From Bidens hawaiensis (Eukaryota; Streptophyta; Magnoliopsida; Asterales; Asteraceae): a stretch of DNA of 64,000 bases. The notes beneath the pieces are model-generated. The model ran no database searches and was not told the origin of the DNA. It worked only from the letters and a program-made list of their open reading frames with translations. Every line of letters starts with the position of its first letter. Positions within the stretch are counted from its first letter, which is position 1. A program made the translations under genes and the position numbers. This document shows positions 1 to 64,000 of this stretch, piece after piece. The DNA lies in NCBI GenBank assembly GCA_021521415.1, contig JAIQDT010009094.1:1-64000 (forward strand). Direction: 5' to 3'.

Positions 1-690
1 ACGGTAGGGGAATACAAAGTGATACGGATTTGTTATAGGAAATTATCAAATGAGCCGGGGTACAAGATTGAAATCGAGGTTTATACCCTTGGCGGTGAAC
101 AGATGGAAAAGATTGGACAAACACGTTACATCTAATTAGGCTTATCACAAGAAGTGGAATCTGGTGTTTTTGTGAACGGTCATGTGTATTGGATCATCAA
201 CCGCCGAATTTATGATTTTGATTTGAATTCAGAGACCTTTCTGTTAATTCCATCGCCTCTTAGACCGGGGAAAAGTCAAGCACTGGATAAGGTGTTGGGA
301 GTTGCGAAAGGTAGGTTAAGTTGGATCTCTTGGTGTGGGGTAAGATTGGAGGTTTGGGTGATGAAGGAGGGGGTCTTGGTGTAAAGAGATAGCTATTGAA
401 GGAGGTCATGCGAACCCTTGTCTTAAATTACTAGTCACGTGTAAACCATCGTGTGTTATAGATGGTTCACACGGTACTAGTATTTTGATTTTCCATGATT
501 ACCTAAGAAAGAAAGTGGTGGCTTCTTGTCTTGACACAAAGAAGTTTCTGAACCTGAATTTGCATGGGGCTGCTTTGAAGCGATAAAGGGTTATCGTCCT
601 AGCTTTGTTAAACTCTGGAACTTTTGACCGAATTGAAGAGAGTTTATGGGTGTGAAGCCAACATGGTAAGGCTATTGACACTGCTTATGT
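1..690 (+). pseudogene. F-box-associated (FBA) domain protein, C-terminal part, decayed
   Basis: Reading from base 1 gives the usual FBA-type sequence of plant F-box proteins (VGEYKVIRICYR, then VFVNGHVYWI and FDLNSETF). The F-box itself would lie left of the window. Three lesions break the frame. There is an in-frame TAA at 133-135. There is a one-base shift at the G run around 369-373, after which the reading SWCKEIAIEGGH continues in another frame. A second shift near 567-575 precedes the C-terminal motif FEAIKGYRPSFVKLW. F-box proteins are substrate receptors of SCF ubiquitin ligases, and this copy should not make a full product. Plant F-box genes form large birth-and-death families, so a dead copy is unremarkable. 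The family call is firm and the exact subfamily is not. Confidence 0.8.
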
Positions 691-1390
691 TTCTACACAT
701 GCAAGTAAGTGAAGTGATTATCATTTATATTTTATAGAATTAGATTTTATAAATAGTTTTGATCTTGTAATGAACTTATTACTCTGGTTATGCTTGTTCA
801 GGTCTGAAGCAGAGGAAATCTCTTCATGTTTAGGTCTGAAAAAGCGGGGTACTTATATATAATAAAAGTTTGTTGAACTTTTTGACAGATGATATCAAGC
901 CTCTTTTTTCTTGGTAGATGATATCAAACCCCTTTTCTCTTCTTTATTATGTTGTTGAATCTAAACATAAGAAACATACGTAAATTGAGTTTGTTGATTA
1001 TGTTTTGTTTTATATTAGTTATTATTTAGTTTAGTGGATTTAGTTTAGTGGTTAAGGTGTTAGGGTGTATAAAGATTCATGGAAAATTATAGAGAGAGAT
1101 CAACCAATGTGAGAGTAACATGTCAAGTACATGTCAAATGCATGGAGTTTTTGAAGATTTATGGAAATTTATTAGGGATGCATAGAGATTGCATAGAGAC
1201 TTTTTGAATGTAAAACATTAAGTTTCAACCAATCACACTACTATTGGGTTTCACCCCACCAACAACTCTACCAAATGATGAAGCCAAACAACTAGGGGTG
1301 TTTAAGAGCATGAACCCGTTCATGGAGATGGGGTACCATATATATGGTACCTCAAATACCCTTATTATAATTATTATTTTAGTTACATGT

Positions 1391-2085
1391 CACTACAAGA
1401 AAACCCTTCTGATATGTGGATCATATAGCAACGGACATTGTGGTGTCGGTGTAAGAGCCTTACAGCAACAACATGTCATCATTATAGGTTGCAACAAAAA
1501 ATATTTGTTTACGCACAACCTATCCTGACAACATGTCATATCACATGTCATTGCGAAATATTAGGCGCACCATTGGAATACTGTATCGTTCAATATAGGT
1601 TAATTTATATTTATTTTTCCTTTTTTTATAATCAGCGCGCATACTTACAACGTCTGAAAGCTTGTCTCGGCAACATGTTTCCGCTACAAAGAAATTAATA
1701 TTATTTATTTATTTTTATTGATCACTAAAGCTGGACGACATTGAATTGAGCCACCCTATGGAGACGGCATGCGGTGACCATAAGGGTCAACGGGCCTAGT
1801 TCAGCAATGGTCTTCTTAAGTCTAATTCATCAATACCCCATCTATCCACTTAAGCTCTCCCTTGCAAATCCAACACCGCCCATCGTTGTCTGTCACCCAT
1901 GTTTGCCACAGGCATCAGCCTTGTAGCCACACCCGATCGTCTCCATCGATGGGAAAGCTCATTTTCCTTAAATTAGTGATTTTTAGCTCAAATTATTGAT
2001 AAATAGCCCTACTAAAGGCCATGACAACATGTCATCGCTATAGAGGGTGAAATTTTCGCTGTATCAGGTGAACTTTCTTGTAGTG
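1391..2085. mobile_element. CACTA-like non-autonomous DNA transposon
   Basis: The left end begins CACTACAAGAAAA and the right end finishes TTTCTTGTAGTG, so the termini are inverted copies starting with the CACTA signature of the CMC/EnSpm superfamily. Inside, variants of ACAACATGTCAT recur, as expected of subterminal repeats. No transposase reading frame exists in the 695 bp, so it would need help in trans. I could not match a convincing 3-bp target duplication. Two short open frames inside look non-coding. Confidence 0.7.
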
Positions 2086-5000
2086 TACTGCATGTAACTA
2101 ATTCAATCTACTTTCATTTCTGCTAATGGATTGTTTCGGACATTCTAGTATATTCTTATCTAAGACCTAGAAACTAGTGGCTAAACAATTACAATTGAAT
2201 TTTAGTAACAGTGTGTTTGAAGAATAGAACCTGCATGGTTTAACTAACACATGTGTCCTAACGTACTGTACGTCCCCTTATGGTTTTGTACTTTTGCCAT
2301 GCCCATATCAATACAAACACACGAACCAAATTCATACTTTTTTTAGAACGGTTAGTAACTACGCCAGGCTTGCATACACACATAGATATCTACATACACT
2401 TGTAAGGCCAAAAATGTGACTTACGATATCAAAGTAATAAACCCGTTATATGTTTACGGCCAAGTTAATAATTAATGTGGTTGAGAAAATCCGGACACGA
2501 GACGAGAGCTTCGGTGCACGAGTATAGCTTCAAAGGGGAGTGCTTCTAGATTATTTCGCTATATATATGACTTTATTTGTCATTTGTATGTGTGTTTGTA
2601 TGGTGTAAATCACTCACCCAAGGGGAGCTCACATTGGGTGAATCGGTTCTAGTTCAATATATAAATCTTTTAACCAACAACGATATCGTTCATTTATTGT
2701 ATCTTTATATTATTTATGTTTGGTTGTTTGATTTACCACACCTGTCTCGAACATTTATCAAGTGCAAAATCCGTTTGCACGTACGATCCGGTAGTTTGGG
2801 ACCTACAACACTGTTAATGATATTTAACATAGAAAATTTATATCACTGTAACAATTTGTTAAGCCCAAGTATAACAAATAGTCTGTTACATTAACTGAAC
2901 TGAAATTTTGAAAGTTCAGAGTGATGTCTCCTTTCAGAGAAATGGTTTGGCCTTCCAACATCTTAATTATTTTATTTTTTTTCAACCTAATCTTTTTTGT
3001 TTAACAAGATAGAACATATACACCAAACTGACAATATCATAACAATATATTCTGCAAGTTGTTCATATATTTAATCCATAATAGTATGTACATAAATTGG
3101 TGTGCGGACAATGCCCCAAACTAAGAAATTATGTATTTGTATGCATATATATACGTGGAATAATATATCAAACCTCTATGACAAAGAATGTCTAATCTAT
3201 AAAATATAAGCTAGAAATCCGAACTTCCACCATTCATATCGGAGTTGTGTATTCTTCAACTAGTCAATGTTGTAGGCGGGCTTGCAAGGTCAAGAAAATA
3301 GAAATATGCTTTTAAAAGTTCGGAAAAAGAAAGAAAAGATATAAGAAGAATAAGCTCAGGAGGGATACCGCCAACACTACACTCAAATTGTTTGTTCATG
3401 CTCTGTCAACTTAGCATGGTCACTTGGAACAAGAACACACATGACCATGAGACACCAAAGCTGGTGGTTGGCTAATGTGGCCATGGCTAGGACCCAAAGA
3501 AAATATGGTTTGGAGAAAAGGGGTTTAGGTGTAAACCACCATATTATGAAGAAGATGATTGGGTGGTTGAACTATTTATAGAGTTGAGAGTGTGGTAAAT
3601 GGTAATATGGTCTAAACAAAGTAGAGGATAGTTTGTGTGGATCTTTTTCAGAATGCATTAAAGTGCAAACTTTGTTGTACTTAAATTGATCCATTTCTGT
3701 GTCAACAAAGAAATATTAATGTGGGTTTGACTTTGACTTAGTTGGGTGTGTAATAAAGGATGGTGTTTTGATATGTCACTTTCTACTTAAAAGGACAGGG
3801 ACAGAAGGCATGATGAGGGAGTCTTTGTTTTCTTGTAAGTATGATGATACTAAATGTCTAAATGCATGTAAATAAAACTGAAAACAATATTGGTTAATAA
3901 AACACGATTATTGTTTGTTTAAAGTAAAAGATTGAAACTCTAATGGTTTTTAAAAATAAAAAACAAAAGAGGTTATGAAGTCAGTCTGAGAGAAAGTATA
4001 TACATAAAAAACTTAGTGGTGTAAAGACATTAACCTCACATGGACACATTAGAAATTAACGTGTAGCGGCTTTGAGTTGACCCGGTTGGTGTTCATTTGT
4101 GAATATGTGTAATATAGTTGGTGATTTAGTAATATGTTAAACAACGAATGACTCTAAATAAACCTTTTTTGTAGTTAATATAATTTCAAATTTTAATTGT
4201 TTTCTTCCTTGTCATTCATTCCCAATTAACAAAGTTGAGTCTATATATTCAGATAAATTTTCTAGATATCAAGACTTGATAAAGATCAGTTCAACAAAGA
4301 AAATTAATTTTGATTACGAAAATAAATTGTCAAGGGAAAAAAGGTAAACATTAATTGCAAGTAATTTGGTATTGATCGAGTTTGAAAAAAAACTTATTGA
4401 CTTATTGGCTTCAATTGCATATTGGTATTGAGTTAAAAAAAATTTTGTCAATCACAAAATTTGTTTTTCTTTTAGCTTTTTGATAGATAAAAAAACAGTG
4501 ACTTTTTATAATGATTTTTTGAAAAAGTCAATAACTCAATAAGTTATATTCAAACTCAATTCCAAACATGGCATAAATGTTAACGCATTTTAGATAGATG
4601 TACTTAGAAATTTATGTAGAAACTTTTTGTAAACATCTAAGCTTAATTAACGGGACAACTCGTTTATTAAACATATCGTGTTTGTTTTAACTCATTTATT
4701 AAACATGTCCTACTCAGTGGATCCATCAAATAAACGAGTTATTGTGACGACAATTGATTATTATTGAGGCGTGTCACTAATAAAACATATACAAAAAAGT
4801 ATAGGTTTAAAAATACCAAATTTTACTTAACTCATCCCTTAAAACATACATACATTAAAACCAAATACACCCTTACAAACATTCTTTATTTGTAGTAAAT
4901 AATAACGAGGCTAAAACGGCAGACTGAGATGCCACCTATTTTTGAATTGTCCCAGTAGTGTGAGGTCAATCTCACATGGTCCTCGATATTTAATGCTCAT

Positions 5001-6095
5001 TTGCAACTTCTTTCATTGTACTTTTCCCAATTTTCACTCTACACCCATAGCTTTCCGCTATAGTGCATGGGCCACCCTTCAAGTATAGTAGAATGAATTG
5101 TTACATGGGAAAATGACACCCAACTTCATTAGGTTACTATAAAATAAGGGTTAAGTGTGAGCACACTAACTTAGAAATTGGTGTTAATTACATGGCCAAA
5201 GCCTATATTAACTAGTTTCCTATGGTTTTTAATTATGTCACACAGAATTCTCCTACATTAATTGATGATCTAGGGAAAAAGTAGGGTTATGATATGTTGA
5301 AAACAATTTCAGAAGTTCGGGTTTTGAAGGAGGTAACGATGTTGTAGGGTTTTGATGACTTTGGAACTAGACTGTATAGTGTATATTGATGTTACGATGG
5401 TTTGAAATTTATTTAATGCTAATGGAACAACAATCATAGAGGTGGACGACGGTGATGATTTGATGATGAGAGCAATTTCAATTGTTGATGATAATGATGG
5501 ATATTGATAAAACTTGAAAGTTCTTTAATTATAATAAACTAACTAGAATAGATCAACCATCCTTACTAGTTTTATTATACTAATGAATCGTATTTGAGTA
5601 TATATATATATTTTTAACAGCTAATTTTTTTAATATATTTCTTTTATTTCTCACATTTTTTTGTCTCTTGTGAGGCTTTAACGATAGTATTTACTAGGTA
5701 ACACCAATGCATTTACCCTAAACAGTATTTAAGTATAATAACAATTTTACCTAAAATTACATTTAAAAGAATTATTGCCGCATGAATAACATAACCTTTT
5801 TTTAATTTTTGGCTTGTAATTCCCTTAAAAAAATAGTAAGAAAAGGAAAGGGTAGGAGTGGTACATGGATTGAGTCAGTGAATAAGCAGAAGGTGAATTG
5901 GCGTGCAAGTGAGTGAAATAAAGGGGTGCTTTTCTCAGCAAATTGAATAAAACCCAAAATTATGTAAATTGTACTCATTGTATGGGTGGTCTGTCAGCAT
6001 CTCCCTTTCCATTTCATATTTTATTGCTTCCTCCATTCATTATATATAAAAAAGTGGTTATATACAACCATCAGCCTTCTGGTGTGTGAATAAGG
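2086..6095. other. AT-rich intergenic DNA without recognised gene
   Basis: I found no coding region, RNA gene or bounded transposon here. The 105-codon frame near 2.58-2.89 kb has no recognisable domain and normal intergenic composition. Confidence 0.5.
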
Positions 6096-6744
6096 CTATA
6101 TAGCTCGTATAGGGCCTATACGAGTCGTATAGCCCTAACTTATTGACATGCATACGAACGTGTCATCGTGGCATCATTTTGCAGTCTATACGAGCCGTAT
6201 AGATTTTCCAGCTTGTATAGCCCACGTAACTCGTCTGACCTATACGAGCCGTATAGGGTCTATATGACTCATATATACAGCATGTCAGCATGTACTTTGA
6301 CCAGAGATTTTTAATTATTTTTCTGGTCTATACGACTCGTATAGGTGGCATACAACCCATATAGACCAGGTATCAGATTTTCTTCCTTAAACCATGTAAG
6401 ATTTGTGTGTTGCCTTGTAAGATAATACCAAAAGTTTTATGGACTGCATTACCACATCTAAAAAGTCGTTACCCCGAAACGCTCATGTTGTACGTAGGTT
6501 GTTATGTATGAAGCAAAATATTACTTTTAAGTTACGTGTTTTTATTTTGTAACCAACTCGGTTGTTATTTTTAATATTTTGTAATTTTAAAATTGAAAAA
6601 ATAGACCCTATACGAGTCATATAGCCCTATACGAGTCATATAGGGGCTATACGATACAAAAAAAATAAAACATAACACTTATGCTTGAAAATGACTTGAC
6701 TATGCACCTATACGAGCCATATAGAGCCTATACGACTCGTATAG
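6096..6744. repeat. Cluster of about ten 17-bp perfect or near-perfect palindromes
   Basis: The unit is CTATACGA-N-TCGTATAG: two 8-bp arms around one central base. Copies start near 6096, 6116, 6186, 6240, 6260, 6328, 6608, 6627, 6708 and 6728. Several are exact, and others carry one or two changes such as CAT for CGT. Some pairs are only 2-3 bp apart, while the rest are separated by unrelated DNA. Flanks share GGTGTGTGAATAA and GGTGTATGAATAA, hinting at one mobile unit. No open frame spans the cluster. Confidence 0.85.
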
Positions 6745-9673
6745 GCTTTCTTGGTGTATGAATAACCAACATGGTGTATGTATAACCCAAGCCATAAAAA
6801 AAATTAGTTTCAATTAACTCGCGCACGTTGCAACGAAGATATGGTTGAAACTTGGTTGGTATCATTTCGAATTGTTAAGCTAGTGGCATTCTCCATAGTA
6901 GCCCATGCTCGTAAAGAGACGAAAACCACTTGAACAAAAGTTATATACAAACATAGATAAAAACTTTACATATGTTCGGTACGTTGTGGGGCGACAATTC
7001 ATCTATGCGCATCGAATGCGAGTGATACAAGCCAAAGACTAATTTTTGCAATTTTCAAAAATGCCTTTGCAACTTGTGCAATTAGGGAATTTAGAAACTT
7101 TAGTTTTATTTGACTAACAAACTAAATAAATTAGGGTGATTGAATGGAATGACGTCACCCTTTAAAGTAGTTAATGATAAAACTTGGGTGGCAGACTAGT
7201 AGTGCAGGATTGGTCGAATTTTAAGGTAGTTTAAGAAATTGAAAGAAGCAGCCCCGCTTTTTATTTATGTACATATATTTAATTCATTTTATTCATGACT
7301 TTTACTTCTTTAATAATACAAAATCGTTAGATCTATCTGGAAAAAGTTTTATACCCAACAATTGACAGTTGAGATTCACACATTCACCATAACCAATCGT
7401 TCCTAAATTCCAAATTGTTGATTTTCGGGTCCAGAAATAAACGATTTGAGTTTTGTTTAAGAAAATTAATTTAAATGCAAATTGCAAAGGGATCAAATGG
7501 GCCAACGTTATTTTAAAATACCATCCAACACTTTGTTCTAAATAAATTTACCGGAAGACTAAGATTATTATTTTTAAATACCATCGTTATTTTAATCATA
7601 TTCAAAACTTCATATCATATACGAATCTTTTATTGGGCTTGGGTTTAGCCCACTCAAGCTACACATGAAAGCTGATTAGCCTTGGGAACTAGAGGTGCAA
7701 AAATCGAATTTTGGCCAAACCGATCGAATAGAGTCAAAGATAGTCAAAACCAGGTCAGATTATATAAACCACTTTATAAGGGGAAAACCCGGATCACATC
7801 GTATTGACACCAGTTTCACTATCGGATCTTTGTAATCTAATTGAAGTTACATTGGAGAATATAGGTGGACTGTTGTTTGCAATCTAACCAGATCAAATCG
7901 GGTTGTAATCATATGTGTAGATTATGGGCTGCTAGGATCAAGTGGGCTGTTTGAAGGACTATTTTTGTAATAAGCAAAGTTGAAGGGCTAGATACTTAAA
8001 CAGAAGATCCGTTGGAGAATATATAGGTGAACTTTGAGAGAGAAGAGTAAGAATTTAATCATTTATAACTCATTTTAGACAATTTTTTTGGACGTTGATA
8101 AACCCAAGAGAAGAAAACACAAAGATCTAAGTAACAGCATTCACAACAGATTTTCTATATTTATATGAGTAAGTTTTTTATATTGTATGAAGTGGTTATA
8201 AGTACATGAAAAACAAAAAGTTACTGTTCATAAGTTATTTAGAAAAACATTGTTTATACTATATAATTTTTAATGTATTTTAAAAGTGATTATAAATGAA
8301 GAGATAAAAGGTAATAATAAAAATATAAAAAATATTATTCAATTTAAAAAGAAGAGATAAAAGTTAGTGTTTTTTAATACAATTATAATGATGAGATAGC
8401 TAATTCTTTAGCCAAAATACTCTTTTGTGCATTTTCGGCTGTTAAAACTCGATAAAAACGCAAATGCACAACCTATAATTAGACATCTCCAAATGATATC
8501 AATTTTTGCCAGTGGGTTTACCATAACATTTCTGGGTTCCAACCCAAATTTCATAATTTTTCATTAAGTTTAACTATTTTTCCCAAATAAACGCTAATAA
8601 ACGGTAATAAATTCGCCAAATATTCTTCGTTTATCGAAAAATTACCAAATTTGAAAAGGGACTCGCTTACATGATCCCTAATGTCTCTGAAAAGTTTCAC
8701 AAGCTAACAAGAAGCACGTCACAACCTAATACTAAACAGCCCCTAAACGAGTAATACGGTAATTACCTTGTCGGTTCTCGATAGTTTTCGGTGGTTGTAA
8801 CGACTCTCCAGGTCTTGGGTCACAAATTCAGTGTATCTACATATCATATAACACAAAACCAAGAATAAATCATCCATAGTCCATCCTTTTTAATTAGGGT
8901 TTCGGTTTGGGTTTCAAATCGAACTTTTAAACCGTAAAAACATCATATTCATGTTCTAATCCTTGTTTTTGGTCAAAAATCTATATAGTTATGACTTGTA
9001 TGTTTAACATCAAAATATGATTTTAGGTGATTTTTTTGGGTTTTGAATGGTTAAACATGTTTAATACTAATCAAGACCAAAATTTCTATGTTTAAACCAT
9101 GTTAATCAAGTGAAAATCTCATGAAAAATGGTGATTACCTTGAGGGTTTTGGGCTGTAAGATGAAGAAATCAGCAGAGGATTGATCTAGGTTGATTTTTG
9201 TGTGAAAATATCTAAGTATTATAACTTATACAACAAGCTAGAAACAAGGGGGGGTCCCACCCCAATTGCGGCTGGGACTAAGGAGGGGGCCATTGGGCCT
9301 CCCTTTGGCCCATTAATGTCACGTTTTCCATGCCATGTGTAAATCTCGGTCCAAAATTTAGTTTGGGATTGGTTTTTTACAAGAAAACTAGTTCGAGTGC
9401 CAAAAATAACGCGAAAGCGAGTGTTTTTCAGCCCATTTTTCTAAAATAAGAAAAACGTACTGACTCGTTGTAAAAATCTAAAATATTTACATGGATTGCT
9501 TAGAACCTGTCATATAAGGTTTTATAAATCTTTTTCGGCTTGACGGATGCTACAATGCTCATTTTGATGCTAACGATTGCGTTTAAACCCATAGCGTAAC
9601 GTTAAACGAAACATTTTTCGTTTAAATGGTTTTAAACGTAATTGGGCCTAAATATCAATATGTTAGCCACTAT

Positions 9674-9706
<33 letters not shown>

Positions 9707-10317
9707 CTCATATATGGCCCCTTAGTATATATGTGTCATAATCAGTATCGGTCGATTACTCATTTAATCGCTACGAATTAACCGATTTATCGTTTACTCG
9801 GTACGTAGTGAATAAAGTATAACTCGTTTTGTCATGAATGTCACATTTACTGGAAAAGCTATAAGGCATAGCAAATGTATGCTATCTAAACTTTGAGCTC
9901 AGCCCATAAGGCCATAAGCATAACTAAGCCCATAAGGTTGGCCCAACAACTATTATTCTGAGACTAGAGAGGCACATTTTGAGTTTTCTTCCAAAGCGGT
10001 TCAGTATAAAACTTGTTTCGGTTTCAATCTACAAGGCCAAACTGGCTTGGGTAAACAACTTGTGAAGTTGAAAACCCTATCCTATTTGGAACCCCTTAGA
10101 TTATTTTGTAACCGACTTTTATATAACAAATTAACTACAAAAATTCTATTTTTTTTAATTAACTTATAGATTTTAAACATTACTAGGTAGCTTATCAGGC
10201 GTGTTGCATCGGACTGATGCTATTGGCACTTGTATAGCTTATGATAAAAAAAGAACATATTTAAAACATCTTTGTATCGTAAAACACGCGTGGTGCGACT
10301 GCAAGTCTGTGAATTTG
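6745..10317. other. Intergenic DNA with a TA microsatellite, no gene seen
   Basis: An (AT)n run occupies about 9675-9705. The rest is unassigned AT-rich DNA. The stretch around 8.5-9.3 kb is slightly richer in G and C, but I could not assign it to a family. Confidence 0.5.
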
Positions 10318-10530
10318 ATCGTTATTTGTTTGTGATACTGAAGTAAACCAAAAAATAAATACGTTAACGACCAAAAACAATAAAGTAACATATATAAATA
10401 CATACAAAAACATTGCGTTGCTTTTGTTAACCGACGTGAACCTTTTGGTATCAGCTTATAATACTGAAAGTAACCAAAAATTAAATTCTTCTTCACCCAA
10501 ATACAACAAAGTAACATATTTAGAACAAAA
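10318..10530. repeat. Diverged tandem duplication
   Basis: A block with GATACTGAAGTAAACC and AAGTAACATATATAAATAC is followed about 125 bp later by a diverged copy with ATACTGAAAGTAACC and AAGTAACATATTTAGAAC. A 132-codon minus-strand frame overlaps both copies and is probably a by-product of the repeat. Confidence 0.5.
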
Positions 10531-10831
10531 TCCACGATGAACAAAGAAAATAAGAGCACAGGCGTTGCGGCGGCGAGTCGACGCGAATTCTTTCGGTGTC
10601 GGTTAATTAGGTTCACCACAGTACCAAAACTAAACATAAAAAAATAATTTCGTTATCAGCTAGGTTTCTAAAAACTACTTCGTCAAATTAACAATTTTAT
10701 AAATAATAAAACCACACTGTCGTGCTAGGTTTGCACGAGAGTTACAACGTCAGGGTCTCAGGTTGGCTAAATTTGAATTAGGGTCGCAAAGTGCATTTTG
10801 GTATTGACCACATGGTGCAAACCACACTATC

Positions 10832-11126
10832 GAGCATTCTCAACCCATTCTTCATCTCCATCTTTATAATTACAATGAAAAACACTCTCTTTTCTCTCAT
10901 TTTCAATTAAATAATATTTTTTATATTTTTATCATTACATTTTTTCTCTCCTTCACTCACAATTACTTTTAAAAAATAAAAATTTATAGAAGTGAACTAG
11001 TGTGTTTCTCCAAATTTAACCATGAACGGTAATATTTTCTCTCTCATTCTCTCACAAGCAATTTTAACCATCTCTAAAAAATGAAGAACCTTCTCACATA
11101 ATTTGGAGAATGGATTGGGAATGCTC
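10832..11126. mobile_element. Tourist-like MITE (PIF/Harbinger type)
   Basis: The left end GAGCATTCTCAACCCATTC and the reverse complement of the right end GAGCATTCCCAATCCATTC differ at two positions. Terminal GAGCATTC is typical of Tourist/Harbinger-derived MITEs. The 295-bp body is T- and A-rich without coding potential. A clean TWA target duplication is not visible (ATC left, TAA right). Confidence 0.65.
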
Positions 11127-11780
11127 TAAGGCCATTTATCAAACCATCATTTAATCATTTTGTATATACATGTGTTCCTAGTTGATCAAAATGAATACAC
11201 CGCAAGCGTGTTTCGCCTCTCATTTTCGTGATCGACTGATCTCAATGGACTAACTTTGGCCTTCTTCACTATTTTCTAGACATTGCTAGTATTAAAGGCA
11301 GTCAATTTGCGTATTTTACGAATTTACGCTACATTTGTGGCATCTTAGACCGTGGTATGCAGTGTTTTTGGAAGATAACATTTTATATTGTTCAATGTTC
11401 TTCAAAGTGCTATGTAGTTATCTTAAGATCCAATGTTAAAGCTTGAATATCATAAAGTTGTTAATGCAGTGACGACTGACAAAAGATGTGTTTACTTTAA
11501 AATTTGTCACTTAAGCTTCATTGTCCATACTTTGCCATCGTAATATCATCAATAATGACTATCTTTGTCGACTTATGCATCCTTTTCTTCTTAAAACTGA
11601 ATTTTATGATTTTCTTTTTTGAGTGAATGCACTTTCTTTTTGTTTAGACATTTTTTGTGTTCTTGTCTTTCTTTTTTATCACAGTATTGGGCCTTAGTTT
11701 TTCCTACACTTTTGGTTACCTTAAACTTAGTTTTTCTTTAGTGCAGTTTTGGTGTATAGATTTGTTAGGAAGGAGTGTAG

Positions 11781-12530
11781 TAGGGGTGTGTTTTTTATCC
11801 GTACCCGAAAAAGGAACCCGAACCGAAGCGGTCCGAGACCCGAATAACCCGATCCGAATTCACCCGAACTGATTAAACTCCTAACCCGAACTCGAGATAA
11901 AATATTCGGGTCGGTATTTGGGTTAAAATACCCTTATTCGGGTTGGCCCGAATAACCCAAAGTATGATACATCGATGTATGTATCCTAATTTTTATAGGG
12001 TAGTTTAGCGGTGAAGTAACATATTGACCATATGTATTCTTGTTCGGCTGTTCTCAATACTCCAATTAATATTTGGATCTATCACATTGGATCCCAATGT
12101 ATTAATTACCATAAAGCATGTTGAGAATGTATCTTCAATTTAAAAACCTAAATAGTATAGTATTTAAACCAATATGTACTGGACATATTTCTTCAATCTA
12201 CACAAGTATTGATCCACACTCCATCCCGTCTAATGCATGCTTGTATGATAAATTTCAGGTTTTGCTAAATATAATAATTCATTATTGAATATGGTTGTAT
12301 GTTACGGTTTTATAACGGCTTAGAATATGGTTTTTTTTTTATTCTTAAAGGTGGATAATTTTTTTAATTTGTTAAACCCGAAACCCGACCCGAATTAACC
12401 CAACCCGTTTAACCCGAACAAACCAAACTTATTTGGATCGGTTCTTGGGTCAATTTGTTTTGAGCTCAAACCCGAACAACCCGACCCGAACAAACCGAAA
12501 CCCGAATAAATAACCCGAAGAACACCCCTA
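11781..12530. mobile_element. hAT-type MITE with CCCGAA-rich body and 8-bp target duplication
   Basis: The element starts TAGGGGTGT and ends ACACCCCTA. It is flanked by GAGTGTAG (11773-11780) and AAGTGTAG (12531-12538), a 7/8 match to the 8-bp target duplication expected of hAT elements. Both ends are packed with variants of ACCCGAACC in opposite senses, which would fold into a long imperfect stem. There is no transposase. Confidence 0.8.
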
Positions 12531-12754
12531 AAGTGTAGGCACTTTTAAGGGTATTTTTGCTTACTTGTTCATGCTTCTTTGCTCTTTTATATATTACGAC
12601 TATAGTTTTCTCACCTTTTTTTGTGTTATCTGTGAATATACTACTATTATTTTAGTACTTTATGTTTTGTTGCTATTTTAATTCTTTTTCCCCACTTATG
12701 TTGTTTAGATATTATACGCTACTTGTTAACAAACGTTTTTGAAGTTACGGTCTC

Positions 12755-13042
12755 AGTTGGAGTAACCTCTCTATCCGTTTAGATTGAGGAAAAATTCGCC
12801 CACATCCTACTCAGTACTCTCCCCTTGCCCTACCAATGGCTTGTTATGAGTGGTATTTATTGGGTACGTTTAGTTTTTAGTTCGTTTTTTATTACCTCGA
12901 GCCGGGGTTTCTTCGAAAGCAGTCTCTCTATTCTTACGGGTAGAGGTAAGAATATCTACATCTTACTCCTCTTAGACCCTACCATAGTTTTGCTATTGGT
13001 GGGGTTTATTGAGTACGATGATGATGATGATGATGATGATGT
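12755..13042 (+). mobile_element. Two adjacent Au-type SINE 3' parts with GAT-repeat tail
   Basis: The second copy (about 12895-13042) reads CCTCGAGCCGGGG, then AAGCAGTCTCTCTATTC, AGAGGTAAG, CTACATCTTAC and TTTATTGAGTACGATG, matching the plant Au SINE 3' region as I remember it, and ends in a GAT repeat. A more diverged copy of the same landmarks precedes it (about 12755-12868). A 120-codon frame at 12825-13187 and its antisense arise from the SINE and its tail and are not a gene. Confidence 0.7.
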
Positions 13043-13643
13043 GTTCCTTGTGGATGTTATAACTTGGATATTGACTCCACCTAGGGGCTTTTGGTTATTT
13101 CTTTGGCTTGTCATTAGATTCGCATTATCTTCAAATTCGCCGAATATTCTTCTCAATATTCGAATTTGGTATGTATTGCCCCCTTAACTATAGAATAATG
13201 AATCATAATGAAAATTTTAGGGTAGGCTAATGTATTCACATGGTGGTTTGTTACATAGTTCAGATCCAGCAGACAGATGCAGCCAGTAATGTATCTATAG
13301 TTCGGATCCAACGGTGGACCTAACAATATGCATATGTATTCATATTAATGGTTGTTAGTTTGTTACAAATTATGTGATGATTATGTATATACGTATATGT
13401 TATTGTAATTCATTTGTCAAAGATGGAAGGCTTTTAATAAGAACCCACGAAAGTGATTCTAGAACAAAGAATATTGATTGGAAAATGCCACGTTTAGAAG
13501 AGTTCACTAATCACTATTATACAAAACTAATATAAATTAAACGAAAAGGGGTGGTTGGTTTTAATCAAGAGTCAAAGTATGGTTAAAGAATGCAACTTTC
13601 ATGCCTTTCTTTTTCTTATTTGGAATGACGACCATCCGTCTTA

Positions 13644-14940
13644 TCCTACGATATATTAAAACAATAGAGTTTGGTGCCACATGGCCCCTTCCTATTGGAC
13701 GTTAGCCTCTCCTTCCAAAAATATCTCACTTCTCTAATTTTCTTATCATTAAAATAAATCAAAAACATATTATTTTCCTTATACATTAAATGCATTTAAT
13801 TTAATTAAATACTTTAAATGAATGAATTACAATATTACGATTAATTTTTTTCCTTGGATCCCCTTTCTCTTCATTCTACCATCATCTTCCATCAGTTTAA
13901 CCAGTATATTTCATCAGTTTAACCAGTATCTACAGTTCAATCGTATTATGATAATATCCTTCAGTTTAACCGTCCCTCCGACGAAATCAATTTATCCGTC
14001 CCTCCGACGAATTTTTTATTTCATTTTCTTCAAAATCACGGCTATTAAGACGCTATAATAACGAAATAATCATTGATCTTATCACGGCTATTCAGTAGAT
14101 CCATGGTTATTTTTGATCAGATGTTCGGATACTTTGCCGTCGCGTCATGGTTATTGTTAATCAGATCTAAAAGACATTGTTGTCGTCCCGTCAATTGGAT
14201 TTTATTTTCCGGTAAGTAATTTCATTGTGAAGATCTGAATAATATGTTGTATTTTTTGTAATATTAAGTTTTGATTTTTATTGATTACTATCATTAATAA
14301 GAGCTAACAATTTTTTAAATTCGAAATTTGAATTATTAGTCAACTTAATTTTCAAATTGTGAACTCGTAATCACCTATGAGTTATTACTGTTTATTTATT
14401 CCTTTTAATTAAATCCGTATTTACTTTGTAAATATTTTGGAAAGTTGTTACAAAGAAAATATTAATTCATAGTATATTAAATGAGTTTTACTAAATTCGA
14501 AATTTCTAATTGTTAGTCAACTTATGACAAATTTTGGCAAGTTGTTATGATTTTTATTTGTATTAGAATATTTGTATTAGAATTTATTATTTTATATAAA
14601 TACTTGATTTGTTAATGTAAGTAATTATATCAACTTTTGAAATTCGAAATTTCAATTGTTAGTCAACTTATGACAAATTTTGGCAAGTTGTTATGATTTT
14701 TATTTGTATTAGAATTTTTATTATCAATATATTCAAAAAGTTTACTAAATGTTATTTAGATTTACATTCTACAAATTATTAAAAATTTTGGCAAGTTGTA
14801 CATTCTACAAATAATATCAAATTTTGGCAAGTTGTTAGGATTATTTTTTATAAATCCCTGATTGTATTCTCTTTCAACTAACCATATTTTGAGCTTTCCT
14901 ATTTTTGTTAATAATTCCAAGTTTGTAACAAATACTCCGT
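13644..14940 (+). repeat. Helitron 5' leader with short direct repeats
   Basis: This non-coding leader holds CAGTTTAACCAGTAT repeats near 13.90 kb. From 14492 to 14850 it holds a diverged tandem repeat with a period of about 145 bp, whose core reads TTGTTAGTCAACTTATGAC and then TTTTGGCAAGTTGTTA. Two copies are close (14492-14585 and 14638-14720), and partial ones flank them. The 78-codon frame near 13.8 kb has no domain. Confidence 0.7.
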
Positions 14941-14942
14941 GT

Positions 14943-14951
14943 CTATATATA
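14943..14951 (+). promoter_or_regulatory. Probable TATA box of the RPA70-like gene
   Basis: CTATATATA lies about 190 bp before the ATG at 15132. It is followed by a C/T-rich stretch typical of a plant 5' leader (CACTTTCTTTGTCTTCG). The AAG-GT at about 15028 may start a leader intron ending just before the ATG. This is inference from spacing and composition. Confidence 0.5.
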
Positions 14952-15131
14952 CTGTAACCATAACGAAGACATTCACACAGTTCTCACTTTCTTTGTCTTC
15001 GTTTCATATTTGTTTCATTTTCAAGGTTTTCATTTTCGAATATACATATAAATATTTATTTTCACTCATGTAAATTTTATTTACCGATTTTTTTTATCTT
15101 TGCATTGATTTTGTTTTTGTTACGCAGCAAG

Positions 15132-17929
15132 ATGGAAGCAAAAAACTTTACCATGTTCAACTCTTTGGATGTTTCGAACAACGATTGCTTACTGAAGGTT
15201 CGTATACTTAGACTGTGGCGTTTGAAGGACAACAATAAACCAGGAGAGGACTGGTCCATCGAAATGATCTTACAAGATGAGACGGTATGAGAAATATGCA
15301 TACAATAATTGTTTATATTTTTTTCATTTCTTTCTTATTATATGCATACAATAATGTTTGTCTTATTAATACTGTAACAGGGTCATCGAATGCAGGCGTA
15401 TGTAAGGAAACCTTGCATACCGAAACATGATGTTTGGCTTGCTGAGAATCGCTCATTGATTGTGCGAAAAGCTTCCCTTGGTGCAAATTTTTGTCAACAT
15501 ACCGTGTAGTTGACAGCCCACATAAGCTCTGTTTCACGTTAGAAACTCGACTTTCGATTTGTGATGAGTTTAAAGGTCACATTTATGGATTGTCGTTTGC
15601 TACCTTTGATGATATCAAAGCCAAGAACGAAACTCAGAATGGAACGATAGGTATCCTTTTTTGCATCTTTTAATTAAATTTCGTTTTAAATTCAATACAT
15701 TATATTATGACAGTTAAATACGATCGTTTAATATCTGTTTCATTCCTCATTATAAATTATTTCTCAGATGTAATCGGTCATGTCAGTAAGTTTTTCGACA
15801 ATAAAAACTCATTCTTCCGAGAGGCACAACACCAGAATCGAAGAACCATGGAATTTGCTGATTTGAGGTTTTGTAAATAATTTATATATTATCATGTATA
15901 ATTAAATAATTCATTTTTGTCAACTTCTACTTTTTGATGAACCAGTGGCAAAACGATTTATCTCACCTTATGGGATGACTATCTTAAACAACTTATCAAA
16001 TATGTTTCTGACAACCCGAATGAGGAGTATCTCATTATCGTCCTCCAATTCGCACGAGTCAAGTACTATGGAGGTATCATTATACATTGAGTATTTTATT
16101 TCTAATCCTTAAAATTCTTTATAGTTAATAATTCTAACTTTACATACATTTATATGATTTTGGTAGAAAATGTTTATGTTCAAAACTCTTATGGTAACCA
16201 AGTGTCAAGGTTGATGATCAATGATTACTTGTATGAAGTGATTGATTATAAGAAACGGTAATGTATTATAACTATTTAATTATAATTTTATTTTATTACA
16301 CGTATACATTATTGTTTATTTTAAACACCTTATGACTTATTTTTTTGAAATAATAGGTTGCTTGAAATATCCTCGAAAGTCAATGTCGAAGTACCTAAAC
16401 CGGTTGGTTCATCTAAGCTGCTAACTGTTAAGGATGAATTTTTGAAGAAGTATCCGTTCTATTCAATCAGTGATCTTTGTACCATTTTGGAGGTATGTAA
16501 CCATTTGTGTTTGTAAATACTCATGTTGAGTTAAATTTTACTAATAAGTTCACCATGTTATTATTATAGGCTAAAAACGTCGTCATAATTGGTACCGTTA
16601 AGTATATATTGGGTAACAAGGAATGGTACTATAATGGATGTAAACGTTGTAGTCGTAAGGTTACTTCTACTTTTGTTGATGGAGTGAAGGTTTATGAATG
16701 TAAGAATTCAAGTTGTAATTCTCAAGGTGTAACCGCTGGACCGAGGTACTATTTTATAAATTTAAAATATATAATATTTTTACTTTTTCATTTAATAATA
16801 TTAAATTAAACTGGTGTTTTACAATAATTTTTAAAATAAGTCCCCTTTATTTTACAGATTCCGAATTCCAATTCGTGTACAAGATACGACCGGTGTTGTT
16901 TCTCTTACGTTGTTTGATAGGGATGCGAGACAGTTGTTCAATAAGCCTGCTGATGAATTTGTTACCACTGATGTTGAGGTATGACATTTGTACCATTCTC
17001 CCATACAATATGTTTTTTTGTGTCATTTACACTGATCAGTTCAATCTATTAGTTTTCATATTATTATGTTCTTTTTTTTCATTGTTTTAAAACCAGAATT
17101 TTTTAATATCTTATAAACATAAAATAAAACGCAAACAGCTTTTATCCTATTTAACTTGATTTTCAAATCATTGACTTTTCTTTTTTTACATTTTAGAACT
17201 TCATTAAATGATTTTTTATTATGTTCATTTTCTTAATTGTTATTTTGAAGGTTGATCCGATGCACACGTTTCCTGAAGAACTCAACACTATATTAGAAAA
17301 GAAATTTGCTTTCATTGTTGAGGTTAGTGACTACAACATCAGGAACTCATATGACGTCTACGGTATCACCAAGTTAACCGATGACCAGGACGTTCTTAAT
17401 GATCTTGATAAACAGCTTGCTCATGGTCAGGTATGATTATTGTTTCCGTTTTTAAAAATAATGTTTTAATGTATATTAACAAACTGTGTATTTATTTAAT
17501 TTTAAATATAATTCAATTTAACTTCATGTGCAGCCTAATGACAATCAGTCTTTAACAGTTGGATCATCCTCTAACCTGAAATCAACCGAAAATGTAACAG
17601 TTGGATTATTAATCCGTTTTTTTAATAATCCAAAACTTTATAAATCTAAATGTTTATACTAAAAACATGAATGATAAACTGATTCGTAGGAGTTGTTGAC
17701 ACCTTCGTCCGACCACTTCACTCCTATTTCAAACTCTGAAGACGTAATTCCGGATTGTCTTTCATCTCTTGATGGGAAGGCTATTTCTTTACAAGAGGTT
17801 GACGTAAAACTCAAGCGGAAGTTGGATGATACTTATGATGGTCAGGATGACACCGGTATGTCTGCAACCAAGACGAAGGTTGATGAACAACCAGTTGTTG
17901 ATGCTAATGTTGATGACGTGGATATTTAA
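15132..17929 (+). pseudogene. RPA70-like single-stranded DNA-binding protein (replication factor A1 type), one-base frameshift
   Basis: Eleven exons fit with GT-AG introns: 15132-15284, 15381-15650, 15768-15867, 15946-16073, 16167-16257, 16357-16492, 16570-16745, 16858-16978, 17251-17430, 17534-17593 and 17690-17929. Together they would encode about 551 residues. OB-fold landmarks include STYRVVDSPHKLCFTL and TIYLTLWDDY. A C-terminal RPA zinc finger is visible as C317-x2-C320 and C337-x4-C342, followed by FRIPIRVQDTTGVVSLTLFD. The tail is acidic. RPA1 coats single-stranded DNA in replication and repair. Inside a Helitron it is thought to assist rolling-circle intermediates, which is inference. 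The one defect is in exon 2, where the T run at 15488-15492 is a base short, so the frame shifts and stops soon after. All other exon phases close, so this may be a base-calling error rather than a dead gene. Confidence 0.88.
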
Positions 17930-18914
17930 AATGGACGAAGGCGCAACTTAATAATAAACGCAGCTTATTGCATGCATCGTTTGTCTTTTTTAATGGTTTG
18001 ACTATGGATGTTTTTGGTTTTTATGTTTGTTTATTTGACATTGTGATATGGGTTTTATTTATGTTGGTTGAATTTTATATGGATATCTTTGAACTTATGT
18101 TTTCCTTATGTTGAGTGTTATTTTATAGTAGGATTATCTATTATCTTTTTAAGGTTGTTAAAAAATTATATCAATAAGTTATTTTATTTTCTATATTATT
18201 TATGTTGGTTGAATTAAATAATTCATTTTTGTTAACTTTTACTTTTCGTGTTTTTGTTAAATAAATTATAGTAACAAACTTAAAATCTTCCTTATTTAAC
18301 TAATTAGATCATGAGCAAATATAAACTACTTATTTGTTTCCAGAGTTACATATAATTATATAATAACAATCACTCAAATAAGTAATAAATTCATGAATAA
18401 ATTTAGAATGTTAGATTTTTATTAATGTTGACATATAATTAGTTAACAGTTGACCATATTGATCAATAAATGTATAGATTTAAACAATCTTCTTAAATTT
18501 GAAAATATAATGTATCTATTAAAAGTTTAAAGGAATTAGTTACTTATTACCATAAATCATCAACTATATTTAACAGTCGTCCATTAATTACAATTTTAGA
18601 GTTTATGAGGAAACCCATTAATAATTATAAACAAGCACATATAACTAAAAACACGGTTATTTTTTGATTTATATATTTTTAGAACGTATTAACATTAATA
18701 TTACGACAGATTTAGTCATTATTTGGTTTGATAACAAATCAAGTTTATTCTTAACAAAAGAAATTAACTACCCACAATTATTTTTCAAATATAAATATAC
18801 TATTCTAAAAATAAGGATACAATATAAATTTCTAATGGATTTTTAAATATTTACTTCCAAGTAAATATTCTGGAAGCTTACTATAATAATAATATTAACA
18901 TCTAAATATAATAA

Positions 18915-18949
<35 letters not shown>

Positions 18950-19539
18950 CTTCATTAATATCACACAGCCAAAAACCGATCGTCTTCTTCTTCTTCGAAC
19001 TTCCAAACACTAAACAGGTAATTAACTCTTCCAAATCATGGAGATCCTTTTTTAATAATGTTTTACAATTGTTATCGTTTCCTCTTCTTTAATAATATCA
19101 ACATTATTTCTGTTTTAATTTATTTATAAATTAAGGTAATTTTTCAACCGGTTTGTGTTAATCCAAAAACATTAAATTTCATTTAATAGTTAGTTAGTTT
19201 TCTGTTTCCATGATATAATCTTCTTTGCTTAAGCTAACCCATAAAAATTAATTGTCATTAATCAATGTGTGTGAAACATCAGTACATATTATAATTTAAA
19301 CGATTACATACCTGTTTCCCGGTAAAGTAGAGCTGTAATAACACTTTCTAGACACATTGTTCGTAACTAGGTGTTTTTGAGTTATTTAGTGTGTTAATAA
19401 AAGAAAACCACTAACATACCTTAGAACACGCCTCGTGATTTGATTTTTGTTAACATATGTATTTGTCATATTTGTATTTGAAGTTGCTCTATATGTTATA
19501 ACAATTTGTACTAAATGTTAGTATCTTCAAATAGTGATA
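17930..19539 (+). promoter_or_regulatory. Spacer between RPA-like and B3 genes, with TA microsatellite and probable B3 promoter
   Basis: AT-rich DNA follows the RPA stop. An (AT)n tract at about 18917-18946 lies just before a C/T-rich leader (CGTCTTCTTCTTCTTCG), and a possible leader donor follows at AACAG-GTAATT (about 19018). This suggests that the B3 gene was captured with its own promoter and leader intron. No other gene is seen. Short AT-rich frames here are not credible. Confidence 0.4.
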
Positions 19540-21004
19540 ATGGTGTTACCCGCAGTTATTGTGTTTTACGATCCTTCGAAACCGCAGATGGTATGTATTA
19601 CTAATTATAAATACATTTGGTTATTTATTAACAACAATTTTTTAGGCATATACGATTTTTATGAATTAACGATTGTTTACCATTTAGGTTATTCCTGCTG
19701 AGATATGTGAACACTTACTTCAACTTGAACCCGATGAACGTTTTATTAATTTGTTTCACAATAATGACAATGGGCAGTTTATAAATATTGACTTCATCAA
19801 CAATGAATATGTTTTAGCGTTTGGATGGAATCAGTTTGTTCAGAGAAATCGATTTGATTTTGGAGATCATTTTGTTTTCGAACCTCTTAACGACCTTGAA
19901 TGGCGTTTCTTTTGCATCCCTGATCACCCGACTTTTGATTTAAAGAATTTGGAGGCTGCTGTCAAATTTCCTACTCTAAGTTATCTGGTATAACATTCAT
20001 TTTAAATCATCAATTATCTTACATTAAAATATAATAATAATTTTATTATGTCATGTTTGTTCATAGTAACAAATTATATATACTGATTTACACTTTCTAC
20101 TAGCCATTGCGGACTGATCAGGTTTTCCGGTTCTTTCATAACCCTGCCCATGAAGTAATCGTGCATGTTCTTACTGTTGATGGAGCTTCATGGGATTTAC
20201 CGATATTTAATCTGAACAACGGTGCATCAACTTTTGGTCTTGGCGCTGCTTGGATCGAAGTTGCTAAACACGTGAATCTTATGCAAAATGACCATATTGT
20301 TCTAAGACATCTTAATGATAACACATTCAGATGTTATGTTTTTGACATAAAAGTCATTGAACGTATCAACTTTGATCCACTTCTTGTCTATTACGGTCCA
20401 CCCCTGAGTGATCAAATTGATTTTATGGACATACTTTTTGGAGACGACGAACCTGAAGGTTTGAATTCAACTTATTTTTTTGTTTTTTGACACTATGCAT
20501 GTATTCAACATAATATAATAATCCTATGTACATTAGTTTTTCCAGCACCTGATGAACCAGTTCAAGTTGTAGATGACGATGTTGAAGACATGGATCAAGA
20601 TGAATTGGATGATGAACAAAACAACTTTCTCGAAGTCGTGGTTTCTAATAGATTGGTAAGTGATATTACCGTGTAAAATATTTAATTATTTAAACATTGG
20701 TTTTGCTTCTGGATGGTTATTAATATGGTGATTGATAATTTTTCAATATGTTAATTTTTAGTGTTTGCCCGCTGACTTTGCGCGTGACAATGACTTGGAT
20801 GTTGAAACACCGTTGATGCTAATCAATACCGAGGGCATAGACGTTCCTACAGAGATACGCTTGGAGTTAAATCAGGGGACATATAGGTCGCGTGTCCATG
20901 ATTGGCAACTGTTTATTGACCTCAATGGTATTGAGAATGGAGATGTGTGTGTTTTCGAGTACCACCGAAACACTCATTCACTTATTCTTTTGGAAATCAA
21001 CTGA
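19540..21004 (+). CDS. Triple B3-domain DNA-binding protein (REM-like), Helitron cargo, intact
   Basis: Five exons (19540-19590, 19688-19987, 20104-20458, 20546-20655 and 20762-21004) join without any stop or shift into about 352 residues. Three B3-like units are visible. The first (about residues 18-100) has VIPAEICEHL, GQFINIDF and AFGWNQFVQRNRFDFGDHFVFE. The second (about 118-220) has WDLPIFNL, GAAWIEVAKHVNLMQNDHIV and an end near CYVFDI. After an acidic linker (VDDDVEDMDQDELDDE), the third (about 273-352) has CLPADFARDN, WQLFIDLNGIENGDVCVFEY and a hydrophobic end. B3 domains bind DNA in the major groove, and multi-B3 proteins without other domains belong to the plant REM group. I infer a nuclear DNA-binding role. 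The start is the first ATG after the leader that keeps phase. The gene sits between RPA-like and Rep/helicase in the same orientation, so it moves with the Helitron. Confidence 0.85.
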
Positions 21005-22348
21005 TTCCTGTAAGCCAAATCCGTATCATTTTGTCTCCGTGGGTGTTATTTAGTTTTCTTTGTTTTCTTTTGCGTATGTCGACACTTTTGGTTATGGTTT
21101 TCGATGTTTTCGTAATGACTCGGTTGAAGACTATTTAAAATGTTTAGATAATATCGTATGCTGAAGTTTGTATGTTTTATCTTTTTGATGATTGCAACAT
21201 CTAATTTTTGTCATTTTGTTTACCTTACGTTAATATTCGTTTATAATTATAATTATTAAAACATATAAACTGACATAGTATTATGTAACACTAACGTATG
21301 TAATTAACTTATTCAATTTTTTTAAAAACTATTAATTAATATATATATACATATGTTAAGTAAATCAAATATGTATACTAACCTTCTTGCTTTTTGTCTA
21401 AATTTGTTATTAATGGAATTGATATACTTTGCTTTACACATCTTAATGATCACACATTAGGCTATATGTTTTTTGACATAAAACGCATTCAACGTATCAA
21501 GTTTGATCCAGTTCTTGTCTATTAATTAATAATTTTAACCAAATTTAATCTTTCCATTTTTACATTAAATAGTTAGTTATCGTTTAGTCCCTTATAATAG
21601 GAATAAATTCATCAATATATGTAAATTGTTATTAACTTTTTTATGTTCATATCTAATTACTTAAAATTGTACCAAACGGAATCAATAAATGAAATTTGAT
21701 TAAAGTTTTTCATTCAAATGTTATACAAAGATTATGGTAATTAGATTTTTGTTATTTATTATCAAATATTTTGTGCTGAATAAATGTAATTATTAACAAC
21801 ATTCTCGGTCCTTCATTTTAATTGGTAATAAAGATATTTGAAATATGGCATGTATAATTATTTTTTCAAATCAATTACACAATCATGGTGATTGTTTCAA
21901 AAAAGACAAGTTAATTAACGCCAAATTATAAACAAAAACACTTTTCAAAATTTTTTCAATTAATTTTTACTTATATAGAAATAACATAATTTATTCCAAC
22001 CATATATACTTTGTCTTCACTTAAAATAAGGTTACCATAAACAGTCACACCTTTACCTGAAGCCTATATATTGAATAGGTTAGCTTATAAAACATGTCAC
22101 TTTAAAATTGTCACTACTAATACCTGCTCGGTTATTAACTCTGGCATTCATTCATTCGGAAGTTTTGATAGCATTTTAAGTTGAGTATTATTATAAGTTT
22201 GAAGGTATGTAAGATTTACTTTTGGAGAATACGCTATTTTACATAATCGCAATTCTTATAATTACAGCCTATGTAATTATTGTTCTCTACATCATATTAG
22301 ATTTATAAATTTCACATGTTAATCATATTTTTTTAATTTTATATTTAG
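21005..22348 (+). other. Spacer between B3 and Rep/helicase genes
   Basis: AT-rich and non-coding apart from the duplicated B3 exon fragment at 21437-21524. TATATATACATATGTTAAGTAA near 21.34 kb resembles sequences near 24.51 and 24.60 kb inside a Rep/helicase intron, so older internal duplications exist. Confidence 0.5.
21437..21524 (+). repeat. Decayed duplicate of part of B3 exon 3
   Basis: The piece from ACATCTTAATGAT through TTGACATAAAACG to TTCTTGTCTATTA matches about 20307-20393 in exon 3 of the B3 gene with scattered differences. It has no exon signals. It shows that the B3 region was once partly duplicated within the Helitron. Confidence 0.8.
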
Positions 22349-25300
22349 ATGTCTTCAAGATCAAAGAGACCCACAGATTCTCAATCATCCTCTTCCAATA
22401 AGGGGAATAATACAAATGGTTAGTGACTTTCACAATTTAAGGTTACTATGTAAATACTATGTTATAATAATATTAATTTTGTTTCAAATACATGCAGTGT
22501 CATCGTCTAGACAACCATTGAGTATCATATCAAACGGTAATAATTTTTTTAGAACTCATCAATTGATTTTAATTTTTTATATTTGATGACCGTCTTTTTT
22601 TATTAGACCTTATATTTTATATGACATACGGCAACTAAAATTTTTGCTATTCGTCATGTATTTAAGTATATTTTACAACGTAACTTACTTCGTTATTAAA
22701 ACTAATTTAAAGTATCATATTTTACTTAAAAGATACATATATAAAATGATTTTATTAATTTTTACCTATTGAAGATCAATTTTATATGTTTTTATTATAA
22801 AAACGAAATATAAATTATATTTTTACATATATCTACCGCCATTTTTTACATAACACAGGAGTATTAATTGATACCTTCTTTACGTCAAACTAATATAGAT
22901 CTCCAAAATCATTTTTTACGTTCTACAATTTAAAAATCAAAAAGGAATCAATATTCATTTGCGTTTTTAATATTTATGTTTAATATTCTGTTTTTTATAT
23001 AAATTACAAAGAAAATCAAAACTAATTACAATAGCGTATTACTTAACCGAGCTTTAACGTATTTCAGCAAATATAACAAAACTTTTGTGTACAGACTAAT
23101 TTGTCTTTCTTAGTACTTATGGTTTATTATATTCTATTTATTATGTTATTCTAACGACAAAACCAATTTAGCGTCTCATCCATTGACATCATCTAATGTT
23201 ACGCGATTCTACAATGGACAAGAAAAACACCCTCCAACAACTAACGAAGGTTATATCTCCACAAGCTCCAGTAACACAGGTACATTATAGACTTTTATTT
23301 TCTTTTTCGATATATTCAAAATATATGTATTCACTACATATATTTCTTATATCCGTGCTTTTAATTAACCAAATTTTAATTTTAAATATAATAGTTGTCA
23401 CGATGAATACCAAAGAATCTATTGCTAAGGATAAGCGAAGACATAAAAAGATGGTTCTTGAAGGAAGGAGAAGTAAAATATTAAACAACAATATAAACAA
23501 CACATCAACCGGTAAACTTTGGTTTTAATAATTTTGTTATAAACCACTAAATTAAATTGATCATGATGATTACTTGTATTTATAGTTAATTGTGGTAGTA
23601 GACTGAATACAATCATTCAATCAACTAATTCCAGTACTTCAACAATGGGCCAACAACATCAGACATCACGTCCTTTATTATCAATTAACGGTACCGGTGA
23701 AACTTCCATAGGTTAGTTAATATGTATTTTTTTTATTATTATGTTTTTGTTATTTCTTTTATCTATATTAATTTTTTCTTTATTATTTTTATTAACTGAC
23801 ATTGTAATTATTAATAATTATGTAGTTTCACCAACAAACACATTAAAAGATTGCTTAATGGAAAACCAAATAAATCAGAGATTGTTTTTAAACCGAAGAC
23901 TCAACATTATTAGTCCTCAAACTACAAATCCACAACAACAGTTGTTATCACCAGGTAAACCAAGTACAAATTATGTTTTTTTAACACATGTTATTTATGA
24001 ATTTAAATATTTATATATGATGTTGTAGTTTCTTTGTATATTAACAACCAATTTTATATTTTAGGTGTGAATGTGACATCTACTTATCGTTTGACACCAC
24101 TGTCTAATATTACCAACCACCATTTTACTTCTTCATCTAATATATTAAGGCCTGGATGTTCTTCCTCATCTACAATGTTGTTTGGTCAATCCTCATCAAC
24201 GCATCGTGCGTCTCGCAGAAGCTTTAATGTTGATCATCCCATACCCATGCCAAACTTAGATCAATTTGATACGCTTAACGGTGAAAATGAGTCTATCAAT
24301 CCTTGCAAATCGATATCTTCAGGTACGTGAATTCAATTACATTTGGTTTTGTTAGCTACTATATTTATAATTTAACTTTTGTAACATATTTCATTGAATT
24401 TATAATTTAACTGGAGATCATATTTCATTGAATTATATGTATTCGTGTTGTACTTTTTTGGATTCATTCTGTTATTCCCTACTGTTTAAAGTTAATGTTT
24501 TTGGAAACTATTCATATATATATATACATATGTTAAATAAGACATAGTGTTATTTAACAAGAACCAATCAAAATAACGTTTTCAATTTTGTGGTAAACTA
24601 TTAATATATATACATATGTGAAGTAAAGAAAACATATGATATGAATAGTTTATTGGTTACTGTATAATTTTTTTATTAATGTAATTTATATACTTTGCTT
24701 TAGACTTTTATACATTATTAATAAATAATTTCAGCCATTATTAACTTTTTCATTTATATATTAAATAATTTCAACCATGTATGTGTAACTATTGATTTCT
24801 TAGGAAGGTATTTTTTTATAAGTGATGGTTTAACTAACAAAATATCTCCAACTGCGTTATTCATAGTTAATATATATATATAATTCATCAAAGTTGTTTT
24901 TTATTCACGTCATATTCTATTTTCAACAGATTATTTAGATCATGGAGATCAAAATGTCATGTGTGGAGTTTGCAAAGCATTATTATGGGATTTAGAGACC
25001 AACAAAGGAAAAACAAACAACGGTGTCACAAGTTACTCACTCTGTTGTAGTACCGGTGATGTGCAACTTCCGGACATCAAGCCTCCACCAATGAGTTATA
25101 TGAATTTGTTCCTTGGTCATGATAGTACCAGCAAGTATTTTCTTCAAAACATTAGACGGTATAATTACATGTTTTCTTTTACGTCTCTTGGTGGGAAGAT
25201 TGATAATTCTATTAATCGAGGAAACGCTCCATATACTTTTAGACTTGGTGGAGAGAATTATCATTCGTTGGGAAGTCTTCTTCCAATGCCTGACGCCAAA

Positions 25301-28300
25301 CCACGGTTCTCTCAACTATACATTTACGATACTGAAAATGAAATATCAAATAGACGAGACATATTTCGGTACGTCACTTAACTCTTTTAATTGTTTTAAT
25401 TATTACATTCATATTTGTATAAAAACTGATATTTTTTTAATTAGACGTAATTTGATTTTTTGCCCTGTCCATGTTTTTATGTAGGGAAACAGATTCAACT
25501 GATAAATTGTTGGACAACCAAATTATTTGCTTCCTCAAGGACATGTTGGATTCTCATAATCCGTTGGTTAAAAGTTATCGGATTGCAAGGGATTGTTTTC
25601 AACAAAACCCAAATTTGGATTTAAAGTTGAGAATAATTGGAACACGCAAAGGAGACGCAAGGACGTACAACCTCCCAACAACTTCTAAAGTTGCAGCATT
25701 GATCGTTGGTGATATTGGTGATGCAGTTGATAAAAGAGATATTATTGTCACAACTCAAAGTGGATCTTTGAAACGTATTAGTGAATTGCATCCGTCATAT
25801 GTTCCTCTTAAGTATCCTATTTTTTTCCTATATGGTGACGATGGTTATAGTATTGACATACTGCATCGTAATGTTCGAGGTTCGACAAAAAAAAACGCAA
25901 GAAGTGCACTATGCGTGAATTTTGGGCGTACAGATTTCAAGATAGGCCAGACAGCTACCCGCTAACTTTAAATGGCGGAAGACTGACTCAGCAGCTGTTT
26001 GTAGATTCGTACACGATGATAGAGACTCAAAGGTTGCATTATGTACGCACACAACAAAAAAATCTTAGGTCTGAAACTTATGAAAACCTAAGAAATCTAC
26101 ATTCGGCTGGAACATCTGACGTGTCCTCTGCTGGCCAACGTATTATTTTACCTTCTTCATTTACCGGAGGTGCTCGGTATATGATGCAAAATTACCTTGA
26201 TGCAATGACTATATGTAGATGGTTTGGTTATCCCGATTTCTTTATAACCATAACATGCAACCCGAATTGGCCGGAAATCAAACGATTTTTACGAAATAAA
26301 AATCGAAAGTCCGAAGACAGGCCCGATATATTATGTCGGGTATTTAAAATGAAGCTTGATTCATTGATGAAAGATCTAAAGGATAAAGCTTTGTTGGGGA
26401 AGCTTCAAGCTGGTATGTTTTATTTTTGTAGTTCATAATAACATTGGTTTTTTAAGATATTGTTGATTATAATTATCAAAATTAAGCTATCAAAACAATT
26501 AATTTTAACATATGTTATCTTTTTTTTAAATAAGTTATCTAATTCACAACTACTTATATCATGCAGGTGTGTACACAATTGAATTTCAGAAACGTGGATT
26601 ACCCCATGCACACATTTGCCTTTTTTGCATTCTGAGCACAAAATTCATAATCCGGAGTGTATAGACAACTTTATCTCTGCAGAAATTCCAGATAAGAATG
26701 AAGATCCGGAGTTGTATTCGCTTGTAAGCGACCACATGATGCATGGTCCATGTGGTGTTACTCACCCTCAATGCACTTGCATGGTGGATAACGAATGCTC
26801 AAAAAATTTCCCAAAGAAACTTCAAAACGAAACGTCCATTGATTCTAATGGCTTTCCTGTTTATCGAAGAAGAGACTTGGGTAATGTTGTTGTTAAGTCT
26901 GGGGTAAATTTAGACAACAGACATGTTGTTCCTTATAACAAGAAACTGTTAAAAAAATATCAAGCCCATATCAACGTTGAATGGTGTAATCAAGAGGGTT
27001 CGATAAAGTATTTATTTAAGTACATTAATAAAGGTCTCGATCGTGCAACTATATCCCTTGTACAAAACAATGCTGCTAATCAAGATGAAAATGTAGACGA
27101 AGTTAAGGCATTTTATGATTGCAGATTTCTGTCTACATGTGAGGCGGCATGGAGAATATTTGCTTTTGATGTGCATTATAGATTTCCTTCAGTTACTCGA
27201 CATCCGTTTCATTTACCCGGTCAACAGACAGTTGTGTTTGCAGATGATGATGATGTTGAAGACGTTTTAAACAAACCCACTGTTGGTTTGTCAAGATTCA
27301 CTGGTTGGATGGAGTGTAACCAGAAATATGATCTTGCACAAACCCTAACTTACGCAGAGTTTCCAACAAAATTTGTTTGGAAACAAGACGCAAGGGTTTG
27401 GGAGCTTCGTAAACGTGGTTTTTCCATCGGTCGAATTCATCATGTTCCACCCGCCTTTAATGAAGCATACTTTTTAAGAATTTTGTTAAATAAGGTTAAA
27501 GGTCCTAAATGCTTTGAAGATATTCGTAAGGTTGATGGTGAAGTGTGTGCTACGTATAGAGATGCATGTTATAAAAGAGGGCTTCTAGATGATGACAACG
27601 AGTATATAGAAGCTATTGAAGAAGCAAGTCATACTGCAAGTGGTTACTACTTACGCAGTTTATTTGCAACAATGTTAATCACATATAGTTTATCTCGGGC
27701 GGACGATGTTTGGGAAAAGAGTTGGAAGTTTTTAATTGATGGCATTCTATATAAACAACAAATAGAGCAGAAAAATAAAGGTATCAAATGTTTTTCTTTT
27801 ATTTTTTATAGATTTATCACAAATATGTTTATAAAAAACCTAATTGTTTAACAATTTTTTTATTGCCTACAGATTTGGTACTTTCAGAAGCCCAACTAAA
27901 GAACCTCGCTCTACTTGAAATTCAAAACTTCCTGTTGCGAAACAATTGTAGTTTACGTTGTTTTCCCACCATGCCTTTCCCTGATGATGATTCAATTTCC
28001 GCATCAACAAATCGTTTTATGAACGAAGAACTTGCGTACGATACACATCATATGACAGGTGAGTTTGAACGACTTTATAGTTCGTTAACAGATGAGCAAT
28101 GCAGTGTGTTTAACGAGATAATGGAAGTAGTAGATGCAAAAAATGGTGGTGTTTTCTTTGTTTATGGATATGGAGGCACGGGAAAAACATTTTTATGGAA
28201 GACTTTATCTGCTTCCAAACGATCGAAATCAAAATTCGTTTTAAGTGTGGCTTCAAGCGGTATAGCATCTTTGTTACTTAAAGGAGGTAGAACCGCTCAC

Positions 28301-29533
28301 TCTAGATTTCTAATTCCTATAAATCTAACTAAGGATTCTACCTGTTCAATAACAAAAAATCCAGATGTTTGCAACTTAATTAAGCAAACTGATCTGATTA
28401 TCTGGGACGAGGCTCCTATGATACATAAGCATGCATTTGAAGCTTTGGATAGGAGTCTCAAAGATGTTTTAAAAGGTGTTAACCGTGATAGTACTCGAAA
28501 GCCATTTGGGGGGGAAGTTGTTGTTTTTAGGGATGACTTTCGTCAAATACTACCCGTAATACAAAATGGATCACGTAGTGATATTGTTAATGCGTCACTT
28601 TGTTCGTCCCATTTGTGGTCCAATTGTAAAGTTCTGAAGTTAACCAAAAACATGAGGTTAACTGTCGGGTGTAACCCATCCGATTTTGAAGAGGCCTCCC
28701 AGTTCGCAAATTGGTTGTTGGAAGTTGGTGAAGGTACACTTGGTGGTGACAATGATGGTAATTCAGTTATAGAAATACCAAATGATCTTTTGATCGGTGA
28801 TTCTGCTGATCCACTTTCAGAACTTATTGATTTTGTTTATCCTGCATTATTGGATAATTTTAATGATATTTCTTATTTCCAAGAAAGGGCCATACTTGCA
28901 CCCTTAAACGAGGTTGTCCAAGATATTAATGACAGATTTTTAACTTTCTTTCCGGGAGAAGAAGTTGAATATCTAAGTTCGGATAGTATTGACAACTCTG
29001 AAACTGTCGGGCCTGGTTTCGATCAAGCATTGCACTCACCGGACTTTCTAAATGGTTTGAAGCTTTCTGGTATGCCTAATCATAAATTGGTTGTAAAAGT
29101 TGATGTCCCAGTAATGTTGCTAAGAAATATTGATCAGAAAAACGGTTTATGCAACGGAACAAGATTACAGATTATTCAATGCGGTAGGCATTTTATTGAA
29201 GTAAAGGTCATTTCGGGTACAAACATTGGTCATCGCACTTACTTAACTCGAAGTACACTAACTCCTACAGATAAAAAATTGCCAATCAAGTTGAAAAGAA
29301 GACAGTTTCCTATAGCGGTTTGTTTTGCAATGACAATTAACAAAAGTCAAGGCCAATCCCTAGCAAGAGTTGGAATATATCTTCGACATCCGGTGTTTAC
29401 ACATGGTCAGTTATATGTGGCTTTATCCAGAGTGAAGAGTAGAGCCGGAGTTAAAATGCTTATTTTAGACAAGGAGGGTAAAGTTACAAATCAAACTTCA
29501 AATGTGGTTTATAAGGAACTTTTTAATATATGA
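22349..29533 (+). pseudogene. Helitron Rep/helicase (HUH endonuclease plus PIF1-like helicase), two one-base frameshifts
   Basis: Eleven exons fit: 22349-22418, 22498-22536, 23172-23279, 23395-23511, 23586-23711, 23826-23954, 24065-24322, 24930-25368, 25485-26412, 26567-27780 and 27873-29533 (about 1,696 residues). The N-terminus is Ser/Asn/Thr-rich with a basic patch (KDKRRHKK). Exon 8 opens with a CxxC zinc motif. The Rep domain has the HUH motif HAH at 26605-26613 and the tyrosine pair in YLFKYINKG from 27009. The helicase has Walker A GYGGTGKT (28166-28189), Walker B DEAP (28406-28417) and the C-terminal TINKSQGQSL and YVALSRVKS motifs. Rep nicks and joins single strands and the helicase unwinds, so together they drive rolling-circle transposition. 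Two defects appear: the A run at 25887-25895 and the T run at 26621-26626 are each one base short. All other phases close. Helicase motif III reads RDDFRQ where GGDFRQ is usual. Confidence 0.92.
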
Positions 29534-29694
29534 AGTTTTTATTTTTTATCCATGGAGTGATTGTAAAGATCGTTTTATTTTTCTTGGAAAGTTATTAACA
29601 ATTGTATATTCTATTATCGTGGCAATATGTATGTATGATTTTTGTTTTTGACTTTAAAATTATCGTTTTATGTTACAAGATTTAATTATTTCAA

Positions 29695-29723
29695 CCCGTG
29701 GCGCCCACGGGTCAATAACCTAG
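29695..29723 (+). terminator. Helitron 3' hairpin and CTAG terminus
   Basis: CCCGTGG (29695-29701) pairs perfectly with CCACGGG (29705-29711) across a CGC loop. Eight bases follow, then CTAG at 29720-29723 and host T at 29724. This hairpin-CTRR arrangement is the rolling-circle transposition stop signal of Helitrons. Confidence 0.92.
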
Positions 29724-30109
29724 TATATTTATATACTAGCTAATAGTTGAGCACCATTTAGAAATATGATTAAAAATTAAATTACTAAAACATCGAATGG
29801 GTTTTAGACTCTTTATGAGTCTTTAATAAAAGTATAAACATTAAAGAGTATAAGTTCATATTTCAGAAGACATGTTTATTAATGAACAGTGATGAAGCTT
29901 AAATTTTTATAAAGTGAGGTCCCCTATTTCATGTGGGGACCAAAAATCACGAACCCTATTTCATGTGAGGGAGACATCAAATAGGCTTTTTAGTGCATTT
30001 AATAAATAATAAAACTTTTAAAGTTAGAATATGTTATTATTAAAAAAAGCATGTTAGTAATTACTACGTTTTAGAAAAAGAAAAAAAAAACGTACCTTAA
30101 TAAAATACT

Positions 30110-31570
30110 AACTTTCCACAAAAGAAGCACAGACTATTCGTCGAGTGAATGCATGAGGACTCTAGAAATATGCTCAAACAGATCCGTTCGTACGTTATGA
30201 AAGGTTTTTGGAACCCAATTCTCTAAAGCGGTCTTGGCATTTACTTGTGGACCATTTTAAAAGGGAGAAGCTTGTTTTCATGAAATACACATAAGATACG
30301 TAAACCATTATCTTATAAGTTTATGTTGTGAAATACGATGCAAGCATAGGTGATTCTTCTAATTTTTGTGCATTATGTTGGTCGTCCTGGGCCTCAAAGT
30401 ATAGTCCAACGACTTTGGAGGATACATATAAAAGCTCGTTTCACCTCCTACCGAGCTACTTCTAGTGCCCTCTTGAATCTTTTCCGTTTATTGGTGTCTG
30501 AAGACAAAAATGTTTTCACAAAACAAGCATCGTTTGTGGATATCTCGTCGGCAAGAAAATATTTGTATTTGTATTGTGACCCCCTACAGGCCCGTCTCAA
30601 TGTCCCTGGAGGCCTAAAACTAAAATGTTGAGGCATTTTTATTTTCTTTTCTTTATGTGTATAGCGCTAAAGAGTATACAATAATTATAAAATATGAATG
30701 ATATGCCGTGATAATGGATATGAAGCAATCATCCTTAACTTGTAGCTCATCATTAAGTTACTAATTATAAAATAACTCTACTTTCAAAATCTCATAATAC
30801 ATAACTCTTATTTAAGATGGAGCCCCTATAAATCTGGAGGCCTAAAGCCATTATCTCATTTAGCTTACCAACGAGACGGCCATGCCCCCTACATAATATG
30901 AACGATCATATGTGGTTCTATTGTGCACATTCTTGTTTAATGACGATTGATTGCATATGTTGATTTCATTGTTGGAACTCGCACCAAACAATATGTGTCA
31001 AAACCTTAAATCTTGCGAGGCTACCACCTCGAGCATATTCGTATGATGGGGTGATATCCTCCCATGAATTGATCCCGTCATCTCGTCGGAAAATGTCTCC
31101 AAGCTCAGTGTGTATATTTGATATTAATGAGCAATCTCATAAATCCATGCATTATTTCATGTGTCATGTATAAGATTTGCAGATCGCTCATTGTTGGTTT
31201 ACACAAATGTTCACGTCATACATTTGAATAATACCGGCTCAAAAGAGATCAATAGATTTACGTGAAACTCTTGACGACATGTTTAGATACTTATCACGCA
31301 CGTCAGGAATTGTCATGTAAGCTAGTTTATGTACACTTCTGCAACTCGCTACAAATCTTATACCTCTGGAATCCAAATATACCCTAAAAAGGGGATATTG
31401 CTATTCCATGTCGTCCAAAATCCACAAGAATAATCCTCGGCGCATTTGAAACCTTTCCCTAAACATGGACCATACAAACAATCTTTGGTGTGATCTCGCA
31501 AATGTGTGGGAGCAGCTACACGATCCCTATCTATATATGTTATCGTATACGAATGTCATGCATCCATTAA
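30110..31570 (-). pseudogene. PIF/Harbinger transposase (HARBI1-like), decayed
   Basis: Reading the minus strand from about 31560 down gives recognisable Harbinger transposase pieces in several frames: RMRRGLFLWILDD, FGFQRYKIC then LQKCT, SEDIT-like text, EVVASQDL (family EAVASYDLWIWHAFFG), SSNNEINICNQSSL (family NNDINVLNQS), then YFLADEI, FVKTFLSS, NKRKRFKRALEVAR and KRAFICILQSRWTILRGPGRP. Many stops and shifts break it, and a MITE splits it at 30589-30884. This class carries a DDE nuclease that works with a Myb-like ORF1 partner. This copy is dead. The element ends were not located. Confidence 0.82.
30589..30884. mobile_element. Small MITE-like insert with GGCCGTCTC ends
   Basis: It begins AGGCCCGTCTCAATGTCCC with GGAGGCCTAAA soon after. 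It ends GGAGGCCTAAAGCC, then CAACGAGACGGCC. The ends are inverted (GGCCCGTCTC against GAGACGGCC). It lies inside the Harbinger pseudogene between the KRKRFKRA block and the upstream YFLADE to VASQDL part, which explains the break. A related but diverged segment lies near 56545-56820. Confidence 0.6.
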
Positions 31571-31974
31571 AATTAAGAGCATTTGTAATTTGGGTCGTAA
31601 CCGGCTATAGTGTTTTTCGTAACATCAAATTCAAAAGTTAGACCGAGTTGGTGAGCTAGACTAAAATGACAACTTAACATAAAAGTTGAGATAAACAGTC
31701 AAATTATAAAATACATCTAGAAGTAAAATAAGTAACTCATGCTTAGTTAATTTAAAAATATATAGATTTATTTTGACCAAGGGTTTAAAGGAGTCGAGTT
31801 GGAGCTCGTATAAACTCGAACTTGACTCGTTTAAATTAAGAGAGCTCGAGCTTAGTTCGTTTAAGGCTCTGTTTCTAAAGCACATGCTGAACGTGAGTAA
31901 TTTTTTAAAGCTCAGACCTAACTTATTTATTATGTATTAATCATTTAATAATTTGTTTTTTCTGTATCTATAAT

Positions 31975-31977
31975 ATA

Positions 31978-32009
<32 letters not shown>

Positions 32010-32037
32010 CATATATATATACATATATATATATATG
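31975..32037. repeat. TA/TATACA microsatellite
   Basis: A tract of (TA)n with interspersed TACA directly abuts the left end of a MITE. A similar TA tract abuts its right end at about 32373-32389. Confidence 0.9.
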
Positions 32038-32373
32038 GGAGGGTTATTTTGAGAACCATGGTTAGTTTTAAGAACTTTAAGAACTCAATTTTGAACCACA
32101 CATTTAATTAAATGATATGAAATATGTGGCTGAGATTAATTTAATTAAAAAATGAAGTAGGAGAGAAAATAAGTATTTTTGATAATTACACAAGTTTAAA
32201 CGTTAGTTACACATGTGTAAAAAGTCGATTCGATGTGTAAAAAATACCGTAATTTTTTGTACATCACTTACACTTACGTATTACACATGTGTAAAAAAAT
32301 TCGAAAAAAAATTGTTACGTTGTGTTCTTTCGAGTTCTTAAAACTCAAAGTGGTTTTCAAAAGAAATCAATCC
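32036..32373. mobile_element. MITE embedded in a TA microsatellite
   Basis: The left end GGGAGGGTTATTTTGAGAACC and the inverted right end GGATTGATTTCTTTTGAAAACC align over about 48 bp, including TTTTAAGAACT in both. The body is AT-rich without coding capacity. TA-repeat tracts flank both sides, as in MITEs that target microsatellites. Confidence 0.65.
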
Positions 32374-32399
32374 TATATATATATATACACACACACAAA

Positions 32400-32887
32400 A
32401 CCTTTAAAATTTTCTGGTTGTTCCGTACATTCTCTCAAACCACCAGATTGCATTATTTGTAAATGGAGACTTCTCATGCATTTGACCCGAATTCACAGGT
32501 ATGAATCTCACCAAACCTATATATTCCTTAAACGCGTTATAATATCTCATTAAATAAAAATTAATCTCACCACAAATTTGATATGAAAATCCTGTAAAAT
32601 AGGGATATATCAAAAATTAATATATAATTTCTTTAAAAAAATATATATTATTCTATAATTAAAAAACAATTTTATAGTAAAAAAAATAAGCGGTTCATGA
32701 GTCTCACCAAACCCAAATAGCTTTTAAAAGGGTTATAACATATCATTTATTTTTGAAACTCTTTCATAATCAAATACTAAGTTATTATTAACTTCTATAC
32801 TATAAACATATATAAAATCCAAAAAATATATAAATATATAAATGAATAATGTAAAACCACCCCCGTAATATGGGGGATAAAAACTAC
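32400..32887 (+). mobile_element. Short non-autonomous Helitron (same family as 46.2 and 57.7 kb)
   Basis: It shares GGAGACTTCTCATGCATTT and GACCCGAATT, then repeated CTCACCAAACCC and TTATAACATATCATTTAT blocks, with the elements at 46.2 and 57.7 kb. The 3' end has the hairpin CCCCCGTAATATGGGGG followed by ATAAAAACTAC, where the canonical CTAG has become CTAC. The 5' end is lost in TA/CA repeats, so the left boundary is approximate. Confidence 0.7.
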
Positions 32888-32935
32888 TTATGCACACACA
32901 CACATATAGTTATTACTTAAATATTTTTTTTATTT

Positions 32936-33393
32936 GAGTAAACTACAGTTTTCGTCCCTATGTTTATCCAAATCTGCGGTTTTAGTATAATAATTTCAAA
33001 TTTGCGATTTTCGTTCATGTGGTTTCATTTCACTTGCAACTAAACCCGAATTAATTAATTACCATTAAGTCTGGTTGTTAAACCCATCTGCGTGCCCCTA
33101 ACGGGAGGGGGAAGTTTTGTCCTTTTTCTCCCCAAATAAACCCTAGTCATAATTCGCAAGCTCCCTCACGTGAGGGACTGGGGTGTATTTGAGGAAAAAG
33201 GAAAAAAAAAGGACACAACTACCCCCCTTGTGAAGGGCACGATGATGGGTTAAACCAGACTTAACGAGATTAGTGAATTCATGTTTAATTGCGAGTGAAA
33301 TGAAACCACATGGATGTAAATCGCAAATTTGAAACTATTGGACTAAAACTGTAGATTTGGACAAATCACAAGGACGAAAACCACAGTTCACTC
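32936..33393. mobile_element. Mutator-like MITE with long terminal inverted repeats
   Basis: The first about 130 bp (GAGTAAACTACAGTTTTCG onward) recur inverted at the right end (GAGTGAACTGTGGTTTTCG on the minus strand), including CAAATTTGCGATTT and GTGGTTTCATTTCACT in both arms. Flanks TTTTTATTT and TATTTATTT match at 8 of 9 positions, consistent with the 9-bp target duplication of MULEs. No transposase is present. Confidence 0.8.
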
Positions 33394-36300
33394 TATTTAT
33401 TTTTATTATCGTTTTATATATACTATTACTTATGTAAATATATATTTAAGATATGAGAAAATGATTCATATATTGAACAAAATGATCAAATTACAATAGA
33501 GATGTGGGTAAGCGGGCAACAAGCTGCACTGTCACCTCCTTTTGAATTGCAAACCCGGTCCTATTGTAAACAAAGTTATTATATAAAAATTACATATATA
33601 AATAGTAGGTCCGTTTAAACTTGCGCATCAAGTTAAGCTTAATATGTTAGTCTCGAGGTCGAGCTTTTAAAAAAGCTTGAATATAAGTTCGGCCCAAACT
33701 CATTAAAGCTCGTCTTAATTCGAGATTTATCGATCTAATCTCCCGGTAATAATGCATGACTCATTCTGTTTGTACTCATAGTTTTGAGCTTAATAGCTAG
33801 TTTCATCGAGCACCTTTGATTTATAGAAAAGTAAATAAAACTTTAAAAGCAAAAAATATTTTGGACCGCCAACATTTGCTTGAGAAGTTTGAAGGACAAG
33901 TGAAGAAAGGCAGAAAGCGACCAACAGAAGTACGTGGTGCGTAGGTTTCGCACTATCAACAATAGACAAAGCGGCATATTCTGAGAATGTTCTCTTTAGC
34001 ATCCTTTCTTTAAAAAAAAGCATTTATCATGCAAAGAGAAATATATATTATTTATATAAAGTAATTATTATATACCTTATTAATCTAATATATTATTTAT
34101 ATAAAGTAATCATTATATACCTTATTAATCTTGGTGGTCGGTGTCGGCTAGGGAGTTAAAAAATTAAAATCCAAATAACCGATATTCAAACCGATGAATA
34201 CTCTTGGAGTTTGCATTAATGTTTCCAATTGTTTTTCGTTGAGTTCAATACCGTGTAATTACTTAGCCTTAGTTTATGAATGTGTGTATCATATAATCAT
34301 GGTTGTAAAAATCACGCCTATGTTCCTATTAGTCATTGGTCGGTACCCACCGACTAGTCACCAAGCAATAGTTATTCGGTCAAAATTAATCAGAAATGAA
34401 AATTTTATTTATAAAATTTGATGTATGTATGTATGGGTAAAAGAATATGCTTTTAATGTTTAATATTGTGTGTATTAGTCGTTTTTATATACCGAACACG
34501 ATTACTTTGTGAGGTTTTATGTTTTTAGGTGTTTGGAGCTTAAGAAGTTAATTTGGAGTATTAAAGATAATAAAGAGTCAAGCTATAGATGAATGAAAGC
34601 AACCAGAGGCTTGGAATGGATCACGTTCGTCAAGAAAATAAAAAAACAAAGAATTTAGTTCAAGAACCGTCATAAATTACAGCCTGGCCGTAGCTTTCAA
34701 CCTTGATTAGGCATAAAGGGAGGCCGTAAGGTAGACTTTGGAGATCGTGAGGGACTTTCGGCCACCGTAACGACCATCTAGACGCACAAAAAGTCGATTT
34801 TCACAACTTTAAGGAGTATTTAAGGCCCGTTTTCACGGTATGTATTAACTTCTTCATACCCTAGCAGCCTTGAACAATTTTGGGGCTATTCTTCACCATT
34901 TGAACATCTCCCAACCAAGATTTCATCCATGGTGACTCTATCAAACATCAAGTTTATCGTATTCATTATGTTTCTTTGGCTGAACATTTCTTGTAATTAC
35001 CTCCAGGTTTAGGATTCTATGTATTAACCAATTGATTTGGTTTTGTTCATTTATTGAGAGTGAGTTTTGTTTGTTCTGATGATTTAATGAACTTACCTTG
35101 TGAGATTGAAAGTTAACCTGTCTGATTATTATCTATATTGTGTTTCAATATCATAACGTTCATGATTAGGACTTCATGACAGGTATTATTTGATACATCT
35201 TAGTTAGACGGGTGGTCTAGTTAATAGAACCCATTAAGTTCGATTTCCTAATCATCACTAAAAATTATTTTTACGTACGATATCTCCATTAAGGTTGTCT
35301 CAATGAACAAATCTTGGTTATTAGTTAAATAATGAATTTGAAACCTAGGGTAGTTGCTCTTTTCCCATAATCGCTCACAATCAAAATTATTTGCTTGTTA
35401 AGTTTTTTTCACTATTAATCTCTTTCAAATCCGCTTGATCACATCGATTGTCCAAAATTGTTTAATAAAAATAATGAGTTTTACGAGCATTTTTTTATTG
35501 ATTCCCAAAGAGGATGACCTTACTTGCCCTACTAGGTACATATAATTAAGTTATTAACACACGATAACTGCTTTATTTTTTATTAAAGCACGATATCTAC
35601 ATCAATGTTATTTGAAAATTTAAATGTAAATTCCAATCCGATAATCCTAGTTAATCATTAATCTTGCCCCACCGTCCGACTAGCGCTTAACGAGTTTCAC
35701 AACACTTCATTATTGCATATATTCACAGTTGAATAAGGCCATTGAGAAATAAAATATGAATGCTATGGCCCCGGTTGTCAGGTGGTATATTGAAACATAA
35801 GGTCCCATTTACATAGCTTCCTAGTCAGTTACTATTAAGGATTAAGTTGACATTGCTCAGTAGTAACTTATCAATGAGCACACTTGTCACTGCTAATTGC
35901 AGTAGTAACTTATTAATAAGGCCATTGAGAAATAAAATATGAATGCTATGGCCCGGTTGTCAAGTGGTAAATTGAAACATAAGGTCCCATTTACATAGCT
36001 TCCTTGTCAGTTACCATTAAGGATTAAGTATTAAGGATTAAGTTGACATTGCTCAGTAGTAACTTATTAATGAGCACACTTGTCACTGCTAATTAAACCA
36101 AGTTGCCATTGATGATTAACGATAACTTAGTGCAAATAACAATTGCTATTGAATTTCATTCCCATGCAACCTTTTAACAAGTGTGCATATCCCAACAATT
36201 TTCGATGCATGCTTAACAAGAAAGATCATTTCTATTCCTATTAGGGACGTTGCCCTTGGTCCCTAGTCCCCACTAGCTAGGGGTGGTGGAAATCACCCGG

Positions 36301-37490
36301 TCGATCTAGAGGCTTCGCCCCTTGAAACCTTAAAGGCTCCTAATTAGCTCCCGAAATTATAATAGCGTTGACCAACGCTAAAACCTCCTAACTCGTATCA
36401 ATCTTTATTATAGTTTCTAATTTGCTATTAAGTATCTCTAAGTTTAAATAAATTGATATTGATAACAGTGGAATCAAACATTATAGTAATCACGCTAACT
36501 ATTCTAATCTCATCACCTTTGTTGAAGATGTCATGGCTAATTACCTCGTTCTTATCAGCCAAACGTATGGGGAGATGTCCCTATTGGTGTGGGACACTTG
36601 GTCACTTGGATCAATTTTAATGTTGTAAAATTTACATATAGGATAGCCAGTTCGATTGTATTTGATGATGTACAGGTTGTTGCTAGCGCTAGCTATTTGG
36701 TTAATCAGTATATTGTGGTCGCTGTTTTTTTGATAAAAAAAATCACACATAGTTATTTTTATTGATCAGCTTTCAAAGTAACATAATATTTTCTATCTTA
36801 ATACACGTACTTGACTAATTTCTAGCTAGTATCACATAATTAGGTGTAGAAAGTTTTAACTTATGTTAGTTTTACAAGTAGTACTATGTGATTATAAAAA
36901 TTATAAATAGAACCATAGTTATCAAAGTATGCACATTGAATTTTAATGATTGAACTATAATCCACTTACCGATAATATTTGATACCGATGATGTGACAAG
37001 TACAATTTTAAATTTCATTTTCGATTATAAGGGTAATCTCGTTTAACATAAAAGTAACTTAGTCTACTTCATAAACAATTTATTAACTTTTATCCCTCGA
37101 GCAAAATGTTGATCGTTTTGATGCAAATAAAAAGTAAATTGGTTTACATAAAACAAAAAAATAGAAGTTAAGGGCATAATTTGTCACATAGACGTTATAT
37201 GTATATATTATTATAGTTCAATAATTTACTTTAGGATATACTTAAAAAATGGAAAATAATATAATAAGTATTAAGAACAAAGAAAAAATAACCATTTGAG
37301 TTTAACTCAAAGACTTCAATTTAAAAAAGGAGAGGATACTGGGTTCAAGTCTCACGCCATAACCAAAAAAATGTTTCCTCCTTAATTTGAAGTTGGTCTC
37401 CAATGCTGGGGGAGTGAAGATGATGGGAGTTCATCAATGATCGACAGTAATTTAAATTAGCCGTTAAAAAAACCATCGTCCAAACCCTAT
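33394..37490. other. Intergenic repeat-derived DNA, no gene recognised
   Basis: It holds a 44-bp tandem duplication at 34044-34131 and a 183-bp tandem duplication (listed separately). Around 34.45-35.6 kb a low-copy-looking stretch with phrases such as TTCTTGTAATTACCTCCAGG resembles a retrotransposon LTR or leader, but I could not find paired ends. AGCTCG-rich DNA at 33.59-33.74 kb resembles that at 31.78-31.93 kb, perhaps one older element split by the insertions between. Confidence 0.4.
35733..36094 (+). repeat. 183-bp tandem duplication
   Basis: The unit starting ATAAGGCCATTGAGAAATAA at 35733 recurs at 35916, with few differences. The second copy carries an extra ATTAAGGATTAAGT step, itself a small internal duplication. 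No coding potential. Confidence 0.9.
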
Positions 37491-37496
37491 AAAAAC

Positions 37497-37508
37497 CCTA
37501 TAAATATG
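37497..37508 (+). promoter_or_regulatory. Probable TATA box of the PFA-DSP gene
   Basis: CCTATAAATATG lies about 105 bp before the ATG at 37612, followed by a C/T-rich leader (CTTCCTCTCCATCTTTTCTC). Spacing suits a plant core promoter. Confidence 0.6.
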
Positions 37509-37509
37509 A

Positions 37510-40965
<3,456 letters not shown>

Positions 40966-42585
40966 AGCCCAATTTCCATTGCCCCGTTTGGGTCGGAATA
41001 AATTTGATTTCCGGGAATATGTTTAGTAGTTCAGGAATGATGTTTACCATTCCTTGAGGATTAAATGAGTATGTTTTAATTATTATTATTAGGACTTTCA
41101 TTCCTTTCTGCTCCTGTTGTACTTGGCTAGTTTGTTCTATGCATTGCTAAGAACTATTTGTCATTGTAATCTATCAAAAGGAATGAAAGTAAGTTGATTA
41201 AAATATATTTTGGATGTCTAGTTTCTTGTGAATCAATGAAAATGAAGAAAATGAATAGTTCTCCAAAGTTATCAATTATCGCCTAAATTGGCACTTAGAC
41301 AGGTGAAACTAAGAAAGTGTTAATTCCATGTGATTTATGAAAATGATAACTGAAAATAAAATATAAAATAAAAAACGTTTGATTCACTCTAGTAGAGGTC
41401 TCAGGTTTGAATCCAATTTTCATTGGTTTCCACTTTCCACATTAGCCCATGAAGGCCACATGCCCCGACCAAGCGGCATTTACATGGTCGCATGAGTTTT
41501 TCATTCGGGTTTTCACGGAACCCAAAAAAGACATACGAAAGAATTTGGGCCAAACTGATGCAGTTTGCTAAAAATATTCTCTTCAAAGCCCAACCCATAA
41601 TTATGAGTCCACATGTAATATATTTAATATTGCTTATTATAAGTTTCAAAAGCTCTCTGCATAGATACAAGTATCTTTTTAGTTTAAATTTTAAGTTGTG
41701 GACCTTGTGCTTTATTAAATATAGAATTGCTCATGATATCCTTGCAAGATTCTCTTTTATTTAATTCCCTTTGCGGAAAGCGAAGTCGGCAGAGTGGGCG
41801 AGGTTCATGGCTTTTTCTAATGGAAGGTTACCTAATGTATTATTGCATTAATATGGTCTGCTGATAGTGCTCACTGCTGCATGTTACCTTTTATGAAGGC
41901 TCATCTGTTGCACTTTGTAGCAAGAAAACAATATGATCATTGTCCCACACCTTTTTACTATTAAAGGTAGTAAAATAATAGGTAGTCAAACGGGTAGTTT
42001 CTGATATGGGTCGAGTGGTTGGACCAGATGGTAAATTTTTATTAAGGGTCGATATGGTCTAGCAGGTCGTGTCTAATGGGAAATATTTTGTTCGGGTCAA
42101 AATGGGTTGGGTTGGGTTGGGCCAAATGGATAATTTTTTGGTCGGGTCGGGTTGGGTCAAACACGTAATTTTTGAAAGGTTCATATATAATTACAAGAGT
42201 TTCACTATTTCAATAAATAATTTTGGAAAGGTTCATATATCGTTGTGAAGGCGACGCTTTGCCCATTTGAACTGTTTTTATTACAAGCTAATGCTTTTTT
42301 TATTATAACCATTTGACTCATTAGAGATAATACATAATGTGAACGAGATAATACATAATGTGAAAGAGCAAGTAAACAACTGCACACCAAATCTCAACTT
42401 CTAATTAACTGTAAATGAGTACAATAAACTTTTGTCATAAAGCTATATCTAGTAAGCAGTAAACACACAATTTTCTTTGTAGATCTTCTATAATGAGACC
42501 TCTTAAACAAATGAAAAGTAAAAAGAAAAAACAGAACAATAATTATTATTATTTCCTATTATATAAATATCTCTCATTTAAAGTC
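40966..42585. other. Intergenic region between convergent PFA-DSP and ACC oxidase genes
   Basis: The two genes converge here. About 41.98-42.17 kb is rich in GGGTC/GGGTTG phrases (GGGTTGGGTTGGGTTGGGCC) like the interior of hAT MITEs, but I could not define ends. No gene is seen. Confidence 0.5.
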
Positions 42586-44214
<1,629 letters not shown>

Positions 44215-44238
44215 TTAATGTTGGATGAAGGGGGTCTA

Positions 44239-44248
44239 GATTTATAGG
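44239..44248 (-). promoter_or_regulatory. ACO: Probable ACO TATA box
   Basis: On the minus strand CCTATAAATC lies about 115 bp upstream of the ATG, followed by a leader with CACACAC and (A/C)-rich stretches. Distance and sequence suit a plant core promoter. I could not identify ethylene- or ripening-response motifs with confidence. Confidence 0.6.
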
Positions 44249-44894
44249 AGATTTAAGGCACAAAAGACAAAAGTGAAGGAAACTTCGTGTTATCTAGGTG
44301 ACACTAATATTAAGGTAAGAAAAGTAATATTCTTGACCGATATTTGGACTAAATTGTGCCTGTTTTTCCACATTAATATTGAAAAGCACCCGTAACATTA
44401 TAAGTCAAGATACAGTCTGTCGGCATTTATTTTTAAAACGAGGGTTCGAATATTAAGGACCCACTTTGGCATCTAGATAGTAAAGCAAGGCTGCTAAAAG
44501 ACTAATAATTTTGAATGTGTGAATTGCTAGGAAAAACATATAACTTGATTCGTATCTAGGGTGGACCGACGCGTTGATGCTATCTGAAAATTTTGTGTTA
44601 CGTAATATTTGATGCTTACGTTGTATGTGTTATTTATGTATATGATATTAATTCACTGAAATCTTTCAAAGATATTTTAGAATTAATATAATATGTATTT
44701 AAACTTTAAAGTCGCTACTCCTTTTGCTAACTATTTCTACCGACATAAATATTAAGCAAAACTTTTAACCGGATTGGCGATTGATTTGTTCACACACTTT
44801 ACTATTTTAAGAAAAGAGAAAAACGACGTTTGATGTATCAAATCATATAAAATTTAGTTGGTTGAAACATCAGCGGACCATGGACCACTATATC

Positions 44895-45653
44895 GGGTAT
44901 GTTTGGCAAAGAGCGTTTAGGGGCTTTTAGGAGCTTTTAGCTACAAGCTTTTAGAAAAAAGCTCCTATTTAATAAAAAGTTCCGTTTGGTTAGAGTAGTT
45001 TGAAGCTTTTAGGCTTGGAGAAAAAGCTCCAAATTGAAACGCTCATGATAGTAGCATTTAAACAAGTTACAAGCTTTTAGGGTTTCAAATTTTACAATTT
45101 TAGTACTTGAACTTTCATTACATTTTGTTAATTCATATAATAATTACATATTTAACCCATATTCAAAACCAACTACCCCCCCCTGACTTTTTAAAAGACC
45201 ATAACTTTTTAACACGTTAATAGTTTTTTAAAAAAATTGCATCATAAACACGAGCATTTTATTCTCTTTAATTTGAGTATCATATTGTTATACTTCTTTA
45301 ACTTTAAAAAATTAACATATTATGTGATTATTGGTTAGGATCGGCAACAAGTCGAGTCAGACAAGCCCCATGCATGTGTACGACCAAATTAAGGTCGGAA
45401 CGAGTCGATGAAAAAGGGCTAATTCAGTTCGATTCATGTTGGTACGGTTTTGAGTCGAAAGGGGTCAAGTCGGAATAGGTTTTGGATTAAAACAGTGCAC
45501 CGCGCGAGCACCCAGCTAGTTTTATTAAAAGCTCCAGCTATTCTACCAAACACCTAAATATTTCTAAAATGCTACAGCTTCTAGCCACCAGCTTTCAGCT
45601 TCCAGCTAGCAGCTTGCAGCTTCAGCTACCAGCCACTTTTGCCAAACATACCC
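44895..45653. mobile_element. MITE with perfect 16-bp inverted ends, split by a Helitron
   Basis: The ends are GGGTATGTTTGGCAAA and its exact reverse complement TTTGCCAAACATACCC, flanked by ATC on both sides (44892-44894 and 45654-45656). Both arms are rich in AGCTTTTAG or CAGCTTCCAGC repeats in opposite senses. The middle contains an unrelated Helitron piece ending CTAG at 45519, so the host element was originally much shorter. A 3-bp duplication would suit a PIF/Harbinger-like MITE. The superfamily is uncertain. Confidence 0.8.
45095..45519 (+). mobile_element. Non-autonomous Helitron 3' part nested in the 44.9-45.65 kb MITE
   Basis: The 3' end reads GCACCGCGCGAGCACCCAGCTAG, with CTAG at 45516-45519 followed by T. 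The body (ATAACTTTTTAACACGTTAA, then GAGCATTTTATTCTCTTTAA) matches, in reverse complement, the element at 54.1-55.0 kb. After CTAG the MITE arm resumes. The 5' boundary could not be fixed, so the start is approximate. Confidence 0.65.
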
Positions 45654-46180
45654 ATCGTCTTTTTATTATTTCTAATATATATTGTTTAATTGAGAAAGTA
45701 TTTATATTGAATATTTGTACCATTATTCTTATTCGAATTCTTTATTCGGCATATAATTGAATAGCATATGATACCCATCAAACAACTATATTAACATTAT
45801 ATCAACGAGACTAATGCAAAATTATATTTGAAATACAGATGTCACCCTTTATCATGGTATATATTAATAAGTTAAGATTAAGATTGTTCAACAATATTTC
45901 AACTTCAAACTTTGGCATGCAGTCAAACTTAATCTATATGTCATTTCCTTCTTCCTTCGCAATTTAATATTAACCATTTATTATTTATTTCCATTTCCAA
46001 TCTCTAGTGCTAGCAGCCTAACACTTGTAGGTAATGACTAATGAGATGCGTGTTAATTAATAGTATGAATTCAAGTGAGATATAAATTTAAACTTTCATT
46101 AGTAAAGCTCACGTATTGTCACCTTTACGTTTTTTCAAAGTAAACTTAATTCCTTGTGTTAGTTTTTTATTCAACTATTT

Positions 46181-46185
46181 AAATT
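46181..46185. repeat. Target-site duplication (left) of the Copia element
   Basis: AAATT precedes the 5' LTR, and the identical AAATT follows the 3' LTR at 53056-53060, the 5-bp duplication expected of LTR retrotransposon integration. Confidence 0.9.
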
Positions 46186-46200
46186 TGTAAAAATAATATA

Positions 46201-46984
46201 TCTAACTATCTATATAATTGCCTACCATAAAACCCTACGTGTCACTCTTCAGTTGCTCCCCCCATTCTCTAGAGCCACTAAATTGCATGATTTCTAAATG
46301 GAGACTTCTCATGCATTTGACCCGAATTAGCGGGTATGGGTCTTACCAAACCCGGATAGTCTTTAAATGAGTTATAACATCTCATTTATTTGTGAAACTC
46401 TTTCAAAATCAAACAATAATTTTTGCGGGTCATGGGTCTCACCAAACCCGGATAACCCTTAAATGGGTTATAACATCTCATTTATTTGTGAAATAACCCC
46501 TTAATCATCAAAGAATAATTTTCACGAGTTATAGGTCTTACCAAACCCTAATAGCCCATAAATGGGTTATAAGATCTCATTTATTGTTAAACATTTTCAT
46601 CGTTAAACCCTAATTTAATTTATCTCTTTTACATGTTCTCTGTTGTCTATCATCTCCTTCGCCGGTTAACTTTCGATACTATCCAACATCGTCAACTACA
46701 TTAACGTCCCCTTATTCATTAAACAAATATTTGTGTTCATGTTTGTTCATTTAAAAAAATCAACATGCCCGTGTTCGTTTATGTTTGTTCGTTAAAAAAC
46801 TAAAAAACATACACATCTCAATTGGAAAAACCCAAACGCTAAAAAATATAATAAGAAACTAATATATATATGTATTAAATTAAAAAAAACTACGTTAAAA
46901 AATAAAATAAATCATCATAAAATAGCAAAATGATTAAAAATAAAAACTTGAATAAACTCCCGTAACACTGGAGAATAAAACTAG
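46201..46984 (+). mobile_element. 784-bp non-autonomous Helitron inserted in the Copia 5' LTR
   Basis: It starts TCTAACTATCTATATAATTG at 46201 after LTR base A, and ends CTCCCGTAACACTGGAG, AATAAAA and CTAG (46981-46984) before LTR base T. The 3' LTR has the uninterrupted site, so both ends are proven to the base. Inside, a block of about 100 bp (TCTTACCAAACCCGGATAG to ATCTCATTTATT) is repeated three times between about 46330 and 46605. No coding capacity. Confidence 0.95.
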
Positions 46985-47393
46985 TAATAATATATATTTA
47001 TATATGGCCATTATAATCATTTATATTATAATAGATTAAAATATTAAATATACCTTATTATATATTAGTTTGGTAATTGTTGATGGGCCATGTAACCTAT
47101 AGTTAAATAATAAAGGGTTTCCCCTTGGGTGTATATATAGAGAGATAAATATTAACATAACCTAATCACACATGCATAACAATTTTGTGTGCTTCATCTC
47201 TCATAAAACCGGGTTCCTCTCAAGAACCCTAACATCATCCTTAACTATACATCCTAAAGGGGAACTCGACCAAGATGACAAACATGTCAACTATCTCATA
47301 CTCTGTTGCGATTACTATTCTCCATGTTGTAACAGGTTCATAAGTTTAATATTTATCATGTTTTATATTACTTACATGAAGAACTGATCAACA

Positions 47394-50300
47394 TGTGGCA
47401 TCAGAGTGATGTTGATTAATCAGTTCTTCATGTTTTCCCTAAATCTGGAATTGAATCAGAAGACATGGACTAAAACTTGATAAACCCTAATTTTTTCGGT
47501 TTCTTTTTCATGTTCTATCACGAAAACAATATATGAAACTGTTTAAAATCGCTAAAATTCATATTTAATAAACCCTAATATTTTCGAAATCAGTTAAAAT
47601 CATGTTTAAACATTTCGATTCCAGTTTTTGTATATTTTAATAATTAAAATTTTCGACGATGTTCTTCGTGTTCATCATAATTTTTTGAAAATTATAACAT
47701 ATTTTGGTTCAAATCTGGATTAAAACCTGTTAAAGTTAATTTAGGGATATAATTTTTCAAATCTTGAATTAATTAAAAGTTTTGGTATTTTCTTAAATGA
47801 TTTGAATCCCATTAAAATAGGAAATAAATATATTTTTTAATCCTTGAAAGATTTGAACCAAATCTTATTATTATCCTTTTAGTTTTCGAAATCTGATTAG
47901 GGATCAACTAGTTTACGGAATTATTTGTATGTGTTTTATTATTTTTTTGTGTTTTCAGTTTAATTATGATAATATTAATTTTTGGATTTTAGAGTTCTCG
48001 GATTTTAAATTATATCGCCTTATGTGGGTTATTTTTTGGAATGGTTTTCCAATCTTCTTTCCGCAAACACGCTAATGTTTCCGAAAACTCATTACTTTAC
48101 CCAAAAACCCATAATACTCGAAAACATATTAACCAAGAACCCATGTCATCCGAAAACTATAATTTACCCGAAAACGTTATTTCTCGAAATCCTTAATTTT
48201 ACCCAGAAAGTTTTTACTATTAACTCATTAAAATGTTTTGTAGATAATTAAATATTATAAAATTTTACAAAACATAGAGGCCTAACTTGAATGAACTTTT
48301 GATGTATCACTTCTCGAAATCCTTAATTTTACCCAGAAAGTTTTTACCATATCATTCAAGTCTAACTGAAAGCTTTTGTTAGTTTTTGCCTAACATAATA
48401 TAAATGTCTCACTTCTGACCAAAGGTGATGTGTTATATTTTTATTCAGCAAAACTAGCATGTGCATAATTAAAATAATTGTCCCACTTCTGCCCGAAGGT
48501 GATATGTTACAATTGTTTTGCACGCATACTTAAATAAAATTTAATTCTGTCCAAAGGTGATTTATTTTTTGTTTAAGTAGAATTTTTAATTATAGTATAT
48601 TAGTTTGATGTTAATAATAGACATATCACATCTTCAATAAAATATAATGATCATTCGTTAATCTAATGATGATAAATTTTAATATGTATTATCTTAATAT
48701 CCCATAACATTATTCACTATAATTTTCTTCTATAAATAGCTATCTCATCCAAATCATCCACTCTAATCTCAAAACACAATTGAATTTTATCTCATAAAGA
48801 GTTTTAATTACATTTATTTCTTCTCAATTTTAATTATCCATTAAGACATGATATGACTATCCTACTGCTCTTTCTAATAACAATTATTCAACTGAAAACT
48901 AGAGCCTAGCAAATGGAATGAGTCAATCATAATGTCTATTACGATAACGGTAATCAAGAACTTATATAAATAAATGCTATCACTAGAGTTATTCTAGGTT
49001 TAGTTTTTCCTAAGACTAATCAAAATAACTCCCAAGATTCATGCACTCCTTAAAAATTCTAACTATAAGGTTAGATGGTATTATTGAATATATCATAATG
49101 TATAATCATGACCCATAAAATTAAGGGCTCACACATGATATTAAGTACAATATTCTAGTACATTGCATACTCAAATTTTCAATAGTACAATTTGGTGCCT
49201 TAAAAATCAACTATAATACTCAGAAGTACCAAAGGAAAATGGGTGTGTTGATCAACAACATATGTACAAGAAAAGAAGCATCCGGTACTGAAAAATAAGA
49301 TGTTATTCAACTCACTACCACTAAAACCTAAAAGGATTATTCTAAGGTTCATAGACAAAACACAAGTATTACTTCCAGCTTTAAGTTCTCTAAGGAGAAG
49401 TCTCATTGCAAAAATATGACATTAGATTAGGCATAGGCATTACAAGATTATCCATAATTCAAAAGAACAACTGGCTAAAATTGATAGTTATATATTAATG
49501 ATATTTAAGTCTGCTAACCTAATATTCTCATTAACGCATGATTGATTGAGTATAGTTCTATATGTTTACCCAAAAATCAACAAATAACTAACATGAGGGT
49601 TAGTGACAAATTTAAATGTTAATGTTATTAGAACCATGATAAACTTTATTCAAATTACGCTTTATGATACCTTAAATATTCTGGAGATTAATCAGAATTT
49701 ATTATCAATACTTAAGCTACATTATGATAGTTATAAGGTTTGCATAGCCAACCTAAAGTCACTATTACCTTAAACTCTCATATGATTTGTTATCAATATT
49801 TGGATTGGAACATTTATAAAATACAACTAGATGATACTATATATTTTCACAACTTTTGTTATCATGAAAATAAAAATGTAACAAAAGACAAATGAGACAT
49901 ATAAAATTCATCCATTAAAACCAAATTTGATGAGAAATCATGACATGGTTAATGAGGATGATTTTTCATATAATCTCATTCTCAGTTATTTTAAATCATG
50001 TGTTAGATGCCCTAAACATTGTTTGGCTTAAGAAATAAGTATGGGTCCACCAGAAGTTATATTTCACTTACATTAGTGGAACTTATTCATACCGAGTATT
50101 CAGACATAATTATTTTATCATTTGAAAGGCTATTTACTTGTATCTAGTATGTCTTCTATCATTCATGGTCTTAAAGAGATCCATTCATATATAGTTAATA
50201 TGATTTCTTCTAAATATGTCCCTAAGTTTCTTATGACACATAAAAGAAATCAAATTAAGTCTAACGTATGTATGACAAATTCCCACATCACGTACATCAT

Positions 50301-52628
50301 TGAAACTTCTCATGTAGCTTTTCCTAGAGATATCGAATATTAGTGGGAGTCTTAAGTGTCTCAATCGTAACTTACAAGATTTTCAAGAGGTGGAGGAGTG
50401 AAAACTTGATATTATTTTAATTACACCTCTTGTACAAGACACTGCTCCATCACAACACTATTTCATCAAAACTTATCTCTGTAGAATTTACTACTACTCT
50501 TACAAAAGTTTCGGTGTTTCTTAAATGTGGGCATACTCCGATTTCTTACTGAAATAATCCTCACAAGGGAAACTACGACGAATTACATCATTAAATCGTT
50601 TTTCTATTAGAATCTATTGGTCTTTAAATATTGACCCTAATCATGCAAATTTTCCTAAAGGCTTCTAAGGTCAGTGAGAGCAGTAAAAGTCTTTATAATG
50701 ACTTATAAGAAGTACAAGAGGAGGGGGAAGAGAGTCATTATATTTTACTCCATATTTAAACTTCAATTACACCTCTTGTACACCATGCTGCACCAACTCT
50801 TATATACTTAGAATCCTAAAACTGATAGCAACCTAACCAAGAGGTAATCCATAAAACCGAGACTTTTAAAATTACCCAATAATCAACTCAGGAGGCCATC
50901 TAGGTTTTAAAACCTACTAACACTGCTGATTATGTAACCTCCCTAGCTAAAGTTGAAATGGATGTTGGAAAGTTTAATGATTCTACCCCTTATAATTAAA
51001 CCATTAGCATCAATCATAATTGACTTCATAAGTCAGGATAACGTTTTGAGATTTGGTTGAATCACCTTAGAGTGTTCATAACTAAACTAAATCCCAATAC
51101 GAAACATTAAGACAATAAGAAGCACGATTGATTGTTAAAGGTTATATTCAAGGATAAACCAATTATCAAAGAATCTTCTTACCTATATTACAAAAGATTT
51201 CTTTAAGAATCATTATTGTTCTAGTAGCTTACAATAGTTAAGAGCTACATTAGATGAACATTAAAACAACTTTCCCTAACAATCGGCTTACATATTTATA
51301 TGTTCATAAAACAACCTAAAAGTTATACACTGAAGGTCAAAGAACATTTAGTTTATAAGTCAATAAAATCCATATATAGGTTAATGCAAACATAAAAATA
51401 TGATGAAATATTTATACTATTATTTTCATCAAAAACAAGTGGATTAATGTACCTACCTTAAGATGAGTGGGAGCAACTAAAAACAAACTTGTCCTTATAT
51501 AGATGACATTCTTCTGACAAGTATATGTTACATGAGTCGAAGCATTTTCACATATACTTTGATATTATAGATCTCAGAGATATTCCTTACACATGTAACA
51601 AACAGTATTGCTCTACTTTAGAGGATACTAAGAACACATAGATTATTTCCTTATGCTTCATTAAGTAGAAGCCTTATATAAGTTCAAGTCTATACTCGTT
51701 TAGATATTACTCAAAATTGCAACACACTAGATATGTATAGATTAATGTGAAGCATCTAAAAGAGTACTAAGATATCTTTAAAAGAAACGAAATACTTAAT
51801 TTAAAAGAAGAAGTGAGAATTCAAACCGGTAGATTACTCTAAACTTTGTCATATTCAAATATAAGAAATTGTAATTTTCAGGATATATTCATATGCCAGT
51901 AGACAAATCTATCTCATGGAGGAGTCATAATGAACTGATAACAACAACCTAAGTCATAATGACATAATATGTTGATTAATTACAACGTTGTTGTCAATAA
52001 ATGTTATTGAACATTTATTAGTGGACTCATAAGTTTTTATTAAACTCCATATAAATTATATATTGAAGACTTATTGTGATAAAGTCAGCTACCATGTTTT
52101 CTCATACAGTAACAGTTTGAGAGGTGCTGCATTAAATTTTGATATAAAATTAATTATTCGTTTATGAACGAATTAAAGAATCTAAATTTTCGTATCGAAT
52201 ACATTCATGATATGCTTAAGGATCCGATAAATAAAAGTCTCACCCATAAATATTATGAAAGTGCTTATAATAATGACGGGTTAGTGATGACTATGAGCAA
52301 CTGCATATCATACTATGAATGATTAATTATTAAATTTCATCATCAGTTTTGATTTGTATGTCTCTTAATATGTTATGCATGCATAATGACATATAGACAA
52401 ATTATTATACAAATCAAACGTTTGAAGGGCTTACTTGAAAATTTTGATCATAACTACTTAGGTTGTAAATAAGGACTGTAGTATGATTAGTGGGGGTCTT
52501 GAGCTGATGTTCAATTCAATGACTGTATTTCTCTGCTCCAGTTTAAGTTTAAAGCTAAAATGAGTGTTAACTCCTGATCATGCTTATCTAATACTCATAA
52601 TAAATGATTACTCGGCTAAGTGGAAGAA
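47394..52628 (+). pseudogene. Degenerate Copia internal region (gag-pol)
   Basis: Only short traces of Gag-Pol remain, in the order integrase, reverse transcriptase, RNase H. No open frame exceeds about 75 codons. A 40-bp direct repeat (CTCGAAATCCTTAATTTTAC and following) occurs near 48178 and 48307 in the leader. The element could have moved only with proteins supplied by a relative, or else decayed after arrival. Confidence 0.85.
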
Positions 52629-53079
52629 TGTAAGAATAATATATAATAATATATATTTATATATGGCCATTATAATCATTTATATTATAATAGATTAAAA
52701 TATTAAATATACTTTATTATATATTAGTTTAGTAATTGTTGATGGGCCATATTACCTTTAATTAACTAATAAAGGGTTTCCCTTTGGGTGTATATATAGA
52801 GAGATAAATATTAACATCATAACCTAATCACACACACATAACAATTTTGTGTGCCTCATCTCTCATAAAACCGGGTTTCTCTCAAGAACCCTAACACCAT
52901 CCTTAACTATACATCCTAAAGGGGAACTCGACCAAGATGACAAACATGACGACTATCTCATACTCTGCTGCGATTACTATTCTCCATGTTGTAACAGGTT
53001 CATAGGTTTAATATTTATCATGTTTTATATTACTTACATGAAGAACTGGTCAACAAAATTAGTTTAGTAAAAAGGAACT

Positions 53080-53498
53080 GTTGAATAATAAGCGAAATTT
53101 CAATTAAACACCGAGGAAACAACAAATTAAAATCAAATAAGAATATGAACGAATCAAGAACATTAAAACCGAAATGCTCAGGGCTTATTCGATTAAGAAC
53201 AAAACGAAGCTGACAAAACATTTACAAAAGAAAACTACAAATTAAGAAACGACAGAGAATTGATGTTCGAACTAACCAGTCGTTAATGACCTCATTCTCT
53301 TGTAATGAGTTGATTGAAAGTCTAAAAAATAAGTGTTGGATTTGGCTAGCCCATGAAGTTTCGTAAGTGCAAACTTGAACTGAACTTTCTTTACACACTT
53401 TACCGTATTGACAGATTTATCTCCAAACCTTATAAACTTCATTTAATTGTTATTAACGAACCCGCTGACTATCATTGACCAAGATAAAATTCCTAACA
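53080..53498 (-). mobile_element. Second LTR remnant, Copia type, minus strand
   Basis: On the minus strand the segment starts TGTTAGGAATTTTATC and ends TTATTCAACA, with a purine-rich tract (AAAGGCGGAGAT) immediately upstream, as at the internal/3'-LTR junction of Copia elements. The internal region to the right is soon lost, so this is a truncated end. It lies 24 bp from the 3' end of the other Copia element. Confidence 0.6.
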
Positions 53499-53694
53499 AT
53501 CTCCGCCTTTATGTTTAGAGCCAACAAAGTATTATGCTACGAACTAAAACATTTGTTATCCATAACTTTTTTTATGATGGTGCATTGATAAAAATTTTAA
53601 AGGTATATTCTTGCTTTTTGGTTTATTTAATTTATGTAAAAAATTGAGGACCCTTCAGAAAATAAAAGTATATTGATTATTTTAAAATTATCTG

Positions 53695-53815
53695 AAGCAG
53701 CCTCTCTATCCCTATGGGGTAGAGGTAAGGTTGTCTACATCTTACATTTCTCAGACCCTACCATAGTTTTGCTATTGGTGGGATATACTGAGTACGATGA
53801 TGATGATTATAATTT
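53695..53815 (+). mobile_element. Au-type SINE, 5'-truncated
   Basis: GAAGCAGCCTCTCTATCC, GGGGTAGAGGTAAGG, GTCTACATCTTAC and CAGACCCTACCATAG, ending in GAGTACGATGATGATGATT, closely match the copy at 12895-13042. Both share the unusual GAT tail. Confidence 0.7.
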
Positions 53816-54106
53816 TAAAATTGTTGTAAATGATATTGTACAAGGACTATGTGTTAGTTAACAGTGTTTGATAAATTTATTGTTTATTGTATATCGGTTA
53901 TTTATTAAATATTGTATTTATATGAATTACTCGTATAGTATATGAGAAATAAGGTATTATGCTAAAGACATTAAAAATGTAAGAAGTATATAAATTAATG
54001 ATTTTAAGCTTAAAACATTGCATATGGTTGTTATTTTCTTCAATTACAAAATTTAAAATTATTTAAAATTAATAACTTTAGTAAAAGAATTTAAATATTA
54101 TACAAA

Positions 54107-55035
54107 CTAGACGGGTGCCCGCGCGATGCAGCGGGTGTTTAAACATGCTAATCACGTACAAATATAAGTGTTTATGGTTTGGTTAAAACCTTGATTGTGT
54201 TTAAATCGGTCATTAGTTTGACTTCTTTTTTCTTTTTCTTTTTTACTTTCGGTTTGTTGGTCGGTTTCAAAATTTTCAAAACGTAGTGAACGGTTGGTTT
54301 GCGATTTATATCGGCAACCGGCCATATGAAACCAGAAAAAAGACTGTAAATTAACCTAGTTGCAATATGATTCCTTTTGTAATCTTTGTTGTTATTATTT
54401 CACGTTCTAGATCTTCCATTAATATTTACCATTTATGTGGCTAAAATTTTCATTTTTTATTTATGATCATCTCAAGTATCATATTATATTGGTTTTTAGT
54501 TAAAATTGTTGGTACATTTAAATTATTAATTATTTTAAACTAAATTTTTTATAAAAAAAATTGTGAAACTAAACTGAAACCAGGCCGTTAGTAATGATTC
54601 TGTTTCAACTTTCAATGGTTGAGTTTGGTTTTGGACGAAAAAAAATCAGTATTAACGGTTGGACTTACAAGTTTAACTTAAAACCATCAAAACCGACACT
54701 AAACACCGCTACGTAACATATTAATTTATTTAAAATGAAAAAAATTAAAAACAATATCATATCCAAATTAAAGAGAATAAAATGCTCGTTTTTATGGTGC
54801 AATTTGTTTATAAAAATATTAACGTATGAAAAGACTATAGTCGTTTAAAAATCATGGGTGAGAAATTAGTTTACAAGTTAAATTAAAAACATAATACGGT
54901 TAAAGATGAGGGACCAAACTTGTAAGTTGAATGGATTGTGTTTAAAATACATGTTTACCCTTACACATGTACCTCATGCTTTAAGTGTTGTAAATTACTT
55001 AAAAATAGGTGTCTTAATTTACCTTGTTTAATGTA
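54107..55035 (-). mobile_element. Non-autonomous Helitron, minus orientation
   Basis: The plus strand begins CTAGACGGGTGCCCGCGCG at 54107 after an A. Read on the minus strand this is the 3' end, a GC-rich CGCGCGGGCACCCGT stem region followed by CTAG. Its body matches the 45.1-45.52 kb element in reverse complement (GAGCATTTTATTCTCTTTAA in both). The right boundary is not clear and may be cut by another Helitron-like start at 55036. Confidence 0.65.
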
Positions 55036-57711
55036 TCTACCTATTCTAATAAAGTAAAATAAATGTGACATGTGTCAGTTTGTGGTTAATCCTCACAATT
55101 TTTTCCCTTCAAAACTAATATATGACATAAATCAATAATTATTCATTTTTCTTTTATACTCCATTTATATTATATCTAATTAAATTATTCACTTTTCTTT
55201 TAACTCTATTTATATTATATCTATCCAGTTTTATACAAATAAATATTTATATATTATATTAATGTATATTGTTAGAATATATTTCACAAAATACTTAGTG
55301 AAATCTAAAAATCTACAACAAATCATGTTTATTAAATATTGAAAAGAATATAATTTTAAATGTTATCATTAACATATTATACTATGTATATTATTGAAAA
55401 TTGTAAATAAAGAAACACTAATATGCTTTCAATTTACAAAGTAATTTTTTAAATCATTAAATTATAAATATATGCTTAAAAATTGATCCGTTTTTTAAAA
55501 ATAAATTCATTTATTTATTGTTTTTTATACATTGTCATATAAATTTATAAATTATAAATCTATGACTTAAATCTATCTATTTAATTTTTCGGTTAATTTA
55601 GTAAACTATACATATACATGTTAAATTATAAGTATAGTATATATCAATCACTTTAAAATATAATAAATATCATATTTAGTTTCTTGGGTTTTTTTTATCA
55701 AGAATTGCTTCGAGTTTCTGGTGAAACTTAAATTTGATTGTTACGGGTTAAATGTTGATAAATAGATCGTTTGGTAGAAATTATTAACATTTGGCTCAAA
55801 ATTGTTACACGTAAAAAATGGGTAATCTGAATATTTTTAAATTTTGAGAATGCAAATAGATTTATCGTCAAACTTTTTACGGGTTCAAAGTTTGGACTTG
55901 AAAATGTAAAACAAATGAAAGTTAGAATTTTAAATGTGATTGAGTTTCGAATTTATTTTTAATGAAATTTTTGGAAATAGTCAAAAGATTCGGGATTTTG
56001 AACATTGAGTATTTTTCACATTACTATTAAAATCTAAGAAAAAATGACAACCATTTCTGTCATGCCATCTTCGGGCCTATCAATACTTCTAACTTTTATC
56101 AAATTAGAAACATTTGTGTCAGCATTGACTTTTTCTTGAATAATGATTAGAACTGTTATTTTTTTTGTCAGTTGGCAAAGTCATGAAGTCTCTCAAACTT
56201 ATCAAAATATTTTCGTGGTGTAGCTTAAAACTATTATTATAAGAGAAGTACTGAAATTGGTTCATAACCAAATTTCTTTCAATTATACATACATGATACT
56301 GCGAATAAATTTTCAATAGACGGAATATTATTGTGTATGTTTTTGCATGTGCATTATTTTTTTATTAAGTTCATTTTTTTATAATTTATGTATAATGATA
56401 CATTTTTCTAAATTTGCAATCCTAGCATTTTTAACAGATTTATGAGTACAAGACACTGTTTTTTCCTCCGAAATGCAATGCATAGGTTGTTGAGGTAGTA
56501 GTGTCTCTCACAAATGTTCATAACACATGTCACCCTATTACCTAAGGCCGGTTTAATGAATGTGAAGGCCTAAATCAAAACACGATTTAGGGGCCTTTTC
56601 ATGACAACTGTTAATAAAATAAATTTTGCTTATTACAGGTTTTGAACTAATAACTTATACTTTAGTAACAACCAAGCCTACCACCACATCAATACATTAC
56701 TTTGAGTTTACATTATCCATTATATTATATCTATATATAATGTTTTTTAGACTTGAGGGCCTTAATTAAACGTAGGCCTAAAGCCCTAACTTGTTTTCGC
56801 TGTCTCACGAGCCAACCCTGCTATTACCTGAGTTCAAATCCCTTTATAGTGGTGTTTCTTATATTTCAAAGTGCGCACATAAGTCAAAATCAAACCTAAA
56901 ATCACCTAGGAAAATCCCTTAAGAAAAACCTCCCGACCACTCAATTAAAATGATGATGACTCTTGTTAGAACATATAACACATAATGTTTGAATACTATT
57001 TTCAGTTTTCACTAATATATAGTATACATTATACACGCTTTTAATTAACCTATTTAATTTTTCTCCAATAACTTTCGTTCGTTAACATTTAAAAAAAAGA
57101 AATGTGTCGTTGTGTTTAGTGGTTGCGTTAAATTTTTTTTTCTCGGCATTCCGTAATAAATTTTGTTGAAATAAAGTTGTATTCAAAATACGGTATCTTT
57201 TTGTATCATATAGCACATCGAGTGCCGATAATGTACCGGTACCGTGACGAACGGAACAGTTGCCGACCGAACATTGGCATTATTATCGATATTATCGGAA
57301 ATGGTATTAATCTTTGTTACTATGGTTTTCGATCGATATAAAATTTGATTTTAATTTTTGGGAAGACAACTTTTAGTATCGTAATTATATCGAGTGTTTG
57401 TACCGTACTGGTACAGACTGAAAAACATATGTATATCAGTGTTAGTATTATCATAATCGGTATCAATACTCTTTTTATGGTTTTTGACCGATGTAAACAT
57501 GTATCAATTTCTTTTTTAAGAGTATCAAAAGTTGCGTTATTGTCTGGGCCATAAATGACAACTTTTGTGTAGTCACAACATTATTAATAATTTTTTTTAT
57601 CTAATACGCATCGCTAATTTTTCACTATCAATAGTTCAATACTTAAGTGATAACTCACAAGTCACAACTTTATGTTGGTAACTTTTATTTGATTTGGTAC
57701 TATTATAAATA
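55036..57711. other. AT-rich region with a candidate Helitron 5' end, no gene seen
   Basis: TCTACCTATTCTAATAAAG, then GTGACATGTGTCAG from 55036, resembles plant Helitron 5' ends, but I found no hairpin-CTAG partner downstream. About 56545-56820 has GGCC-rich edges like the insert at 30589-30884. About 57.2-57.5 kb contains diverged ACCGGTACCGTGA- and TATCG-rich duplications. No gene. Confidence 0.45.
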
Positions 57712-58496
57712 TCTATCTATTTATATAAATGTTATAAAAAAATCATATGTGTCACTCTCTGGTTACGCTCTACATCCTTTCAAATCACCATATTACATTT
57801 TGATTTAAGGTTTTTCATGCATTTAACCCGAATATGTGGGTATGGGTCTCACCAAACCCGAATAACACTTAAACGTGTTATAATCATACGTGTCAAACCC
57901 GGATAGTCCTTAAATGTGTTATTATAACTCATTTATTAGTGAAACCCTTTCATAATCAAACAATAAACTCCGCGGGTCATGGGTCTCACCAAACCCAAAT
58001 AGCACTTAAACGTTTTATAACATCTCATTTATTTGTGAAATAACCATTTGATCATCAAACAATAATTTAATTTCTATCCTCTACATATATCTCGTCGTCG
58101 GTCTATCCTCTCCACCATTGGGTAACTTCCGATCACCACCCACTATCGTCGACCTCCCCTCTAATGCATCAACCAGCATTGCCGCCTATAGCAACCACCC
58201 ATTTTTTCATAAGACAAATATTTGTGTTTGTGTTGGTGTTTGTTCATTTAAAAAAATCTACATGTTCGTTTCATTTATGTTCGTTCGTTGAAAATCTAGA
58301 AACCTTACACATCTTAGTTGAAAGAGCCTAAACGTTAAAAAATATAATAATCATAACAAACTAATATATATGTATTAAATCAAAACACACACATCTACGT
58401 TAATTTTTTTTTTAAAAATCATTATGAAATATAAAATTGTAAAACGACTAAAAACAAAAACATAAATATCCTCGTAACACAAGGGGCTCAAACTAG
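57712..58496 (+). mobile_element. 785-bp non-autonomous Helitron (sister of the 46.2 kb copy)
   Basis: It starts TCTATCTATTTATATAAATG after an A at 57711 and ends CCTCGTAACACAAGGGG, CTCAAA and CTAG (58493-58496) before T. Length and layout match the 784-bp copy at 46201, including the three internal repeats with CTCACCAAACCC (about 57.83-58.06 kb) and the GTGTCACTC block near the 5' end. Confidence 0.88.
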
Positions 58497-58831
58497 TTAT
58501 TCTTATATTTTATACATATGCAGAATTTCTCGTGCAACGATTTTTTGTCACATAGATTTTCTGTCGTAACGCGCGGGTTACGCCACTGGTTAAAGACAAC
58601 CAAGAATGCTTGCCTATAATATAAAAGGCAAGATAAGTCGAAAATGCACAAAATAGCATGGAATATGTGGTCAGCAAGCACAATTAAACAAAATATGTGG
58701 CCATAACATCATGTCAGAAATGTCCTCATACATTGAAACGAGACGATAGAGGCCTTCTCTGGTTTGTGACTGACCTTTGGATTTATTGTAAAATGGATTT
58801 AATCTAGATTCACATGCAATGTCTCCCATTA

Positions 58832-60706
58832 GGCTGAGGGGTGCGGAGCGCTAGTCAGGGCGCGTGAGGGACTTCGATAGCGCCCCGGGGCGCGAGAGCC
58901 ACACCACCGGGGCGCGAGAGGGGCGCGAGAGGGGCGCGAGAGCGGAAAACGAGGCAGGCGCCAGGAGGCTCGCGCGCGTGAGTGGCTGTGGGAAATGGGA
59001 AAGAGCCGTTGGAAGGCTTTAATAATGAATAAAAATATTTTTTTTTTTTTAACAAAATCATCTATATATATCACAATACATATATCACAATACATATCAA
59101 ACACAACCATTCTCACATACTACAACCAAAACGAATATCACACACCACACCCAAAACCCAAAATCACCCTATCTTCGAAACCTTTTTTTAAAAACATGTC
59201 TGGAAATTGGTACCCAAACCTAGATTCAGATTACCCTTACGACGATTTATGGTCGGCACCGGAACAACCGATGTTTTATTCGGGGTCGCAACAATCATCC
59301 GGCTTTCAACCATCCAACATGCAACCGTCTCCTAACTTTGTAGTTCCGGAGACACAAGAACCGGAACCAGAAGGTGAAGCTGCGGGACAAAGAAGACGCG
59401 TCCACCGGAAAAAACAACTTGCAACGGACGGGTCGGGTTCGGCTTCGACCGGAAGGGCGAAACGGAAAATCACTCCGTGGTCATCGGATGAGAAGGAAGC
59501 CCTGTGTCGGGCTTGGATAGCCATTTCTGAGGATCGGCGTTGCGGTAATTGTTTTAACGTTTTTAAAAATGATTGTAAATAAAAAGTTAAATAAAAAAGT
59601 TAAATGGCTTACAAATTTATTTACATAATTTTGCAGCCGACTACCAAAAGAGCAAGGTCTTTTGGACAAAGGTTAGGGAGACGTTCTATTCGCTCGTTGG
59701 GAGTACAGAGCGGAATCCCGATATGATTTCGGGTCGGTGGACCGAAATTAGAAAATTTGTCGGCTTGTTTACTAATCTGTTCAACAGGAACGCCGGTCGT
59801 ATGAGACCAAGTGGCAGTGACGATTTGGCGGTCTATAATTTCACTGTCGAAGAGTGGAAGCAGGAGTGCCTGCGGAGGTATGGGGCGGTGAAGACGTGGG
59901 ACGGTGTAAAGTTGTGGGAGAGGTTGAGAAGGTGTGCCAAGTGGGTTGAGCTGGTGGCGCCGGACCTTGATGCGGAAGTAGGGCCGAAACGGACTAAAAC
60001 TAGTTCGTCTGGAGCGTACAGCACAACGGACGGGTCGGATTGCCGGGTTGGATTCGACCTAAACGTTGCGGGGGAGGAAACGTCTTCACCGCCGAGGAGG
60101 CGGCCATTGGGAAGGGACGCCAGGGGGAAAAAACCGGCTGAGGGGGAAGCCGTAAACATCAACGATCTTGTTGAATCCCTCAATAAATTCAACAAAACCC
60201 TGGAGGTGGTCTCTGTTGACAAAAAGGAAAAAAAAAGAATGAGAGATTTGGACTTCCTTGCAAGAGACTTCAGCCACCTAAATCCGGTCGACCAAATGCT
60301 GATGGAAAAACAAAAGGAACGTATCCGGAAGAGGTTGATCGAAGAAGACGAAGCCGAAGAATAAGAATAATGTTAATGTGTTTTTTTAATTTTTTTTAAT
60401 TAATGTGTTTTTTTAATTTTTTAGTACTTTAATTTTTTTTATATATTAATGTGTTTTTTTAATTAATGTGTGTTTGTTTAAATAATTACTTGTTTTTTTA
60501 ATAATACGTTTTTTTAATACATTTATAAAAAAATAAAAAAATAAACCGCTCGCGCCCCCTCTCGCGCCCCTCCACACCATGCCCCGGGGCGCTATCACCA
60601 CTACCAATACCCATCTTATCAAGTTTCTCTCTCTGCCACACGTCACAATATTATTGGATGGCGCCCCCACTCACGCCCCCTCTCGCGCCCCCCACACCCC
60701 TCAGCC
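58832..60706 (+). mobile_element. PIF/Harbinger-type element carrying only the Myb-like ORF1
   Basis: The ends are GGCTGAGGGGTG (58832-58843) and its exact reverse complement (60695-60706). TTA flanks both sides (58829-58831 and 60707-60709), the target duplication typical of PIF/Harbinger. Both subterminal zones are strikingly GC-rich with repeated GGGGCGCGAGAG in opposite senses. The 1,875-bp element contains one spliced gene and no DDE transposase, so it is non-autonomous for cleavage but may supply the DNA-binding partner. Confidence 0.9.
59196..60364 (+). CDS. Harbinger ORF1-like Myb/SANT (trihelix-like) and NAM-associated domain protein
   Basis: Two exons (59196-59544 and 59637-60364) join in phase into 358 residues with no defects. 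The N-terminal third is polar (Q/P/S-rich, YDDLWSAPEQP), followed by a basic stretch (GQRRRVHRKK). A Myb/SANT-like helical domain spans about residues 88-190 and crosses the intron: TPWSSDEKEALCRAWIAIS, then VFWTKVRETFY, GRWTEIRKFVGLF and WDGVKLWERLRRC. The C-terminal NAM-associated region includes INDLVESLNKFNK and a charged helix to the end. In PIF/Harbinger systems such a protein binds the element and recruits the transposase into the nucleus. The chosen ATG begins MSGNWYPN; the frame is open further upstream, but that part is low-complexity leader. Genome annotations often give such genes misleading names, including glutathione S-transferase T3-like. Confidence 0.9.
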
Positions 60707-60709
60707 TTA

Positions 60710-61254
60710 TATGATTGACAATATTTAACAATTGTTGTCGTACTAAAAACATTCTTTGATTAAGGTTAATTAAAGTACTAATTACAAAGTTTGGGTGAAG
60801 ACAGCACGGCAAGCAATTAGTTTGATCAAAGTGCTTTTTGAACATGCATTTGGGTTTGTGATTTTCGTCTTATACTCAACTGACATGTTGAAAAGGTTAA
60901 AAGATCTAATGGTGTTCAGAAGTACACATAATAGACAAACTCTAACCAAATATTTAAGTCAAATCCTACTAATTATTGCTTATTTTATTTAATTATATAA
61001 TAATGTTTTACTAACTGTTTTTAACTGTAAACAAATTAGTGTCGTTACTAGATGTTATTCAGATTTTATTGATCACTTTTATTTGACTAATACAACAGAA
61101 AATGTAAGAAAAAGCTAAATTAGAACCGGTATCAACCGGAATCAAATAAAATAACAATAGTTTTGTTACAAAAAATTAAGGGGTGAAAATCTAAATATTA
61201 TTTTGGGACGGAAATTTAAACATATTGAATGAATTGGAATTTATAACAAATTTT
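60710..61254. other. Intergenic DNA, nothing recognised
   Basis: No gene, RNA gene or element end was found. Short open frames here have no domain. Confidence 0.5.
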
Positions 61255-61843
61255 GTGACAAAATAATCATGTTTTGTTAATATGTTAAAAAAATAAAAAT
61301 TGGAGTATGGTGACGGTGGCGGTAATGGTGTTAGGGATGGAAATGGGCCGGGTTTAGTTATTTCCAAACCCATAGCTGATTATTAAAGCTCATCCCAAAC
61401 CCGTCTCAAACTCGTTGTAATTACATGTCATGTTTCAGGTATACCTGCAGGTATTAGATATAGTCGTTAGTTTATTAAATATGCCCGCCGAGTATCTATA
61501 GGATATATATATTTATATATGTATGTATATGTACATCACCATATGTGCATGAACAAGTTGCAAGTATGTCTTGTTCTAATGTGATATTTATGTGACAAAA
61601 TAATCATGTTTTGCTAATATGTTTAAAAAAATAAAAATTATGGTGATGGTGGTACTGTGGTAGTAATGGTGGTAGAAATGGCAATGGATAGGGATTTTAT
61701 ATTTCTAAATCCATAGTTGATTATTAAAGCTAGTCTCAAACACGTCTTAAACTTGTCGGGTAATTACACGTTAGGTTTCACATACATCCGCGGGTATTAG
61801 ATATACTCGTTAGTTTATTAAAAATACCCGTCCGGTATCGATC

Positions 61844-61929
<86 letters not shown>
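61255..61929 (+). repeat. Tandem duplication of about 335 bp ending in a long TA microsatellite
   Basis: The unit starting GTGACAAAATAATCATGTTTT (61255) recurs near 61591, with shared landmarks TTGATTATTAAAGCT, GGTATTAGATATA and TCGTTAGTTTATTAAA. The second unit ends in (TA)n at about 61845-61928. A third piece (CATGAACAAGTTGCATGTATG) resumes after the next inserted element, near 63022. Confidence 0.85.
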
Positions 61930-62982
61930 GGGTGAGTTAACGTACAATAATGGCTTATCGTACATTACGTACGCGACCTTCCAGAGCGTTAGATTAAAAA
62001 CACGCTGGTGGCAGTTTCGTAAATAACCCAACAGTAGTTCGTTATCAAAATTCGTCGATTACAAATCGACTCTGATCCAAATTCGGAACTCGTCGCTCAA
62101 TCTAATCCAATTTGTAAACTCTAATCACAGCTTAAAGTATGAAATCTCTAAAGTCAAAAACCAAATCAAAATCGAACGTCGTTGAACATCAAGAAATCTT
62201 CAAAATTGATCAAAAAATGATGATTTAATCAATCGAATTGATGTGTAGAAGTATTTAGATTCATCAATCGATTATGGAATTTCATAAATAATGCACTCAA
62301 TCGAGCTCTGATTATGATTCAAAATATTACGTTTAAACGTTCTAAAACAAAACTGAACATCTTTAAACGTTCTAATACATTTAAAGAAGTTCTTACCAAA
62401 AAAAGAACATCTTTAAACGCTCTAAAACAAAACTGAACATCTTTAAACGTTCTAATACGTTCAAAAAAGTTCTGACAAAAAAAAAACATCTTTAAACGTT
62501 CTGACCAAAAATGAACATCTTTATACGTTCTAATACGTTCAAAGAAGTTCAGAACTTCTAAACTAACAAAAAAGTCCAGAAACACTTATACGTTCACCTT
62601 TAAACGAACACCTTTAAACGTTCAGAGGTTCATATATAAAATTAAACACCTGTAACATGAAATTGAACACTGAAATCACTTCATATAATCTCATAATCAT
62701 CAAACAATTATCAATCGACCGTCAATTTGATCATCGATTCGATCATATGAACAAAATATGGAACGTCTGCAACTGGGTTTCCGCAAATTGTGTATTTCAA
62801 TTCAAATCAATTGAAGTGTGTGTCTGCAAATGACGCCGGTGACGATGGTTGAATCGATGCAACGGTTAATTAGGATGGAAACGATTTGAAATAATTTACA
62901 AATTTGTCATTGCGTGTTTTTTGAAATTTAAGGTTGAGGTGTCGCGTACGTAATGTACGATAAGAGATTATTGTATTTTATC

Positions 62983-62986
<4 letters not shown>
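61930..62986. mobile_element. DNA transposon inserted in a TA microsatellite, with internal minisatellite
   Basis: Near the left end is CTTATCGTACATTACGTACGCGAC, recurring inverted at 62941 (GTCGCGTACGTAATGTACGA), with ACAATAAT in both arms. TA repeats flank both sides. From about 62331 to 62630 the interior is built of GAACATCTTTAAACGTTCTAA-like units in at least six variants. An 88-codon minus-strand frame there is a repeat artefact. The superfamily is unclear. Confidence 0.75.
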
Positions 62987-63020
<34 letters not shown>

Positions 63021-63570
63021 CATGAACAAGTTGCATGTATGTATTGTTCTAATGTGATATGCATTATTAGATTTTACTTTATAGGATGATACGTTGAATG
63101 ATACAAAGTCGGAACTTGTGAACAATATTTTCAGAAATATAATAATTTATATTAAATATAATAGTTTTAAGGTATACTAGTGTGTATTTAATGGAGGTTT
63201 AGAAGGGAACCATATAAACGTGGAGTACCTTTACATGTAAAAAATAATAAAAAATTTTATTTTTATATATAAAAAACACATTTGTACATAATTTTTATAG
63301 AACTTTTATATATAAACACATGTGAAAACTGCCGTTTTCATAATTTTTGTTTAAAGTAGCTAAAAACAGTAAAAAAAATTTGGACAAAATTAAAATTTTT
63401 TATCGGAATATCTTCCACATGTATAAGCAAAAATTTTAAAAAAGTTTATGCTAAAACTATTTTTTTACTTGTGAAATCGAGCTTTATATTATTTTTTTAC
63501 ATGTAAAAGACATGGTTTCTTAGTTCTCTACATTTTTAAATGGAAAATTAGTTTTTATTGGTTCAAACTA

Positions 63571-64000
63571 ATGAATTGGTCACTGATGGTCCCAACTTTT
63601 AATGTATTGGTTAGTTTCAGGTCGCCGGAAAAAACGTTTTTGGCCGGGAAAGTCAATTTTTTTGCCGGAAAACATCACCTGAACACCGCCACCACCACCA
63701 ATTGACTCACCACCAACCAACCACTATCACTTAAGCACCATCAACTGATTCCGACGATGGTTTTAGGGTTCCATCGACCTTAATAATTGAGGCTTTTACT
63801 AGAAAAAGGTTCATAAATGTACGATTCAAAGTTACCATGATGTTTGGAACAAAATTGTTGAGTTTTCAGGAAAAAATATGTGTTTTCCGGCCAAAAACGT
63901 TTTTCCGGCGACCTGAAACTAACAACGTTAGAATTCTGTTAGTCGCGGACCGTTAGGAACAAATACGTTAAAAGTTGGGACCGTTAGCAGCCAATTCGTT
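63571..64000. mobile_element. Long-TIR element reaching the window edge (Mutator-like)
   Basis: The left arm (GGTCCCAACTTTTAATGTATT, then TTAGTTTCAGGTCGCCGG and AACGTTTTTGGCCGG) recurs inverted at the right end of the window (CCGGCGACCTGAAACTAAC, then GTTAAAAGTTGGGACC). No transposase is present. The right boundary may lie at or beyond base 64000. Confidence 0.7.

What the first reader, a model, noticed from the sequence alone, without database searches (positions are those of the whole stretch)
13644..29723. A 16-kb Helitron that carries its own RPA-like and triple-B3 DNA-binding genes
Both Helitron termini are recognisable, and three co-oriented spliced genes lie between them. Rep/helicase and RPA-like genes are known in plant Helitrons. 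A complete triple-B3 (REM-like) gene with intact frame and apparent own promoter is not standard cargo as far as I know. A transposon-borne DNA-binding protein could bind the element ends, silence competitors, or rewire host expression. It may also be a simple gene capture.
Basis: partly seen in the sequence, partly recalled or inferred. Interest (0 to 1): 0.9.

Follow-up and report, generated by a model that had tools for sequence, protein, structure and literature searches.

The report
Helitron carrying a resident B3 gene
A family of plant jumping genes (Helitrons) carries, besides its two known genes, a third gene for a DNA-binding protein of a type usually made by the plant, and this gene seems to have travelled with the element under selection for a long time, which suggests that the element uses it.

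Summary
The window lies in the Bidens hawaiensis genome (contig C9094). The element is 13644-29723. Nine other insertions share both ends; all 10 are preceded by A, 9 of 10 followed by T. Gene order: RPA-like, triple-B3, Rep/helicase. Of 12 near-identical copies found by the 3' end, 7 hold full-length B3 in the DNA read, 2 more have it 21-32 kb upstream, 3 lost it by deletion. Of 18 near-identical RPA copies, 10 have full B3 downstream on the same strand. A diverged copy, C6125, keeps the order RPA-B3-Rep. B3 dN/dS against the window is 0.44-0.53 in four diverged genes. For C6125, B3 dS (0.39) is near Rep dS (0.42, 0.53), as shared descent predicts. So B3 is most likely an old, selected, resident gene. 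Its function is inferred: a trans-acting regulator of the element, perhaps countering silencing. This copy looks dead: RPA and Rep are frameshifted, B3 is open. My literature searches found no report of B3-bearing Helitrons.

The parts
13644..29723 (+). Helitron, 16,080 bp, inserted between A and T
   Evidence: nine other insertions share both ends; flanks unrelated where compared
13644..13693 (+). 5' terminus, begins TC
   Evidence: TC start in 10 of 10 both-ended copies
14305..14852 (+). non-coding repeat block upstream of RPA; contains four copies of TTTTGGCAAGTTG (14532, 14678, 14786, 14822), none elsewhere in the window; candidate binding array, picked because it is repeated
   Evidence: repeat numbers differ between copies
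15132..17929 (+). RPA-like gene, 11 exons, introns GT-AG; one frameshift in exon 2, not seen in the nine other copies holding the gene
19540..21004 (+). triple-B3 gene, 352 aa; exons 19540-19590, 19688-19987, 20104-20458, 20546-20655, 20762-21004
   Evidence: copies; selection
21438..21524 (+). decayed fragment of B3 domain 2 (paralogue of 20307-20393)
   Evidence: 84-86% identity; 10 of 10 changed codons among 28 change the amino acid
21272..21439 (+). spacer segment similar to 24541-24705 in a Rep intron (75%)
   Evidence: 110 bits against at most 35.6 in 60 shuffles
18381..18472 (+). segment upstream of B3 similar to 21599-21691 downstream of B3 (73%)
   Evidence: 52.7 bits against at most 34.6 in 60 shuffles
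22349..24323 (+). small 5' exons of Rep, by eye
   Evidence: sequence reading only
24932..29532 (+). Rep/Pif1-helicase gene, main exons 24932-25370, 25484-26412, 26567-27781, 27872-29532; HUH motif 26593-26613, YLFKYINKG 27009-27035, Walker A 28166-28189 (motif names recalled); two frameshifts in this copy
   Evidence: exon borders by eye
29694..29723 (+). 3' hairpin (8-bp stem, 3-nt loop), 7-nt spacer and CTAG

Best explanation
This is a recently amplified plant Helitron family whose full form has three genes: RPA-like ssDNA binding, a triple-B3 DNA-binding protein, and Rep/helicase. B3 is a resident gene kept by selection on the element, not a chance capture. SHOWN: exact ends; B3 together with RPA and Rep in several insertions; the same gene order in one diverged copy; dN/dS well below 1 for B3 between the window and diverged copies; similar dS for B3 and Rep in that diverged copy. 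INFERRED: that the selection acted while B3 was in the element; that the B3 protein acts in trans as a sequence-specific binder of the element's own non-coding DNA (the repeat block upstream of RPA is the best candidate) and raises the element's expression or transposition, for example by activating its promoters or keeping host silencing off. B3-less deletion derivatives would then be mobilised by full copies.
For: Both ends shared by 10 insertions. Of 12 near-identical copies found by the 3' end (40 of 3330 candidates scored), 7 hold full-length B3 in the DNA read (in C1808 split by an insertion) and 2 more have B3 and RPA upstream on the same contig and strand. All 10 near-identical full B3 genes found (40 of 78 candidates scored) lie downstream of an RPA on the same strand; one, C9083, is the window's own insertion on another contig. 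C6125 has RPA exons, B3 and Rep in order on one strand. C2149 has RPA, part of B3 (92%) and a 3' part in order. dN/dS of B3 against the window is 0.53, 0.48, 0.47 and 0.44, upper bootstrap limits 0.74, 0.67, 0.70, 0.63; intron K 0.41-0.50 against dN 0.17-0.21. All 8 intron-border dinucleotides are kept in 4 of 4 diverged genes, and C6125 has no exon indel and no stop. B3 dS 0.39 against Rep 0.42 (213 codons) and 0.53 (83 codons) for window versus C6125. RPA+B3 gene models in sunflower and Bidens.
Against: B3 is not needed in cis: 8 of 18 near-identical RPA copies showed no full B3 nearby, and C1673 and C2368 share one deletion junction at different sites, so a B3-less form has moved. After insertion B3 shows no clear constraint (34 N, 17 S, omega 0.52, near-star tree). 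Between the four diverged genes omega is 0.43-0.75 and in 2 of 6 pairs the upper limit exceeds 1; domain 2 alone gives 0.69 and 0.91. Three of the four diverged genes have frameshifts or stops. B3 evolves faster than Rep (0.48 against 0.19 and 0.11). Only one diverged copy was shown to have all three genes; the slices read beside C7436 and C4427 showed no RPA. Nothing here shows DNA binding, expression or function.
Confidence: 0.7

Rival explanations
1. Passive cargo: a host REM-like B3 gene was captured once by an ancestor and then merely copied along.
For: Helitrons often capture genes (PMC13317346, passages); many copies lack B3; after insertion B3 decays.
Against: dN/dS 0.44-0.53 and kept splice borders at dS 0.32-0.47; the duplicated fragment at 21438-21524 changed only at amino-acid-changing codons while the main gene stayed open; all 10 near-identical B3 genes found lie next to an RPA.
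Confidence: 0.1
2. Two or more independent captures from one host B3 family, so that dN/dS reflects host selection.
For: Sunflower models have B3 before RPA rather than after it (P0052, P0053), and the surroundings of most 72-79% B3 hits were not read.
Against: C6125 has the same order and orientation RPA-B3-Rep, and its B3 dS is close to its Rep dS.
Confidence: 0.1
3. B3 is a transposition factor that marks the element's ends or origin for Rep rather than a regulator.
For: One to five copies of a 13-base motif in the 5' region of the 10 both-ended copies recall an iteron-like array.
Against: In the window the motif lies only 0.9-1.2 kb inside the 5' end, none at the 3' end. C4629 keeps the RPA and Rep regions without most of B3.
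Confidence: 0.1

Closest known systems
Plant Helitrons with RPA and RepHel (for example the Mothra sister family of rice, PMC4683698; abstract and passages)
   Same: Rolling-circle RepHel gene, RPA-like gene, tandem repeats, deletion derivatives; the TC...CTAG ends are recalled
   Different: 'B3 domain' and 'transcription factor' occur 0 times in that paper
VANDAL transposons with VANC (PMC10398659, introduction)
   Same: an element-borne DNA-binding protein; non-coding tandem repeats with short motifs in the element
   Different: VANC is not a B3 protein (recalled) and VANDALs are Mutator-like; anti-silencing is shown there and only conjectured here
Arabidopsis REM proteins VDD, VAL, REM12, REM13 (PMC12270911, abstract, outline and discussion)
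   Same: B3-type DNA-binding proteins (that REMs have B3 domains, often several, is recalled)
   Different: host genes that recruit Pol IV to guide DNA methylation; no phylogeny was made here
Fungal Helitrons with TET/JBP dioxygenase (PMC12730594, abstract start and passages)
   Same: Helitron carrying an extra gene proposed to help escape silencing
   Different: an enzyme, in fungi

Membership tests
Helitron | HUH/two-tyrosine Rep joined to a Pif1-type helicase | tested here: met
   Helitron_like_N 2.3e-44, PIF1 4.5e-87, Helraiser 7lcc, motifs found; frameshifted in this copy
Helitron | 5' TC, 3' hairpin and CTRR, insertion between A and T, no target duplication | tested here: met
   A before in 10 of 10, T after in 9 of 10; no empty site was compared
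Helitron | multiple independent insertions | tested here: met
   flanks of 0.2-1.5 kb unrelated between the copies, apart from one weak repeat match
Plant Helitron RPA (PHRPA) group | RPA-like protein in a plant Helitron, in the PHRPA clade | tested here: inconclusive
   RPA domains met and in a Helitron; no tree was made
B3 superfamily | B3 domain | tested here: met
   Pfam PF02362, 75 bits against cut-off 30.1, three stretches
REM subfamily of B3 | phylogenetic placement with REM proteins | not tested
   REM likeness is recalled from domain number and style only
VANC-like anti-silencing factor | expression removes methylation from own family by binding short repeats | not testable with these tools
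   only a candidate repeat array was seen

The most novel reading that the evidence does not exclude
Asteraceae Helitrons turned a host REM-type B3 gene into their own sequence-specific anti-silencing factor: it binds repeats in the element's 5' non-coding region and diverts or blocks the REM-guided Pol IV/RdDM silencing of the host, a Helitron counterpart of VANC made from the host's own targeting protein.
Probability: 0.2. Interest if true: 0.92.

Novelty: new variant of a known kind. Interest (0 to 1): 0.74.

Why it matters
Plant Helitrons are known with Rep/helicase and often RPA; a third gene, apparently kept under selection and encoding a sequence-specific type of DNA-binding protein, could give them a way to recognise their own copies. 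Since REM proteins guide Pol IV to chosen sites in Arabidopsis (PMC12270911), a Helitron-borne relative makes a direct test possible of whether transposons turn the host's silencing guides to their own use. It would also mean that some genes annotated as B3 transcription factors in composite-family genomes may belong to transposons.

Tried and rejected
B3 protein searches gave one relative only, P0001 of B. hawaiensis (1 of 2096 candidates; the domain 3 search gave the same one at E 0.88, 18 candidates); that search needs exact shared words. The RPA+B3 models came from the RPA search. Viral-contig scans with B3 and helicase found no relative. The structure model of P0001 without an alignment was poor (mean pLDDT 36) and was not used. 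The idea that the frameshifts were homopolymer sequencing errors was dropped for RPA, where this copy differs by two bases from the nine other copies holding the gene; for Rep, one lesion is absent from 9 of 10 and the other from 10 of 10 other covered copies, and I cannot exclude an assembly error there. The hope that the 82-90% copies would give full diverged elements failed: C47 and C1834, read through, are deletion derivatives without B3; the slices of C318, C5549, C853 and C38 held nothing alike. Ka/Ks within the young copies was uninformative because the tree is star-like. Literature: combine Helitron with B3 or DNA-binding terms. One search found 3 papers (2 listed), one; each listed one holds the Helitron term and 'B3 domain' once, and I did not read them. 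One search found none. In one search, 20 of 80 papers were listed, all with 0 occurrences of Helitron. Subscription papers and preprints are not held.

Full report
WHERE IT IS. The only protein match to the B3 gene is from Bidens hawaiensis. The own-genome tool gives the window as C9094:1-64000 of an assembly of 3,474,515,312 bases in 15,902 contigs, which fits the published B. hawaiensis HiFi assembly of 3,475,153,191 bases in 15,904 contigs (PMC9113482, passages). P0003, an RPA of B. hawaiensis, is reported on a contig of 93,690 bases, the length of C9094, and P0001 on one of 678,492, the length of C1168.

THE ELEMENT. The 3' end has an 8-bp hairpin, 7 bases and CTAG. It is the only site of this kind in 64 kb, and folds at -9 kcal/mol against a shuffled mean of -3.3. 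A search of the genome with the last 724 bases returned 40 matches, 40 of 3330 candidates being scored; 12 match over the whole length at 97-100%, the window included, and two more (C7101, C4539) over part of it at 98-99%. I fetched the 11 others of the 12. Nine have both ends, at window 13644 and 29723 (C1623 differs at the last base); two looked cut at the 5' side in the DNA fetched. The flanks compared, 0.2-1.5 kb, are unrelated apart from one weak repeat match between C1808 and C212.

THE GENES. The RPA-like gene has 11 exons with GT-AG introns and matches DUF223, REPA_OB_2 and Rep_fac-A_C. The B3 gene has 5 exons and 352 codons without a stop, and three B3 stretches. Rep has Helitron_like_N, Pif1 helicase and the HUH, YLFKYINKG and Walker A motifs (names recalled). 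The Helitron protein Helraiser is its best solved relative. In this copy RPA has one frameshift and Rep two. The RPA lesion is absent from the nine other copies that hold the gene; the Rep lesions are absent from 9 of 10 and 10 of 10 covered copies. So this copy is probably dead as a source of Rep and RPA although its B3 is open. Other copies have lesions of their own, for example B3 stops, RPA indels and Rep indels.

DOES B3 TRAVEL? A search with the B3 gene scored 40 of 78 candidates. Ten places hold it at full length at 98-100%. One of these, C9083, shows the window's left flank sequence by eye (the position-by-position count there was spoiled by a shift), so it is the same insertion on another contig. 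Seven of the 12 near-identical copies hold full-length B3 in the DNA I read: the window, C14378, C1808 (split by a 7.1-kb insertion in exon 1), C1623, C677, C5610 and the second C1168 copy. Two more, the first C1168 copy and C212, the ones that had seemed cut, have B3 and RPA about 21 and 32 kb upstream on the same contig and strand; I take them as elements split by later insertions (inference). Three lack B3 through internal deletions: C1673 and C2368 from about 19.1 to 23.97 kb, C4629 from 19.09 to 20.86 kb. The RPA search scored 40 of 748 candidates and gave 18 near-identical RPA copies, C9083 and two split ones included; 10 have full B3 downstream on the same strand, 8 have no full B3 listed nearby (C25, C20, C4539, C4629, C1673, C2368, C7101, C1497). 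Of these 8 only C4629, C1673 and C2368 were read. C1673 and C2368 share one complex junction at different sites, so a form without B3 has moved. B3 is thus common, linked, and dispensable in cis. All search counts are lower bounds because candidate lists were capped.

HOW OLD IS THE ASSOCIATION? The young copies differ from the window by 0.9-1.4%, and 50 of 51 B3 changes are in one copy only (7 copies), which means a recent burst. Omega within the burst is 0.52 for B3, 0.89 for RPA, 0.96 and 1.10 for two Rep parts: mostly drift after insertion. Of 7 full B3 copies examined, 4 have no premature stop, 3 have one private stop each, and none has an exon indel apart from the C1808 insertion. The older history is in the diverged B3 genes at 72-79% identity. 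I fetched four, C734, C6125, C4427 and C7436. All keep the eight intron-border dinucleotides. C6125 has no exon indel and no stop; C7436 has one 6-bp indel and two stops; C734 has two 1-base insertions and three stops; C4427 has three 1-base deletions and one 3-base insertion but no stop in the aligned codons (the first 7 bases of C734 and C4427 were not fetched). Against the window dN/dS is 0.44-0.53 with upper bootstrap limits of 0.63-0.74, and intron divergence is 2.2 to 2.5 times dN. Among the four diverged genes omega is 0.43-0.75, and in 2 of 6 pairs the upper limit exceeds 1, which fits decay of single copies. By B3 domain, window against C6125 gives 0.37, 0.69 and 0.50, against C734 0.36, 0.91 and 0.43. 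In C6125 RPA exons lie upstream (73-74%, with a local inverted duplication) and a Rep part lies downstream (86% over 1 kb), all on one strand. B3 dS is 0.39 and Rep dS 0.42 and 0.53, with Rep omega 0.19 and 0.11. Similar dS and the same order are best read as one shared descent. C2149 shows RPA, part of B3 at 92% and a 3' part in order. C734 and C38 have B3 sequence 1.5-2 kb upstream of a Helitron 3' part on the same strand. The slices read beside C7436 and C4427 held no RPA, and the surroundings of C423, C1956, C3201, C867, C7279, C17 and the second C212 hit were not read.

OLD TRACES IN THE WINDOW. A fragment of B3 domain 2 (21438-21524) lies downstream of B3, inside a spacer whose neighbouring parts recur in a Rep intron; it is present in other copies too. 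All its ten changed codons, of 28, change the amino acid, unlike the gene itself.

OTHER SPECIES. The RPA search gave 67 proteins. Eight have parts of this element's Rep in the gene model (P0005, P0014, P0019, P0040, P0050, P0063, P0065, P0066). Three have B3-like stretches: P0053 (sunflower; BLASTP E 8e-4, Pfam 0.088), P0032 (Bidens; BLASTP E 2e-4, Pfam 0.021), and P0052 (sunflower, named B3 family by its source; Pfam E 3.4e-4, not found by BLASTP with the window's B3). All three Pfam scores are below the curated cut-off. Of the 67, 19 were scanned with Pfam, all with BLASTP. 100 shuffles of B3 gave no value below 0.011. In the sunflower models B3 is before RPA, in P0032 after it. Two Lactuca virosa models (P0050, P0063) run from RPA to Rep with no B3 match. 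Gene models can join neighbours by mistake, so this is a lead that B3-RPA linkage is wider, not proof.

WHAT IT MAY DO. The 5' non-coding part holds repeats (among them 22-, 36-, 146- and 188-bp units) whose number differs between the 8 copies looked at, with 1-5 copies of TTTTGGCAAGTTG in the 10 both-ended copies and none elsewhere in the window. The motif was chosen because it is repeated, and part of its repetition comes from a tandem duplication, so its number is no evidence of binding. Three fetched slices of other subfamilies (C47, C1834, C2557; B3 is deleted in the first two) lack GGCAAGTT. VANDAL elements pair a DNA-binding anti-silencing protein with motif repeats in their non-coding DNA (PMC10398659, introduction), and REM proteins recruit Pol IV in Arabidopsis (PMC12270911, abstract and discussion). 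From these parallels I infer that B3 is a trans-acting regulator of the element; anti-silencing by imitation of the host's guides is the boldest form. None of this has been tested.

NOVELTY. RPA in plant Helitrons is known (PMC4683698). My searches for Helitron with B3 showed no report, within a library that lacks most subscription papers and preprints, and with the few papers holding both words not read. I rate it a new variant of a known kind.

Noticed in passing
C1673 (162287-173485) and C2368 (99942-111211): Two insertions share one complex internal deletion junction that removes B3 and the 5' part of Rep: a mobile derivative of the family.
   Followed up: partly
window 42910-43296, - strand: A 2OG-Fe(II) oxygenase stretch (Pfam 5e-20), by sight like ACC oxidase; the Helitron may sit near genes.
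   Followed up: partly
window 46972-47393 and 52633-53055: 94% direct repeat of about 425 bp, 5.7 kb apart, perhaps LTRs.
   Followed up: no
window 58881-60364: Two adjoining open frames that by sight look like a transposon-related or NAM-like protein; no Pfam match at 0.01.
   Followed up: partly
window 12917-13034 and 53695-53813: 86% repeat of 119 bp left of the Helitron and far to its right.
   Followed up: no
C6125:172600-174100 (L050): Local inverted duplication of an RPA exon region in the diverged element.
   Followed up: no
P0032: A Bidens gene model joining RPA, a B3-like stretch and part of an AMP-binding enzyme, possibly a Helitron next to or inside a host gene.
   Followed up: no
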